DNA of 64,000 nt. Origin: Chiayiivirga flava (GTDB lineage: Bacteria; Pseudomonadota; Gammaproteobacteria; Xanthomonadales; Xanthomonadaceae). How positions within the stretch are numbered: the stretch's first letter is position 1; each line of letters begins with the position of its first letter. The notes under the pieces were generated by a model that saw only the letters and a list, made by a program, of their open reading frames with translations, had not been told where the DNA came from and made no database searches. This document shows positions 1-64,000 of the stretch, piece by piece. The DNA lies in NCBI RefSeq assembly GCF_014202825.1, contig NZ_JACHHP010000006.1, positions 1 to 64,000 on the forward strand. The letters run 5' to 3'. A program made the position numbers and the translations under genes.

Positions 1-83
1 ACCGTCCTCAATGCGCGATGTCGCGATGAGATGCGGGCCACTGCAAGGGCATAGCACCAACGGGTCGGCGCAAGACAGTTGCT

Positions 84-124
84 CATCCGGCCCTGACGGG
101 CCACCTTCTCCCGATGGGAGACGG
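84..124. repeat. REP-like palindrome, single copy
   Basis: A short element of the family found throughout the window: a CATCCGGCCC lead followed by the hairpin CCTTCTCCCGATGGGAGACGG. It lies just downstream of the minus-strand Mth938-like gene, where it could act as a 3' transcript hairpin. No T-run follows, so a classical terminator is not claimed. The first 134 bases hold nothing else I can support; short open frames there are not gene-like. Confidence 0.6.
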
Positions 125-134
125 GCAGCAGGCG

Positions 135-527
135 TCAGAGTGGCGTGGGGGCTTTCGCAGGCAGCAGAAACACGGCAACAACACGCCGCCCCTCCGCCGC
201 CAGCAGGTTGAACGTCCGCGCCGCCGCGGCGTTGTCCATCGCTTCGATGCCGATGCCGCGCCGCAGGAAGGCCGCGAGCACGGACTGGGCCGGGAACACC
301 TGCCGTTCACCCGTTCCGAGCAGCACCAGCGCCGGCTCCAGCGCGAGCACGGCGGCCAACGCGGGCTCGTCGAGTTCCTCGACCCGCGTCGGCGGGAAGT
401 CGGTCAACGCCGCATCGGGCGCCAGCACCAGGCTCGCGGAGAATTCGCGTTCGTCCACCACGATCCCGTGCGCGCCGACGCGACGCACCACGCGGTGATC
501 TTCCGCCCGATGCTCGATCAGCGGCAC
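135..527 (-). CDS. Mth938-like (Xcc1710-like) domain protein
   Basis: A 130-residue single-domain cytosolic protein of the Mth938-like/DUF498 family, whose bacterial role is unknown. The call rests on the pattern [14 protein letters not shown] followed by a conserved region with LLGTG (about residues 69-73) and a C-terminal part around [17 protein letters not shown]. Length matches the family (about 120-130). It starts 12 bases after the yhbY stop on the same strand, so the two form a likely operon. There is no signal peptide or membrane segment. Identity of the family is fairly secure; biochemical function is not. Confidence 0.8.
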
Positions 528-539
528 GCGACGGCTCCC

Positions 540-842
540 TCAGCGAGGCAGCGCGATCTGCGGCTTCTGCGCATTCGCGCGGTACAGGCAGGCGATGTTG
601 CCGATGCGCTGGACCAGGGCCGCGCCGCTGCGCTCCAGCAGCTGCGCCACCATCGCATCGCGCGCGTCGCGGTCCTCGGCCGCCACGCGCACCTTCACCA
701 GTTCGTGATGATCCAGCGCAAGATCGAGTTCGGCGACCAGCGAATCGCTCACGCCCTTGGCGCCGATCAGGATCACCGGGCGCAGATCGTGCGCCAGGCC
801 GCGCAGATAACGTTTCTGGTTCGACGACAGCGGCGCGGACAT
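540..842 (-). CDS. yhbY: YhbY-family RNA-binding protein
   Basis: A 100-residue CRS1/YhbY (KH-like) RNA-binding protein, a family associated with the 50S ribosomal subunit precursor. The sequence shows [18 protein letters not shown] and a GAKG loop at residues 27-30 inside [13 protein letters not shown], the family's GxxG RNA-contact loop. It then shows [10 protein letters not shown] and the C-terminal IGNIACLYR strand. It is transcribed divergently from rlmE with 66 bases between the start codons, and reads into the Mth938-like gene. Divergent yhbY/rlmE is a conserved gammaproteobacterial arrangement and supports both calls. Confidence 0.95.
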
Positions 843-908
843 GGCTCGACCGGGGCAAAAAGGGCGGAAAGGGTATCATGGTGCCCCCTCGAACCCGCGG
901 TCGCGACC

Positions 909-1529
909 ATGGCAGCACGCAGCAAGAGCAGCCAGGCCTGGTTGCGCGAACACTTCTCCGACCCCTTCGTGAAGAAGGCGCAGGCCGAGGGCCTGCGTTC
1001 GCGCGCCGCCTACAAGCTCGAGGAGCTGGTCGCGAAGGACCGCCTGCTCAAGCCCGGCATGGTCGTCGTCGATCTTGGCGCCGCGCCGGGCGGCTGGTCG
1101 CAGCTGGTGCGGCGCGAGCTCGGCGACACCGGACGCGTCATCGCGCTCGACATCCTCGAGATGCCGTCGCTTGCCGGTGTCGAATTCATTCACGGGGATT
1201 TCAGGGAGCCCGGCCCACTTTCGCTGCTCGAAACCGCGCTCGCCGGGCAGCGCGTGGACCTTGTCCTGTCGGACATGGCGCCCAATATGTCTGGCGTCGA
1301 TGCAGTGGATCAGCCGCGTGCCATGTACCTTGCGGAACTGGCGCGCGATTTCGCCCAGACCCATCTGCGCCCTGGCGGCAACTTCCTCATCAAGCTCTTC
1401 CAGGGCGAGGGCATCGACGAGTACATCCGGGACTTGCGCAAACGCTACACGCAGGTGAAGGTGCGCAAACCCGAGGCGTCACGCAATCGATCCTCCGAGG
1501 TCTATGCGATGGCGGGCGGCAAACGGTGA
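909..1529 (+). CDS. rlmE: 23S rRNA (uridine-2'-O-)-methyltransferase RlmE (FtsJ/RrmJ)
   Basis: Uses S-adenosylmethionine to methylate the 2'-OH of U2552 in the 23S rRNA A-loop. The product has 206 residues, close to E. coli RrmJ. The SAM-binding motif [13 protein letters not shown] is at residues 53-65. The K-D-K-E catalytic tetrad is visible as K36 (AYKLEE), D122 (LSDMAPN), K162 (LIKLFQG) and E197 (SSEVY), two positions off E. coli numbering. The ATG at 909 was chosen because the [12 protein letters not shown] start matches the family; the longer open frame upstream overlaps yhbY and is not coding. ftsH follows after 37 bases, the usual rlmE-ftsH operon. Confidence 0.97.
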
Positions 1530-1566
1530 GTCCCGTCGGACTCCAACGCTGGGCAGGAATGCAGGA

Positions 1567-3504
<1,938 letters not shown>

Positions 3505-3506
3505 AA

Positions 3507-3600
3507 GGCCGGGAATCGGGAGTCGGGATTCGGGAATCGTTGGAGCAACGACGAAGCCCGCTTTCGACGATTCCCGAGTCCCGATTCTCCATTTCCGGCC
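3507..3600. repeat. Long imperfect palindrome, GGGAATCGGGA-type repeat
   Basis: The whole ftsH-folP gap is one imperfect inverted repeat. The left arm (3507-3540) contains GGGAATCGGGAGTCGGGATT and the right arm (3567-3600) its near complement, around a loop of about 26 bases. The units resemble the GGGAATCGGGAATC repeats common between genes in Xanthomonadaceae, a different family from the CCTTCTCCC elements elsewhere in the window. It would form a stable mRNA hairpin between ftsH and folP and may lower read-through or protect the ftsH 3' end; that role is inference. Confidence 0.75.
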
Positions 3601-3604
3601 CAAG

Positions 3605-4504
3605 ATGTTCGACCTGACTCCCGTTCTGGATTGCGCCGGGCGCCGGCTCGCGCTGGATCGGCCGCGTGTGCTCGGCATCGTCAACGTCACGCCCGACTCG
3701 TTTTCCGACGGCGGCCGGCATGCCAGCGTCGACGCCGCCGTCGCGCACGCGCTGCGGCTGGTGGAGGAGGGCGCCGATGCGCTCGATGTCGGCGGCGAAT
3801 CGACACGTCCCGGCGCGGACGCCGTGCCGGTGGACGAGGAGTTGCGTCGCGTCGTGCCCGTGATCGAACGCCTGGTGCGCGAGACCGGGGTGCCGATCGG
3901 CATCGATACGTCCAAGCCCGAGGTCATGCGCGCGGCCGTCGACGCCGGTGCGGGCCTGATCAACGACGTGTACGCGCTCCGGCGCGACGGCGCGCTGGAC
4001 GCGGCTGCGGCGCTCGGCGTGCCCGTGGTGCTGATGCACATGCTCGGCGAACCGCGCGTGATGCAGGACGCACCGCATTACGAGGATGTCGTGGCCGACG
4101 TGCACCGCTTCCTCGCCGACCGCATCTTCGCGTGCGAGATGGCAGGCATCGCCAAGTCGCGCATCGTGGTGGACCCGGGGTTCGGCTTCGGCAAGACGCT
4201 TGCGCACAACATGGCGCTGCTGGCGAACCTTGCGCGCTTCGTCGAACTGGGCGTGCCGGTGCTGGCCGGGCTGTCGCGCAAGCGCAGCATCGGCGAGCTG
4301 ACCGGGCGCGCGGTCGACGAGCGCGTGTCCGGCTCGGTGGCCGCGCACCTGATCGCCGCACAGCGCGGCGCGCGGCTGTTGCGCGTGCATGACGTGGCGG
4401 CCACGCGCGATGCGCTCGCGGTGTGGGAGGCGGTGCACGCGCGCGAGCCCGCGCCGCGAAAGGCGGCGAACGGGCCGGGGTCGTTGTGGGGAGATGACGA
4501 TTGA
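3605..4504 (+). CDS. folP: Dihydropteroate synthase
   Basis: Condenses p-aminobenzoate with 6-hydroxymethyl-dihydropterin pyrophosphate to dihydropteroate in folate synthesis; this enzyme is the sulfonamide target. The product has 299 residues and a TIM-barrel pattern. Motifs: NVTPDSFSDGG at 27-37, DVGGESTRPGA near 60, IDTSKPEVMRAA, LINDVYALR, and the late VDPGFGFGKT and GLSRKRSIG motifs. The C-terminal tail after residue 280 is basic and probably disordered. ATG 3605 directly follows the palindromic repeat. The ftsH-folP order is conserved in gammaproteobacteria, where glmM often comes next; here a repeat array follows instead. Confidence 0.96.
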   Translation: MFDLTPVLDCAGRRLALDRPRVLGIVNVTPDSFSDGGRHASVDAAVAHALRLVEEGADALDVGGESTRPGADAVPVDEELRRVVPVIERLVRETGVPIGIDTSKPEVMRAAVDAGAGLINDVYALRRDGALDAAAALGVPVVLMHMLGEPRVMQDAPHYEDVVADVHRFLADRIFACEMAGIAKSRIVVDPGFGFGKTLAHNMALLANLARFVELGVPVLAGLSRKRSIGELTGRAVDERVSGSVAAHLIAAQRGARLLRVHDVAATRDALAVWEAVHAREPAPRKAANGPGSLWGDDD

Positions 4505-4522
4505 GGAGCTGCGCCTCGAACG

Positions 4523-4774
4523 CCCCCTTCCGCCTGCCGGCACCTTCCCCCGCACGCGGGAGAAGGATTCCTTCGCCGATATGCGCGGTGACTCGGTCAG
4601 CGTTGTCGGTGTTTGGCCACATACACCGAAGCGTCCTTCTTCCCCCGCACGCGGGAGAAGGATTCCTTCGCCGATATGCGCGGTGATTCGGTCAGCGTTG
4701 TCGGTGTTTGCCACACACACACCGAAGCGTCCTTCTCCCGCGCAGCGGGGGAAGGTGCCGGCAGGCGGAAGGGG
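4523..4774. repeat. REP-like composite array with a 95-bp tandem duplication
   Basis: Fills the folP-pncC gap. The left boundary CCCCCTTCCGCCTGCCGGCA and right boundary TGCCGGCAGGCGGAAGGGG are inverse complements, each fused to a hairpin of the CTTCCCCCGCnnGCGGGAGAAGG type. Inside, a 95-bp block (hairpin plus the spacer containing GATATGCGCGGTGA and TCAGCGTTGTCGGTGTTT) occurs twice, from about 4561 and 4656, with few changes. No gene is seen in 4505-4844. Confidence 0.8.
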
Positions 4775-4844
4775 CAGCTCCCATCGTCCACCACCCACCC
4801 ACCAGCACATGGAATAAAGCGTTCGACCGAACTAGTCTTCCCCG

Positions 4845-5348
4845 ATGCCCAGTTCCCGCCCCGACGACGCCACCCTGCACACCCTCGCCGAACGCATCGG
4901 CGCCCAGCTCCTTGCCCGCGGCCAGACCCTCGCCACCGCCGAGAGCTGCACCGGCGGCTGGATCGCCAAGACCATCACCGACATCCCCGGCTGCTCCGCA
5001 TGGTTCGACTGCGGCATGGCCGCCTACAGCTACGAAGCCAAGCAGGCCCTGCTCGGCGTCCGACCGCAGACGCTCGAAACGCACGGCGCGGTGAGCCGCG
5101 AGACCGTCATCGAGATGGTCTCCGGCGCGCTGGTGAACTCCGGTGCCGGCGTCGCGGTGGCGGTGACCGGCATCGCCGGGCCCGGCGGCGGCAGCCCGGA
5201 CAAGCCGGTCGGCACGGTGTGGATCGGCTGGAAACGCCGTGGCGGCTATGCCCGCGCGGACGTCTTCCATTTCGACGGCGATCGCGATGCGGTGCGACGC
5301 CAGACCGTGGTGGCGGCGCTGCAGGGCCTCGATGCCGTGATCGGGTGA
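4845..5348 (+). CDS. pncC: Nicotinamide-nucleotide amidohydrolase (CinA C-terminal domain, PncC)
   Basis: Hydrolyses nicotinamide mononucleotide to nicotinate mononucleotide, recycling pyridine nucleotides. This is the stand-alone CinA C-terminal domain of 167 residues; the N-terminal molybdopterin-like domain of full CinA is absent, as in E. coli PncC/YgaD. Visible motifs: TAESCTGGWIA (31-41, with the active-site serine), GCSAWFDCGMAAYSYEAK, and AVAVTGIAGPGGGSPDKPVGTV. It lies just upstream of lexA-recA, the same neighbourhood as in many gammaproteobacteria. The start follows a repeat array, so its own promoter must be close to the ATG. Confidence 0.94.
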   Translation: MPSSRPDDATLHTLAERIGAQLLARGQTLATAESCTGGWIAKTITDIPGCSAWFDCGMAAYSYEAKQALLGVRPQTLETHGAVSRETVIEMVSGALVNSGAGVAVAVTGIAGPGGGSPDKPVGTVWIGWKRRGGYARADVFHFDGDRDAVRRQTVVAALQGLDAVIG

Positions 5349-5375
5349 CCGGGGTTCAGGGCCAACCTTGACCGG

Positions 5376-5394
5376 TTGGTAGTAATACCACTAA
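5376..5394. promoter_or_regulatory. LexA operator (SOS box) of the Xanthomonas type
   Basis: TTGGTAGTAATACCACTAA is a 19-bp near-palindrome centred 42 bases before the proposed lexA GTG. It matches the reported xanthomonad LexA box pattern TTAGTAGTAATACTACTAA at all but two symmetric positions and is unlike the E. coli CTG-N10-CAG box. The position is right for lexA autoregulation and would control lexA and probably recA-recX by read-through. I found no second copy before recA or uvrB. Confidence 0.85.
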
Positions 5395-5426
5395 TATCCG
5401 GTCGTCGCGTTTCCGGATCTCCTGCC

Positions 5427-6107
5427 GTGTCGCCAGCCAGCGCGTCCGCCCCCCGCCTCACCGAGATCCAGCGGTCGATCCTCGCGTGGGTGGCCGAACG
5501 CATCGACGCCGGCATGCCGCCGTCGCAGACCGAGATCATGCAGGCCTTCGGCTTCAAAAGCCTGCGCGCCGCCCAATACCATCTCGAAGCACTGGAACGT
5601 TTCGGAGCCATCCGCCGTCTCCCCGGCAAGGCCCGCGGCCTGCAACTCGTCCGAGAAGCCATCCGCGACGACACCGTCACCGGCGACCTGTTCGAACCCG
5701 ACGCCGCAATCGGTCCCGACGACGCCGTCCGCCTCCCCATCCTCGGCCGCGTCTCCGCCGGCCAGCCGATCGGCGCCGACATCGGCTCCGACGCCAGCCT
5801 CGTGCTCGACCGCAGCGTCTTTTCGCCCTCGCCCGATTACCTGCTGAAAGTGCAGGGTGACTCCATGCGCGACGAAGGCATCCTCGACGGCGACCTCATC
5901 GGCGTGCACCGCACCCGCGACGCGCGCAACGGCCAGATCGTGGTCGCCCGCATCGACGACGAAATCACCGTCAAGGTCCTCGACTTGCGCAACGGCGGCC
6001 TCCGCCTCCTCCCACGCAACCCGGAGCATCTCCCCATCGACATCGACGCAGACCAGGACTTCGCCATCGAAGGTCTCTATTGCGGCCTCGTGCGGCCGAA
6101 CCGATGA
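5427..6107 (+). CDS. lexA: LexA repressor, SOS regulator
   Basis: Represses SOS genes and cleaves itself when RecA filaments form. With a GTG start at 5427 it has 226 residues. There is an N-terminal winged helix-turn-helix (about 12-76, with [20 protein letters not shown]), then a linker and the S24 peptidase-like domain. The autocleavage bond is A111-G112 in GRVSAGQP, with catalytic S146 (QGDSMRDEG) and K183 (EITVKVL). The open frame continues upstream through the SOS box, but a start there would put the operator inside the coding region, so GTG 5427 is preferred. The LexA box ahead implies autorepression. pncC precedes and recA follows. Confidence 0.93.
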
Positions 6108-6301
6108 GCCTGCACAGGAAAAAGCCGCGCCCGGCCCCGGGCGATTCGCGCAGCACCGTCGCGGAGAATTCCGATGCCGACCCCAGGCCGCGCGAATTAA
6201 CGTCTGCACCACGCTCCGCGGTCGCAACCCCTGCGACGCCGGGCGCACACACTCCCGCCACACCACACAAGACACGAGCGCCTGTCATGAAGGAATCTGC
6301 G

Positions 6302-7330
<1,029 letters not shown>

Positions 7331-7334
7331 GGCA

Positions 7335-8186
7335 ATGGCGGCCGGCGGATCCAGGGGCCGGCCGGACGGCCCCTGGACGACGCGTGTCGGTCCGCGAGAG
7401 GGCGCAGACACCGCCGTCCATCGGTTCGACACCGACGCCGAGGCCAAGGCCAAAGCCAAGGCCGAAGGTGATGCCGGCGCCGATGCGATAGCCCCTCTCC
7501 CGCCGGGAGAGGGGTTGGGGAGAGGGTTCGGGCCGACGCCGAGCATCCAACCGCACGAAGCGGTCGGACGCGTACTACGCCCCTCCCAAGCGTCGATTCC
7601 CCACATCGAGCTCAGCGCTGAAGCACGCACGGGCGCCGCAGCTCGTCCCAGGTTGGAGCGCAACGCCGAAGACGACTTCGATCCAAACGCGCTCCGCTTC
7701 GATGAAGCATCTCAAGCGACGCGAGCGCCCCCCGACCGCGACCCACCCGACGCCTACCGTAAGGCCCTCGGCCTCCTCGTCCGCCGCGAACACTCACGCC
7801 GCGAACTCCGCCGCAAACTCGACGCCAAAGGCGCCGACGTCACCGCCGCCGAAACCGCTCTCGACACCCTTGCCGGCCAGGGCTACCAGGACGACACCCG
7901 CTTCGCCGAGATGCTCGTGCGCACCCGCATCGGGGGCGGCTACGGCCCGCAACGCATCCGCGCCGAGCTCGGCACCCACGGCATCGACGACGCCACCGTC
8001 ACCGCCCTGTTCGACGAAGCCGCGCCCGACTGGCCCGAACTCGCCATCGACGCACTTCGCCGCCGCTACGGCGCCCGCCCCGCGAAAGACAACGCCGAAC
8101 GTGTCAAACGCAGCCACTACCTGCTGCGCCGCGGATTCGACGGCGACAGCATCCGCGCCGCGGTGAAACACGATTTCGAGGACTGA
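7335..8186 (+). CDS. recX: RecX family regulator of RecA, with long N-terminal extension (start uncertain)
   Basis: RecX binds RecA and limits its filaments. The conserved domain is the last 150 or so residues: AYRKALGLLVRREHSRRELRRKL, GYQDDTRFAEMLVRTRIGGGYGPQRIRAEL and the C-terminal RVKRSHYLLRRGFDGDSI. The ATG at 7335 has GGAGG nine bases upstream and gives 283 residues, against a usual 150-160. The first 120 residues are low-complexity (EAKAKAKAEGDAGADA) and include a translated REP-like repeat (IAPLPPGEGLGRGFG). A TTG at 7653 in the same frame would give 177 residues, nearer the family length. Domain identity is firm; the extension may not be translated. It lies 4 bases after recA. Confidence 0.85.
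   Translation: MAAGGSRGRPDGPWTTRVGPREGADTAVHRFDTDAEAKAKAKAEGDAGADAIAPLPPGEGLGRGFGPTPSIQPHEAVGRVLRPSQASIPHIELSAEARTGAAARPRLERNAEDDFDPNALRFDEASQATRAPPDRDPPDAYRKALGLLVRREHSRRELRRKLDAKGADVTAAETALDTLAGQGYQDDTRFAEMLVRTRIGGGYGPQRIRAELGTHGIDDATVTALFDEAAPDWPELAIDALRRRYGARPAKDNAERVKRSHYLLRRGFDGDSIRAAVKHDFED
7491..7527. repeat. REP-like element inside the recX reading frame
   Basis: GCCCCTCTCCCGCCGGGAGAGGGG followed by TTGGGGAGAGGG is the classical REP shape of the CCCTCTCCC/GGGAGAGGG kind. It lies within the 5' part of the long recX frame, which suggests either that the extension is really untranslated leader or that a mobile repeat was captured in frame. Confidence 0.65.
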
Positions 8187-8276
8187 GGGGCGGGCCTGCG
8201 CTTTCTCGAATCGCTCGCGCCGGAGCGGCGCTGTGCCGCAGCGGGCTCAGGCCGTCCGATGCCATCGTGTCGTTCA

Positions 8277-8528
8277 TCGCCCGCTGCTGTCCGGGGACGT
8301 TTCATCCAGGCCGCTGGATCCCAGGCGTCTCCCTGCTGTCGCCTCAATGCCTTGTCGGCTCGATCAGGCAAGGCCTCAACGCCCGTCGTCCCGGCGAAAG
8401 CCGGGACCCAGCGACGTTGTTCGGAGTGTTTTAACCATAGTGAAAACCAAGAAACGTCGCTGGGTCCCGGCTTTCGCCGGGACGACGGTAGAGGGAACGC
8501 TCGCGTTTCCCCGGACAGCGGCGGGCCG
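8277..8528. repeat. Nested inverted-repeat element (MITE-like) between recX and alaS
   Basis: The outer arms GCCCGCTGCTGTCCGGGGA (8279-8297) and TCCCCGGACAGCGGCGGGC (about 8508-8526) are inverse complements with one mismatch. An inner pair is a perfect 36-bp inverted repeat: 8383-8418, beginning CCGTCGTCCCGGCGAAAGCC, and its complement ending at 8488. The loop is AT-richer (TGTTTTAACCATAGTGAAAACC). The rest of the 621-base gap 8187-8807 holds no supportable gene; overlapping open frames read through the palindrome in several frames. Confidence 0.8.
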
Positions 8529-8807
8529 TCGCGGGGATGGCAAGAGAAAGGCGCGCGTGCCGCACCGCACCCATGAGCCCGCGCCGCCACGCGCATCAAT
8601 GCACTCGCGTACCCACGACGCGCCCACCACGCATCCACACACGTCCGCCGTCTCGCCGCCCCCCCACCTTCGCCCCACCACACCCCGCCTGCTACTCTCC
8701 GCACCCCGGCCGATTCGGTTGCGTACTCGAATGCCCACCCGCATCTTGAGCGTACCGCCGCGCCCCGCAGCCGCCGCCCCGCCCACTTTTCCGACGCCCG
8801 CACGCCC

Positions 8808-11759
<2,952 letters not shown>

Positions 11760-11850
11760 CATCAGGCGGCGCGACGGGCATCGGGCGCATTCCGCACAGA
11801 TCCGGGCGCATTCGAACGCCGTGCCGTCCCGCGCACGGCGAGGCGACGCA

Positions 11851-12699
11851 TTACGCGTCGCCGAGGATCCGCATCGACAGATCCACCGCCCGCACGTGCT
11901 TGGTCAGCGAACCGACCGAGATGTAATCCACGCCCGTGAGCGCGATCTCGCGCACGCGCTCCAGCGTCACGCCGCCGGACACCTCCAGCGGCACGCGGCC
12001 GGCGGCGATCGAGACCGCGCGGCGCATGTCGTCGAGGCTGAAATCGTCGATCAGCACCCGATCCACGCCGGCGTCGATGGCCTGGGTCAGTTCGTCGAGC
12101 GACTCCACTTCGCAGATCAGCGGCGCGGACGGATGCAACGTGCGCGCGGTCGTCGCCGCCTGCGCGATCGACCCGGCCGCGACGATGTGGTTCTCCTTCA
12201 GCATCACCGCATCGAACAGCCCGATGCGGTGGTTCATCCCGCCGCCGCAGCGCACCGCGTATTTCTGCGCGAGACGCAGCCCGGGCAGGGTCTTGCGCGT
12301 GTCGAGGATGCGTGCGCCCGTGCCCTGCACGCGTTCGACGTAGGCGGCCGTCGCGGTGGCCGTGCCGGACAGCACCTGGAGGAAATTGATCGCGCTGCGT
12401 TCGCCGGTGACCAGCGCGCGGGCGTCGCCGACAAGGTGAACGAACACGCCGTCCGCCTGCAGCCGCCCGCTGTCCTGCACCGCCCATTCGATCCGCACGT
12501 TCGGATCGAGCGCGCGGAAACACGCCTCTGCCCACGGCGCGCCGCACAGCACCGCGTTCTCGCGCGAGCGGATCGTGGCGCGCACGCGGCGGCCGGCGGG
12601 CAGCAGATCGGCGCTGATGTCGCCGCTGCCCACGTCTTCGGCCAGCGCCCGCGCGACGTCCGCCGCCACCACATCGGCCGGCGGCGGCACAGCGCTCAT
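11851..12699 (-). CDS. nadC: Nicotinate-nucleotide pyrophosphorylase (quinolinate phosphoribosyltransferase)
   Basis: Converts quinolinate and PRPP to nicotinate mononucleotide, CO2 and pyrophosphate in de novo NAD synthesis. It has 282 residues. The N-terminal domain contains LAEDVGSGDISADLLP; the barrel contains GERSAINFLQVLSGTATATA, ILDTRKTLPGLRLAQKYAVRCGGGMNHR and DAVMLKENHI, then IDDF and LEVSGGVTLERVREIALTGVDYISVGSLTKH near the end, all family signatures. ATG at 12699 overlaps the stop of the Trm112-like gene by ATGA, so the two are translationally coupled. It converges on alaS, with a hairpin around its stop codon. Confidence 0.97.
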   Translation of the reverse strand: MSAVPPPADVVAADVARALAEDVGSGDISADLLPAGRRVRATIRSRENAVLCGAPWAEACFRALDPNVRIEWAVQDSGRLQADGVFVHLVGDARALVTGERSAINFLQVLSGTATATAAYVERVQGTGARILDTRKTLPGLRLAQKYAVRCGGGMNHRIGLFDAVMLKENHIVAAGSIAQAATTARTLHPSAPLICEVESLDELTQAIDAGVDRVLIDDFSLDDMRRAVSIAAGRVPLEVSGGVTLERVREIALTGVDYISVGSLTKHVRAVDLSMRILGDA

Positions 12700-12962
12700 G
12701 CCGGGAACGCCTTGAGCTGGTCGGTGGCGATGGCCTCGTCTGGCAGCATCACCGGGATGCCGTCGTCGATGCGGTAGATGCGCTGGCCGTCGCGCGTGAT
12801 GAGCGCACCCTGCAGCGCTTGCGAGAGGCGCGTGCCGTCGCTTTGCTGCACGTCGCCCGCGGCGATGGCGCGATTGATCGATTCCATCTGCGCCGACGTC
12901 AGCGGCGTGACCGGCTGATGCGTGACGGGACAGCACAGGATGGCCAGCAGGCGTTTGTCCAT
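12696..12962 (-). CDS. Trm112/YcaR-like small protein with degenerate zinc site
   Basis: An 88-residue protein of the Trm112/UPF0434 (YcaR) family. The N-terminus MDKRLLAILCCPVTHQPV and the C-terminal IYRIDDGIPVMLPDEA match the family, whose members often act as small zinc-binding partners. The usual CPxC pair is reduced to CCPVTH, and no second cysteine pair is present, so the zinc ribbon looks lost. A middle stretch of about 25 residues makes it longer than E. coli YcaR (60). Stop codon and nadC start overlap (ATGA). Function unknown. Confidence 0.85.
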   Translation of the reverse strand: MDKRLLAILCCPVTHQPVTPLTSAQMESINRAIAAGDVQQSDGTRLSQALQGALITRDGQRIYRIDDGIPVMLPDEAIATDQLKAFPA

Positions 12963-13069
12963 GCCGAATGCACCGGAGCGGCGCAGGAATCCCTGCGGGA
13001 GCCGGAGATTCTGTCAGGCGCTCCCAGCCACTACAATAGCGGTTCGAACCACGCGCCGGGCCACGCCGC

Positions 13070-13603
13070 ATGAGCGATCACAGCACTCCGTCCGAGCCGG
13101 CGCCGCCTGCTGCGGCCCCGCGTGTGGGCATCGTGATGGGTTCGCGTTCGGACTGGGAGACGATGCAGCAGGCCGCGGCGCGGCTCGACGCGCTCGGCAT
13201 CGGGCACGAGGTGCAGGTGGTCAGCGCGCACCGCACGCCGGACCTGCTGTTCCGCTATGCGGAGCAGGCGCACGCGCGCGGCATCCGCGCGATCATCGCC
13301 GGCGCCGGCGGCGCGGCCCATCTGCCGGGCATGCTCGCGGCCAAGACGGCGTTGCCGGTGCTCGGCGTGCCGGTGCAGTCGAAGGCGCTCAACGGGCTCG
13401 ACTCGCTGCTGTCCATCGTGCAGATGCCGGCCGGCGTGCCGGTGGCGACGTTTGCGATCGGCGCGGCCGGTGCGGCCAACGCGGCGCTGTTCGCCGCGTC
13501 GATCCTCGCGCTGGACGACGCCCGCGTGCGCGAGGCGCTCGACGCCTTCCGTCGCCGCCAGACCGACGACGTGCTCGCCCACGCGGACCCGCGCCAGGCA
13601 TGA
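13070..13603 (+). CDS. purE: N5-carboxyaminoimidazole ribonucleotide mutase PurE
   Basis: Interconverts N5-CAIR and CAIR in purine synthesis, acting with PurK. It has 177 residues with a short disordered, proline-rich N-terminus. Motifs: [13 protein letters not shown] (20-32, substrate-binding GSRSD), [38 protein letters not shown] and [19 protein letters not shown]. The stop overlaps the purK start as ATGA, so the pair is a coupled operon. It is divergent from the Trm112-like/nadC pair, with about 107 bases between starts. Confidence 0.97.
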
Positions 13604-14754
13604 CAACCACGGTCGGCATCCTCGGCGGCGGGCAGCTTGCCCGCATGCTCGCGCTCGCCGGCGCGCCGCTCGGCCTGCGCTTCCTCGTCATGGACTCCAC
13701 CGCCGACGCCTGCGCCGGCCAGTTCGCGCCGATGGTGGTCGGCGACTACCGCGACGAGACGTGCCTGGCCGAATTTGCGCGCCGCGTCGATCTCGCCACG
13801 TTCGATTTCGAGAACGTGCCGGCCGAAAGCGCGCAGTGGCTGGCCGACCGCATCCCGGTCTTTCCGGCGCCGCGCGCGCTCGCGGTGGCGCAGGATCGGC
13901 TCGCCGAGAAGACGCTGTTCCGCGAACTGGGCATCGGCACGCCGGACTTCCACGCCATCGCCTCGCGCGCCGATCTGGATGCCGCACTCGATGCCATCGG
14001 CGCGCCCGCCATCCTCAAGACGCGTCGCCTCGGTTACGACGGCAAGGGCCAGTTCCGCCTGCGCAGCCACGACGATGCCGACGCGGCATGGAACGACCTC
14101 GGCGCGCAGGCGCCGTCGGTGGGGCTGATCCTCGAGAGTTTCGTGCGTTTCCAGCGCGAGCTGTCCGTGGTTGCGGTCCGTTCGCGCAGCGGCGAATTCC
14201 GCGCCTGGCCGCTGACGCAGAACTGGCACCGCGACGGCATCCTTGCGGCCAGTCTCGCGCCGGCCCGGGTCGACGCGGCGATCGAAGCGGCAGCGCTCGG
14301 CGCCGCGCGTCGCCTGGCCGACGCGCTCGATTACGTCGGCGTGTTCGCGCTGGAACTGTTCGATTGCGACGGCGAGCTGCTGGCCAACGAAATGGCACCG
14401 CGCGTGCACAACTCCGGTCACTGGACCATCGAAGGCAGCGAGACCTCGCAGTTCGAAAACCACCTGCGTGCGGTGCTCGGCCTGCCGCTCGGCAGCACCG
14501 CGGCGCGCGGCGTGTCGTGCATGCTCAACTGGATCGGCGCCTTGCCCGACGCGCTGCCCGTACTCGCCGCGACCGGCGGACACTGGCACGACTACGGCAA
14601 GAGCCCGCGCGACGGGCGCAAGGTCGGGCATGCCACGTTCCGCGCCGACGACGGTGGCACGCTGGCGACGGTGCTGGGCACGGTTGGTGCGGCGTTGCAG
14701 CGCGAGGGGCAGGTGACGCCGGTGCTTGCGCGCCTGGAAGAAGCCGCGAGTTAG
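13600..14754 (+). CDS. purK: N5-carboxyaminoimidazole ribonucleotide synthase PurK
   Basis: ATP-grasp enzyme making N5-CAIR from AIR, bicarbonate and ATP. It has 384 residues. The N-terminal [20 protein letters not shown] nucleotide-fold motif leads into the ATP-grasp core: [41 protein letters not shown] and the metal-binding region [32 protein letters not shown]. The start codon overlaps the purE stop. It is followed by a long repeat array and no terminator hairpin with a T-run, so the array may define the transcript end. Confidence 0.97.
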
Positions 14755-14830
14755 CTGCCGCTTGCGGCCGCGCCTGGCCTCGACGCCTTGCCGCGCCGAC
14801 AACGCGTCGCCATACCCGACGAAGCCCGAC

Positions 14831-15290
14831 TCTCCCGCGTAACGGGAGAGGGTTGCGTGAGACAGGAGAGGCGCGGCGCGGCAAAACCCCCTTCCGGCTG
14901 CCGCCACCTTCCCCCGCTGCGCGGGAGAAGGACTCCTTCGATACAGGGGGCGGCTTGGCGATGGATCGGCGTTCCGTGACATCGAACGGAACGTTCCTCT
15001 CCCGCGCAGCGGGGGAGGATGCCGGCAGGCAGGAGGGGGTGCGCCCCGCGTCGACACAACGTCTTCCCGGCTTCCGCCACCTTCCCCCGCTATGCGGGAG
15101 ACGGATTCCTTCGATCAGCGTTCGGCGATGGCGATGGATCGGCGTTCCGTGACATCAAACGGAACGTTCCTCTCCCGCGCTGCGGGGGAGGATGCCGGCA
15201 GGCAGGAGGGGGTGCGCCCTGCATCGAGACAACGCCTTCCCGGCTTCCGCCACCTGCCGCGATGTGCGGGAGATGCATTCCTTCGATCCG
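14831..15290. repeat. Amplified REP-like array, 173-bp repeat period
   Basis: Fills most of the 578-base purK-ABC gap. It starts with the isolated hairpin TCTCCCGCGTAACGGGAGAG, followed by alternating head (CCTTCCCCCGCTGCGCGGGAGAAGG) and tail (CCTCTCCCGCGCAGCGGGGGAGG then ATGCCGGCAGGCAGGAGGGGG) units. The block containing GATGGATCGGCGTTCCGTGACAT occurs at 14961 and again at 15134, a 173-bp period. A third, degraded head unit lies near 15240-15290. No gene is seen here. Confidence 0.8.
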
Positions 15291-15332
15291 GGTTCGGCGA
15301 TGCCGACGTTCGCCACTGCGCGCTCTGCACGG

Positions 15333-16403
15333 TCAGTCGGCGAACACCACCACGTGCTGCAGGTCGAGCCGCGCGTGCACGGTCTGGCCGACCGCATACC
15401 GCAAATGGCTCGGAAACAGCGCCGCGATCTCCTCGCCGTTGTGCAGCCGCAGCGTGTAGAACGTTTCCGCCCCGCGGAACGATGCCGCCACCACCGTGGT
15501 TTCGAATCCGTCGCCGTTCGCCGGACGCACGTCGTCCGGACGCAGCAGCAGGTGCGCCTCGCTGCCGGGCGCCGCCTGCATCGCGTCGGGCGTGAGGATC
15601 GCGCCGACCGCGGTGTCGATGCGGCTCGCATCGAGCACGCGCGCGCGCAAAAGGCGCCCTTCGCCGACGAACTTCGCGACGAACGCAGTCGCCGGGCGAT
15701 GGTAGACGTCGAAACCCGTGCCCCACTGCAGCAGCCGGCCCGCGTGCATCACGCCGAGCGTGTCGGCAAAACCGAACGCCTCGTCCTGGTCGTGCGTGAC
15801 CAGCAGCGCGGCGATGCCCAGGCGTTTGAGCACCTCGCGCAGTTCCGTGCGCAGATTCACGCGCAGGTGCGCGTCGAGGCTGGAGAACGGCTCGTCCAGC
15901 AGCAGCAGGTCCGGCTGCGGCGCGAGCGAGCGCGCCAGCGCGACACGCTGTTGCTGACCACCGGACAGCTCGTGCGGAAAGCGGCGCTGCAGGCCGTCGA
16001 GACCGAGCAGGGCCAAGGTCTGGTCGATGCGTGCGGCGCGGTCGCCGCGCGCGAGGGTGTCGAGGCCGAAGCCGACGTTTGCATCCACGCGCAGATGCGG
16101 AAACAGCGCAAGGTCCTGGAACACGAAGCCGACGCCGCGCCGTTCCGGCGCATCGCCGCCGCGCACGTTCGCCACCTCGCGCCCGCGCAGCGCGATGCTG
16201 CCGTGCGCCAGCGCCTGGAAACCGGCCACCGCGCGCAGCAGGGTGGTCTTGCCGCAGCCGCTCGGCCCGAGCAGGCAGGCCAGTTCGCCGGGGGCGAGCG
16301 AGAACGACACCTGTTCGACGATGCGGTTGCCTGCGATGTCGCAGGCGACGTCCGCAAGCTGGAGCAGGGGCGGCGTGCCGGGCCGGGTCGTGCTGTCGCT
16401 CAT
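15333..16403 (-). CDS. FbpC-like ferric iron/sulfate-type ABC transporter ATPase (orphan)
   Basis: Cytosolic ATPase that would drive import through an inner-membrane permease. It has 356 residues. Walker A GPSGCGKT is at 46-53, the Q-loop Q96 lies in VGFVFQDLALFPHL, the signature LSGGQ is at 146-150, Walker B LLLLDEP follows near 167-172, then SSLD and H204. A C-terminal TOBE-type regulatory domain holds LLLRPDDVRP and RGAETFYTLRL. This architecture matches FbpC/CysA/PotA-type ATPases. No permease or binding protein gene is in the window: the flanks are repeats, then sodB. The substrate is inferred only from domain type (Fe3+ most likely). Confidence 0.85.
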   Translation of the reverse strand: MSDSTTRPGTPPLLQLADVACDIAGNRIVEQVSFSLAPGELACLLGPSGCGKTTLLRAVAGFQALAHGSIALRGREVANVRGGDAPERRGVGFVFQDLALFPHLRVDANVGFGLDTLARGDRAARIDQTLALLGLDGLQRRFPHELSGGQQQRVALARSLAPQPDLLLLDEPFSSLDAHLRVNLRTELREVLKRLGIAALLVTHDQDEAFGFADTLGVMHAGRLLQWGTGFDVYHRPATAFVAKFVGEGRLLRARVLDASRIDTAVGAILTPDAMQAAPGSEAHLLLRPDDVRPANGDGFETTVVAASFRGAETFYTLRLHNGEEIAALFPSHLRYAVGQTVHARLDLQHVVVFAD

Positions 16404-16445
16404 GGGAGCGGCTGTCCGGTGCGTGGATCCGGGTTGCAGCGCCCG

Positions 16446-16578
16446 TCCCTCATCCGCCCTCCGGGCACCTTCTCCCGGGGGGAGAAGGAAGCCGGGCCTG
16501 GCATATCAATCAGCGCCGAGCGCGAGGGGTGTTTTCCCTTCTCCCGTCGGGAGAAGGTGCCGGCAGGCGGATGAGGGA
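16446..16578. repeat. REP-like inverted pair (CCCTCATCCGCC type)
   Basis: Head TCCCTCATCCGCCCTCCGGG with hairpin CCTTCTCCCGGGGGGAGAAGG, then about 45 bases of spacer, then CCTTCTCCCGTCGGGAGAAGG with tail TGCCGGCAGGCGGATGAGGGA. The two units are inverse complements. A weaker half-unit lies near 16684. The 355-base gap 16404-16758 holds no gene. Confidence 0.75.
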
Positions 16579-16758
16579 GATGCATCACACGATCGCCCTT
16601 CCGCCTGATGACGATCCGGTGTGCCGCGCGTCGAAGCACGCGAACCCACCGCATCGCCGCTGCCTCGTCCGCACTCCGGACGCCTTCTCCCGCCTGAAGA
16701 AGGACAGCGCGGGTGGCGCCAAGACCCGTTGCCCCGAACGCCACTGGCTGCCCGACCG

Positions 16759-17337
16759 TTACTTCAGGTTGCTGTTGGCGAAATCCCAGTTCACCAGCGG
16801 CCAGAAGTTTTCAAGGTACTTCGGGCGCGCGTTGCGGTAGTCGATGTAGTAGGCGTGCTCCCACACATCGCAGGTCAGCAGCGCGGTGTCGTTGCCGGTG
16901 AGCGGCGTGCCGGCGTTGGACGTGCTGACGATGCCGAGCGAGCCGTCCGGCCGCTGCACCAGCCAGGCCCAGCCCGAGCCGAAGGTGCCGATCGCGGTCT
17001 TGGTGAACTCCTCCTTGAAGGCCTCGAACGAGCCCCACTGCTTCGCGATGGCTTCGCCGAGCTTTCCGCCGGGCTCGCCGCCGGCCTTGGGCGCCATGCT
17101 GTTCCAGTAGAACGTGTGGTTCCAGACCTGGGCCGCGTTGTTGAAGACGCCGCCCTGCGACTTCTTCACGATGGTTTCAAGATCCGCGTTTTCGAACTCG
17201 GTGCCCGCGATGAGCTTGTTGAGGTTGGTGACGTAGGCTTGGTGGTGCTTGTCGTGGTGGAACTCGAGCGTTTCGGCCGAGATGTGCGGTTCCAGCGCGT
17301 TCTTCTCGTACGGCAGCGGGGGCAGTTCGATGGCCAT
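16759..17337 (-). CDS. sodB: Superoxide dismutase, iron type
   Basis: Disproportionates superoxide to peroxide and oxygen in the cytosol. It has 192 residues. Metal ligands by comparison with E. coli SodB: H27 (LEFHHDKHH), H74 (QVWNHTFYW), D157 and H161 ([11 protein letters not shown]). Q70 in NNAAQVWNH marks the iron-type enzyme. ATG at 17337 ([15 protein letters not shown]) has AAGGAGAG a few bases upstream and is preferred over the open-frame extension. It is divergent from grxD, and the shared promoter region lies between them. Confidence 0.97.
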
Positions 17338-17412
17338 CGGGCTCTCCTTCTTCAGGTTGGCGGGCGGGGGATCGGGCAAACGTTCGCCGCGCGCGGTGCG
17401 GCGCGGGAAGGG

Positions 17413-17431
17413 CTTACAATTCTAGCGTAAG
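17413..17431. promoter_or_regulatory. Overlapping divergent promoter elements, sodB/grxD
   Basis: CTTACAATTCTAGCGTAAG has inverted CTTAC/GTAAG ends. It contains a -10-like TACAAT reading toward grxD and TAGAAT on the opposite strand reading toward sodB. The only AT-rich spot in the 135-base divergent gap, it is probably where both promoters sit. The -35 boxes are not clear in the GC-rich flanks. Confidence 0.45.
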
Positions 17432-17472
17432 CAGCCTGACTGGCTGCGCGCCGTCGACCCGGAGTTTTTACC

Positions 17473-17793
17473 ATGACCGTGATGGAACGCATCCGTTCCG
17501 AAGTGGAAGGGCATCCCATCGTGCTCTTCATGAAGGGCACGCCCACCTTTCCGATGTGCGGTTTCTCCAGCCGCACCGTGCAGGCGCTCAAGGCCTGCGG
17601 CGCACCGTTCCGCGCGGTGAACGTGCTGGAGGATCCCGAAGTGCGCGCGCACCTGCCGCGCTATTCGAACTGGCCCACGTTCCCGCAGCTCTTCATCCGC
17701 GGCGAACTGATCGGCGGCTGCGACATCGCGCTGGAGCTGCACGCACAGGGCGAACTCGCGCGCATGGTGGCCGACGCGTACAAGGCGGCCTGA
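17473..17793 (+). CDS. grxD: Monothiol glutaredoxin Grx4 family (GrxD)
   Basis: Carries or transfers [2Fe-2S] clusters and senses iron, using a CGFS active site. It has 106 residues; CGFS is at 29-32 in KGTPTFPMCGFSSRTVQAL. The cis-proline region SNWPTFPQLFIRGELIGGCDI follows. These are the glutathione and cluster-binding features of the family. The stop shares bases with the next start (TGATG), so it is coupled to the SDR gene. Divergence from sodB suggests shared oxidative or iron control, which is inference. Confidence 0.96.
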   Translation: MTVMERIRSEVEGHPIVLFMKGTPTFPMCGFSSRTVQALKACGAPFRAVNVLEDPEVRAHLPRYSNWPTFPQLFIRGELIGGCDIALELHAQGELARMVADAYKAA

Positions 17794-18572
17794 TGGCCGC
17801 ACAGGCGCCGCAGGCCGGACGCGCGCTCGACGGACGCGTGATTCTCGTGACCGGCGCGCACGGCGCCCTCGGCGAGGCGGCGGCGCGCGCCTGCGCCGCG
17901 GCGGGCGCGTGCGTGGTGCTGCTCGGGCGGCGCGTGCCGAAACTCACCCGGCTCTACGATGCGATCGAGGCCGCCGGTGCACCGCAGCCGGCGATCTATC
18001 CGCTCGACCTCGCCGGCGCCACGCCCGACGACTACGCCGATCTTGCCGCCAACATCGAACGCGACTGCGGCCGCCTCGACGGCATCCTGCACTGCGCGGC
18101 CGACTTCAAGGGTCTGGTGTCGCTCGAAAACACCCCGCCCGAGGACTGGCAGCGCGCGCTGCACGTTAACCTCTCGGCGCCGCTGCTGCTCACGCGCGCC
18201 TGCCTGCCGCTGTTGCGTCGGCGCGAAGACGCGGCCGTGGTGTTCGTGCTGGACGACCCCGCGCGCGTGGGTCGTGCGCTGTGGGGCGGGTACGCGGTCG
18301 CGAAGTTCGGTCTCGCCGGGCTCGTGCAGGTGCTGCGCGACGAACTGGAGCACTCGCCGGTGCGCGTGCACGGACTGCTGCCCGGACCGATGCGCAGCGC
18401 CCTGCGCGGCAAGGCGTATTTCGCCGAAGACCCGGGCCAGGTGCCCGAGGCCAGTGCATACGCAGCGGCCTGCGTGCGCCTGCTCGGCGCTGCCGGCCGG
18501 GGCGAACCGGCCACCGTGCGTGCCGCACCCGAGCGCGCGCCGGTGCCGCGCCTGCACGTGCTGCCGTCGTGA
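17793..18572 (+). CDS. SDR-family protein, YciK-like, lacking the usual catalytic serine
   Basis: A 259-residue Rossmann-fold short-chain dehydrogenase/reductase. The cofactor motif TGAHGALGEAAARACA and GRR in the second strand suggest NADP binding, and the LHVNLSAPLL asparagine is present. The active-site YxxxK is present as GGYAVAKFG. Where YciK-type proteins have TSSSVGRxGRANWG, this one reads VLDDPARVGRALWG, so the catalytic serine position is aspartate. It may be a weak or non-catalytic SDR, or use another residue. Coupled to grxD by TGATG and 31 bases before marC. Substrate unknown. Confidence 0.85.
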   Translation: MAAQAPQAGRALDGRVILVTGAHGALGEAAARACAAAGACVVLLGRRVPKLTRLYDAIEAAGAPQPAIYPLDLAGATPDDYADLAANIERDCGRLDGILHCAADFKGLVSLENTPPEDWQRALHVNLSAPLLLTRACLPLLRRREDAAVVFVLDDPARVGRALWGGYAVAKFGLAGLVQVLRDELEHSPVRVHGLLPGPMRSALRGKAYFAEDPGQVPEASAYAAACVRLLGAAGRGEPATVRAAPERAPVPRLHVLPS

Positions 18573-18603
18573 CGTTTCAGGCGACCGCCGTGGCGGTGCG
18601 GCC

Positions 18604-19200
18604 GTGACCACCATCTCCGCCGCCATCCTGCTCTTCCTGATCCTGGACCCGCTCGGCAACGTGCCGGTGTTCCTGAGCCTGCTCAAGAGCCTGCCGCCGC
18701 GTCGCCAGCGCATCGTGCTGGTGCGCGAGCTGCTGATCGCGCTGGCGGTGCTGCTGCTGTTCCTGCTCGCCGGCAAGGCCATCCTCGATGCCATGCACAT
18801 CCGGCAGGAATCGGTCTCGATTGCCGGCGGCATCGTGCTGTTCCTCATCGGGATCCGCATGATCTTCCCGCCGGCCGATGGTCTGCTCGGCGAGGTGCCG
18901 GACGGCGAGCCGTTCATCGTGCCGATGGCGATCCCGCTGATCGCGGGACCGTCGGGCATGGCGGCCGTGATCCTGATGTCGAGCTCCGAGCCCGAGCGCA
19001 TCGCCGACTGGACGCTGGCGCTGGTGATCGCCTGGGGCGCCACGGCGGGCATCCTCTTCAGCGCCACCTACCTCTACAAATGGCTCGGCCCGCGCGTGCT
19101 GACCGCGGTGGAGCGCCTGATGGGCATGCTGCTGGTCACCCTGTCGGTGCAGATGTTCCTCGACGGGATCGGCAGGTACCTCGCCCCGACGGGAGGATGA
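18604..19200 (+). CDS. MarC/YhgN-family integral membrane protein
   Basis: A 198-residue inner-membrane protein with about six hydrophobic helices, the MarC (UPF0056) family length and pattern: ILLFLILDPLGNVPVFLSLL at the start, SVSIAGGIVLFLIGIRMIF in the middle, then PMAIPLIAGPSGMAAVILM. The transported substrate is not established for the family; some members have been proposed to carry amino acids. GTG 18604 is used because the hydrophobic N-terminus begins right after it; the longer open frame overlaps the SDR gene. Last gene of a probable grxD-SDR-marC operon. Confidence 0.9.
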   Translation: MTTISAAILLFLILDPLGNVPVFLSLLKSLPPRRQRIVLVRELLIALAVLLLFLLAGKAILDAMHIRQESVSIAGGIVLFLIGIRMIFPPADGLLGEVPDGEPFIVPMAIPLIAGPSGMAAVILMSSSEPERIADWTLALVIAWGATAGILFSATYLYKWLGPRVLTAVERLMGMLLVTLSVQMFLDGIGRYLAPTGG

Positions 19201-19429
19201 GCGGCGCTTGACGCGTCGCAGCACGGATTTCGGCGGCCGCGCCCGGTGCGGCGACGGCCGATGCCCCGCGGGCGGCGGAGCGGAGGGCGCCCCAGCCCCG
19301 CGGGATTTGTGGAAATTTGTCATCTGCCAGCCGCAAGATCGACCCGCCTGCGGCGCGCAACTCCGCCGGCGCGTGCTGCGCTGCACCTTCGCCCGCTGCG
19401 ACGAGGCGATTCAGCCGCAGTGCATGACG

Positions 19430-19458
19430 TTACAAAAGTGTCATCCGACTCTGTTAAA
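19430..19458 (+). promoter_or_regulatory. Probable promoter of the Oar-like receptor gene
   Basis: TTACAA, 17 bases, GTTAAA, about 170 bases ahead of the receptor ATG, inside the only AT-rich patch of the gap. The -10 side overlaps the inverted repeat GTTAAACTGCTGTTAAC (19453-19469), a possible regulator site. The rest of the 425-base gap 19201-19625 shows no gene and implies a long GC-rich leader. Confidence 0.4.
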
Positions 19459-19625
19459 CTGCTGTTAACCGCCAGCCAGGGCAGGACGCCCGGCGCGTGA
19501 GCGGTTGACGCGGGCCAGGGGATTCGAGCGTTCTTGCGCTGCAGCATCACGATGCTCGCGCGGACGAGTGCGCGAACCGCGGCCGTGCTCCCAACGACAC
19601 AGTCAGGCAACCAGGGCAGATCTCA

Positions 19626-22600
19626 ATGAAAACGAAACTCCGGATCACACGACTCGCCGGCGCGCTCGCCGTGCTGCTCGCCACCGCACCGGCGTATGCA
19701 CAGCAGACCTCGGCCAATCTGGCCGGCCGCATCACCAACAACGACGGCAGCTCGCTCGCCGGCGCCGAGGTGACGATCGTCCACACGCCTTCCGGCACCA
19801 CCAGCCGCGCCGTGACGGACGAAAACGGCCGCTACACCGCGCGCGGCCTGCGCGTCGGCGGCCCGTACACCGTCACCGTCACCAAGGACGGCTACCGCGG
19901 CGAAGCCTCGGAAAACGTGTACCTGCTGCTGGGTGAAACCGCCGACGTCAACGTCGATCTGGACGTCGCCGCCACCGAACTGACCTCGGTCGAAGTCGTC
20001 GCCTCGGCCGGCGGCTACGATCTGTTCTCCTCGGCCAAGATGGGCAGCGGCACCAACGTGTCGCAGGAGGAAATCGAAGCCCTGCCGTCGATCAACGGCA
20101 ACATCCAGGACTACATCCGCCTCGACCCGCGCGTGGCGTTCACCGATCGCGCGTCCGGCACCATTACCGCCGGCGGCCTCAACCCGCGCTTCAACAAGAT
20201 CTCGATCGACGGCGTCTCGGCCAGCGACACCTTCGGCCTGGAAGGCAACAACCTGCCGACGCAGCGCCAGCCGGTCTCGATGGAAGCCATCGAAGCCATC
20301 GACATCAACCTGTCGAACTACGACGTGACCTTCTCCGGCGCGGCCGGTGCCAACGTCAACGCCGTCACCAAGTCCGGCGGCAACGAATTCCACGGTTCGG
20401 TCTACGGCTACTACCGCGACGGCGACTGGTTCGGCGAGCACCCGCTCACCGGCGACGAATTTGCCGAGTTCGACCAGGAAGAAACCTACGGCGGCACGTT
20501 CAGTGGTCCGCTCATCAAGGACCGCCTGTTCTTCTTCGCCAACTACGAGAAGTACACCCGCGGCCAGCCGACCCCGGACATCAGCAACACCCCGCTCAAC
20601 CGCGCCGACGGCGACTTCGACGCCGCTGACCTCGCCGAAGTGCAGCGCATCGCCGCCGGTTACGGCATCGACGCGGGCGGCATCACGGGCGACGGCGACA
20701 CCCAGCTCGAAGAAAAGGCGATCAAGCTCGACTGGAACATCAGCGATGCCCACCGCGCCAACCTGCGCTACAGCAACCTCGAGCAGGAACGCGTGCGCCC
20801 GGAAGGCTCGGGTCCGAGCACGCTCGCGCTGAGCTCGAACTGGTACACGCACGAGAAGTCGGTCGAGAGCTACGTCGGCCAGCTGTTCAGCGACTGGTCC
20901 GACACGCTGTCGACCGAGTTCAAGGCCTCGTACCGCGACTACTCGGCCGTGCGCGTCAATCCGACCAACGCGCCGACGATCCAGGTCTACTTCGACGACG
21001 GCAATCCCGATACCGGCATCACCAACGGCGACTTCATCCGCCTCGGCACCGAGCGCAGCTCGGGCGGCAACACCCTGCTGACCGAAACCTGGAACTACTT
21101 CGGCGCCGCCACCTGGGCGCTCGGCGACCACGACCTCAAGGCCGGGGCCGAGTACAGCGAAAACGAGATCTACAACTACTTCCTGCAGGACTCGTTCGGC
21201 AACTACAGCTTCTACGGCCTCGAAGCCTTCGAAGCCGGCGAGTACTTCGATTACGACCTGCAGACCGCGGCGTTCCCGGGCTCGGTCCCGGCGCAGTACA
21301 CCAACAAGAGCCTCGGCCTGTTCCTGCAGGACACCTGGTACGTCAATTCCAACCTCACGCTGAACTTCGGCGTGCGCGCGGACAAGCCGACCACGAGCCC
21401 GGATCCGACCTTCAATTCGTGCTTCGCCTCCGCGCCGGTCGCCACCGGTACCGGCCCGGCCGACTGCCCGAACGGCGGCTTCGGTCGCGACAACAGCAAT
21501 ACCTTCAGCGGCGACTTCATCATCCAGCCGCGCTTCGGCTTCAACTACATGTTCGACACCGATCTTCCGACGCAGCTGCGCGGCGGCATCGGTCTGTTCC
21601 AGGGCGACGCGCCGCAGGTCTGGGTGAGCAACTCCTACCAGTCCACCGGTCTGAACAACATCTCGTACTCCAACATCACCGACTTCGCGAACGTGCCATT
21701 CAGCCCGGACGGCTTCAACCAGCCGACCGACGCGCTGTCCGCGCTGCCGGGTTCCGCGAACCGCAACGTCAACGTGATGGCCGAAGACTTCGACCTGCCG
21801 TCGGTGTGGAAGGCGAACCTCGCGCTCGACGTCGAGCTGCCGTGGCAGGGCGTGGTCGCGTCCGGCGAGCTGTTGCTGACCGACGTCAAGGACGGACTGT
21901 TCTACCGCACCCTGAACGTCGGCCCCGGCTTCATCGGTCCCGACGGCCGCGCTCTCTACTGGGATCCGAACTTCGTCGGTCGCTATCCGACGTCGGGCTC
22001 GGCCTACACGGCAACGTCGCGCTTCGGCCGCAACAGCTACTTCGGCGACGTGTTCGAAATCGCCAACACCAACAAGGGCAAGGGCCAGCAGATGACCCTG
22101 TCGCTGACCAAGCCCTTCAGCGTGGACAGCGATTGGTCGTGGAGCGTGGGCTACACCTACACCGACGCCACCGAAGTCGGCGCGCTGACCAGCTCCACCG
22201 CGGGCTCGGGCTACGGCGGCCAGCTCGGCTTCAACATCAACGATCCGACCGCCACGACCGCGCGCTACGAGATCAAGAACCGCTTCACCGGTGCCTTGAA
22301 CTGGCAGCACAACTTCTTCGGCGACTACGCGACCCAGATCGGCCTGTTCTACGAAGGCCGCAGCGGCCGTCCGTACAGCTACATCTTCGCCGGCGACGCG
22401 AACGGCGACGGCCGTACCTTCAACGACCTGTTCTACGTCCCGAACGGCGACGTGCTGTTCGGCTCGCTCAGCAGCTCGGGCGTGTTCACGGCCGATCCGC
22501 TGATGGAACAGCGCTTCAACGAGTTCCTCGCTGCCAACCCGCACCTGGCGTCGCACGCCGGCACCTACGCGCCGGAGAACGGCTTCCGCGCCGGGTGGGT

Positions 22601-22916
22601 CAACACCTTCGACGTGCGTTTCAGCCAGGAACTGCCGGGCTTCTTCCGCGAGCATCGCTCGGAGATCTGGCTCGACATCCAGAATGTCGGCAACCTGATC
22701 AACGACGACTGGGGCCACGTGATCGACTACGGCTTCAACGCCAACAACGCGGTCGCGAGCCTGCAGGGCATCTACAACGGCCAGTACGTGTACGGCTACC
22801 GCAGCGGCACCGAATTCGGCCAGGCCAGCGCGCTCGGCGTGCCGACCGACGCCGATCGCCAGACCAACGGCATCTCGCAGTGGTCGCTGCAGGTGGGCTT
22901 CCGCTACCGCTTCTGA
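19626..22916 (+). CDS. Oar-like TonB-dependent outer-membrane receptor with N-terminal carboxypeptidase-regulatory-like domain
   Basis: Outer-membrane protein of 1096 residues. A signal peptide ends near APAYAQQ (about 25). A CarboxypepD-regulatory-like beta domain (about 30-115) contains NLAGRITNNDGSSLAGAEVTIVHTPSG and GRYTARGLRVGGPYTVTV. The plug follows, with PSINGNIQDYIRLDPRV and GANVNAVTKSGGNEFHGSVYGYYR, then a long beta-barrel ending WSLQVGFRYRF with terminal aromatic F, typical for BAM insertion. This is the Oar family (adhesion/OM remodelling in myxobacteria; peptide or glycan uptake proposed elsewhere). Its ligand here is unknown. It stands alone between a long leader and a strong terminator. 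Confidence 0.92.
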   Translation: MKTKLRITRLAGALAVLLATAPAYAQQTSANLAGRITNNDGSSLAGAEVTIVHTPSGTTSRAVTDENGRYTARGLRVGGPYTVTVTKDGYRGEASENVYLLLGETADVNVDLDVAATELTSVEVVASAGGYDLFSSAKMGSGTNVSQEEIEALPSINGNIQDYIRLDPRVAFTDRASGTITAGGLNPRFNKISIDGVSASDTFGLEGNNLPTQRQPVSMEAIEAIDINLSNYDVTFSGAAGANVNAVTKSGGNEFHGSVYGYYRDGDWFGEHPLTGDEFAEFDQEETYGGTFSGPLIKDRLFFFANYEKYTRGQPTPDISNTPLNRADGDFDAADLAEVQRIAAGYGIDAGGITGDGDTQLEEKAIKLDWNISDAHRANLRYSNLEQERVRPEGSGPSTLALSSNWYTHEKSVESYVGQLFSDWSDTLSTEFKASYRDYSAVRVNPTNAPTIQVYFDDGNPDTGITNGDFIRLGTERSSGGNTLLTETWNYFGAATWALGDHDLKAGAEYSENEIYNYFLQDSFGNYSFYGLEAFEAGEYFDYDLQTAAFPGSVPAQYTNKSLGLFLQDTWYVNSNLTLNFGVRADKPTTSPDPTFNSCFASAPVATGTGPADCPNGGFGRDNSNTFSGDFIIQPRFGFNYMFDTDLPTQLRGGIGLFQGDAPQVWVSNSYQSTGLNNISYSNITDFANVPFSPDGFNQPTDALSALPGSANRNVNVMAEDFDLPSVWKANLALDVELPWQGVVASGELLLTDVKDGLFYRTLNVGPGFIGPDGRALYWDPNFVGRYPTSGSAYTATSRFGRNSYFGDVFEIANTNKGKGQQMTLSLTKPFSVDSDWSWSVGYTYTDATEVGALTSSTAGSGYGGQLGFNINDPTATTARYEIKNRFTGALNWQHNFFGDYATQIGLFYEGRSGRPYSYIFAGDANGDGRTFNDLFYVPNGDVLFGSLSSSGVFTADPLMEQRFNEFLAANPHLASHAGTYAPENGFRAGWVNTFDVRFSQELPGFFREHRSEIWLDIQNVGNLINDDWGHVIDYGFNANNAVASLQGIYNGQYVYGYRSGTEFGQASALGVPTDADRQTNGISQWSLQVGFRYRF

Positions 22917-22938
22917 TCGGTTTCACCACGCTGCATCG

Positions 22939-22969
22939 AAAACGGCCGGGGCAACCCGGCCGTTTTTTT
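22939..22969 (+). terminator. Rho-independent terminator of the Oar-like receptor
   Basis: AAAACGGCCGGG, GCAA, CCCGGCCGTTTTTTT: a GC-rich stem with flanking A and T runs, 23 bases after the receptor stop. An almost identical copy, including upstream bases, lies at 24363-24395. Confidence 0.93.
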
Positions 22970-23351
22970 GTGTTTGACCTAGGTGTATTTCTCGCAACCT
23001 GGCTTGTGCACGAGTCACGGCACGTTTGGCCGCCCTCGTCATGCTTTTGGCAGCCGATGTGCACAAGTTCGGCGGCGGAAATGGCGCCTAGTAGCTCTTG
23101 TTGCAAGCTATCCGCTTTCATGCGATTGCAGTCAATCGAATTCAATGTGAAATAAAAGTGTCCCGGTCAAGGTGGGACGGCTTTCACATTTTTCCGGAGG
23201 TATGTTCCGTAACGTGGGGCGCGCACGATAGCGAGGCGCGTGAACGTAGCAAGGGGGGCTGCTCAGGGATCTAAAAGACAAAAATCACGCTTGCTGGTCG
23301 ATGCGCGAACGAAGGATCCCGATCTCAATTCAACACCTGTGAGGAAAGATC
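22970..23351. other. Lower-GC gap before the secreted orphan protein; no gene supported
   Basis: About 380 bases, clearly poorer in G+C than the surroundings. It includes GATTGCAGTCAATCG and TGTGAAATAAAAG (about 23115-23158), a weak candidate promoter for the next gene. The 100-residue frame beginning at 23240 overlaps the better supported gene at 23352 in another frame and has no plausible features, so I leave it out. Confidence 0.4.
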
Positions 23352-23906
23352 ATGACGAATCGATTGAACACCCTATGCGCTGTGGCCGCAGGCGGATTTC
23401 TTCTGTGCAGTGGTGTCAACGCACAATCCGTGTCGATTTCCGGTTACACAGATCCTGGCGCCTGTGCGAATATAGAGGCGCCTACCACCGCAATCGGTGG
23501 CCAATATGTCGTTTTTTTGCAGGATGGCACGTGGTCGCTTAGTGAGGATGTGTCCGGCACCACCACAGTTCTCGACAGCGGCACATGGGTCAGCGGTTCA
23601 TTCAGTGCGTCAAATTATGAGATCAGAGCCGTGGGTACGTTGTACTATGATCATGAATCCGGTGGCGGGTCCAGTTGTCAGGATCCCGACAATTACTATG
23701 AGACAAGCTACAACTCGGGCTGGTCAACGTTGGTGCCTAGCTTCCTTCAGCCTGCCACGGGCGTTTACACGCAGAAGGATGCGTTTTGTTACTGGGCTCA
23801 GGATATCAATGGGTTCACAGGCACATTTCAAATTCGGCAAATCTCCAACCACTCCAACACCGATACGATCAGCGTCAATCTTTGCGCGCGTGGCTACGCG
23901 TACTGA
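23352..23906 (+). CDS. Secreted protein of unknown function, lower-GC accessory gene
   Basis: 184 residues. A signal peptide MTNRLNTLCAVAAGGFLLCSGVNA is followed by a mature part with four cysteines (GACAN, SSCQD, FCYWA, NLCARG), which could form two disulfides. The composition is aromatic- and serine-rich (YYETSYNSGW, YVVFLQDGTWSLSEDVSG) and looks beta-rich. GAGGAAAG lies before the ATG. By my count the middle of the gene is about 53% GC against roughly 67% around it, suggesting acquisition. I do not recognise the family. It sits in a segment bracketed by two copies of the receptor's 3' end and may be co-transcribed with the following lipoprotein gene (11 bases later). Confidence 0.8.
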   Translation: MTNRLNTLCAVAAGGFLLCSGVNAQSVSISGYTDPGACANIEAPTTAIGGQYVVFLQDGTWSLSEDVSGTTTVLDSGTWVSGSFSASNYEIRAVGTLYYDHESGGGSSCQDPDNYYETSYNSGWSTLVPSFLQPATGVYTQKDAFCYWAQDINGFTGTFQIRQISNHSNTDTISVNLCARGYAY

Positions 23907-23917
23907 GGATCCAGGGC

Positions 23918-24298
23918 ATGCTTGGTGAATCCTCTCGTGATTGTTTTCGTCTGCTGGTCTTCTCAAGTGTGATTGGATTGGCGTCGGGGTGCTCGACTGC
24001 CCCTCCGGCATCTGAGGGTGACTACAGCACCGAACGCCGCTACGAGATGGCCTGCGACTCGGCGAGCCGCGACATCGATACGCTGATGGTCCACTGGGAC
24101 AATCTCAGGTCGGGCGAGCGCATGCCGGCGCAGCAGGTCATGCAGGCGCGGCAGGCCATGCGTGTCGTCGGACCGGTGTGTGACGACATCGATGCCGCAT
24201 TGATGCTGGACAACGTGGGGCAGGCGAGAGTGGAGGCGGCCTTCCGCACGCTCGAGCACATGGCAAGGAACCTGCCCCGCCTTCCGGCAGGTTCCTGA
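23918..24298 (+). CDS. Small putative lipoprotein of unknown function
   Basis: 126 residues. The N-terminus MLGESSRDCFRLLVFSSVIGLASGCSTAPPASEG looks like a lipoprotein signal with LASGC as the lipobox, followed by a small flexible linker and a mostly helical domain (YEMACDSASRDIDTLMVHWDNLRSG ... ARVEAAFRTLEHMARNLPRLPAGS). ATG 23918 was chosen, with GGATCCAGGG before it, because it starts the signal; the open frame upstream overlaps the previous gene. GC rises toward the 3' end to the chromosome norm. Family not recognised. Confidence 0.7.
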   Translation: MLGESSRDCFRLLVFSSVIGLASGCSTAPPASEGDYSTERRYEMACDSASRDIDTLMVHWDNLRSGERMPAQQVMQARQAMRVVGPVCDDIDAALMLDNVGQARVEAAFRTLEHMARNLPRLPAGS

Positions 24299-24362
24299 GG
24301 GGCAGGAAGCTGTGGCGGCAGGCGTTCCGGACCGCTTCCGATCGTTCCGCCACGCTGCATCG

Positions 24363-24395
24363 AAAACGGCCGGGGCAACCCGGCCGTTTTCTTTT
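24363..24395 (+). terminator. Rho-independent terminator, duplicate of the receptor terminator
   Basis: AAAACGGCCGGG, GCAA, CCCGGCCGTTTTCTTTT. It and the 20-plus bases before it (CCACGCTGCATCG) repeat the region after the Oar-like receptor. It would end the transcript of the two orphan exported-protein genes. Confidence 0.9.
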
Positions 24396-24479
24396 GCGGC
24401 CCCCGGCGTTGCGCATATTCAGCGGGGGCGGCGCTTATGTCATGCTTGCCGACCCTCACCGCCGAACGCACGGATCCCC

Positions 24480-25853
24480 ATGTCGCCTGCCACCGTCAAC
24501 GCCCGCATTTCCCCGCGCGGCGGCCTGGATGTGCTCTCCCGCCACGAAGTGAGCCGGTTGCGCGATGCCTCCAGCGGCGGCCTGCACGAACTGCTGCGCC
24601 GCTGCGCGCTGGCGGTGCTGACCTCCGGCAGCGCGTCGGACGATCCGCGCGCGGCGCTGGTGCGTTATCCCGACTTCGACATCCAGGTGCAGCAGCAGGA
24701 CCGCGGCATCAAGATCGAACTGGCGCACGCGCCGGCCGAGGCCTTCGTCGACGGCAAGATCATCGTCGGCGTGGCCGAGTTGCTGTACGCGGTGGTGCGC
24801 GACATCGCGTACGTCTCGACCGAAATCCAGGGCAGCGGCGAGTTCGATCTCGGCGCCTCCGACGACATCACCAGCGCCGTATTCGAGATCCTGCGCAACG
24901 CGCGCATCCTGCGCCCGCACGTGGACCCGAACCTCGTGGTGTGCTGGGGCGGCCACTCGATCGGGCGCGAGGAATACCTCTACACCAAGTCGGTCGGCTA
25001 CCAGCTCGGCCTGCGCGCGATCGACATCTGCACCGGCTGCGGCCCGGGCGCGATGAAGGGCCCGATGAAGGGCGCGACCATCGCGCACGCCAAGCAGCGC
25101 CGCCGCTCCAACCGCTACATCGGCATCACCGAGCCGGGCATCATCGCGGCCGAATCGCCGAACCCGATCGTCAACCACCTCGTGATCATGCCGGACATCG
25201 AGAAGCGTCTCGAAGCGTTCGTGCGCGTGGGTCACGGCATCATCGTGTTCCCCGGCGGCGTCGGCACGGCCGAGGAAATCCTCTACCTGCTCGGCATCCT
25301 GCTGCACCCGGACAATGCCGGCACGCCGTTCCCGCTGGTGTTCACCGGCCCGAGCGCGGCGGCGGCGTACTTCGAGCAGATCGACCGCTTCCTGCGGCTG
25401 GCGCTCGGCGATTCGGTGGCCGAGCACTACCGCATCGTCGTCGAGGATCCGCGCGAAGTCGCGCGCGCCATGCAGCGCGGCATGGACAAGGTGCGTGCGC
25501 ACCGGCTCGATACGAAAGACGCCTTCTTCTTCAACTGGGCACTGCGCATTCCGGCCGAGTTCCAGCACCCGTTCGCGCCCACGCACGAGAACATGGCGCG
25601 CCTCAAGCTGCACCGCGACCAGCCCGCGCACCTGCTCGCGGCGGATCTGCGGCGCGCGTTCTCCGGCATCGTCGCGGGCAACGTGAAGGAGGAGGGCATG
25701 CGCGCGATCGAGCAGTTCGGTCCGTTCGTGATCGACGGCGAGCCGGACATCATGCGCGCCCTCGACGACCTGCTGCGCGCCTTCGTCGCGCAGAACCGGA
25801 TGAAGATGTCGGGTGAGTACAAGCCGTGTTACCGGGTGGTGGCGGCGGACTGA
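24480..25853 (+). CDS. ppnN: Pyrimidine/purine nucleotide 5'-monophosphate nucleosidase PpnN (LOG family)
   Basis: Cleaves nucleoside monophosphates to base and ribose 5-phosphate; in E. coli it is a (p)ppGpp-responsive enzyme (YgdH). It has 457 residues. The central LOG/lysine-decarboxylase-like domain shows CWGGHSIGREEY, GCGPGAMKGPMKGA and the signature FPGGVGTAEEILYLLG. Flanking N- and C-terminal domains (RYPDFDIQVQQQDRGIKIEL; GMRAIEQFGPFVIDGEPDIMRALDDLL) match full-length PpnN rather than a short LOG protein. ATG 24480 follows a run of CCCC. It is single, between a terminator and the pilin operon. Confidence 0.95.
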   Translation: MSPATVNARISPRGGLDVLSRHEVSRLRDASSGGLHELLRRCALAVLTSGSASDDPRAALVRYPDFDIQVQQQDRGIKIELAHAPAEAFVDGKIIVGVAELLYAVVRDIAYVSTEIQGSGEFDLGASDDITSAVFEILRNARILRPHVDPNLVVCWGGHSIGREEYLYTKSVGYQLGLRAIDICTGCGPGAMKGPMKGATIAHAKQRRRSNRYIGITEPGIIAAESPNPIVNHLVIMPDIEKRLEAFVRVGHGIIVFPGGVGTAEEILYLLGILLHPDNAGTPFPLVFTGPSAAAAYFEQIDRFLRLALGDSVAEHYRIVVEDPREVARAMQRGMDKVRAHRLDTKDAFFFNWALRIPAEFQHPFAPTHENMARLKLHRDQPAHLLAADLRRAFSGIVAGNVKEEGMRAIEQFGPFVIDGEPDIMRALDDLLRAFVAQNRMKMSGEYKPCYRVVAAD

Positions 25854-26106
25854 GCGCCGCTGTGCCCGGCGGAACGGAGGACAAGACCTCGCCGGGGCGG
25901 CCGGCCGGCGGGGCAGGGTCGGGCGATGGCGGTTCGCGCAAAATCGCTTTCCGAGGCTGTCGAAAGCGCACTGATTGCGCCACTTGTCGCCAAACATCGC
26001 GCAGAGCTCATCTGTCGTCCGGCATTTTGTACCGCTCATCGCGACCCGTGAATCGGCGTTCAGGTTGCTGGTTAACATTTCCACTGGCTCCTTTTGGGGG
26101 AAGTCC

Positions 26107-26670
26107 GTGGCAAAGCGTCCCACCCGTCCCGGCCCGTCGCGCCGCCGGCATTCGGGCTTCAACCTGATCGAGCTGATGATTGTCATCGCCATCGCGGCGA
26201 TCGGCCTGTCGCTCGCGTTGCCGAGCTTCACCGATGCGATGGCGCGCAACCGCATCGCCTCGACCACCAACGAGTTCATCGCGTCGGTGATGTACGCACG
26301 CAGCGAGGCCCTGCAGCGCAACACCGTGACCGGTCTGTGTGCGAGCGCGGACAAGGCGGCATGCACCGGCACATGGAGCCAGGGCTGGATCGTCTGGGCC
26401 GACATCGACCGCGACGGCGTGCTCGGCGCCGACGAAGTGCTGCGCCAAGGCACGGTCAGCGAGAAGGATTCGTTCACCTCGGCGGCGACGAACGCGATCG
26501 AGTTCGGACCGCGCGGCCTGCCCGAGGTCGGCGTTCCGGCCGACGGCGCGCCCTTCGTGCTCGAACCGGACGACTGCGACGAAGGCAAGCCGATGCGGCG
26601 CGTCATCACCATTTCAGCCATCGGCCAGGTTCGCACCGGCCGCACGGACGGGGATTTGCTATGCGAATGA
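26107..26670 (+). CDS. fimT: Type IV minor pilin, FimT/GspH family
   Basis: A prepilin-like protein of 187 residues that would be cleaved by PilD and act with the other minor pilins in priming or decorating type IV pili. The short basic leader RRRHSG is followed by FNLIELMIVIAIAAIGLSLALPSF, with glutamate at +5, then a GspH-type globular domain with a disulfide-capable pair and WIVWADIDRDGVLGADE. GTG 26107 with GGGGGAAG upstream is preferred to the longer frame, which would bury the leader. First gene of the fimT-pilV-pilW-pilX-pilY1-pilE operon; it overlaps pilV by 10 bases. Confidence 0.88.
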   Translation: MAKRPTRPGPSRRRHSGFNLIELMIVIAIAAIGLSLALPSFTDAMARNRIASTTNEFIASVMYARSEALQRNTVTGLCASADKAACTGTWSQGWIVWADIDRDGVLGADEVLRQGTVSEKDSFTSAATNAIEFGPRGLPEVGVPADGAPFVLEPDDCDEGKPMRRVITISAIGQVRTGRTDGDLLCE

Positions 26671-27206
26671 TCCCAGCAAGACACAGGCCGGCGGCGCGCG
26701 GCTTTTCCCTGATCGAAGTCATGATCGCGGTGCTGGTGCTGTCGATCGGGCTGCTCGGCATGGCCGCGCTGCAGGGCATGTCGCTGCAGAACGCGCGCAG
26801 CGCGAACTATCGCTCGCAGGCGACCAATCTGGCCTACCAGTTGATCGACTCGATGCGCGGCAACCGCACGAGCGCGAACCTTTCGGGCTATCTGTCCGGG
26901 CTCGACAGCTGGACGCCGGTGTGTGCCGGGCCGGCGGCGACGCCGCCATCCGATTGCGTCGGCGCCAGCGTCAACCCGGTTGTCTGCGACGTGGCGCGTT
27001 GGCAGGACCGCATCTGTCGCGACCTTCCGAACGGGCGTGGCCGCATCGTCGGTGCATTCGCCACCGCGCCGGGCACCACCAGCGGCACGGTCACGGGCGA
27101 TATCGTCGTGCAGCTGTGCTGGGCCGACGATCTTCGCAACTACGACGCCTCCGCGGATTGCTCCGACGACGGCGAGACGCTCTTCAGCACGAGTACGACC
27201 CTGTGA
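26661..27206 (+). CDS. pilV: Type IV pilus modification/minor pilin PilV
   Basis: 181 residues. The prepilin leader MRMIPARHRPAARG precedes FSLIEVMIAVLVLSIGLLGMAALQGMSLQNA, the exact PilV pattern with RSANYRSQATNLAYQLIDSMRGNR after it. The C-terminal domain has several cysteines (VCAGP, DCVGA, VCDVA, ICRDL, LCWAD, DCSDD). Its start lies within the end of fimT, and its stop overlaps the pilW GTG (GTGA), so translation is coupled through the cluster. Confidence 0.95.
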   Translation: MRMIPARHRPAARGFSLIEVMIAVLVLSIGLLGMAALQGMSLQNARSANYRSQATNLAYQLIDSMRGNRTSANLSGYLSGLDSWTPVCAGPAATPPSDCVGASVNPVVCDVARWQDRICRDLPNGRGRIVGAFATAPGTTSGTVTGDIVVQLCWADDLRNYDASADCSDDGETLFSTSTTL

Positions 27207-28519
27207 ACGCACGTCATCTCCCGACCGCAATGCCCAACGTACGGCTGCGACAGGCCGGCCTGTCGTTGATCGAACTCATGATCGCGATCACGATCGGCGT
27301 GGTGCTGATGCTCGGCATGGTGGAAGTCTTCGGCACCACGCGCGCCGTCTACCAGACCACGTCCGCGCTGTCGCGCGTGCAGGAAGGCGGGCGCTTCGCG
27401 ATGGATTTCATCCGCGGCGACCTTCGCATGGGCGGCCAGTGGGGCTGTTTCAACGAATACCAGCCGTTGCGGCGTTTCTACAACCACACCGCGACGGCGT
27501 TCACTGCCGATGGAACACCGATCGAATCGAGCGCGAACTGGGCGTTCCGCACCGACCTTCCGATCGAGGGATTCGAGTACGAAAACACGGCGCCGGGCGA
27601 GGCCGTCGCGTTGACGCAAGTGCCGTCGCTGGTCGACGCCGGCAGCAAATGGTCGCCGACCCTGCCTGCGGACGTGTTCGCCTGGGTGTCGGACGCGGAA
27701 GCTCCTGCCGTGGTCAACAGCGACATCTTCGTGGTGCGTTACGCGAGCGCCGACTACGTGCCGATCAAGGGCAGCGATCTTGCCGCGGGGCGGATGTCGG
27801 TGGCCGCCGCGGATCAGGATTTCATCGATCAGGGCGCCATGTACGTGGCGACCGACTGTCGCCAGATCAGCCTGTTCCAGGTCAACACGGCGCCTTCGAT
27901 CGAAGACACCTTGCCCGCCGGCGATGGGGTCGAGGCCGTCTTCACCTCGGTGGTCGGCGGCGGAAGCTGGAATCAGGCCATTCCCGATTCCGATCCGCCG
28001 GGCTGGAAGGAGTACTACTACGGCACCAGCACCATCGGCGAAGGATCGCCGCTGCATCGCTACCGCATTGCGATCTACTACGTCGGGCTGCCGCAGGATG
28101 AGACGGCTCCGTCGCTGATCCGTCGCGAGCTGATTCTCGACGCAGCGGGCCTGCCGGTGATCGGGCCGCCGCAACGGCTGGTCGACGGCATCGAGTCGAT
28201 GCAGCTCACCTTCGGCGTCAGCGCGGCAATGGCCACGTCGTCGGTCAGCGAACTGCAGGGCCTTCCGCCCAATGCCTATGTCACCGCCGAGACTCTCGCG
28301 AACGGCGAAAACGACAACACCACCTCGGCGTACGTCAACAACATGCGCCGCATCAAGAAGGTGCGCGCGGCATTGCTGCTGCGTGGTCTGGAAACCGCCG
28401 CCGTGCAGGGCGGTGATGCGAACTACAACGTCGGCGACGTGACGTTCACTTCGGGCGCCGGCGACGCGAATCTGCGTGCCGTGTACGAAGCGGTGGTCGC
28501 CGTGCGCAACCGTTACTGA
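27203..28519 (+). CDS. pilW: Type IV pilus assembly minor pilin PilW
   Basis: 438 residues. The leader is followed by GLSLIELMIAITIGVVLMLGMVEVFGTTRAVYQT, then QEGGRFAMDFIRGDLRMGGQWGC, the PilW N-terminal pattern. The long C-terminal domain carries YRIAIYYVGLPQ, LVDGIESMQLTFGV, and a closing RIKKVRAALLLRG with AVVAVRNR, as in PilW proteins. GTG 27203 overlaps the pilV stop; ATG 27230 would also leave an intact leader. It works in the periplasm and inner membrane with PilV, PilX, FimT and PilE. Confidence 0.94.
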   Translation: MNARHLPTAMPNVRLRQAGLSLIELMIAITIGVVLMLGMVEVFGTTRAVYQTTSALSRVQEGGRFAMDFIRGDLRMGGQWGCFNEYQPLRRFYNHTATAFTADGTPIESSANWAFRTDLPIEGFEYENTAPGEAVALTQVPSLVDAGSKWSPTLPADVFAWVSDAEAPAVVNSDIFVVRYASADYVPIKGSDLAAGRMSVAAADQDFIDQGAMYVATDCRQISLFQVNTAPSIEDTLPAGDGVEAVFTSVVGGGSWNQAIPDSDPPGWKEYYYGTSTIGEGSPLHRYRIAIYYVGLPQDETAPSLIRRELILDAAGLPVIGPPQRLVDGIESMQLTFGVSAAMATSSVSELQGLPPNAYVTAETLANGENDNTTSAYVNNMRRIKKVRAALLLRGLETAAVQGGDANYNVGDVTFTSGAGDANLRAVYEAVVAVRNRY

Positions 28520-28534
28520 GCCCGGGTATTGCCC

Positions 28535-29071
28535 ATGAAATGTCCGATGAACCATCCAGTCCCCCCGCCGCATGCACGCGGCCAGCGCGGCGCGGCGCTG
28601 TTCGTTGCCCTGATGCTGCTGGTGATCGTTTCGATCCTCGGCGTGTCGGTCGCGCAGGTGACCGCGCTGCAGGAGCGCATGGCGAGCAACTACCGGGTCG
28701 ACGACCTCGCATTCCAGAGCGCCGACGGATTCCTGCGTGCGCGCGAGCTGGACATTTCCGCACGGTTGTCCGCCGACAAGTCGGCCGATTGCCGACCGGA
28801 TCCGAGCATCGGCGGCGCGAACATGATCCCGACCTGGAAAGAGGGCGCCACGGTGAGCGAGTCGGCGTTCGAATCCATGCAGGGGGACTTCGGCGCAGGC
28901 CGCTCGAGCGGCATGGTCGGCAATCTCGACACCGCCATCGGCGAGGTGTCCGCCGGCAGCTGGCAGTGCCTCATGTTCCGTGTGGCAGCCGTGGGTGTCG
29001 GCGTCGATGACGAAGACGCCGCGGATGCCTCGGCCCGCACCATCGTGCAATCCACCTACATCTTGGAGTGA
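28535..29071 (+). CDS. pilX: Type IV pilus assembly protein PilX
   Basis: 178 residues. HARGQRGAALFVALMLLVIVSILGVSVAQVTALQERMASNYR is the PilX N-terminal signature: hydrophobic helix lacking the usual +5 glutamate context, then QVTALQERMA. ATG 28535 is used; a TTG two codons earlier is possible. It lies 15 bases after pilW and 32 bases before pilY1. PilX is a minor pilin needed with PilV, PilW and PilY1 for pilus assembly in related bacteria. Confidence 0.92.
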   Translation: MKCPMNHPVPPPHARGQRGAALFVALMLLVIVSILGVSVAQVTALQERMASNYRVDDLAFQSADGFLRARELDISARLSADKSADCRPDPSIGGANMIPTWKEGATVSESAFESMQGDFGAGRSSGMVGNLDTAIGEVSAGSWQCLMFRVAAVGVGVDDEDAADASARTIVQSTYILE

Positions 29072-29103
29072 CCGGGCACGCCCCGGTCCTTGAGGAGTTG
29101 ACC

Positions 29104-32100
29104 ATGCGATTTCTGCCCCTGCGCCTGCTCGCCGTCACGGCAACGCTCGTCGTGCTTGCCGGACACTCGGCTCCTGCGTGGTCCGCTCTGGACGTCGCGC
29201 AGTCGCCACTGTATCTGGAGAGCGCAACGCCGCCACTGAACATGCTCGTGATGGGCAAGGACCACAAGCTGTACTACGAGGCCTACAACGACGCCTCGGA
29301 TCTCAACGGCGACGGCATTCTCGACATTGGCTACAAGGGCTGGGAGCTCAAGAGCCCGGCGCCGTCCGATCCGGAGGAGTCGCGCTACAAGATCGACTAT
29401 TACGGCTATTTCAACTCCTATGCCTGCTACAGCTACACCGCCGGCAAGTTCTCGCCGGTGTCGGCGACGACGAACAAGCAGTGCTCCGGCACGTGGAGCG
29501 GCGACTTCCTCAACTACCTCACCACCGGCCGCGGCGACGCGCTGAAGAAAGTGCTGTACGGCGGAGACCGATTCGTCGACACCGACAGCTCGACGGTACT
29601 GCAGACCAACTACGTCACGCACGACGCGCACTCGTGGGGCAAGGAATATCTGAGCGTCGCGCGCGATGGCTACAACATCGCCAGCTACACGCCCTTGCCG
29701 TTGCCGAGTGCGAATCGCTATCACCTGTTTGCGGTGACCTCGCTGACCAACCCCGACGGCTCCGCCGACGGCGGCGCACCCGTGCTGCGCGTGTTGCGCA
29801 GCAGTCCGTACCGCATCTGGGAGTGGGTCTCGATCGAAGGTCCGGTGGCCGATACGCGCTGTCTGCACGGCGGCAACGGCCCGGATTGCGTGGGTACGAC
29901 CACGCCCGCCCATCCCGGCCACCCGGGATCGCGAGCCGCCTTCAACACGATGGAAACGACGTACGCCATCGCTGCGAACCAGTACGGCGGTACGGTCAGT
30001 CGCAACAGCATCAACTGCCAGGACAACAACTGCAACCCGAACGGCACGGATGATGACTATCTCAGCATCGCGACGGGCATGTTCCGCATTCGCGATCAGA
30101 ACGCCGCCGGCGGAACCTACCGTTTCCGTATCGACGGAGACGATGTCATCGACTTCGAGCTGCGCACAAACCAGAACTGGGGCAATGCCACGGGATTGGT
30201 CGCCACGGCCGGTTGTTACACCACGGCCGGGCGTGGTTTCGGTGCGTGCGCGGGCAACGAGATGACCGCCAGCGTGACGCTCTCGCGGAATACGCGTTAC
30301 TACTACAAGTTCCGCCACGAGGAGGGAGCTGGCGGCGACGGCTACCGACTGCAGTGGACCAAGACCGCAGGTTCGGTGGTGCTGGATCCGCGCTTGTTCG
30401 GCTGGACCACATTCGATGCGACGAGTGATCACCAGGGAAACGTGAATACCGGCGCGGCCGAAGCGCCCTCGTTCAATTTCTACAACCTGCGTCCGCCGCA
30501 GAGCAACGGTTCTTCGCGCGATGCCGACCGTTTTGTGCGCGTCGAAGTGTGTCCGTCGACCGCAGCGCTGCGCGAGGACAACTGCAAGGAGTATCCGGAC
30601 GGAAACTACAAGCCGACCGGCGTGCTGCACGACTACGGCGAAACCGACCGCATGTTCTTCGGTCTGATCTCCGGCTCGCAGGTCAATAACCTGCAAGGTG
30701 GCGTGCTGCGGCGGAACGTGCTGAGTTTCCAGGAAGAAATCAACGCCGACGACGGCACCTTCAAGATCGGCGCGGGCGACAATGCGGTTCTCGACGGCGC
30801 GGATGGCATCGTCGGCACGATCAAGTCGCTGCGCATGATCGGCGGCAGCGGCGGCCAAGGCAGCAACTGGGCCTGGGGCGGCGGCACCGGTGACTGCCCG
30901 TCGATCGGCAATCGCGCCATCGTCAACGGCGAATGCCGCATGTGGGGCAATCCGATCGGCGAGATGATGTTCGAGGCGCTGCGTTATTTTGCCGGTGGGG
31001 AAGCGTACTCAGGATTCACCGCCACGCCCAGCGGACATGGCAACGGTGTGGGCGAGGAAACCACGCTCAAGCTCGCCACTCCCGCATGGAAGGATCCTTA
31101 TGAATCCGTCGCCGACGGTGGTCTCGGCTACCGCGCCTGCGCCAAGCCGGTCATGACCGTGGTGAGCGACATCAATCCGTCGTACGACTCCGATCTGCCG
31201 GGCAATCCGTGGAACTCGGTCAGCATCACGTCGCCGGCCACGATCTCCAGCTTCAATGCCAACACCGTGGGCGGCCAGATCTGGAACCACGAATTCGGCG
31301 GCGCGCGGGACGTGTACATCGGCCAGTCCGGCACCGCGGCATCGGATTCGGCGCCGAGTGCAAAGTCCGCCTCGTCGTTCGGCAACATCCGTGGACTTTC
31401 GCCGGAGGAGCCGACCAAGGAAGGCACCTACTATTCCGCTGCAGTGGCGTACTACGGCAAGACCAACGACGCGATCAACGAAAACTCGGTCGAGAACCTG
31501 AGCACGTATTCGGTGGCCGTGGCATCGCCGCTGCCGAAGATCGAATTCCCGGTCGGCAACAACAAGCTCACGCTGCTGCCGTTCGCCAAGACCGTCAGCG
31601 GCACCTTCGGCGACGGCACGCGCAAGCCGACCAACACTATCGTCGACTTCTACGTCGAGAAGATCGTCAATCTGCCCGGCCAGCCGAGCGATACCGCAAT
31701 CAACGCCGGCCGCGGCTATGCGCTGTTCCGCATCAACTACGAGGACGTGGAGCAGGGCAACGACCACGACATGGACGCCATCGTGCGTTACGAGGTCAAG
31801 CAGAACGCCAATTCCACCGTCACGGTGACGTTGACGTCCGAATATGCGGCGGGCAGCGCGAACCATGCGATCGGCTACACCATGACCGGCTCCACCAAGG
31901 ACGGCATCTATCTGGAAGTCTGCGATCTGCGCGACGGCCAGCCCAACGACGGCACGACGGCGAGCTGCGCGCATCAGACCAACTACGCGTTCAACACACC
32001 GCCGGGTCGTGACCCGGGCTATTGCGCCACCAATCCGACATCGTCCGAATGCGCCGGCCTGCCGCCCACGACCACGCGCACGTTCACCGTCGGATCGTCC

Positions 32101-34281
32101 GGCGCCACGGTGCTGCGCGACCCGCTGTGGTACGCGGCCAAGTACGGCGGCTTCGACGACAACGACAACGACGGCGTGCCCGACAGCGGCGAGTGGGACT
32201 CGAAGGTGGCCGGAACGCCCGACAATTATTTCCTGGTCACCAACGCACTGACGCTGAAGGATCAGCTGGCCGAAGCGTTCAGCGAAATCGAGGCCGATTC
32301 GCAGCCCACCGGCGGTGTCGCCGCCAGCGGCGCGCGCCGCGATGCGGGATTCCTCGCGTTCATTCCGAGCTATTTCACCTCGAACTGGACCGGCGACATC
32401 AATGCCTACCGGCTGGATGCGGACGGCGAAATCGGCGACAAGGTCTGGTCCGCCGCCGAATCCATGCCCGAGCCGTCGGCGCGCAACATCTTTGCGGTGC
32501 GCGTGCCGGGCAAGACGGCGACGCGCGAAGTCGGCGCGTTCACCCGCGCAGGTCTGACGAGTGGCTCGTCGACGGCGCAGACGCGCCTGGGCCTGCCCAC
32601 GCTGAGCAACGACCAGATAGACGACGTCATCGACTATCTGCGCGGCGACCAGACGCTCGAGCAGCAGAACGGCGGGACGTTCCGCGATCGCGATCGCCTG
32701 CTCGGCGACATCCTCAATTCGCAGCCCGAGGTGCTCAATACCGGCAACTACTCGTATGTGCGCCTGCTGCCAGAGGACGGCGGCGACTCCTACAACGAGT
32801 TCCTCGACGACAAATCCGAGCGTACGCCGGTGCTGTTCGTCGGCGCCAACGACGGAATGCTGCATGCCTTCGACGCCACCGAGACCGGCGGCGAGGAGAT
32901 CTTTGCGGTCATCCCGAACTCCTCGCTGCCCAATCTGAAGGAGCTCATCGATCCGAACTACACGCATCGCTACTTCGTCGATGCGTCGGCCGTGCAGCGT
33001 GATGCCTACATCAACGGCGGCTGGAAGACGGTGCTGCTCAGCGGCATGGGCGCCGGCGGCAAGAGCATCATCGCGCTCGACGTCACCGATCCGGCGGCCG
33101 GCTTCACCGCCAGCAACGTGATGTGGGAATTCACCCACCCGGACATGGGCTATTCGTTCGGCCAGCCGCGAGTGGGCGTGCTGCAGGACGGAACGTGGGT
33201 GGCTGTGTTCGGCAACGGCTACAACTCCGCACGCCAGCGCGCGAGCCTGTTCGTGGTGCGCCTGTCCGACGGCGAACTGCTCAAGCAGATCGAGGTCGAA
33301 ACCATCAGCGACGCGCAGGCCCTGCTGGACCCGAACGGCATGTCGTCGCCCGAGCTCGCCAGCCTCGACGACGATATCTACATCGACACCGCGTATGTCG
33401 GCGACTACCACGGCAATCTGTGGAAGATCAATCTGGGCGGCGCCTCGTCGACCTGGGGCATCGCCGGGGGCGGCAACGAGCCGATGTTCCAGGCCCACGG
33501 TCCGGCGGTCACGGGCTTCCCCGACGGCAAGCGCCAGATCATTACCGGGTCCATCGGACTGTCGCGCCATCACCTCGGCGGACTGATGGTGTTCTTCGGC
33601 ACCGGCCGCTACATGCTGACCGGCGACAACGCGGTGGAGGCCGATCCGGACATCGAGACCTTCTACGGCCTGTGGGACAACGCGGGCAAGAATGCGGTCG
33701 CGACGATCGCCGACCGCAGTGCGCTGCAGCAGCAGCAGCTCGGCCAGCAGGGATCGACGGAAAGCAGCATCGCGCGCACCGGCAGCAACAACGCCGTGCG
33801 CTGGGACGAGAAGTCCGGATGGTTCCTCGACCTCAAGCTCAACGGCCTGGATCCGCGCGGCGAGCGCGTGCTGGGCCTGCCGACGGTCGGTCTGGGACGC
33901 GTGGTGTTCACGACCTTCACGCCGGTCGGCAACGAGTGCGAGCCCGGCGGCGAGAACTGGCTGTATGTGCTGAATGCGTCGACCGGCGGCGTGTCGCTGC
34001 CGACCGGCGAGTTCACCGCGGCCACCAACGGTGGCGACGATTCGGTGGGTGGTGGCGACTGCACCGGCGACTGCACGGTGGCGAGTTCGTCGCTGGGCTC
34101 GGGGCCGCCGACGGTTGCGCCCCCGATCGTGACGACGCCGCCGTCGACCGAACCCGATCCCGCCACCGGCGCCGCGTTGTGTTCGTCGAGCAAGATCCGC
34201 ATCCAGGTGCTCACGCCGGACGGCCTCAAGGAATTCACGTGCATGACGCCGGGTCGGTCGTCCTGGCGAGAAATCCGCTGA
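29104..34281 (+). CDS. pilY1: PilY1-like tip adhesin / pilus biogenesis factor with a PA14-like insert
   Basis: Large exported protein of 1725 residues; ATG 29104 with GAGGAGTTG upstream gives a signal peptide ending near APAWSA. The N-terminal part has GKDHKLYYEAYNDASDLNGDG and TTGRGDALKKVLYGGDRFVDTDSSTVLQ with DAHSWGKEY, typical of xanthomonad PilY1. Residues about 316-432 (GGTYRFRIDGDDVIDFEL ... YYYKFRHEEGAGGDGYRLQW) resemble a PA14 carbohydrate-binding domain. A calcium-type loop DDNDNDGVPDSGEW lies near 1018. The C-terminal beta-propeller (ILNSQPEVLNTGNY, RTPVLFVGANDGMLHAFDA, LLSGMGAGGKSIIALDVTDP) is the conserved PilY1 region. No von Willebrand-A DxSxS motif is seen. It lies in the middle of the minor pilin operon. 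Confidence 0.94.
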   Translation: MRFLPLRLLAVTATLVVLAGHSAPAWSALDVAQSPLYLESATPPLNMLVMGKDHKLYYEAYNDASDLNGDGILDIGYKGWELKSPAPSDPEESRYKIDYYGYFNSYACYSYTAGKFSPVSATTNKQCSGTWSGDFLNYLTTGRGDALKKVLYGGDRFVDTDSSTVLQTNYVTHDAHSWGKEYLSVARDGYNIASYTPLPLPSANRYHLFAVTSLTNPDGSADGGAPVLRVLRSSPYRIWEWVSIEGPVADTRCLHGGNGPDCVGTTTPAHPGHPGSRAAFNTMETTYAIAANQYGGTVSRNSINCQDNNCNPNGTDDDYLSIATGMFRIRDQNAAGGTYRFRIDGDDVIDFELRTNQNWGNATGLVATAGCYTTAGRGFGACAGNEMTASVTLSRNTRYYYKFRHEEGAGGDGYRLQWTKTAGSVVLDPRLFGWTTFDATSDHQGNVNTGAAEAPSFNFYNLRPPQSNGSSRDADRFVRVEVCPSTAALREDNCKEYPDGNYKPTGVLHDYGETDRMFFGLISGSQVNNLQGGVLRRNVLSFQEEINADDGTFKIGAGDNAVLDGADGIVGTIKSLRMIGGSGGQGSNWAWGGGTGDCPSIGNRAIVNGECRMWGNPIGEMMFEALRYFAGGEAYSGFTATPSGHGNGVGEETTLKLATPAWKDPYESVADGGLGYRACAKPVMTVVSDINPSYDSDLPGNPWNSVSITSPATISSFNANTVGGQIWNHEFGGARDVYIGQSGTAASDSAPSAKSASSFGNIRGLSPEEPTKEGTYYSAAVAYYGKTNDAINENSVENLSTYSVAVASPLPKIEFPVGNNKLTLLPFAKTVSGTFGDGTRKPTNTIVDFYVEKIVNLPGQPSDTAINAGRGYALFRINYEDVEQGNDHDMDAIVRYEVKQNANSTVTVTLTSEYAAGSANHAIGYTMTGSTKDGIYLEVCDLRDGQPNDGTTASCAHQTNYAFNTPPGRDPGYCATNPTSSECAGLPPTTTRTFTVGSSGATVLRDPLWYAAKYGGFDDNDNDGVPDSGEWDSKVAGTPDNYFLVTNALTLKDQLAEAFSEIEADSQPTGGVAASGARRDAGFLAFIPSYFTSNWTGDINAYRLDADGEIGDKVWSAAESMPEPSARNIFAVRVPGKTATREVGAFTRAGLTSGSSTAQTRLGLPTLSNDQIDDVIDYLRGDQTLEQQNGGTFRDRDRLLGDILNSQPEVLNTGNYSYVRLLPEDGGDSYNEFLDDKSERTPVLFVGANDGMLHAFDATETGGEEIFAVIPNSSLPNLKELIDPNYTHRYFVDASAVQRDAYINGGWKTVLLSGMGAGGKSIIALDVTDPAAGFTASNVMWEFTHPDMGYSFGQPRVGVLQDGTWVAVFGNGYNSARQRASLFVVRLSDGELLKQIEVETISDAQALLDPNGMSSPELASLDDDIYIDTAYVGDYHGNLWKINLGGASSTWGIAGGGNEPMFQAHGPAVTGFPDGKRQIITGSIGLSRHHLGGLMVFFGTGRYMLTGDNAVEADPDIETFYGLWDNAGKNAVATIADRSALQQQQLGQQGSTESSIARTGSNNAVRWDEKSGWFLDLKLNGLDPRGERVLGLPTVGLGRVVFTTFTPVGNECEPGGENWLYVLNASTGGVSLPTGEFTAATNGGDDSVGGGDCTGDCTVASSSLGSGPPTVAPPIVTTPPSTEPDPATGAALCSSSKIRIQVLTPDGLKEFTCMTPGRSSWREIR

Positions 34282-34288
34282 CCCATGG

Positions 34289-34324
34289 GCGGGCTGTCAC
34301 GCGTATGCTGACGTGACAGCCCGC
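34289..34324 (+). other. Perfect 13-bp stem hairpin between pilY1 and pilE
   Basis: GCGGGCTGTCACG and CGTGACAGCCCGC pair exactly around a 10-base loop (CGTATGCTGA), 8 bases after the pilY1 stop and 55 bases before the pilE ATG. There is no T-run, so it is more likely an mRNA-stabilising or processing structure, or a weak attenuator, than a full terminator. Confidence 0.6.
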
Positions 34325-34378
34325 GTTCCGCCGGGACGCGATGCGATGTCCATACAACGAAGGGTTTGGGGAACGCCG

Positions 34379-34780
34379 ATGAAACGCCGCAGCAACGCAT
34401 CCGGATTCACGCTGATCGAACTGGTCATCGTCGTGGCCATCGTCGCCATTCTCACGGCCATCGCCGTGCCGGCCTACAACGATCAGGTACGCAAGAGCCG
34501 CCGGGCGGACGGCAAGGCGGTCGCGCTGCAGATGGTGCAGGGGCTCGAACGCTGGCACACGGTCAACAACACCTATGCCGGCTACGCGGAAACGATGTCC
34601 TCCCCGTCGGGCGATCCCGATCCGCACTACGAGATCACCGCCTCCGACCTGACCGTGACCACCTACACCGTCACCGCGGAGCCGCAGAACGGCCAGACCG
34701 AGGACAAGTGCGGGACCATGACCGTGGACCAGACCGGCGCCAAGACGCCGACCGGCGGCGATCTCGACGATTGCTGGTAG
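34379..34780 (+). CDS. pilE: Type IV pilin-like protein PilE
   Basis: 133 residues. Leader MKRRSNASG, then FTLIELVIVVAIVAILTAIAVPAYNDQVRKSRRADGKAVALQM, the PilE/ComP-type N-terminus with E5. The C-terminal pair of cysteines (DKCGT and DDCW at the last residues) would close a D-loop. GGGGAACG precedes the ATG. It ends the minor-pilin operon as in Xanthomonas and Pseudomonas (fimU-pilVWXY1-pilE order). A perfect hairpin separates it from pilY1. Confidence 0.93.
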   Translation: MKRRSNASGFTLIELVIVVAIVAILTAIAVPAYNDQVRKSRRADGKAVALQMVQGLERWHTVNNTYAGYAETMSSPSGDPDPHYEITASDLTVTTYTVTAEPQNGQTEDKCGTMTVDQTGAKTPTGGDLDDCW

Positions 34781-34795
34781 TCCTCTCGACGGCCC

Positions 34796-34823
34796 TTGAC
34801 CCTCGCGTTCCATCGGCTAGAAT
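34796..34823 (+). promoter_or_regulatory. Promoter of the tRNA-Asn gene
   Basis: TTGACC, 16 bases, TAGAAT, ending 10 bases before the mature tRNA start. It is a good sigma-70 match and starts 16 bases after the pilE stop. Confidence 0.75.
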
Positions 34824-34833
34824 ACGCGGCTCC

Positions 34834-34910
34834 GCCCGAGTAGCTCAGCCGGTTAGAGCACTTGACTGTTAATCAGGGGGTCGTTGGTTCGAGTCCAACC
34901 TCGGGCGCCA
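34834..34910 (+). tRNA. tRNA-Asn (anticodon GTT)
   Basis: 77 bases with encoded CCA. The acceptor stem GCCCGAG/CTCGGGC, D-arm GCTC..GAGC, anticodon arm CTTGA-CTGTTAA-TCAGG with GTT at 34868-34870, and T-arm GTTGG-TTCGAGT-CCAAC all pair. The window shows no integrase or repeat of its 3' end, so no island is inserted here. Confidence 0.97.
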
Positions 34911-34918
34911 GATACGCG

Positions 34919-34944
34919 AAGGCCTGCAGCGATGCAGGCCTTTT
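34919..34944 (+). terminator. Terminator of the tRNA-Asn transcript
   Basis: AAGGCCTGCA, GCGA, TGCAGGCCTTTT: an eight-base stem plus A/T flanks, 9 bases after the tRNA CCA end. The remaining bases to 35161 show no gene. Confidence 0.88.
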
Positions 34945-35161
34945 GCGTTTTCGGCAGTGCCGTTTTTGATCGTTCCGTGTTTCCTGATGGGCACGGCTCG
35001 AGGCTCGGTGCAGGTGTTCGTGCATCGCGCAATGTGGGCGGACGTCGCGCGCAGCCACTCGTTGTTCGGTGCTGCGTGTGGAACGCCGGCTGGGGCGCGG
35101 GTGCCAGCGTTCGGTCGTCGCGCGGGATGCTGCAAGTCTGATTGGACCCTGCGTCTGCCGC

Positions 35162-35695
35162 TCAGAAGCACGCCGTCATCGTCGCCACTTCCGCCGCCGT
35201 CGACGCCCGCGTCCGGCCGGTGTTGCTCGTCACCAGACCCTGCAATGGCGCGCCCTGAGCGTCGCACAGCTTCACGGTGAGGTTGCTGCCTTCGGCCATG
35301 CCGTTGGGCTTGAAGGTGACGCGGCTGCGGTGCTTGCTGCTGCGGATGGCCACGTCGCCCGCGAAGCCGATTTCGGTGCGCAGCAGGGTGTCGCTTCCGC
35401 CCAGGGTGCCGTCGGCATTACGGTCCAGGAACAGGATCCAGCCGCTGTCCCAGATGCCGTCCTTGCGGCAGCCGGTCGCCTCGTCGCCGGGGCACAGGAT
35501 CGCCGGGGCGCGGTGCACGATGGCCGCTTCGCGCGCCGCGGCAAAGCCGGTCATCATCAGGTTGTGCGAGGCGGCGACGGTGTTGCGCGCGGTGAAGTTG
35601 GCGAAGGTCGGCAGCGAGAGGCTGAGCAGCACGGCGGCGATCGCCAGGGTCATCAGCAGTTCGATCAGGGTGAGGCCGGTCTGGTGTCTGTTCAT
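35162..35695 (-). CDS. Second GspH/FimT-family minor pilin
   Basis: 177 residues on the opposite strand from the pilin operon. Leader MNRHQTG, then LTLIELLMTLAIAAVLLSLSLPTFANFTARN, then a GspH domain with ILCPGDEATGCRKDGIWDSGWILFLDRNADGTLGG. The domain resembles the first fimT product (WIVWADIDRDGVLG) but the two are clearly diverged. The C-terminus ends MTACF, a cysteine that may pair internally. It is divergent from uvrB with 188 bases between, and not part of the operon. Confidence 0.9.
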   Translation of the reverse strand: MNRHQTGLTLIELLMTLAIAAVLLSLSLPTFANFTARNTVAASHNLMMTGFAAAREAAIVHRAPAILCPGDEATGCRKDGIWDSGWILFLDRNADGTLGGSDTLLRTEIGFAGDVAIRSSKHRSRVTFKPNGMAEGSNLTVKLCDAQGAPLQGLVTSNTGRTRASTAAEVATMTACF

Positions 35696-35883
35696 GGGAC
35701 ATCTCCGTGGGCGTTGAGCGTGGAGCCAGTGTGGCTTTCGCCCGGACGGCCCGGCATCGGCGCTCCGCGCGCCGTCGCTAGGAGTTTTCGCAGTCCGTCT
35801 GCGAGGCGTGCGCGCGGTTGAGGAACCGCTGCGTTGCCCCTACCTTTTCATGCTCACGCCGCCACGACGCAGGAATCCGCCGC

Positions 35884-37902
35884 ATGTCCCAGCCGTTCCA
35901 GCTCGTCGCACCGTTCGAACCCGCCGGCGACCAGCCGCAGGCGATCCGCCGCCTGATCGACGGCTTCGAGGCCGGTCTCGCGCACCAGACCCTGCTCGGC
36001 GTCACCGGTTCGGGCAAGACCTACACCATCGCCAACGTGGTGCAGGCGGTGCAGCGTCCCACCATCGTCATGGCGCCGAACAAGACGCTCGCGGCGCAGC
36101 TCTACGGCGAATTCAAGGAGTTCTTCCCGCACAACGCGGTCGAGTACTTCGTCAGCTACTACGACTACTACCAGCCCGAGGCCTACATCCCCTCGTCGGA
36201 CACGTTCATCGAAAAGGACAGCTCGATCAACGAGCACATCGAGCAGATGCGGCTGTCCGCCACGAAGGCGCTGCTCGAACGCCGGGATTCGCTGATCGTC
36301 GCGACGGTGTCGGCCATTTACGGCCTCGGCGATCCGAGCGAATACCACCAGATGGTGCTGCACATGGTGCGCGGCGAGCGCATCGACCAGCGCGAACTGA
36401 TCCGCCGCCTCACCGAGATGCAGTACACCCGCAACGAGTTCGAGGTGCGGCGCGGCACCTACCGCGTGCGCGGCGAGCTCATCGACGTGCATCCGGCCGA
36501 GAACGAAACCGAGGCGCTGCGCATCGAGCTGTTCGACGGCGAGATCGAGAAACTGAGCCTGTTCGATCCGCTCACAGGCGAAGTGATTCGCAGCATCCCG
36601 CGCTACACCGTCTATCCGAAATCGCACTACGTCACCACGCGCCGCACCGTGCTCGAAGCGATCGAGGCGATCAAGATCGAGCTCAAGGACCGGCTCGAAC
36701 AGCTCTACGCGGCCAACAAGCTGGTCGAGGCGCAGCGCCTGCAGCAGCGCACCACGTTCGATCTCGAGATGATGGCCGAAATCGGCTACAGCCAGGGCAT
36801 CGAGAACTACTCGCGCCACCTCACCGGCCGCATGGCCGGCGAGCCGCCGCCGTGCCTGTTCGACTATCTGCCGGCGGATGCGTTGCTGGTGGTCGACGAA
36901 TCGCACGTCACCATTCCGCAGCTCGGCGCGATGTACAAGGGCGACCGCTCGCGCAAGGAGAATCTCGTCGAATACGGCTTCCGCCTGCCGAGCGCGCTCG
37001 ACAACCGCCCGCTGAAGTTCGACGAGTGGGAGCGCCGCGCGCCGCGCGCGATCTACGTCTCGGCAACGCCCGGCAAGTACGAAATGGACAAGGCCGAAGG
37101 CAGCGTCGTCGAACTCGTGGTGCGGCCGACCGGGCTCATCGATCCGGTCGTGGAGATCCGCCCGGTCGGCACCCAGGTCGACGATCTGCTGTCGGAAGTG
37201 AACGAACGCGTCGCGATGGGCGACCGCGTGCTCGTCACCACGCTCACCAAGCGCATGGCCGAGAACCTCACCGAGTACCTCGCCGAGCACAACGTGAAGG
37301 TGCGCTACCTGCATTCGGACATCGAGACCGTGGAGCGCGTGGAGATCATCCGCGACCTGCGCCTGGGCGTGTTCGACGTGCTGATCGGCATCAACCTGCT
37401 GCGCGAAGGCCTCGACATGCCGGAGGTGTCGCTGGTTGCGATCCTCGATGCGGACAAGGAAGGTTTTCTGCGTTCGGAAGGCTCGCTGGTGCAGACCATC
37501 GGTCGCGCCGCGCGCAACCTGCGCGGCAAGGCGATCCTGTACGCCGATCGCGTGACGCGCTCGATGCAGGCAGCCATCGACGAAACCGACCGGCGCCGCG
37601 CGAAGCAGGTCGAATACAACGCCGAACACGGCATCGAGCCCAGGGGCATCGTCAAGAAGATCACCGACGTGATGGAAGGCGCACGCGAGGCCGCGAACGA
37701 CGAGCGCCTGCCGAAGGGCCGCACGCGCAGCAAGGTGGCCGAGGCCAAGGCAGACTACCGCGCGATGACGCAGGAACAGATCACCGCGACGATGAAGAAG
37801 CTCGAACAGCAGATGTTCAAGCACGCGCAGGATCTCGAGTTCGAGGAGGCCGGAAAGCTGCGCGACGAAATCCAGCGGCTCAAGGCGATGCTGCTGGCGT
37901 AG
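35884..37902 (+). CDS. uvrB: Excinuclease ABC subunit UvrB
   Basis: DNA damage-verification helicase-like subunit of nucleotide excision repair, working with UvrA and UvrC. It has 672 residues. Walker A GVTGSGKT is at 39-46, the beta-hairpin [21 protein letters not shown] near 92-112, then VVDESHVT, the helicase motif V/VI region [13 protein letters not shown] and QTIGRAARN. The C-terminal UVR motif is [28 protein letters not shown] 35884 gives the [21 protein letters not shown] start. No LexA box is visible in the upstream gap, so SOS control is not supported by sequence here. Confidence 0.98.
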
Positions 37903-38008
37903 CGGGTTCCATCCTGCCAGTGTCGCGGTGCGGCGTTCCCTCTTTCGCCGCGCAGCGAGCGCGACGCCCCCGTTTTTCGATGTCCCGAAGCCGTATCGGG
38001 CTCGCATT

Positions 38009-38171
38009 CCTTCTCCCCTCGGGAGAAGGTGCCCGGCAGGGCGGATGAGGGCGCCACCTCGCACGTTACGTAGACTGTCATGCCGGAGCGGTTGGACTTC
38101 GACGACGGCTGCGAAGACCCTCCACGCACGCCCTCATCCGCCTTCGGCACCTTCTCCCGAGGGGAGAAGGG
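38009..38171. repeat. REP-like inverted pair between uvrB and prpE
   Basis: CCTTCTCCCCTCGGGAGAAGG with tail TGCCCGGCAGGGCGGATGAGGG, about 70 bases of spacer, then GCCCTCATCCGCCTTCGGCA with CCTTCTCCCGAGGGGAGAAGG. The units face away from each other, opposite to most other pairs in the window. No gene is seen in 37903-38250. Confidence 0.78.
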
Positions 38172-38250
38172 AGCAGCGTTCGACAAAGGTCGGATTCGCG
38201 CCGGGTTCCGCCGCAGTACGCTTGGCATCCAGCTGTCTGCGAGCCGTGCC

Positions 38251-40146
38251 ATGCGTTACGAAGACTTCTATCGCGCGTCCATCGACACGCCCGAGGCGTT
38301 CTGGGCCGACCAGGCGAAGGCCATCGACTGGCACCGCCAACCCGACACCATCCTCGACGATTCCAATCCGCCGTTCCGCCGCTGGTTCGTCGGCGGCGAG
38401 ACCAACCTCTGCCACAACGCGGTCGACCGTCACCTGGCCGAACGCGCAGACCAGCTCGCGCTGGTGGCCATCTCCAGCGAAACCGGCCTCACGCGCGAGA
38501 TCAGCTACCGCGAGCTGCATCGCGAGGTGAACACCTTCGCCGCGATCCTGCGCAGCCTCGACGTGGAGCGGGGCGATCGCGTGGTGATCTACATGCCGAA
38601 CGTGGCCGAAGCGGTGTTCGCGATGCTGGCCTGCGCACGCATCGGCGCGGTGCACTCGGTGGTGTTCGGCGGGTTCGCCGCGCACAACCTCGCGTTGCGC
38701 ATCGACGATGCGAGGCCGAAGCTGCTGATCGCCGCCGACGCCGGCAAGCGCGGCGGCAAGGTGATCCCGTACCAGCCGCTGATCGACGATGCCTGCAGAC
38801 AGGCGCAGCATCCGCCGCCGCGCGTGCTGATCGTCGACCGCGGGCTGGATACCAACCGCCGCAGCGTTCCGGGCCGCGACCTCGACTACGCCACGCTGCG
38901 TGCGCAGCACGACGGCACGCAGGTGCCGGTGCAGTGGCTCGAATCGAACGAACCGAGCTACCTGCTCTACACCTCCGGCACCACCGGCAAGCCCAAGGGC
39001 GTGCAGCGCGACGTGGGCGGCTACGCGGTGGCGATGGCGCTGTCGATGTGGGCCATCTACGACGTGCGCGCCGGGCAGGTGATGTTCTCGACATCGGATG
39101 TCGGCTGGGCCGTCGGCCACTCGTACAACGTCTACGGTCCGTTGATCGCCGGCGCCACGTCGATCCTCTACGAGGGACTGCCGACGAACCCCGATCCCGG
39201 CATCTGGTGGCAGATCTGCGCGAAGTACGGCGTGCGCACCATGTTCTCCTCGCCCACCGGCATCCGCGTGCTGAAGAAGCAGGAGGCATCGTGGCTCACC
39301 AGGCACGATCTTTCCGCGCTGCAGTGGCTGTTCCTTGCCGGCGAACCGCTGGACGAGCCGACCGCGACGTGGATCAGCCAGGGCTTGCGCAAGCCCGTCA
39401 TCGACAACTACTGGCAGACCGAAACCGGCTGGCCGGTGCTCACACTGATGCCCGGGCTCGACCTGAAACCGGTGAAATTCGGCTCGCCCGGCCTGCCGAG
39501 CCCCGGCTACAACACGCGCGTGATCGACGAGGCCACCGGCGCGGACGCGAAACCCGGCGAGAAGGGCGTGCTCGTCATCGTGCCGCCGTTGCCGCCGGGA
39601 TGCATGAGCACGGTGTACAACGACGACCGGCGCTTCGTCGCGAGTTATTTCAGCCACTTCAGGCAGCTGCTGTACAGCTCGCTCGACTGGGCGGTGCGCG
39701 ATGCGGACGGCTACACCTTCATCCTCGGTCGCACCGACGACGTGATCAACGTGGCCGGCCATCGCCTGGGCACGCGCGAGATCGAGGAATCGGTCTCGAC
39801 GCATCCGGCGGTGGCGGAGGCGGCCGTGGTCGGCGTCCACGACGAACTCAAGGGCCAGGTGCCGATCGTCTTCGCGACACTGAAGCACGCCGGCGCGGAC
39901 ACGGCGCCCGCACTGGCGATGGCGATGCAGCAACGCGTGGTCGACCTGCTCGGCGGCGTGGCGCGGCCGGCACGGGTCTACATCGTCGGCGCGTTGCCGA
40001 AGACACGCTCGGGCAAGCTGCTGCGGCGCTCGCTGCAGGCGCTGGCGGAGGCGCGCGACCCGGGCGATCTGTCGACGCTGGACGATCCGAACGCGCTGGA
40101 GGAGATCACCCGCATCCTGACGCGCGGACCGGACGCGGGCGCCTGA
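38251..40146 (+). CDS. prpE: Propionyl-CoA synthetase (propionate-CoA ligase)
   Basis: Activates propionate (and weakly acetate) with ATP and CoA through an acyl-adenylate. It has 631 residues. The N-terminal MRYEDFYRASIDTPEAFWADQAKAIDWH is characteristic of PrpE and differs from Acs. Motifs: YTSGTTGKPKGVQRDVGG, FSTSDVGWAVGHSYNVYGPL, DNYWQTETGWP and GRTDDVINVAGHRLGT. The catalytic lysine K589 lies in LPKTRSGKLLRR. No prpBCD genes are adjacent, so it is unlinked from the methylcitrate cycle in this window. ATG 38251 follows the repeat pair after about 80 bases. Confidence 0.92.
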   Translation: MRYEDFYRASIDTPEAFWADQAKAIDWHRQPDTILDDSNPPFRRWFVGGETNLCHNAVDRHLAERADQLALVAISSETGLTREISYRELHREVNTFAAILRSLDVERGDRVVIYMPNVAEAVFAMLACARIGAVHSVVFGGFAAHNLALRIDDARPKLLIAADAGKRGGKVIPYQPLIDDACRQAQHPPPRVLIVDRGLDTNRRSVPGRDLDYATLRAQHDGTQVPVQWLESNEPSYLLYTSGTTGKPKGVQRDVGGYAVAMALSMWAIYDVRAGQVMFSTSDVGWAVGHSYNVYGPLIAGATSILYEGLPTNPDPGIWWQICAKYGVRTMFSSPTGIRVLKKQEASWLTRHDLSALQWLFLAGEPLDEPTATWISQGLRKPVIDNYWQTETGWPVLTLMPGLDLKPVKFGSPGLPSPGYNTRVIDEATGADAKPGEKGVLVIVPPLPPGCMSTVYNDDRRFVASYFSHFRQLLYSSLDWAVRDADGYTFILGRTDDVINVAGHRLGTREIEESVSTHPAVAEAAVVGVHDELKGQVPIVFATLKHAGADTAPALAMAMQQRVVDLLGGVARPARVYIVGALPKTRSGKLLRRSLQALAEARDPGDLSTLDDPNALEEITRILTRGPDAGA

Positions 40147-40183
40147 GCGCGGCAGGTCGCGGGTCTGCGCTGCATTTTCATCG

Positions 40184-40213
40184 CAAAAAAACGCGCCCGG
40201 CATGCGGGCGCGT
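40184..40213 (-). terminator. Terminator for rhlE (minus strand)
   Basis: Stem ACGCGCCCG/CGGGCGCGT with an A7 run on its left, read as T7 after the hairpin on the minus strand. It lies 51 bases past the rhlE stop, between converging prpE and rhlE. Confidence 0.82.
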
Positions 40214-40264
40214 TCGTGGTTCCGGTCCGTCGCCCCGCGAAGGGGACGCGGACGCGGTTGCAGG

Positions 40265-41620
40265 TCAGAACCGCGTCGTGCCCTGGCGGCGCTGGCCGCC
40301 GTTGCCGCCGCGGCCGGACGACGCGCCCCGCCCGGCAGGCGCGGCGCCACGTCCGCCGGCGTTTGCATTCGGCGTGCGCGGACGGTGCGCGGCCGCGCCC
40401 GGCCGCTGCGCCGGCCGGCCGGACGGACGCGCATTCGCCGGGCGACGCGCCGCCGCCAGCGAGCCGTTCATCTGCAGCGGACGCGACGGCTCGAAACCCG
40501 CCACCGGCGCCAGCGAGATGTCGGCGTTGAGCAGCTTCTGGATGTCGCGCAGCAGCGGACCTTCTTCCGGCGACACCAGCGAGATCGCCTCGCCCGTGCT
40601 GCCGTTGCGGCCGGTGCGGCCGATGCGGTGCACGTAGTCTTCCGCAATCGTCGGCAGGTCGTAGTTGATCACGACCGGCAGCTGATCGATGTCGATGCCG
40701 CGCGCGGCGATGTCGGTGGCGACGAGCACGGTGCACTTGCCGCTCTTGAACTCGCTCAGCGCCTTGGTGCGCGCACCCTGCGACTTGTTGCCGTGGATCG
40801 CGGCGGCCTTCATGCCGGCGGCTTCGAGCTGCTCGGCCAGGCGGTTCGCGCCGTGCTTGGTGCGGGTGAAGACCAGCGTCTGTCGGCGGCTGTCCTGCGC
40901 CATCAGGTGCAGCAGCAGGTCCTTCTTGCGCCCGGCGTCGACCGGGTGCGCGCGGTGTTCGATCGTCGCGACCACGGTGTTCTTCGGCGTCACCTGCACT
41001 TCGACCGGATTGCGCATGAACTGCTGCGCGAGCTGCTTGATCGGCTCGGCGAACGTGGCCGAGAACAGCAGGGTCTGGCGGTTCTGCTTCGGCAGGGTGG
41101 TGATGATGCGCTTCATTGCGGGCAGGAAGCCCATGTCGAGCATGCGGTCGGCTTCGTCGAGCACGAGGATCTCGATCTTCGACAGGTCGACCGAGCGGCG
41201 CTCCATGTGGTCGATGAGGCGACCGGGCGTGGCGACGAGGATGTCGAGGCCGCGACGCAGGGCGTCGAGCTGCGGGTTCATGCCGGCGCCGCCGTAGATG
41301 GCCGCGCTCTGCAAACGCACATGCTTGCCGTAGTCGCGCACGGATTCGTGCACCTGCAGCGCGAGCTCGCGGGTGGGGGTGAGGACGAGGGCGCGCGGCG
41401 CGCGCGCGCCGCGGCGCGGTTCGCCCTGCGCGAGGCGATGCAGCAGCGGCAGCGAGAACGCGGCGGTCTTGCCGGTGCCGGTCTGCGCGCCGGCGAGCAT
41501 GTCGCGGCCTTCGAGCGCGAACGGAATGGCTTGCTCCTGGATCGGCGTGGGCGTGGTGTAGCCCAGTTCGGCCAAGGCGCGGACGAGCCCGGGCGCGAGC
41601 CCGAGGGATTCGAAAGACAT
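40265..41620 (-). CDS. rhlE: DEAD-box ATP-dependent RNA helicase, RhlE subfamily
   Basis: Unwinds RNA during ribosome assembly or mRNA turnover. It has 451 residues. Motifs: PTPIQEQAIP (Q), AQTGTGKT at 45-52, PTRELA, TPGR, LDEADRMLDMGF (DEAD at 155-158), FSATF, and the closing ARGIDI and HRIGRTGR. The C-terminal tail after about 385 is glycine/arginine/proline-rich (RGASSGRGGNGGQRRQGTTRF) and likely binds RNA. ATG 41620 (MSFESLGL, with GGAGC upstream) is the family start; the longer frame is leader. Confidence 0.94.
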   Translation of the reverse strand: MSFESLGLAPGLVRALAELGYTTPTPIQEQAIPFALEGRDMLAGAQTGTGKTAAFSLPLLHRLAQGEPRRGARAPRALVLTPTRELALQVHESVRDYGKHVRLQSAAIYGGAGMNPQLDALRRGLDILVATPGRLIDHMERRSVDLSKIEILVLDEADRMLDMGFLPAMKRIITTLPKQNRQTLLFSATFAEPIKQLAQQFMRNPVEVQVTPKNTVVATIEHRAHPVDAGRKKDLLLHLMAQDSRRQTLVFTRTKHGANRLAEQLEAAGMKAAAIHGNKSQGARTKALSEFKSGKCTVLVATDIAARGIDIDQLPVVINYDLPTIAEDYVHRIGRTGRNGSTGEAISLVSPEEGPLLRDIQKLLNADISLAPVAGFEPSRPLQMNGSLAAARRPANARPSGRPAQRPGAAAHRPRTPNANAGGRGAAPAGRGASSGRGGNGGQRRQGTTRF

Positions 41621-41950
41621 GGAAGCTCCAGAGTCTGATAACCCGGAGCGTTCCCGAAAACCGCGCTGCAGGTCGATGATGAGGTCGGAGCGAGCGAAGA
41701 TTCGCGCGTTCCGAATCGAAGCAGCGACGGCGTGCGGTGGGGTGCATGGAGAATGCGACCCGAAGGGAATACGCGACGGCCGGTGCAACGAGCCCGCCGA
41801 TTCTACCCGAAGCCGGACAAAAACGCCATTGCGGCGCGGGTTTGGCGCGACTTCGTCAGCGCCGATTCATGCGCGCTGCGCGGCGCGGCGCGTGCCGGGG
41901 CGCGGCGCTCGCGCTAGAGTCGGGCTTCCGCCGTCCGCTGCATCGATGCC
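41621..41950. other. Divergent leader region between rhlE and the PhyH gene; no gene seen
   Basis: 330 bases with no convincing frame. A CTAGAGT -10-like sequence lies about 35 bases before the PhyH ATG. The long upstream part may be an rhlE 5' leader, as is common for RNA helicases, but no defined structure was identified. Confidence 0.35.
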
Positions 41951-42820
41951 ATGCCGTCGTACCTCACTGCCGACCAGGTTTCCGCGTTCCATCGCGATGG
42001 CGTTCTGTGTCTTCCCGGGTTTGCCAGCCGCAGCGACTGCGAGGGGCTGATGGCACGCGCTGCGCAGCTGGTGGACGCGTTCGAGCCGGCGCGGTTTCCG
42101 AGCGTGTTCACCACGGCCGCACGCACGCCAAGCCGCGATGCGTATTTTCTCGGCTCCGGCGCGGACATCCGGTTTTTCCTCGAACCCGAAGCGATCGGTC
42201 GCGATGGCGGGCTCACGTGTCCGAAGCACGAGGCGATCAACAAGATCGGCCACGGCCTGCACGATCGCGATCCGGTGTTCGACCGCTTCTCGCGCGATGG
42301 CCGGCTGGCCGCGCTCGTCGACGATCTCGGCCTCGCGCAGCCGACGCTGATCCAGTCGATGTACCTGTTCAAGTCCCCGCGCATCGGTGGCGAGGTGGCC
42401 TGCCATCAGGATGCGACGTTTCTCGCTACCGAACCGGACACGGTGATCGGCCTGTGGTTCGCGCTGCAGGACGCCACGCGCGAGAACGGCTGCATGTGGG
42501 CGCTGCCGGGCGCGCACCGCGACGGGCTGCGCGCGCGCTTCGTGCGCACCGGGGACGCCACCACGCAGATGCGCGTGCTCGATCCGACCCCGTACCCGCT
42601 GTTCGATCCGCACCGCGCCGACGATGGCCCGTACGTGCCGCTGGAGGCCGCGCAGGGCACGCTCGTGGTGCTGCACGGGCTGCTGCCGCACCTGTCCGGC
42701 GCGAACCGCTCGCCGCGCTCGCGCCACGCCTATGCGGTGCACGTGCTCGACGGCAGCGTGCCGTACGCGGCCGACAACTGGCTGCAGCGGCCGCCCGAGG
42801 ATCCGGCGCGCGGCTTCTGA
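41951..42820 (+). CDS. Phytanoyl-CoA dioxygenase (PhyH) family protein
   Basis: 289-residue Fe(II)/2-oxoglutarate-dependent oxygenase of the PhyH family. The metal triad is H152-x-D154 (CHQDATF) and H247 (LPHLSGAN), with R258 a likely 2-oxoglutarate contact, by alignment of the HxSGxN pattern with human PhyH. NGCMWALPGAHRDG and GTLVVLHGLLPHLSG are typical. Bacterial relatives hydroxylate varied small molecules, so the substrate is not predictable. An MFS carrier gene follows after 112 bases on the same strand and could handle a related compound. Confidence 0.88.
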   Translation: MPSYLTADQVSAFHRDGVLCLPGFASRSDCEGLMARAAQLVDAFEPARFPSVFTTAARTPSRDAYFLGSGADIRFFLEPEAIGRDGGLTCPKHEAINKIGHGLHDRDPVFDRFSRDGRLAALVDDLGLAQPTLIQSMYLFKSPRIGGEVACHQDATFLATEPDTVIGLWFALQDATRENGCMWALPGAHRDGLRARFVRTGDATTQMRVLDPTPYPLFDPHRADDGPYVPLEAAQGTLVVLHGLLPHLSGANRSPRSRHAYAVHVLDGSVPYAADNWLQRPPEDPARGF

Positions 42821-42932
42821 GACTGGCGATGGTGCCTTGCGCATCGCGTGTGCGATGCTTCGGCGATATCGCCCCCGGACTCCGCAGGACCGTACCGATG
42901 CCAGCCTCGATCTTCCAGACGCGGTGCGCCGC

Positions 42933-44258
42933 ATGAGCGTGCCGTCGCCGTCGATCCTCGCCGAACACCGCGCCGACGTGCCGCCCGTGCGCCGACGCGA
43001 GGTGCTGGCGTGGGCCTTCTTCGACTTCGCCAATTCCGGCTACACCACGGTAGTCATCACGGCGGTGTTCAACGCGTTCTTCGTCGGCGTCATCGCCGGC
43101 GATGCGAGCTGGGCGACGTTCGCGTGGACGCTGGCGCTGTCGGCCTCGTACGCGCTGAACATGCTGACCGGCCCGCTGCTCGGCGCGTACGCGGACCTGC
43201 GCGCGCGCAAGCGCGAACTGCTGGTGATCAGCACCGCACTGTGCATGCTCGGCACCGCGGCGCTGTGGTTGTGCGGGCCCGGCGACGTGGCGCTGGCGCT
43301 GACCATCATCGTCATCGGCAACTTCGCCTTCGGCATGGGCGAGAACCTCATCGCCGCGTTCCTGCCCGAATTGGTGAAGCCCGAGGCGATGGGCAAGGTG
43401 TCGGGCTGGGGTTGGGGCCTGGGCTACGTCGGCGGGTTGATCACGCTGGCGCTGTGCCTGTGGTGGATCCTGCGCGGCGACCGTCCCGCCGCCGAGACCG
43501 TGCCCACCACGATGCTGATCACCGCCGCCATCTTCGCCCTGGCGGTGCTGCCGACGATGTTCCTGCTGCGCGAGCGCGCGCGGCCGCAACCGGTCTCGAA
43601 CGCGCAGGTGTGGGCGCTCGCGAAGTCGCGCGTGCTCGATGCACTGCGCGGCGGCCACGGTCTGCTCGATCTGCGCCGGTTCCTGTGGTGCATCGTGAGC
43701 TACCAGGCCGGAGTACAGACGGTCATCGCGCTTGCGGCCATCTACACCCAGCAGGCGCTCGGCTTCAGCACGGCGCAGAGCATCCAGCTGATCATGGTGG
43801 TGAACATCACCGCCGCGCTCGGCGCGTTCGTGTTCGGTTTCCTGCAGGACCGCTTCGGCCACCGGCCGATGCTGGCGGTGACGCTGCTCGGCTGGCTGCT
43901 CGCGATCGGCCTGCTGTACGCCTCCACCACCAACACGATGGTGTGGATCGCCGCGAACGTGGCCGGGCTGTGCCTGGGCGCATCGCAGTCGGCCGGGCGT
44001 GCGCTGGTCGGTTACCTGTGCCCGCCGGAACGCGAGGCCGAGATCTTCGGGCTGTGGGGACTGGCGGTGAAATTCGCCTCGATCCTCGGCCCGCTCAGCT
44101 ACGGCGTGGTAAACCTGCTGACCACGGGCAACCATCGGCTGTCGATCGCGGTGACGGCGGTGTTCTTCGTCGTCGGGCTGCTGTTGCTGCTGCGGGTGGA
44201 CGTGGCACGCGGGCATCGGGCAGCGCACACGGTGGCCGCACATCCGGAAGCGCCCTGA
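42933..44258 (+). CDS. MFS transporter, UMF1/Atg22-like family
   Basis: 441-residue integral membrane protein with about 12 hydrophobic helices. AWAFFDFANSGYTTVVITAVFNAFFV and GPLLGAYADLRARKRELL at the start match the UMF1 (Atg22-like) branch of the major facilitator superfamily, some members of which export amino acids. The mid loop after LRERARPQP is cytosolic, and the second half has FGFLQDRFGHRPMLAVTLLGW and GASQSAGRALVGYLCPPEREAEIFGLWGL. ATG 42933 was chosen for a short charged N-terminus before helix 1. Substrate unknown. Confidence 0.9.
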   Translation: MSVPSPSILAEHRADVPPVRRREVLAWAFFDFANSGYTTVVITAVFNAFFVGVIAGDASWATFAWTLALSASYALNMLTGPLLGAYADLRARKRELLVISTALCMLGTAALWLCGPGDVALALTIIVIGNFAFGMGENLIAAFLPELVKPEAMGKVSGWGWGLGYVGGLITLALCLWWILRGDRPAAETVPTTMLITAAIFALAVLPTMFLLRERARPQPVSNAQVWALAKSRVLDALRGGHGLLDLRRFLWCIVSYQAGVQTVIALAAIYTQQALGFSTAQSIQLIMVVNITAALGAFVFGFLQDRFGHRPMLAVTLLGWLLAIGLLYASTTNTMVWIAANVAGLCLGASQSAGRALVGYLCPPEREAEIFGLWGLAVKFASILGPLSYGVVNLLTTGNHRLSIAVTAVFFVVGLLLLLRVDVARGHRAAHTVAAHPEAP

Positions 44259-44300
44259 TCGCGGTATCGAACGCGATTGCCGAAAGACCGAACGAAGCTT

Positions 44301-44500
44301 CCTTCTCCCATTGGGAGAAGGTGCCGGCAGGCGGATGAGGGCGAGTCACGTCAGCAGTCGCGAACCTGCACGCGTACCGTCTGTGATTCTGGCCCGATCG
44401 ATGATCGACACCGGGCAGGCAGTTGCCTCCGAGGCCGCGAGCAATCGTGCAAGGTGGCGCCCTCATCCGCCTGCCGGCACCTTCTCCCGGTGGGAGAAGG
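44301..44500. repeat. REP-like inverted pair downstream of the MFS gene
   Basis: CCTTCTCCCATTGGGAGAAGG with TGCCGGCAGGCGGATGAGGG, about 110 bases of spacer, then CCCTCATCCGCCTGCCGGCA with CCTTCTCCCGGTGGGAGAAGG. The hairpin loops differ while the arms are the same, the mark of independently evolving palindromes. No gene in 44259-44587. Confidence 0.8.
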
Positions 44501-44548
44501 ACGCGATCCGGTGCGTTCCGGCAAGGACGCGATCCGGTGCGTTTCGGC
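44497..44548. repeat. 26-bp tandem direct repeat, two copies
   Basis: AAGGACGCGATCCGGTGCGT followed by T(C/T)CGGC, repeated head to tail with one substitution, beginning at the edge of the REP-like element. It looks like slippage duplication. Confidence 0.75.
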
Positions 44549-44587
44549 GAGGGCGACGGTACGTTCGATTACCGAGAAAAGCACAGA

Positions 44588-45085
44588 TCAACGCAACACA
44601 CGCTTCGCGTAAAGATAGTTGTCCTTCCAGTACGCCCCGCCGAGCGCATCGAGCCGCACCGTGCCGCCCGTGGTCGGCGCATGCACGAAGCGGCCTTCGC
44701 CGACGTAGATGCCGATGTGGTTGACGCCGCCGCGGCCGAAGAACACGAGGTCGCCGGGCGCCAGCCTGTCGCGTTTCACCGTCGGCGCATCGACGGCCGC
44801 GATGTCGCGCGAGCTGCGCGGCAGCATCAGGCCCGCGGCCTCGCGGTAGACGAAGCCGACCAGGCCGCTGCAGTCGAACCCGCTCTCCGGGGTGTTGCCG
44901 CCGTAGCGGTACGGCGTTCCGACCAGGCCAAGCGCGCGGAACAGCACATCGTTGGCGCGGATCGACACGGGCAGGTCCGGCTCCCGCGCCGTGCGGGTCG
45001 GCGTGCCGCCCCCGCAGGCGCCCAGCAGCAGCGTGGCGGACAGCAGCAGGGCGAGGCGGGCACGGTTCGGGCGCGATGCGTTCAT
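44588..45085 (-). CDS. NlpC/P60-family cell-wall hydrolase, lipoprotein
   Basis: 165-residue lipoprotein peptidase that would cleave peptidoglycan stem peptides from the outer-membrane face. The signal MNASRPNRARLALLLSATLL is followed by the lipobox LGAC (C24). The catalytic set is C72 (FDCSGLVGFVY), H123 (VNHIGIYVG) and H135 (FVHAP), with LPRSS and LAPGDLVFFG between: complete NlpC/P60. ATG 45085 is used because the signal begins there; the longer frame would bury it. It is divergent from slyD with 130 bases between starts. Confidence 0.93.
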   Translation of the reverse strand: MNASRPNRARLALLLSATLLLGACGGGTPTRTAREPDLPVSIRANDVLFRALGLVGTPYRYGGNTPESGFDCSGLVGFVYREAAGLMLPRSSRDIAAVDAPTVKRDRLAPGDLVFFGRGGVNHIGIYVGEGRFVHAPTTGGTVRLDALGGAYWKDNYLYAKRVLR

Positions 45086-45215
45086 GCCGCCACGGTCCGG
45101 CACGGCGCCGGCCGCTGTCAAATCGCCGCCGCGGTTCGCCGCCGATGGCGGCCATGGATGCCGCTGCGGGGCCGACCGGCTATGCTGCGCACCCTTTCGC
45201 GGCCTGCGCACTCCG

Positions 45216-45695
45216 ATGAACATCGAAAAGAACAGCGTTGTCTCCTTCCACTACACCGTGTCCGACGCCGACGGCGGCCGCATCGAATCCTCGCACGGGC
45301 AGGAACCGCTGGTGATCCTGCACGGTGCGGGCAACATCATCCCGGGCCTCGAAGCCGCGCTGACAGGCAAATCGGCCGGCGACAGGGTCGATGCCGTCAT
45401 CCGCCCCGAAGACGCCTACGGCGAGCGGCGCGAGGATTTCGTGCAGCGCGTGCCGAAAAAATACTTCAAGCAAACGCGCCTGGAACCCGGCATGACGGTC
45501 GGCATCCAGACCGGCCAGGGCCCGCGCATGGTGACCGTGCTCAAGGTCGGCATGTCCGTGGTGGACGTGGATCTCAATCATCCGATGGCGGGCAAGACGC
45601 TGAAGTTCGAGATCGAGATCCTCGACGTGCGCGCCGCCACCGACGAAGAGATCGCGCACGGCCACGTGCACGGGCCGGGCGGACACCACCACTGA
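45216..45695 (+). CDS. slyD: FKBP-type peptidyl-prolyl isomerase, SlyD-like
   Basis: 159 residues. FKBP core MNIEKNSVVSFHYTVSDADG, with IIPGLEAAL and the inserted IF chaperone domain (about 70-130: PEDAYGERREDFVQRVPKKYF ... VVDVDLNHPMAGKTLKFEIEIL). The C-terminus AHGHVHGPGGHHH is a short histidine-rich metal tail, much smaller than the E. coli cysteine/histidine tail, so nickel storage capacity is reduced. Roles in folding and metal delivery follow from the family. A bidirectional terminator lies downstream. Confidence 0.93.
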   Translation: MNIEKNSVVSFHYTVSDADGGRIESSHGQEPLVILHGAGNIIPGLEAALTGKSAGDRVDAVIRPEDAYGERREDFVQRVPKKYFKQTRLEPGMTVGIQTGQGPRMVTVLKVGMSVVDVDLNHPMAGKTLKFEIEILDVRAATDEEIAHGHVHGPGGHHH

Positions 45696-45752
45696 GTTGC
45701 GCGGAACGCGCGCCGCGGACGTGGTCCGGCGCGCACCGCTGATCCGGAAATG

Positions 45753-45787
45753 AAACGGGGCGCGGCGATCATCGCCGCGCCCCGTTT
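45753..45787. terminator. Bidirectional terminator between slyD and the DUF11 gene
   Basis: AAACGGGGCGCGGCGAT and its exact complement ATCGCCGCGCCCCGTTT pair around a single C: a 17-bp perfect stem between two converging genes, with A and T ends on both strands. Confidence 0.85.
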
Positions 45788-45810
45788 GTCTTGCGGCACC
45801 GGACGGTGGA

Positions 45811-48051
45811 TCAGTCCTCGAAACCGTCGCTGAAGATGCCGATGGTCAGCAGGATGTCGGTGTCCGTGTCGGTGTTGTTGCCGGTGTCCGGGTCCGGCAG
45901 GCCGGCCGGGGAGGTGATCTCGGCGCTGGCCGTGGTCGGATCCTGGACGACGCTCAGGTCGACCGTCGCGGTGATCTCGTATTCCAGGCTCGCGCCCGGA
46001 TCGAGCGTGACGAGGGCGAGGATGTCGCCGCTGCCGGACGCCGCCGGGCAGACGGCGCCGACGCCGGTGCAGGTCCATTCCACGTCGACGAGGTTGTCGG
46101 AAAGCGTGGTGCTCAGGCCGGCGTCGGTGGCCGTGTTCGGACCGTTGTTGGTCGCGATCAGCTGATACACCACCGTGTCGCCGTCGAGCACACCGCTCAC
46201 GCCGTCGTCGATGCTGACCGCAAGATCCGCCGCGTCGAGCAGCGTGGTTTCCGCCACGGCCTCGTCGTTGGTCGGGTTCGAGTCGCTGCTGGATGTGACG
46301 ACCGTGGCGATTGCGGAGAAATCGTCGACCACGGTGCTGTCGATGCCGGTCACGACTTCGATCGCGAGCGACTCGGCCGCGCCGAGCAGCGCAACGCTGC
46401 ATTCGATCGTGCCGGTTTCGCCGACAGCCGGCGTGGTGCAGGTGAAGGCCGGATCGGCGTCGATCGAGGTGAACGTCACGCCCGTGGACAGAGACAGCGA
46501 ATACTCGACGTCGAGCGCGTCGAGCGGGCCGGCGTTGGCGACCGTCGAGGAGTACGTCAGCGGGCCGCCGGCCAGCGCCGGTTCCGGCGTCGCGTCGAGC
46601 GTCACCGACACGTCGGTGGCGGCCACGTTGCAGACCGGAGCGCTGAGGATTTCCACATCTTCGATGAAGAAGTTGGAGACGGTTGCTCCGTCCACGTTGC
46701 CGAGCGTTTCGCTTTCGAAGCGCACGGTGTGGGCTGCATCGTCCGCGTAGGCCGAGATGTCGACCACGACCTCGGAATAGCCCACGGTGCCGCAGGCCGC
46801 GCCGAGCGCATCGGCACGCCACACTTCGTCGCCGTCGATCGTCAGGCGGACGAAGTCGGCCGCGCCGTTGCCGGCGTCGCAGTTGGCGGATTCGAACCAG
46901 AACGCCATCTCGGTGACGCCCGACTGGATCGTGACGGACTGTTCCATCGAGGCGGTCTCCGCCCCATCGGCAAAGCCGCCGAACCAGGTCCAGAAATCGC
47001 CCGTGCGGGGCCCGGTGCCGCCGCCCACGCCGCAGTTGGCGACGTCGCAGATCGGGGTGCCGAAGGTCGCCGACGTCTGCGTCCAGGTGTTGTCGACGAG
47101 ACTGGTCTCGAAGCTCGGATCTCCGACGACGTTGCCGCCGCCGTTGCTGACGGTGGAGCTGTTGTTGCTGGTGGTGAAGTCGGACTCGGCGCCGTCGATG
47201 GTGGCGGTGTTGGTGATGCCGACGCAGGATTCGGCCACCGGATCGACCGTGATCGTGCACTCGGCCACGTCGCCGAGCGCCATGTCGCCGATGCTCCATG
47301 TGACCGTATTGCCCACGAGCGTGGTGGGGCAGCTGCTGTCGACGAATGTCACTTCGGCCGGCAACACATCGGTGACGATGACCTCTGTGGCAGGCTCGGG
47401 GCCGGCATTGGCGGCACTGAGCACGTAGGTGAACGGCGAATTGGCATTGACGCCGCCCGGTGCGGTCTTGACGATCGACAGGTCGGCCGCGACGAGCCCT
47501 TCCAGCGTGATCGCACCCGGGCCGTCGATGGTGTTGGAGAAGGGGCCTGCCTCGCCGTTCTCGAACGCGGTGGTCACCACGATGTACGTGGTGCCCGCCG
47601 TCAGCGCGGCGCCCGCGATCTCGGAGAAGCCGATCCCCGAGCTGTCGTCGTTGCCGATAATGCAGTTGGTCAGCGGCGCAAGCGGATCGAAGGCGTCTTC
47701 GTAGAGGAAGATGAATCCGTCGAAGCCGGTCTGTTCGCTGGTGATGGTGTACGCACCGTCGGTGTCGACGGAAAACGGCTGCAGGCTGTATCCCATCGGT
47801 CCCAGACCCGTGGCGCCGGTGCAGTCGGCGAACGGTCGGGTGTATTCGGGCGCGCCGGTGAGGTCGCCGGGATAGTTCACCGTCGCCTTGGCGACCGACA
47901 GTGCGCGTTTGCCGCCGGAATGCTCCTTCAACGCGTATTCATGCGCGCGTGCTTCGGCACGCAGGTCCTGTCGTGCGTTGGAATCGGACGGCGTGGCGTG
48001 CACGGCGGTGGCCGCGCACAGGGACAGTGCGATGCAGGCTAAACGGTTCAT
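45811..48051 (-). CDS. Large secreted DUF11-repeat protein ending in IFSDGFED
   Basis: 746 residues. Signal MNRLACIALSLCAATAVHA, then a region with ITSEQTGFDGFIFLYEDAFDP resembling a pre-peptidase C-terminal-like beta fold. A DUF11/Ig-like repeat follows (ADLSIVKTAPGGVNANSPFTYVLSAANAG), then a carbohydrate-binding-like block (GDPSFETSLVDNTWTQTS), then further DUF11-type repeats (VSVTLDATPEPALAGGPLTYSSTVANAG; LAVSIDDGVSGVLDGDTVVYQLIATNNGPN). Acidic and threonine/alanine-rich, without a membrane anchor or LPXTG. The last residues IGIFSDGFED recall a tail I associate from memory with many exported proteins of this bacterial family. Likely extracellular or surface, adhesion-like; function not established. 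Confidence 0.85.
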   Translation of the reverse strand: MNRLACIALSLCAATAVHATPSDSNARQDLRAEARAHEYALKEHSGGKRALSVAKATVNYPGDLTGAPEYTRPFADCTGATGLGPMGYSLQPFSVDTDGAYTITSEQTGFDGFIFLYEDAFDPLAPLTNCIIGNDDSSGIGFSEIAGAALTAGTTYIVVTTAFENGEAGPFSNTIDGPGAITLEGLVAADLSIVKTAPGGVNANSPFTYVLSAANAGPEPATEVIVTDVLPAEVTFVDSSCPTTLVGNTVTWSIGDMALGDVAECTITVDPVAESCVGITNTATIDGAESDFTTSNNSSTVSNGGGNVVGDPSFETSLVDNTWTQTSATFGTPICDVANCGVGGGTGPRTGDFWTWFGGFADGAETASMEQSVTIQSGVTEMAFWFESANCDAGNGAADFVRLTIDGDEVWRADALGAACGTVGYSEVVVDISAYADDAAHTVRFESETLGNVDGATVSNFFIEDVEILSAPVCNVAATDVSVTLDATPEPALAGGPLTYSSTVANAGPLDALDVEYSLSLSTGVTFTSIDADPAFTCTTPAVGETGTIECSVALLGAAESLAIEVVTGIDSTVVDDFSAIATVVTSSSDSNPTNDEAVAETTLLDAADLAVSIDDGVSGVLDGDTVVYQLIATNNGPNTATDAGLSTTLSDNLVDVEWTCTGVGAVCPAASGSGDILALVTLDPGASLEYEITATVDLSVVQDPTTASAEITSPAGLPDPDTGNNTDTDTDILLTIGIFSDGFED

Positions 48052-48267
48052 GAAAACCCCTCTCGACGATGGATGCGGCGATGGAAGTGGGATGCCACCG
48101 GGGTCGGTGTCGAGGGCGGTTGCCATGTGCCCCCGCATTCAGCGGGAATTCCCGGTTGGTCGGAACGTATCTAGCGTGTTGTTGCGGCCTTTGCAACTAT
48201 GCGATGCGCATGCTCTCGGGCAGTCTGCTTGGCGCTCCCGGCCCGTTGCGCACGTTAAGATGCCGCG

Positions 48268-49521
48268 ATGCCACCCCGCGACGATGTCCTGATCCTCGGT
48301 GCCGGCGTCATCGGCCTGTTCTGTGCGCTCGAACTGCTGCGTTCCGGCCGCCAGGTGACGGTGCTGGACCGAGGGGCGGTCGGGGCGGGCGCTTCGCACG
48401 GCAACTGCGGCACCATCACGCCGAGCCATGCCAATCCGCTCGCGATGCCCGGGGTGATCGGCAAGGCGCTGGGCTGGATGCTGCAGGCCGATGCGCCGTT
48501 CTACGTCAAGCCGCGCATCGATCCGGCCCTGTGGCGCTGGCTGCTGCGCTTCGCGCGGCGTTGCAATGCACGCGACTATGCGGCCGGGCTCGCGCGCAAG
48601 GGCGCCTGGCTCAAGGCGTCGCGCGTGCTGCTGGCGCAGACGATCGCCGAGGAGGGCCTGGCCTGCGAGTTCGACGCATCGGGCCTGCTGTACGTCTACC
48701 GCGACGCCGCCAGCCTCCCGGCTGCGCACGCGCTCGCCGCCGACCTGGGCGGCCTCGGCATCGAGGCGGTGCCGCTCGACGGGCCGGCGCTGGCACGCGA
48801 GGAGCCGGCGCTGCGTCCGGGCATGGCCGGCGGCCTGCTGTTTCCCGGGGACGCGGTGCTGCGCCCGGACCGGCTCGTGAGCGAACTTGCGCGGCGCGTG
48901 CGGGAACTGGGCGGGCGCATCGAGGAACACAGCGAGGTCGTCGGCTTCGTGCGCGACCGCGCGGGAAACATCGCATCGGTCGCCACCTCGACCGGGGCGC
49001 GGACGGCGCGCGATGTCGTGCTCGCGTTGGGCGCATGGTCGCCGACGCTGGCGCGCGGCCTCGGCCTGCGTCTGCCGGTGCAGCCTGGCAAGGGGTATTC
49101 GATCACCTACTCGCGCCCGGCGCTGGCGCCGCGGCGTCCGCTCGTGCTGCGCGAACGCAGTGTCTGCGTCACGGCCTGGAGCAGCGGATTCCGCCTTGGC
49201 AGCACGATGGAGTTCTCCGGTTACGACAGTTCGCTCAACCGCGTGCGGCTCGATGCGCTCGTGCGCGGCGCGGGCGAGTACCTGCGCGAACCGGTGGGAC
49301 CGCAGCTGCAGGAGGAATGGTACGGCTGGCGCCCGATGACCTGGGACGATCTGCCGATCGTCGGCCGCGCGCCCGGCCTGCCCAACCTCATGCTTGCCAC
49401 GGGCCACGGCATGATGGGCGTGAGCATGTCCGCGATCACCGCGCGTCTGGTCGGCGACCTGCTGCTGCGACGCGAGCCCGTCATCGACCCGTCCACCTGC
49501 GCTCCGGAGCGTTTTGCATGA
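48268..49521 (+). CDS. FAD-dependent D-amino-acid dehydrogenase family (DadA-like) oxidoreductase
   Basis: 417 residues, DAO fold. The N-terminal dinucleotide motif VLILGAGVIGLFCALELLRSG with the following TVLDRGAVGAGASHGNCGTITPSHANPLAMPG matches DadA-type enzymes, which oxidise D-amino acids and pass electrons to the membrane quinone pool. PGKGYSITY and the closing PNLMLATGHGMMGVSMSAITARLVGDLL are also typical. D-hydroxyproline dehydrogenases share this fold, so the substrate is open. Its stop overlaps the next gene's start (ATGA). Confidence 0.88.
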   Translation: MPPRDDVLILGAGVIGLFCALELLRSGRQVTVLDRGAVGAGASHGNCGTITPSHANPLAMPGVIGKALGWMLQADAPFYVKPRIDPALWRWLLRFARRCNARDYAAGLARKGAWLKASRVLLAQTIAEEGLACEFDASGLLYVYRDAASLPAAHALAADLGGLGIEAVPLDGPALAREEPALRPGMAGGLLFPGDAVLRPDRLVSELARRVRELGGRIEEHSEVVGFVRDRAGNIASVATSTGARTARDVVLALGAWSPTLARGLGLRLPVQPGKGYSITYSRPALAPRRPLVLRERSVCVTAWSSGFRLGSTMEFSGYDSSLNRVRLDALVRGAGEYLREPVGPQLQEEWYGWRPMTWDDLPIVGRAPGLPNLMLATGHGMMGVSMSAITARLVGDLLLRREPVIDPSTCAPERFA

Positions 49522-50870
49522 GCGATGCTTTCGATCTGATCGTGCTCGGCGGCGGCTCGGGCGGCATCGCCGGTGCGATCCGCGCCGCGCGCCACGGCGC
49601 CCGTGTCGCGATGCTCGAGCCGGGCAATCTGGGCGGCACCTGCGTGCACGTGGGCTGCGTGCCGAAGAAGATCATGTGGCTGGCGGCGGACATCGCGCAG
49701 ACGCTGGCCTATGCGCGCACGTACGGATTCGCCGTGCCGGACGCGGTGCCGCTCGACTGGTCGGCGCTCGTCGCGCGGCGGCAGGGCTACATCGACAACG
49801 CACGCAATGCGTACCTGCGCCGCTGCCACGAGCTCGGCATCGAACTGGTGCCCGAGTACGGGCGCTTCGACGGGCCCGGACGCATCGTTGCCGGCACGCG
49901 CACGCTCACGGCGCCGCACGTGCTCATCGCCACCGGCGGGCACAGCGTGCTGCCCGCGCTGCCGGGGGCGGCGCTGGGCATCGATTCGAACGGATTCTTC
50001 GCGTTGCGCGCCGCGCCGCGCCGCGTGGCGATCGTCGGCGGCGGCTACATCGGCGTCGAACTTGCCGGCGTGCTGCGCGGGCTGGGCAGCACGGTCGACC
50101 TGTTCGTGCGCGGCCAGCGCGCGCTGCCGTCGTTCGATGCCGAGCTCGGCACGCACCTGGCGGACTCGATGCGGGCCCAGGGCATCGGCCTGCACGTGGC
50201 GAGCGAGGTGCGTGCCGTCGAGCGCGACGGCGATGGCGTGCGTCTGCAGTTTTCCGACGACCGCGCCGCGCACCGCGCCGACGTGCTGCTGTGGGCCATC
50301 GGCCGCGCGCCGTCCGCCGGCGCGCTCGGACTCGATCGCGTCGGCGTGCGACGCAGCGACTCCGGCCACATCGTCGTCGACGCCCTGCAGGCCACGAACG
50401 TGCCCGGCATCCACGCGGTCGGCGACGTCACCACGCAGCCTGCGCTGACACCCGCCGCCACGGCCACGGCGCGCGGACTCGCGGATCGATTGTTCGGCAC
50501 CGCACCCGGTTTCGTGCTCGATCCGGACCAGGTGCCGACCGTGGTGTTCTCTCATCCGCCGACGGCGAGCGTGGGCCTGTCGGAAGACGATGCCTGCGCG
50601 CGCTTCGGCCGCGGCGCCGTGCACGCGCATCGCCGCAGTTTCCGTCCGATGCGCGGCGCCATCGGCGGCGACGAGGCGCGCACGTTCCTCAAGCTCGTGT
50701 GCGTCGGCGACGACGAGCGCGTGCTCGGCGTGCACATGCACGGCGCGCAAGTGGACGAAATGCTGCAGGGCTTCGCGGTGGCGCTGCGCGCCGGTGCGCG
50801 CAAGGCCGATTTCGACGCCACGCTTGCGATCCATCCCACCGCCGCGGAAGAATTGGTGCTGATGCACTGA
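49518..50870 (+). CDS. Glutathione-disulfide reductase-like flavoprotein
   Basis: 450 residues of the class I pyridine nucleotide-disulfide oxidoreductases. FAD motif LIVLGGGSGGIAGAIRAA, redox pair C42-C47 in GGTCVHVGCVPKK (the glutathione reductase form), a second nucleotide motif VAIVGGGYIGVELAGVL, and the dimer-interface H439/E444 in HPTAAEE. The second-site arginine pattern for NADPH is not clean (FVRGQRALPSFD), so glutathione reductase is likely but not certain. Translationally coupled to the dadA-like gene, an uncommon partner. Confidence 0.85.
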   Translation: MSDAFDLIVLGGGSGGIAGAIRAARHGARVAMLEPGNLGGTCVHVGCVPKKIMWLAADIAQTLAYARTYGFAVPDAVPLDWSALVARRQGYIDNARNAYLRRCHELGIELVPEYGRFDGPGRIVAGTRTLTAPHVLIATGGHSVLPALPGAALGIDSNGFFALRAAPRRVAIVGGGYIGVELAGVLRGLGSTVDLFVRGQRALPSFDAELGTHLADSMRAQGIGLHVASEVRAVERDGDGVRLQFSDDRAAHRADVLLWAIGRAPSAGALGLDRVGVRRSDSGHIVVDALQATNVPGIHAVGDVTTQPALTPAATATARGLADRLFGTAPGFVLDPDQVPTVVFSHPPTASVGLSEDDACARFGRGAVHAHRRSFRPMRGAIGGDEARTFLKLVCVGDDERVLGVHMHGAQVDEMLQGFAVALRAGARKADFDATLAIHPTAAEELVLMH

Positions 50871-50893
50871 GCCGTGCGCGTTACGATGGCGGC

Positions 50894-51670
50894 ATGGACA
50901 TCTACGACCTGCACCGCGGCACCGCGCCGCTGCTGATCAGCCTGCCGCACGACGGCAGCAGGCTCCCGGACGCGCTGCTGCCGCGCCTTGTCGACAGTGC
51001 GCGGCGCGCGCCCGATACCGACTGGCACGTGTCGCGGCTCTACGACGTCGCCCGCGCGCTCGGCGCGTCGATCCTGCGGCCGCTGCATTCGCGCTACGTG
51101 GTCGACCTCAACCGCCCGCCCGACGACGTGTCGCTGTATCCGGGCCAGAACACCACCGGCCTGTGCCCGATCGTGCAGTTCAGCGGCGAGGCGATCTATC
51201 GCGACGGACAACTGCCGTCGGCGGACGAAATCGCGCAACGCGTCGATGCTTACTGGCGCCCGTATCACGTGGCGCTCGCCGACGAGATCGATCGTCTGCA
51301 CGCGACGCATGGCCGCGTGCTGCTGTGGGAAGGACACTCGATCCGCAGTGTGGTGCCGTTCCTGTTCGAGGGCCGCCTGCCGGACCTCAACCTCGGCACC
51401 GCGGGCGGCGCAAGTTGCCTGCCGGACACGCAGGCCCGGCTCGAAGCGGTGATGGCGTCGTATCCGCAGTACACGCATGTCAGCAACGGACGCTTCAAGG
51501 GCGGCTACATCACGCGCCACTACGCGTCGCCGGCGCGTGGCGTCGAAGCCGTGCAGCTGGAGCTGGCGCAGTGCAACTACATGGACGAGGACAGCTTCGA
51601 GTACGTGCCGGAGCGCGCCGAGCGCCTGCAGGTGGTGTTGCGGGAGATGCTGGAGGAGGGTTTGCGGTAG
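50894..51670 (+). CDS. N-formylglutamate amidohydrolase (HutG family)
   Basis: 258-residue zinc hydrolase of the FGase family, which in histidine utilisation releases formate from N-formyl-L-glutamate. PLLISLPHDGSRLPDALLPRL, APDTDWHVSRLYDVARALGASILRPLHSRYVVDLNRP, LLWEGHSIRSVVPFLFEGRLPDLNLGTAGGASC and FKGGYITRHYASPARGVEAVQLELAQCNYM are family signatures; the H/D/E metal residues lie in DTDWH, DLNR and EGHS. No hutH, U or I gene is near. It follows the gor-like gene by 23 bases and is probably co-transcribed. Confidence 0.93.
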   Translation: MDIYDLHRGTAPLLISLPHDGSRLPDALLPRLVDSARRAPDTDWHVSRLYDVARALGASILRPLHSRYVVDLNRPPDDVSLYPGQNTTGLCPIVQFSGEAIYRDGQLPSADEIAQRVDAYWRPYHVALADEIDRLHATHGRVLLWEGHSIRSVVPFLFEGRLPDLNLGTAGGASCLPDTQARLEAVMASYPQYTHVSNGRFKGGYITRHYASPARGVEAVQLELAQCNYMDEDSFEYVPERAERLQVVLREMLEEGLR

Positions 51671-51695
51671 GGTGCGCGGAGGTGTCCTTCGAGCA

Positions 51696-51850
51696 CCCCC
51701 TTCCGCCTGCCGGCACCTTCCCCCGCTGCGCGGGAGAAGGGATGCTCCGATCAGCGCCGCGAGGGAGCCGGGCGCGCTGCCCTTGCCCTATATGCAACGA
51801 AGAACCCTTCTCCCGCGCAGCGGGGGAAGGTGCCGGCAGGCGGAAGGGGG
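51696..51850. repeat. REP-like composite element downstream of hutG-like gene
   Basis: CCCCCTTCCGCCTGCCGGCA with CCTTCCCCCGCTGCGCGGGAGAAGG, a 70-base unrelated spacer, then CCTTCTCCCGCGCAGCGGGGGAAGG with TGCCGGCAGGCGGAAGGGGG. Each half is a hairpin, and the whole is one inverted repeat of about 45-bp arms between converging genes. Confidence 0.82.
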
Positions 51851-51915
51851 CCGAATCGGCGACCGTGCCCAACAACATCGCAACCGGCGCTGTTCCTGCA
51901 CCGTGCCCCCGCCGA

Positions 51916-53823
51916 TCAGATCTCCAGCGTCGCCAGATCGCCCTTCGTCTCCAGCCACGTCTTGCGATCCCCGGCGCGCTTCTTCGACAGCAGCATGTCG
52001 ATCAGCATCGACGTCGTCACCCCGTCTTCCACCGTGAGTTGCACCAGTCGGCGCGTGTCCGGATGCACGGTGGATTCGCGCAGCTGCGCCGGATTCATTT
52101 CGCCCAGGCCCTTGAAGCGGGTCACGTTGACCGCGCCCTTGATCTTCTCGCGTTCGATGCGGTCGAGCAGGATGCGTTTTTCCTCCTCGTCCAGCGCGTA
52201 GAACACCTGCTTGCCGACGTCGACGCGGAACAGCGGCGGCATCGCGACGAACACGTGGCCCGCATCCACCAGTGCCGGGAAATGTTTCAGGAACAGCGCC
52301 GACAGCAGCGTGGCGATGTGCAGTCCGTCCGAATCGGCGTCGGCGAGGATGATCACCTTGCCGTAGCGCAGGCCGTCGATGTTGCGCGTGCCCGGATCGC
52401 AGCCGATCGCCACGGCCAGGTCATGCACTTCCTGCGACGCCAGCACGCCCGAGCTTTCCACTTCCCACGTGTTGAGGATCTTGCCGCGCAGCGGCAGGAT
52501 GGCCTGGAACTCCTTGTCGCGCGCCTGCTTGGCGCTGCCGCCGGCGGAGTCGCCTTCGACCAGGAACAGCTCGGTGCGCGACAGGTCCTGCGACGAGCAG
52601 TCCGCGAGTTTGCCGGGCAAGGCCGGACCCTGCGTGATCTTCTTGCGCACGATCTGCTTTTCGGTCTTCAGGCGCGCCGAGGCGCGCTCGATCGCCAGCA
52701 TCGCGATCTTTTCGCCCAGCTCCACGTGCGTGTTGAGCCACAGCGAGAACGCGTCGTGCACGGTGTTCTCGATGAAGGCGGCCGCCTGGCGCGACGAGAG
52801 TCGCTCCTTGGTCTGGCCGGAGAACTGCGGGTCGGTGAGCTTGGCGCTCAGCACGAAGCTCAGGCGATCCCACACGTCTTCCGGCGCCAGCTTCACGCCG
52901 CGCGGCAGCAGGTTGCGGAACTCGCAGAATTCGCGCAGCGAACTCGTCAGGCCCGAGCGCAGGCCATTGACGTGGGTGCCGCCCTGCGCGGTGGGAATGA
53001 GGTTGACGTAGCTTTCCTGCACCAGCTCGATGCCGGGATTCGCATCGCTCGTCGGCAGCCAGCACAGCGCCCAGTCGGCCGCTTCGCCTTCCTTCGCGAA
53101 CTTGCCCAGGAACAGATCCGGCGGCAGGTAGTCGCGGTCGGCCAGCATGGTGCGCAGGTAGTCGCGCAGGCCGTCTTCGTAGTACCACTCCATGCGTTCG
53201 GCCGTGGCCTCGTCGTAGAGCGATACCTTGAGTCCGGGACACAGCACGGCCTTGGCGCGGAGGATGTGCTTCAACGCGCGCACGCTGAATTTCGGCGTGT
53301 CGAAGTACTTCGGGTCGGGCCAGAAGCGCACCCGCGTGCCGGTGTTGCGCTTGCCCACCGTGCCGACGGTGCGCAGCGTCTGCTCGGTGAAGCCGTCGCG
53401 GAACGCCATGTGGTATTCGTTGCCGTCGCGGCGGATGTAGACGTCGGTCTTCGTCGACAGCGCGTTGACCACCGACACGCCGACGCCGTGCAGGCCGCCG
53501 GAGAAGGTGTAGTTCTTGTTGTTGAACTTGCCGCCGGCGTGCAGGCGCGTGAGGATCAGTTCGACGCCCGGCACCTTCTCGTCCGGATGGATGTCCACCG
53601 GCATGCCGCGGCCGTCGTCGGTGACCTCGCAGCTGCCGTCGGCCCACAGCGTGACCTCGATGCTTTTCGCGTGCCCGGCCAGCGCCTCGTCGACGGAGTT
53701 GTCCACGACTTCCTGCGCCAGGTGATTGGGACGCGCGGTGTCGGTGTACATGCCCGGCCGGCGCTTGACCGGTTCAAGGCCGGAGAGGACTTCGATGTCG
53801 GCGGCGTTGTAGCGCGAATTCAT
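51916..53823 (-). CDS. parE: DNA topoisomerase IV subunit B
   Basis: ATPase subunit of topoisomerase IV, which decatenates daughter chromosomes with ParC. It has 635 residues. The GHKL ATPase part shows EVVDNSVDEALAGH, VTDDGRGMPVDIH and GGLHGVGVSVVNALS; the TOPRIM part shows ELFLVEGDSAGGSAKQARD, ILADADSDG and GLGEMNPAQL (about 585). Length and QTK-type region agree with ParE rather than GyrB. The ATG at 53823 is the canonical MNSRYNAADIEVLSGLEPV. parC is not in the window. Confidence 0.95.
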   Translation of the reverse strand: MNSRYNAADIEVLSGLEPVKRRPGMYTDTARPNHLAQEVVDNSVDEALAGHAKSIEVTLWADGSCEVTDDGRGMPVDIHPDEKVPGVELILTRLHAGGKFNNKNYTFSGGLHGVGVSVVNALSTKTDVYIRRDGNEYHMAFRDGFTEQTLRTVGTVGKRNTGTRVRFWPDPKYFDTPKFSVRALKHILRAKAVLCPGLKVSLYDEATAERMEWYYEDGLRDYLRTMLADRDYLPPDLFLGKFAKEGEAADWALCWLPTSDANPGIELVQESYVNLIPTAQGGTHVNGLRSGLTSSLREFCEFRNLLPRGVKLAPEDVWDRLSFVLSAKLTDPQFSGQTKERLSSRQAAAFIENTVHDAFSLWLNTHVELGEKIAMLAIERASARLKTEKQIVRKKITQGPALPGKLADCSSQDLSRTELFLVEGDSAGGSAKQARDKEFQAILPLRGKILNTWEVESSGVLASQEVHDLAVAIGCDPGTRNIDGLRYGKVIILADADSDGLHIATLLSALFLKHFPALVDAGHVFVAMPPLFRVDVGKQVFYALDEEEKRILLDRIEREKIKGAVNVTRFKGLGEMNPAQLRESTVHPDTRRLVQLTVEDGVTTSMLIDMLLSKKRAGDRKTWLETKGDLATLEI

Positions 53824-53991
53824 GCGTTCACGGAGCGGGGAGCCAGCCGGGCATGCTCCCGGGTCGGCGCGGAAAATTCAACTGCGGGCAGCGTCCTCGT
53901 CACGGTCGGCGGGCACGCATGTCGGGAAACGGCGCCGTGCCGCGTTTATGCTCTTGCCGGGCAGCGGGCCCGGAGGTGCGGAGCGGGTTCG

Positions 53992-55113
53992 ATGAGCGGA
54001 AAACTCGACGTGACGGCCGCGCGCGAGGCCGGCGGCTGCGTGCTGCAGGTGTGGGTGCGCGATCCGGACCTGCACGGCAAACCCGCGCGCGTGGTGGTGA
54101 AGCAGCGCGCGCACGTCAAGCGCGGCAGCCCGGTGCACCACGAGATCACGCTGGCCGACCGGTCGCTGCTGCTGGCGCCGGGGCAGAACCGCGTGGCGCT
54201 CGGCATCGATCTGGACGATGAGTTCGTCTACGTCGGCGACAAGCTCGACCTGCAGCTCACGGCCACGCTGACCGTGGACGACGGCGTGCTGTTCGACACC
54301 AAGGTCGACATCGACCTTTCGACACTGTGCCGCCTGCCACCGCGGACCGCGCGCAACGAGGCGGCCAAGTCGGTGCATTCGCCGCCGGACCGCTTCAACT
54401 TCATCGCGAACCTGCGCGCGATTCCGGCCGGGGCGCGTGCCAAGGTGCTGTGGTTGCTGATCGTCGGCGTGCCGATCGTCGTCGGAAACCTGCTGCTCGG
54501 CACGCGCGACCAGTTCGTGCCCGAGTCGCGCACGTGGTTCTACGACCATTCCGACAGCGACGGTGGATCCGAAAGCCCGCTGATGAAGGCGCTGGTCGGC
54601 AGCGGCGCGCTCGGCGCCGGCCTCTGGGCGCTGATCCTCGCGCAGCTGCGACGCTACATGACCTTCGACGCACGCTGTCCACCGGGGCCGGTCCGACGCG
54701 ACACGCGCTGGCAAGCGGCCGGCATGATCGGTGGCAGCGCGCGCGTGCCGCTGCAGCAGGCGACGTTGCGCGTGGTGGCCTACAACCGCGAACACGGCCA
54801 GTACACCAAGCGCGAGAAACGCGGCAAGAGCAGCCGGACGGTGACCAAGAGTTTCGTCAACAACGCCTGCGGGGTGGTGCTGTACGAACGCCTGCTGCCG
54901 TTCGTGCCGGCGCAGGTGGATCTGGCCGGCTATCTCGACGGCGAGGTGGAACTGCAGAGGGTGTTCGATGCGCTGTATCCGCCGCGGATGCTCGGCGCAA
55001 ATCATGGCTTGTCGCTGCAGTTCGAGGTGCAGTTGCTGCATCCGGAGTACGTGGACCAAGAGGTGATCCTGGCGGCGGTGGAGGTCGATGCGGAGGAGTT
55101 CTATCGGCGGTGA
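53992..55113 (+). CDS. Conserved-looking hypothetical membrane protein, two central helices
   Basis: 373 residues, not recognised. The N-terminal 135 or so residues are soluble and beta-rich (REAGGCVLQVWVRDPDLHGKPARVVVKQRAHVKRG ... NRVALGIDLDDEFVYVGDKLDLQLTATLTV). They are followed by VLWLLIVGVPIVVGNLLLG (about 155) and SGALGAGLWALILAQL (about 205) as likely membrane helices, with a short acidic loop DHSDSDGGSE between. The C-terminal cytosolic-looking part is basic (KREKRGKSSRTVTK) and ends VDAEEFYRR. It is divergent from parE with a REP array downstream. No domain assigned. Confidence 0.75.
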   Translation: MSGKLDVTAAREAGGCVLQVWVRDPDLHGKPARVVVKQRAHVKRGSPVHHEITLADRSLLLAPGQNRVALGIDLDDEFVYVGDKLDLQLTATLTVDDGVLFDTKVDIDLSTLCRLPPRTARNEAAKSVHSPPDRFNFIANLRAIPAGARAKVLWLLIVGVPIVVGNLLLGTRDQFVPESRTWFYDHSDSDGGSESPLMKALVGSGALGAGLWALILAQLRRYMTFDARCPPGPVRRDTRWQAAGMIGGSARVPLQQATLRVVAYNREHGQYTKREKRGKSSRTVTKSFVNNACGVVLYERLLPFVPAQVDLAGYLDGEVELQRVFDALYPPRMLGANHGLSLQFEVQLLHPEYVDQEVILAAVEVDAEEFYRR

Positions 55114-55182
55114 TCTGGGGGTTCGTGGTAATGCCGCGTCCCGGCGGCGGTGCTGATGCGGAGGTGGTGGTATCGCCGAATG

Positions 55183-55340
55183 CCCCCTTCCGCCTGCCGG
55201 CACCTTCCCCCGCAAGCGGGAGAAGGGAGGTTTCGATGGACGTGGCAGACAGCGTCCAAGGTGCTGCCATGGCGATGCGTGACAACGGAGAAATCCTTCT
55301 CCCGCGTAGCGGGGGAAGGTGCCGGCAGGCGGAAGGGGGG
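55183..55340. repeat. REP-like composite element
   Basis: CCCCCTTCCGCCTGCCGGCA with CCTTCCCCCGCAAGCGGGAGAAGG, a spacer of about 65 bases, and CCTTCTCCCGCGTAGCGGGGGAAGG with TGCCGGCAGGCGGAAGGGGGG. It has the same design as the element at 51696-51850 but a different spacer. No gene in 55114-55442. Confidence 0.82.
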
Positions 55341-55363
55341 AAGGACCGCCGCAATCCACCACC

Positions 55364-55400
55364 AAAACGAAAAGAGGCGGCGCCATCCGCGCCGCCTCCC
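55364..55400 (-). terminator. Terminator for the PepSY gene (minus strand)
   Basis: Stem GAGGCGGCGC/GCGCCGCCTC around CATCC, with an A-rich run (AAAACGAAAA) on the left read as a T-rich tail on the minus strand, about 43 bases beyond the PepSY stop. Confidence 0.8.
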
Positions 55401-55442
55401 ATGTCATCGAAGCCGGACGGCATGCCGTCCGCATTCGCCCGA

Positions 55443-55877
55443 TCAGTCGTCGTGTTCGATGTCGCTGTGCAGGATGCGGCCGTCGATGCCGCTGATGCGC
55501 AGCTCCACGCGCTGCCCCTGCGCGTCGCGCGCTTCGGCTTCCCACAGGGCGCCGTCGCGGTCCAGGTCCGAGACCTCGGTGTAGCCGGCAGCGGCCAACG
55601 CGTCGGTCACGCCGCGCACGTCGAGCACGGTGCGGCCGTCGCGGGCGTCGAACACTTCGCCGGTCGCGGGATCGACCGCGATGTCGCCCCAGCGACCGTC
55701 GGCGCGGCGCACGTCGGCCTCCCACAGGCCGCTGTCGAATTCGACGTCGCGGATTTCGGCGTAACCGGCCGCACGCAGCTTGGCCTCGACATCGGCGGCG
55801 CCACCGATCTGCTGCGCGAACGCAGTGGCGGCAACGAGGGCAAGCGGGGCGAGGGCGAAGGGAAGATACTTGTTCAT
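55443..55877 (-). CDS. Periplasmic protein with two PepSY domains
   Basis: 144 residues. The signal peptide MNKYLPFALAPLALVAATAFAQ is followed by two PepSY-type units (about 28-80: VEAKLRAAGYAEIRDVEFDSGLWEADVR; and 85-140: VTDALAAAGYTEVSDLDRDGALWEAEAR). ATG 55877 (AAGGAG upstream) is preferred; the longer frame precedes the signal. PepSY proteins near PhoPQ-like two-component systems are common and are thought to sense or inhibit in the periplasm. It is divergent from the second PepSY gene with 129 bases between starts. Confidence 0.88.
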   Translation of the reverse strand: MNKYLPFALAPLALVAATAFAQQIGGAADVEAKLRAAGYAEIRDVEFDSGLWEADVRRADGRWGDIAVDPATGEVFDARDGRTVLDVRGVTDALAAAGYTEVSDLDRDGALWEAEARDAQGQRVELRISGIDGRILHSDIEHDD

Positions 55878-56006
55878 GGCAGGTCTCCTTGGGTCGATGG
55901 ATCGATTGGGTCCGTGTCGGACGCTGCGCAGTTTCCCGATTTGTCCTAACTTGCCGGTGAGCGAATCGTTCACGACGGGTTTAGTCCGCCGCGCCACCCT
56001 GTCCGT

Positions 56007-56342
56007 ATGTACCCCCATCGTTTCCGCCTCGCCGTGCTCTGCGCGCTCTGCCTGCCGCCGACGCTGCCGGCGCAGCCTGCCGAGCGCGACGACACCGTGC
56101 GTACCGAGCGTGATCACGAGCGCGCGCGTCAGGCCCGCGCGAGCGGTGCATACATGCCGTTGCAGTCGATCCTCGACGATGCGCAGCGGCGCGAGCCGGG
56201 CCGCGTCGTCGACGTGGAGCTCGACGAGGACGACGACGAATACGAGATCGAGATCCTGCGTGCCGACGGCGCCGTGGTGGAACTCGACTACGATGCGCGC
56301 ACCGGCGACCTGCGCGACCGCGAGATCGAGGACGACGACTGA
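56007..56342 (+). CDS. Periplasmic PepSY-like protein, strongly acidic
   Basis: 111 residues. Signal MYPHRFRLAVLCALCLPPTLPA, then a PepSY-like domain: YMPLQSILDDAQRREPGRVVDVELDEDDDEYEIEILRADGAVVELDYDARTGDLRDREIEDDD. The acidic runs EDDDEYEIEI and EIEDDD could bind metal cations. The stop overlaps the regulator ATG (TGATG/ATGA), placing it as the first gene of a PepSY-regulator-kinase operon, so a sensory role with the kinase is likely. Confidence 0.87.
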   Translation: MYPHRFRLAVLCALCLPPTLPAQPAERDDTVRTERDHERARQARASGAYMPLQSILDDAQRREPGRVVDVELDEDDDEYEIEILRADGAVVELDYDARTGDLRDREIEDDD

Positions 56343-57004
56343 TGCGCGTGCTGCTGGCCGAAGACGACGCCGCGTTGTCCGAACTGATCGCCAACGCGCT
56401 CGTGGACGCGGGGTTTGCCGTGGACCGCAGCGCCGACGGCGTCGAGGCCGAATACCTCGGGCAGACCGAAACCTACGATCTGGCCGTGCTCGATCTGGGC
56501 CTGCCCGGCATGGACGGCCTGAGCGTGCTCGGACGCTGGCGCGACAACGGCCAGCGCTTTCCGGTGCTGGTGCTCACCGCGCGCTCGCGCTGGCACGACA
56601 AACTCGCCGGCTTCAACGCCGGTGCCGACGACTACCTCACCAAGCCGTTTCTCGTCGAAGAACTCATCGTGCGCGTGCGCGCGCTGATCCGCCGCAGCGC
56701 CGGCCACGCAACCCCGGTGCTGCGTTGCGGCCCGCTCGAGTTCGACGTCAACGCGATGCGTTTCTCGGTCGACGGCGCGCCGCTCAACCTCACCACGCAG
56801 GAGCAGCGCATCCTGAGCTATTTCATGCACCACCAGGACAGGCCGATCAGCCGCGCCCAGCTCGGCGAGCACGTGTACGAAGGCGGCTTCGACCCGGATT
56901 CGAACGTGCTCGACGTGCTCATCGGCCGCATCCGCCGCAAGCTCGGCGTGGCCTTGATCCACACCGTGCGCGGACAGGGCTTCCGCCTCTCGGACCAGGC
57001 GTGA
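56342..57004 (+). CDS. OmpR/PhoP-family response regulator
   Basis: 220 residues. The receiver domain has the acidic pair near D8-D9, phospho-acceptor D51 (LDLGLPGMDG), T79 and K101 (LTKPF). The winged-helix output domain is about 125-218 (LNLTTQEQRILSYFMHHQDRPISRAQLGEHVYEGG ... VLIGRIRRKLG ... IHTVRGQGFRL). This is close to the PhoP/QseB branch. It is coupled to the PepSY gene upstream and the kinase downstream (GTGA). Targets are not visible; the divergent PepSY promoter is a plausible one. Confidence 0.94.
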   Translation: MRVLLAEDDAALSELIANALVDAGFAVDRSADGVEAEYLGQTETYDLAVLDLGLPGMDGLSVLGRWRDNGQRFPVLVLTARSRWHDKLAGFNAGADDYLTKPFLVEELIVRVRALIRRSAGHATPVLRCGPLEFDVNAMRFSVDGAPLNLTTQEQRILSYFMHHQDRPISRAQLGEHVYEGGFDPDSNVLDVLIGRIRRKLGVALIHTVRGQGFRLSDQA

Positions 57005-58323
57005 CGACGTCCGGCTCGCTGCGCGCGCGGCTGCTGCTGGCGGGCGTGGTCGGCGTGCTGTTGGCGGCGCTGGCGTCTGCCGTGCTGCTGGGTGCGGCGT
57101 TCGAGCGCTCGGCGCAGCGCGCGTTCGACCGCACGCTCGACGAGGAGCTCGACACCCTGATCGGCCTCGCCGAGGTGGCGCCCGACGGACGCGTGGTGCT
57201 GCGGCGCGAGCCCAGCGGTGAACGCTACGACCGCGTCTTTTCGGGTTGGTACTGGACCGTGGGCGAGGGCGCGTCGCGGCGCCATTCGCGCTCGTTCTGG
57301 GACAGCGCGGAGCTTGCGGTCGAGGCGGCGCCGGCCGACGGCGGACGCCTGTACGACACCGTCGACGGCCCGCGCGACCAGCGCCTGCGCGTGGTGGAGC
57401 AGCGCGTGCGTTTCGATGGCGCGCTGCAGCCGCAGGTGTTCGCCGTGGCCGGCGACCTCGCACCGGTGGCGCGCGAGGTGCGCGAGTTCCGGCTGCTGGC
57501 CGCGCTCGCGGTGGCGCTGATCGCCACCATTCTGCTGATCGCGATCGGCCTGCAGGTGCAGTTCGGGCTGCGGCCGTTCCGGCGCCTCGCGCACACGCTG
57601 GCACGCATCCGCAACGGCGAGGAGCTGCGGTTTGCCGACGCGCCGCTGCCGCACGAACTGGCGCCGCTCGGCGCGCAGATCGACACCCTGCTCGACGACC
57701 ACGCCCGCCGCGTGCAGCGCGCGCGCAACGCGGCGCAGGATCTTGCGCATGCACTCAAGACGCCGCTCGCCGTGCTGGCGGCCGAAAGCGAGCGCGCCGG
57801 GCCGGAGCTGCCGCGCCGGGTGACGGAAGAGGTGTCGCGCATGCGGGCGGCGGTGGAACGGCATCTTGCCGGCAACCTTGGCGCGGACAGTCGCAAGCGC
57901 ACGCCGGTGGCGGAGGTGTCGGACGCGTTGCTTGCGTTGATGCGGCGCGTGCATGCGGCGCGTGGTCTCACGTTGATCGCGGATGTGGCGGCGGATGCGG
58001 TGTTCGCCGGGAGTGCGGACGATCTGGAGGAAATGCTCGGCAATCTGCTGGACAACGCCTGCAAGTGGGCGCGATCGGAGGTGACGCTGGCGGCGTCGCT
58101 GCGCGACGACGGCCTGTGCATCGAAGTGCGAGACGACGGTCCGGGACTGGATGCGGATGCCGCGACGCACGCGCTGCAGCGCGGCGTGCGTCTGGATCAG
58201 CGCGCGCCCGGCAGCGGGTTGGGACTGGACATCGTGTCGGGAATCGCGGCGAGTTACGGGGGCACGCTGACGCTGGATCGTGCGCCCTCGGGTGGGGTGT
58301 GCGCGCGGCTGGTGTTCGTGTAG
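57001..58323 (+). CDS. Sensor histidine kinase, PhoQ-like
   Basis: 440 residues. Helix 1 at about 10-32, periplasmic part 33-165, helix 2 at 166-190, then HAMP and the dimerization/phospho-acceptor helix with H250 in QDLAHALKTPLAVLAAESE. The ATPase domain has NLLDNACKWAR, DDGPGLD and SGLGLDIVSGIA (N, G1, G2). GTG 57001 overlaps the regulator stop. It completes the PepSY-regulator-kinase operon. The periplasmic part has FWDSAELAVEAAPADGGRLYD but no recognised ligand fold. Confidence 0.92.
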   Translation: MTTSGSLRARLLLAGVVGVLLAALASAVLLGAAFERSAQRAFDRTLDEELDTLIGLAEVAPDGRVVLRREPSGERYDRVFSGWYWTVGEGASRRHSRSFWDSAELAVEAAPADGGRLYDTVDGPRDQRLRVVEQRVRFDGALQPQVFAVAGDLAPVAREVREFRLLAALAVALIATILLIAIGLQVQFGLRPFRRLAHTLARIRNGEELRFADAPLPHELAPLGAQIDTLLDDHARRVQRARNAAQDLAHALKTPLAVLAAESERAGPELPRRVTEEVSRMRAAVERHLAGNLGADSRKRTPVAEVSDALLALMRRVHAARGLTLIADVAADAVFAGSADDLEEMLGNLLDNACKWARSEVTLAASLRDDGLCIEVRDDGPGLDADAATHALQRGVRLDQRAPGSGLGLDIVSGIAASYGGTLTLDRAPSGGVCARLVFV

Positions 58324-58331
58324 CGGGCGTG

Positions 58332-58550
58332 CCCCCATCCGGCTGCCTCCTCCTTCCCCGCTGCGCGGGAGAAGGAAGCTTCGATGGGGCTTTCGGTGAA
58401 CACTGACGCCACGTTTCGCGCCGCAACCGGCGTTCGGCAGCAGGCGTCCAGCACGCAGCGGTGCCGAAGACCTTCAGATCCTCGACCCGTCCAACGAAGT
58501 TCTCCTCTCCCGCGCAGCGGGGGAGGATGCCGGCAGGCAGGTGGGGGCCA
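58332..58550. repeat. REP-like composite element
   Basis: CCCCCATCCGGCTGCC with a variant hairpin CCTTCCCCGCTGCGCGGGAGAAGG, a longer spacer of about 130 bases, then CCTCTCCCGCGCAGCGGGGGAGG with ATGCCGGCAGGCAGGTGGGGG. The tail subtype (GGAGGATGCCGGCAGGCAGG) is the one used in the 14.8-15.3 kb array. No gene in 58324-58648. Confidence 0.78.
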
Positions 58551-58648
58551 ACCCTGCCGAACCATCCACGCATGCACCTTGCACCCCCCCGCCCACGCCC
58601 CCACATCCAGGCGATCCCGCCACTGCATGCGCCCGCAAGGAGTCGCCC

Positions 58649-59269
58649 ATGTCCTTCGTCTGCGAAATCCCGAATTTCGGCCGCGATGCCCACGGCTTTC
58701 CGAATCCCGCGCTCGATCTGAAGCCCGATGACGCGCGCGCGACAGCCGTCGTTGCCGGTGGCTGTTTCTGGTGCACCGAAGCGGTGTATCGCCAGATCGA
58801 CGGCGTGCTGTCGGTGGAGCCGGGCTACGCCGGCGGCAGCGCTGCGAGCGCGAACTACGACGCGGTGTGCACCGGCACCACCGGCCATGCCGAAGCCATC
58901 CGCATCGTCTACGACACGACGAAGACGAGCTACGGCGAACTGCTGAAATTCTTCTTCGCCGTCGCGCACGATCCCACCCAGCTCAACCGCCAGGGCGCGG
59001 ACCGCGGCACCCAGTATCGTTCCGCGATCTTCTTCGCCAGCGACGACGAGCGTCGCGTCGCCGCCGCGTACATCGCGCAGCTCGACGCGGCGAAGATCTT
59101 CGCAAGCCCCATCGTCACCACGCTCGAACCGCTCGAAACCTTCTACCCGGCCGAGACGTACCATCAGGACTACGCCGCTCGTAATCCGAACCAGCCGTAC
59201 ATCGCCGCGGTGTCCACGCCCAAGGTCGAGAAACTGCGCAGCTATTATCCCGACCGCCTGAAGGACTGA
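58649..59269 (+). CDS. msrA: Peptide methionine sulfoxide reductase MsrA
   Basis: Reduces the S-epimer of methionine sulfoxide. It has 206 residues. Catalytic motif GCFWC at 38-42 (C39) with E44 next to it; AVEPGYAGG-like [30 protein letters not shown] and [29 protein letters not shown] are family motifs. ATG 58649 (AAGGAG upstream) is chosen over an upstream frame that reads through the repeat. Followed by msrB and hslR in the same direction: a repair operon. Confidence 0.97.
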
Positions 59270-59299
59270 ATCCGCCATCCACCGCACGCTGGAGCCGCC

Positions 59300-59764
59300 A
59301 TGAGCACTCGTTCGCACACCGGTTACGACATCACCCCGCTCGCGCCCGCGCAGCGCGAGCGCCTCGCCGCGCGGCTGACGCCCGAGCAGCGCCACATCCT
59401 GCTCGACCACGGCACCGAGCGCCCGTTCTGCGGCACGCTGCTCGGCAACAAGGACGACGGCGTCTACGTCTGCGCGCTGTGTTCGCTGCCGTTGTTCGGC
59501 TCGGACACCAAGTTCGAGTCGGGCACCGGCTGGCCGAGTTTCGACCGCCCGTTCGATCCGCAGCACGTGCGCCAGATCCGCGACACGAGCCACGGCATGA
59601 TCCGCGTCGAGATCCGCTGCGCGCGCTGCGACGGACACCTCGGCCACGTGTTTCCGGACGGCCCGCCGCCGACGCGCGAGCGTTATTGCCTCAATTCCGA
59701 GGCGATGGAATTTGTCCCGCGCGACGCGGTGCCTGCGCCCGATGCGGTGCCCGCAACCGAATGA
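59300..59764 (+). CDS. msrB: Peptide methionine-(R)-S-oxide reductase MsrB
   Basis: 154 residues. Structural zinc cysteines C58, C61, C107, C110 in CALC and CARC; FESGTGWPSFDRP and the catalytic C130 in RYCLNSEAM. The N-terminal LTPEQRHILLDHGTERPFCG is the family start. Its final TGA overlaps the hslR ATG (ATGA). It acts with MsrA on oxidised methionine, in the cytosol as there is no signal peptide. Confidence 0.97.
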   Translation: MSTRSHTGYDITPLAPAQRERLAARLTPEQRHILLDHGTERPFCGTLLGNKDDGVYVCALCSLPLFGSDTKFESGTGWPSFDRPFDPQHVRQIRDTSHGMIRVEIRCARCDGHLGHVFPDGPPPTRERYCLNSEAMEFVPRDAVPAPDAVPATE

Positions 59765-60168
59765 CGCCAGCCTCGGAACCGGCGGCCACCGTCCGCCTCG
59801 ATCTCTGGCTCTGGGCCGCGCGTTTCTTCAAGACGCGCGCGCTTGCCAAGCAGGCCATCGAAAGCGGTCGCGCGCGCGTGGACGGGCAGGCGTGCAAGGC
59901 CTCGCGCGGTGTGCGTATCGGCGACCACCTGCAGATCGAACGCGGCGAGGAACGCTTCGAAATCGCCGTGCTCGCGCTGAGCGGCAAGCGCGGTCCCGCG
60001 TCCGCCGCGCAGTTGCTGTACGCCGAATCGGACGAGGCCCGCGCGCGGCGCGAGGCCGCGCGCGCCGAACGCGCGGCGGCACGCGCCGGCTACCAGCCGC
60101 CGGCGGGCAAGCCGGACAAGCGTTCGCGCCGGCTGATCCAGGCGCTGGGCGACATCGACGCGCTGTGA
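59761..60168 (+). CDS. hslR: Heat-shock protein Hsp15 (S4 domain RNA-binding)
   Basis: 135 residues. S4 domain: VRLDLWLWAARFFKTRALAKQAIESGRARVDGQACKASRGVRIGDHLQI. The basic C-terminal tail (ARARREAARAERAAARAG, GKPDKRSRRLIQALG) resembles Hsp15, which binds stalled 50S subunits still carrying nascent peptide-tRNA. Translationally coupled to msrB, an uncommon but logical grouping for oxidative-damage response. Confidence 0.93.
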   Translation: MTPASEPAATVRLDLWLWAARFFKTRALAKQAIESGRARVDGQACKASRGVRIGDHLQIERGEERFEIAVLALSGKRGPASAAQLLYAESDEARARREAARAERAAARAGYQPPAGKPDKRSRRLIQALGDIDAL

Positions 60169-60214
60169 CGCGCGCCGCCCGCCGGGGCGGCGTGGTGCGG
60201 TCAAACCATCGTGA

Positions 60215-60799
60215 TCAGGCCGCCACGGCCTGCCGCGTGTCGATCGCGGCATGCGCGGCCGCGAGCGATGCAGCCTTCTGCTCGGCGCTGATGCCCACGC
60301 CTTCGGCACGCACGAATTGCACGTCGCCGATCCCGATCATCGCGAACACCTGGCGCAGGTACGGTTCCTGGAAATCGGCCGCCGCGCCCGGCGTGCCGGC
60401 GCCGTAGAAGCCGCCGCGCGCCGACGCCACGATCACGCGTCGCCCGCCCGCCAGGCCTTCCGGGCCGGTGGCGGTGTAGCGGAACGTGCTGCCGGCGATG
60501 ACGATGCGATCGATCCACGCCTTGAGCTGGCTCGGCACGCTGAAGTTGTACATCGGCGCGCCGATCACGACGACATCGGCGGCGAGGAATTCGTCGAGCA
60601 CCTCGCCACCGGTGCGCGCGGCGGGCGTGGCGGCGTCGGCAGCCGGGGCCCAGTGCGGCAGCGGATCGGCGGCGAGGTCGCGGCGCACGGTGCGGGAACC
60701 CGGATTGTCGCGCCGCAACTGCGCGACGATGGCCGCGGTGAGTTCGCGCGTGACCGAATGGCCGCCGAGCGGGCTGGAATCGAGGTGCAGGATGTTCAT
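60215..60799 (-). CDS. azoR: FMN-dependent NADH-azoreductase
   Basis: 194-residue flavodoxin-like quinone/azo reductase. MNILHLDSSPLGGHSVTRELTAAIV is the FMN phosphate-binding start; VVIGAPMYNFSVPSQLKAWIDRI is a signature; EPYLRQVFAMIGIGDVQFVRAEG closes the fold. It reduces quinones and azo compounds by two electrons. Divergent from the LysR gene, a classic regulator/target arrangement; its stop lies 46 bases from the hslR end. Confidence 0.94.
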   Translation of the reverse strand: MNILHLDSSPLGGHSVTRELTAAIVAQLRRDNPGSRTVRRDLAADPLPHWAPAADAATPAARTGGEVLDEFLAADVVVIGAPMYNFSVPSQLKAWIDRIVIAGSTFRYTATGPEGLAGGRRVIVASARGGFYGAGTPGAAADFQEPYLRQVFAMIGIGDVQFVRAEGVGISAEQKAASLAAAHAAIDTRQAVAA

Positions 60800-60899
60800 G
60801 ACGATGCCCCATGCAGTGGATGACGGGACCAATCCTGCGGCTGCTACAATGATTCGATAAGATGGCGAAATCTGCACGGATCGTTTCCATGGAGAAACA
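60800..60899. promoter_or_regulatory. Divergent azoR/LysR control region
   Basis: The only AT-rich segment is CTACAATGATTCGATAAGAT (about 60844-60863), with TACAAT at 60845-60850 as a -10 for the regulator. The same area lies about 50 bases from the azoR start and probably includes the LysR binding site; no clean T-N11-A dyad was identified. Confidence 0.4.
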
Positions 60900-61907
60900 A
60901 TGGTTGCCGCGCCTGCGCCCGAGCTGCCGCCCATGCCCGGCGGCCCGCTCGACGATCTGAACGATCTGCGCTTTTTTGCCGCCATCGCCGAGCACGGCGG
61001 TTTCTCCGCCGCGGCGCGGGCGCTGGGCCTGCCGAAGTCGCGCCTGAGCAAACGCATCGCGTCGCTCGAAGACCGCCTCGGCGTGCGGCTGCTGCAGCGG
61101 ACCACGCGCCGCGTGGTGGTGACCGATGTCGGCGAGCGCTTCCTCGTGCATTGCCGCGCCATGCTGGAGGAGGCGAGGGCCGCACAGGACGCCGTCGACG
61201 AACTGCGCAGCGAGCCGCGCGGCCTGGTTCGGGTCAGCTGTCCCATCTCGATCGCGCAGACCGCGCTCGCGCCGATCGTGGCGCAGTTCCTGGAACGCCA
61301 TCCGGCCGTCACGCTGCGCGTGAACGCCACCAACCGCCGCGTCGACGTGCTCGGCGAAGGCATCGATGTCGCCATCCGCGTGCGCGACCGCCTCGACAGC
61401 GACGGCAGCCTGGTCCTGCGCCGCATCGGCGGAACGCGCGGACTGCTGGTCGCGAGCCCCGCGCTGCTCGACCGACTCGGCCGTCCGTCGCTGCCGCAGG
61501 AGTTGGCGCGCCTGCCGGCGCTGTCGATGCTCGAACACGACAATGCCCAGACCTGGACGCTGGAACACGCCGACGGCGCGCGCGTCGCGGTCGAGGTTCC
61601 GGCGCGCCTGGTCTGCGGCGACTTTCCGCTGCTCACCGAGGCCGCCGTCGCCGGCCTCGGCGTCGCGATGCTGCCGGACTGGCAGTGCCTGGACGCGCTG
61701 CGCAGCGGTGCGCTCGAAGTCGTGCTGCCGCAGTGGCAACTGCCGCAGGGCGTGCTGCATTTCGTCTACCCGAGTCGGCGCGGCCTGTTGCCGGCGGTGC
61801 GCGCCTTCGTCGACCACCTGGCCGAGGGACTGGCCGCCTACCACCGGCGCATGGACGAGCAGCAGGCGCAGGCCTGCACGGAGGCCGGACACGCGCGCAT
61901 GCCTTGA
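60900..61907 (+). CDS. LysR-family transcriptional regulator
   Basis: 335 residues. N-terminal helix-turn-helix (about 19-78: DDLNDLRFFAAIAEHGGFSAAARALGLPKSRLSKRIASLEDRLGVRLLQRTTRRVVVTDVG), then the periplasmic-binding-like effector domain with GLVRVSCPISIAQT. A 15-residue proline-rich N-terminal lead is unusual, and an internal start is possible. It faces azoR and precedes an Old Yellow Enzyme gene, so both are probable targets, consistent with electrophile or quinone sensing; the inducer is not visible. Confidence 0.92.
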   Translation: MVAAPAPELPPMPGGPLDDLNDLRFFAAIAEHGGFSAAARALGLPKSRLSKRIASLEDRLGVRLLQRTTRRVVVTDVGERFLVHCRAMLEEARAAQDAVDELRSEPRGLVRVSCPISIAQTALAPIVAQFLERHPAVTLRVNATNRRVDVLGEGIDVAIRVRDRLDSDGSLVLRRIGGTRGLLVASPALLDRLGRPSLPQELARLPALSMLEHDNAQTWTLEHADGARVAVEVPARLVCGDFPLLTEAAVAGLGVAMLPDWQCLDALRSGALEVVLPQWQLPQGVLHFVYPSRRGLLPAVRAFVDHLAEGLAAYHRRMDEQQAQACTEAGHARMP

Positions 61908-61981
61908 ACCGCACGCCCTTCGGCACCATGCGCTGTGCACGGCGCGCACCCGCGCTGCATCCTGACAACCCCGGACTTCCC

Positions 61982-63037
61982 ATGCCCACCCTGCTCGATC
62001 CGATCCGCGTCGGCGCGCTCGACCTGCCGAACCGCGTGATCATGGCGCCGCTCACCCGCTCCCGCGCCGGCACCGAACGCATCCCCAACGACCTGATGCG
62101 CGAGTACTACGTGCAGCGCGCGAGCGCCGGGCTCATCCTCACCGAGGCGACCTCGGTCACGCCGATGGGCGTGGGTTACGCCGACACGCCCGGCATCTGG
62201 TCGGAGGAACAGGTGCAGGGTTGGTCGCGCATCACCCGCGCGGTGCATGACGCCGGCGGCCGCATCGTGCTGCAGCTCTGGCACGTGGGTCGCATCTCCG
62301 ATCCGATCTTCCTGGGCGGCGCACTGCCGGTAGCGCCGAGCGCCATCGCCGCCAAAGGCCACGTCAGCCTCGTGCGCCCGATGCGCGACTACGTCACCCC
62401 GCGCGCGCTCACACGCGAGGAACTCCCTGGCATCGTCGAGGCCTACCGCGTCGGCGCGCAGAACGCGTTGCGCGCCGGCTTCGACGGCGTGGAACTGCAC
62501 GGCGCGAACGGCTACCTGCTCGACCAGTTTCTGCAGGACATCAGCAACCGGCGCGACGACGACTACGGCGGCAGCATCGAAAATCGCGCGCGCCTGATGC
62601 TGGAGGCCACCGACGCCTGCATCGGCGTGTGGGGCGCGGACCGCGTCGGCATGCACCTGGCTCCGCGCTGCGACTCGCACACGATGGGCGATTCGGACCC
62701 GGCCGCCACGTTCGGCTACGTCGCGCGCGAGCTCGGCCGGCGCGGCATCGCCTTCATTTGCGCGCGCGAATCGCTCGACGGCGCCACGCGCCTGGGCCCG
62801 CAGCTCAAGCAGGCCTTCGGCGGCGTCTACATCGCCAACGAGAAATTCACCCGGCAGACCGCGCAGCAGGTGCTCGACGCCGGCGAAGCGGACGCGGTGG
62901 CGTTCGGCAAGGCCTTCATCGCCAATCCAGACCTGCCGAAACGCTTCGCGCTCGACGCGCCGCTCAATCCGTGGGACAGCAGCACGTTCTACACCTCCGG
63001 CGCCGCCGGCTACACCGATTACCCCGCGCTGCCGTGA
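61982..63037 (+). CDS. Old Yellow Enzyme-family alkene reductase (NemA-like)
   Basis: 351-residue FMN oxidoreductase, TIM barrel. T25 (MAPLTRSRA), H173/N176 ([13 protein letters not shown]) and Y178 are the flavin and substrate residues of the classic OYE group; [11 protein letters not shown] and [15 protein letters not shown] are signatures. It reduces activated C=C bonds, nitro compounds and N-ethylmaleimide in relatives. ATG 61982 follows the LysR gene by 74 bases on the same strand and may share its transcript, and ohr follows. Confidence 0.94.
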
Positions 63038-63065
63038 CGGCGCATCACCCAGGAAGGAGCGATCC

Positions 63066-63491
63066 ATGAGCATCGAGAAAGTGCTGTACCGCGCCACCGC
63101 CACCGCCACCGGCGGTCGCGACGGCCGCGCCGTGTCGTCGGACAACGTGCTCGACGTCAAGCTCGTCACGCCGAAGGAACTCGGCGGCCCCGGCGGCGCC
63201 GGCACCAACCCCGAGCAACTGTTTGCTGCGGGCTACTCGGCGTGCTTCATCGGCGCGCTCAAGTTCGTCGCCGGGCGTGACAAGATCGCGCTTCCGGCCG
63301 ACACCTCGATCGAAGGCACCGTGGGCATCGGCCCGATCCCGGCCGGCTTCGGCATCGAAGTGGAACTGCGCGTCTCGATCCCCGGCATGGCCCGCGCCGA
63401 AGCCGAAGCGCTGGTGGCGAAGGCGCACCAGGTGTGTCCGTACTCCAACGCCACGCGCGGCAATATCGACGTGACGTTGACGGTGGTGTAA
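63066..63491 (+). CDS. ohr: Organic hydroperoxide resistance protein (Ohr/OsmC family)
   Basis: 141 residues, cysteine-based peroxidase using C60 ([12 protein letters not shown]) and resolving C124 ([15 protein letters not shown]), with E50 nearby, the Ohr pattern rather than general Osm[18 protein letters not shown] is the canonical Ohr start. GGAAGGAG precedes the ATG. It lies 28 bases after the OYE gene and is probably co-transcribed. No ohrR is adjacent, so control by the LysR gene or read-through is possible. Confidence 0.95.
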
Positions 63492-63656
63492 GTACGCGGG
63501 CCTGCGTCGACGGCACGAGCCGTCGGCGCGGACGCAAGGCAGGCGGCGCGGTGGGAGAAAATGCGCCGTGGCGACAGTGTTCCCGGACACGGCTGCGACG
63601 GACTGGCTGCGTGCGCCGTCGCATCCGTGCACCGCCATTCTTCCGAGGAGCCGCGC

Positions 63657-64000
63657 ATGAGCCAGAGTCACGCGTCCGTTGGCGCCGTCTTGCTGGCGCT
63701 GGGCATGATCGCCGCACCCGCATTCGCCGCCAGCGGCACCGGTCGCGAGCAGGCGCCGGAGAAGCCAGTGAACCTGGAGATCGCACGCGGCAGCGACTTC
63801 ATGCACTACCACCCGGACCTGCGCTTCCGTCGCGACGGCATGCAACAGTTCGAGGCCGGCAACCACTCGCGTGCGTTCGAACTGTTCCAGCGCGCCGCGC
63901 GTTACTCCGACAAGCCGGCGCAGGCGATGGTGGCCGACATGTTCTGGGACGGGCGCGGCGTTGCCGCCGACCGCTGTCTGGCCTATGTCTGGATGGATCT
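63657..64000 (+). CDS. Sel1-like repeat exported protein, truncated by the window end
   Basis: The first 114 residues are visible; the frame is open at the window edge. A signal peptide [26 protein letters not shown] is followed by [61 protein letters not shown], a helical Sel1/TPR-type repeat (AxxMxGxxxxxGxGVxxD pattern). GAGGAG precedes the ATG. Likely periplasmic scaffold-like protein; function unknown. The gap after ohr (63492-63656) shows nothing else. Confidence 0.8.

Follow-up and report, generated by a model that had tools for sequence, protein, structure and literature searches.

Between the gene for an Oar-like TonB-dependent outer-membrane receptor and ppnN, a 64,000-nucleotide stretch of Chiayiivirga flava DNA (analysed as a whole and called the window here) carries about 1.36 kb of additional DNA that is bracketed by two copies of the receptor gene's 3' end and terminator. 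We propose, with a probability of roughly 0.55, that this segment is a foreign cargo captured between Oar and ppnN through recombination for which the conserved terminator of the receptor gene served as anchor. The locus contains the following features.

19626–22916, + strand: Oar-like TonB-dependent outer-membrane receptor, 1096 aa (CarboxypepD_reg, Plug, OMP_b-brl_4)
22906–22972, + strand: repeat copy 1, with the last receptor codons, stop, spacer and terminator
22938–22967, + strand: intrinsic terminator of the receptor gene, with a 13-bp stem, GCAA loop and T tract; hairpin kept here across the family
22973–24330, no strand: inserted segment, including the lowest-GC stretch of the window and missing at the same place in most relatives
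23352–23906, + strand: orphan gene, 184 aa, with a signal-peptide-like start as predicted from the sequence; GC 53%, CAI 0.28
23918–24298, + strand: orphan putative lipoprotein gene, 126 aa, with lipobox LASGC; GC 63%, CAI 0.40
24331–24396, + strand: repeat copy 2, with the receptor stop TGA changed to CGA and the hairpin intact
24363–24391, + strand: second terminator hairpin, identical to the first and carrying the T-tract tail CGTTTTCTTTTGCGG that is usual at this locus
24480–25853, + strand: ppnN, pyrimidine/purine nucleotide monophosphate nucleosidase, the conserved right neighbour of Oar

Gapped comparison aligned the two repeat copies, i.e., 22906–22972 and 24331–24396, at 91% identity (E = 8.8e-20), and ungapped comparison gave 53 nt at 92%. 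The match runs from CGCTTC(T/C)GATCG, i.e., the last receptor codons with the stop, through the spacer with CCACGCTGCATCG to the terminator hairpin with its GCAA loop. It confirms the repeat that an earlier note on this DNA had placed at about 22910–22966 and 24334–24390. Within it, the 28-nt hairpin does not differ between the copies. The repeat score exceeded all those obtained from 1000 dinucleotide shuffles, and a search of the 4.07-Mb genome returned this pair as the sole two copies; the remaining matches were short, had E values of at least 0.1 or represented self-pairing of the hairpin. An extension of the similarity upstream into the last ~11 receptor codons was not significant, as 127 of 1438 random window stretches scored equally. 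Because the CGTTTTCTTTTGCGG tail after the right hairpin is the form common in relatives, the right-hand copy probably occupies the original context.

The 1.36 kb between the repeat copies have 53% GC compared with 68% for the window, and the lowest 900-bp GC windows of the entire 64 kb are located at about 22950–24050 (52.6% versus a mean of 67.7%, SD 3.2). The low value of 53% is limited to the first ~1 kb of the insert and the open reading frame 23352–23906, with the gene at 23918–24298 reaching 63%. Hence, of the earlier description of two exported-protein genes with GC near 53% at their core, the overall low GC holds, whereas the second gene departs from it. Codon adaptation, referenced to six genes of this window as the host set, was 0.28 for the first gene and 0.40 for the second, compared with minima of 0.56 and 0.53, respectively, in host windows of the same length. 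The comparison of GC and codon adaptation that had been suggested earlier gave the GC minimum of the 64 kb within the segment and, for both genes, CAI values below all host windows tested. The segment between the terminators is probably foreign DNA.

Searches with the 184-aa protein against Pfam, plasmid, phage and IMG/VR sequences and genomes of the family, order and phylum returned only marginal matches, and its single-sequence structure model was unusable (mean pLDDT 33). The search with the 126-aa lipoprotein likewise returned only marginal matches. Given the signal-peptide-like start of the first gene product and the lipobox of the second, the cargo probably encodes surface or periplasmic accessory proteins. 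No Rfam match came near gathering thresholds, no sigma-70-like promoter was found within the segment, and no integrase or transposase was recognised in this insert or in that of Xanthomonas bonasiae described below. Both terminators look intact, so that transcription of the cargo is probably separate from that of the receptor gene and of ppnN, with the two genes forming an insulated unit. We also observed a 34-nt inverted match (79%) between 24114–24147 in the lipoprotein gene and 24580–24613 in the 5' part of ppnN, probably a chance likeness in GC-rich coding DNA.

To compare the locus with its relatives, we collected 80 ppnN loci from other genomes; among the genomes covered, the genus of the window has a single representative, so that the empty site is read from other genera. 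The order SOD–glutaredoxin (grx)–marC–Oar–ppnN is widely conserved. Where Oar lies directly upstream of ppnN, the two genes are 110–378 bp apart in 50 of 56 loci and 653–2889 bp apart in the other six. A single terminator is usual in the gap; its stem is commonly ACGGCCGGG/CCCGGCCGT, and its loop is often of the GNRA type. As gaps are short and terminators usually single, the ancestral arrangement would most simply be Oar–terminator–ppnN, with an insertion and a second terminator copy in the window. As in insertion-hotspot islets, the DNA between the conserved flanking genes varies and is missing from most relatives, and the cargo of the window is of foreign composition, with at most marginal matches in the databases and genomes searched. 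Insertion in this spacer is not always accompanied by duplication, because four of the six large-gap loci (L023, L026, L051 and L072) lack a duplicated terminator. In L072 (3041–3695) the spacer holds a small gene pair that by eye resembles a toxin–antitoxin module, and in L051 (8130–9700) a DDE transposase fragment (PF13358).

Xanthomonas bonasiae (L037/G315) carries a 2.7-kb insert with 48% GC in the same spacer, flanked on both sides by the identical hairpin ACGGCCGGGGCAACCCGGCCGTTTT. Its cargo includes one gene with a Fic domain (PF02661, E = 1.9e-9) and two others of 315 and 174 aa, the 174-aa product having a signal-peptide-like start. The site is empty in all 19 other sampled species of its GTDB genus, and in alignments with these empty sites the two X. 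bonasiae flanks overlap around the hairpin. The cargos of X. bonasiae and the window are unrelated and have no gene in common. In both, direct repeats derived from the target are found at both insert ends. The X. bonasiae repeat begins at the hairpin and extends ~35 bp beyond it, its right copy being free of receptor sequence; the window repeat begins ~32 bp before the hairpin, so that nothing but the hairpin and its T tract is common to both. Judged from these sequences, X. bonasiae represents a second insertion event, independent of that in the window but at the same position. Since the same kind of insertion occurred at the same spot, the Oar–ppnN spacer looks like an insertion hotspot centred on the conserved terminator. 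The earlier view of the segment as an insertion between two receptor 3' ends is supported by this parallel and by the empty site usual in relatives.

Lysobacter sp. yr284 may be a third, weaker case of a duplicated terminator, where none of 1000 shuffles reached the score, albeit by a small margin (43 versus a maximum of 41). We rejected the Stenotrophomonas maltophilia group as a further duplication; two similar hairpins ~140 bp apart are alike over the hairpin only, and shuffling gave as good a match in 6 to 9 of 1000 trials. Between these hairpins (L049, L053, L055 and L058, about 9700–10000) we noted by eye a promoter-like TTGCAG-17-TAGCAT. The ~140-bp stretch could be a small RNA gene; it had no Rfam match.

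The hairpin occurs zero to two times per genome in the family, and Oar adjoins 18 of 30 fetched occurrences. The earlier note had considered that the terminator might be a widespread repeat unrelated to receptor genes, and these counts come from a test of that possibility, though in some species the same hairpin also follows SOD. This was so at 9 of 57 loci (L043, L044, L046, L051, L052, L062, L066, L073 and L077), where SOD ends in the same ACGGCCGGG-loop-CCCGGCCGT hairpin as Oar. As SOD is located ~6 kb upstream on the opposite strand, these nine loci contain an inverted pair of near-identical terminators. No Oar-type hairpin was found at the SOD gene of the window.

The receptor gene itself varies strongly between species. 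Within the X. bonasiae clade, two species can have Oar sequences of 45% identity where ppnN is 95–98% identical (L179, L180 and L182 compared with L175–L178 and L037). For pairs with different receptor types, nucleotide identity is 66–67% within the receptor gene, drops to 61% between its stop and the hairpin, and rises to 97% in the hairpin; beyond the hairpin, the same type of comparison gave 90% for the next 60 bp and 94% for ppnN. Even between related species spacer identity is merely 61–66%. On the left side of the exchanged receptor, the leader and signal-peptide region are likewise conserved. This pattern indicates exchange of receptor alleles between species, with the right boundary at or just before the terminator. 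It is consistent with recombination at the hairpin but is no proof of it, as selection for termination alone could conserve the hairpin. We rejected the joint import of a divergent receptor and the cargo in X. bonasiae: its receptor is 94% identical to that of the nearest relative and the flanks are 95–96% identical. With a receptor not clearly more divergent than the flanks, there is no evident sign that X. bonasiae gained its insert by importing an entire new receptor allele. Across ppnN from the receptor gene, the minor-pilin cluster varies as much as Oar.

For the capture that we propose, we infer the recombination steps from the end product. Donor DNA bearing a receptor end, a terminator and flanking cargo would pair with the resident terminator region. 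The other end of the donor would then join at most a few dozen bases away from the resident hairpin by one-sided or short-homology recombination. This would leave a second copy of the last receptor bases and the terminator on the far side of the cargo. That one-sided homology can import foreign DNA has published precedent (PMC3240628). More tentatively, the Oar terminator might be a standing recombination anchor throughout Lysobacterales that bounds receptor allele exchange and repeatedly captures unrelated, terminator-insulated cargo.

The main rival is a remnant or non-autonomous site-specific element whose att site would be the receptor 3' end with its terminator, the repeats being attL and attR. 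The 66-bp identity block restores the target gene end, as with integrases that target gene 3' ends, and X. bonasiae has a second insertion at the same point. However, neither insert has a recognised integrase or transposase, the two cargos lack a common gene, and the identity blocks of the two cases coincide in the hairpin and T tract only; we consider such an element unlikely. Repair of a break at the terminator palindrome, cut during replication, would capture foreign DNA between overlapping ends and thereby duplicate a few dozen bases of the target. It would account for duplications that in both genomes span the hairpin but differ in their ends. It also predicts similar inserts at other strong hairpins, and we regard it as improbable.

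The earlier note had alternatively suggested that the segment replaced a second tandem receptor gene, whose body was exchanged for, or decayed into, the present sequence with the end alone left. Copy 2 indeed retains the last receptor codons (CGCTTC), the spacer and the hairpin. Yet the insert contains no receptor-like remnant beyond chance in any frame, two Oar genes were found in none of 65 loci, the extension of the repeat into the receptor is not significant, and the right copy in X. bonasiae lacks a receptor end. We also looked for other receptor genes with this 3' end, as had been proposed; the genome has two further Oar-like genes (31% identity), and neither carries it. A former tandem receptor is thus quite improbable, and this part of the earlier interpretation is not upheld. 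Finally, the inserted genes could have brought a terminator of their own that resembles the receptor's by chance, as the family favours this hairpin. The same hairpin after the SOD gene fits such convergence, as does the second S. maltophilia hairpin near ppnN, which resembles the first over little beyond the stem. In the window, the match takes in the non-hairpin spacer and receptor codons, although spacers diverge strongly even between related species. Convergence is already disfavoured for the window by this spacer match, and we give it very little credence there; it may apply to the hairpins of the S. maltophilia group. Compared with these alternatives, capture anchored at the terminator remains our preferred reading.

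We regard this as a real but modest finding. Accessory DNA at an insertion hotspot is nothing out of the ordinary, but here the junction is unusually easy to read and has at least one independent parallel. Empty state, filled state and duplicated junction are all directly visible at this concrete and comparable hotspot. Should the terminator indeed be the anchor, the rapid exchange of a surface receptor would be tied to the capture of genes behind it, and one could explain how cargo arrives without disturbing transcription of the neighbours. In the literature searched, where coverage was incomplete and absence is weak evidence, we found no description of a terminator-flanked hotspot.

Among known systems, genomic islets, i.e., small accessory inserts at chromosomal hotspots, are alike in foreign composition, orphan genes, conserved flanks and species-specific cargo. 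In contrast to these, the hotspot described here is centred on a receptor terminator, which flanks the insert left and right in both the window and X. bonasiae. Integrative elements at gene 3' ends share the direct repeat of the target gene end and leave the gene end intact, but here no recombinase was recognised, the inserts are small, and the repeat block differs between the two cases. Homology-facilitated illegitimate recombination would, like the proposed capture, yield one homologous and one non-homologous junction; at this locus, it would be read solely from the end product.
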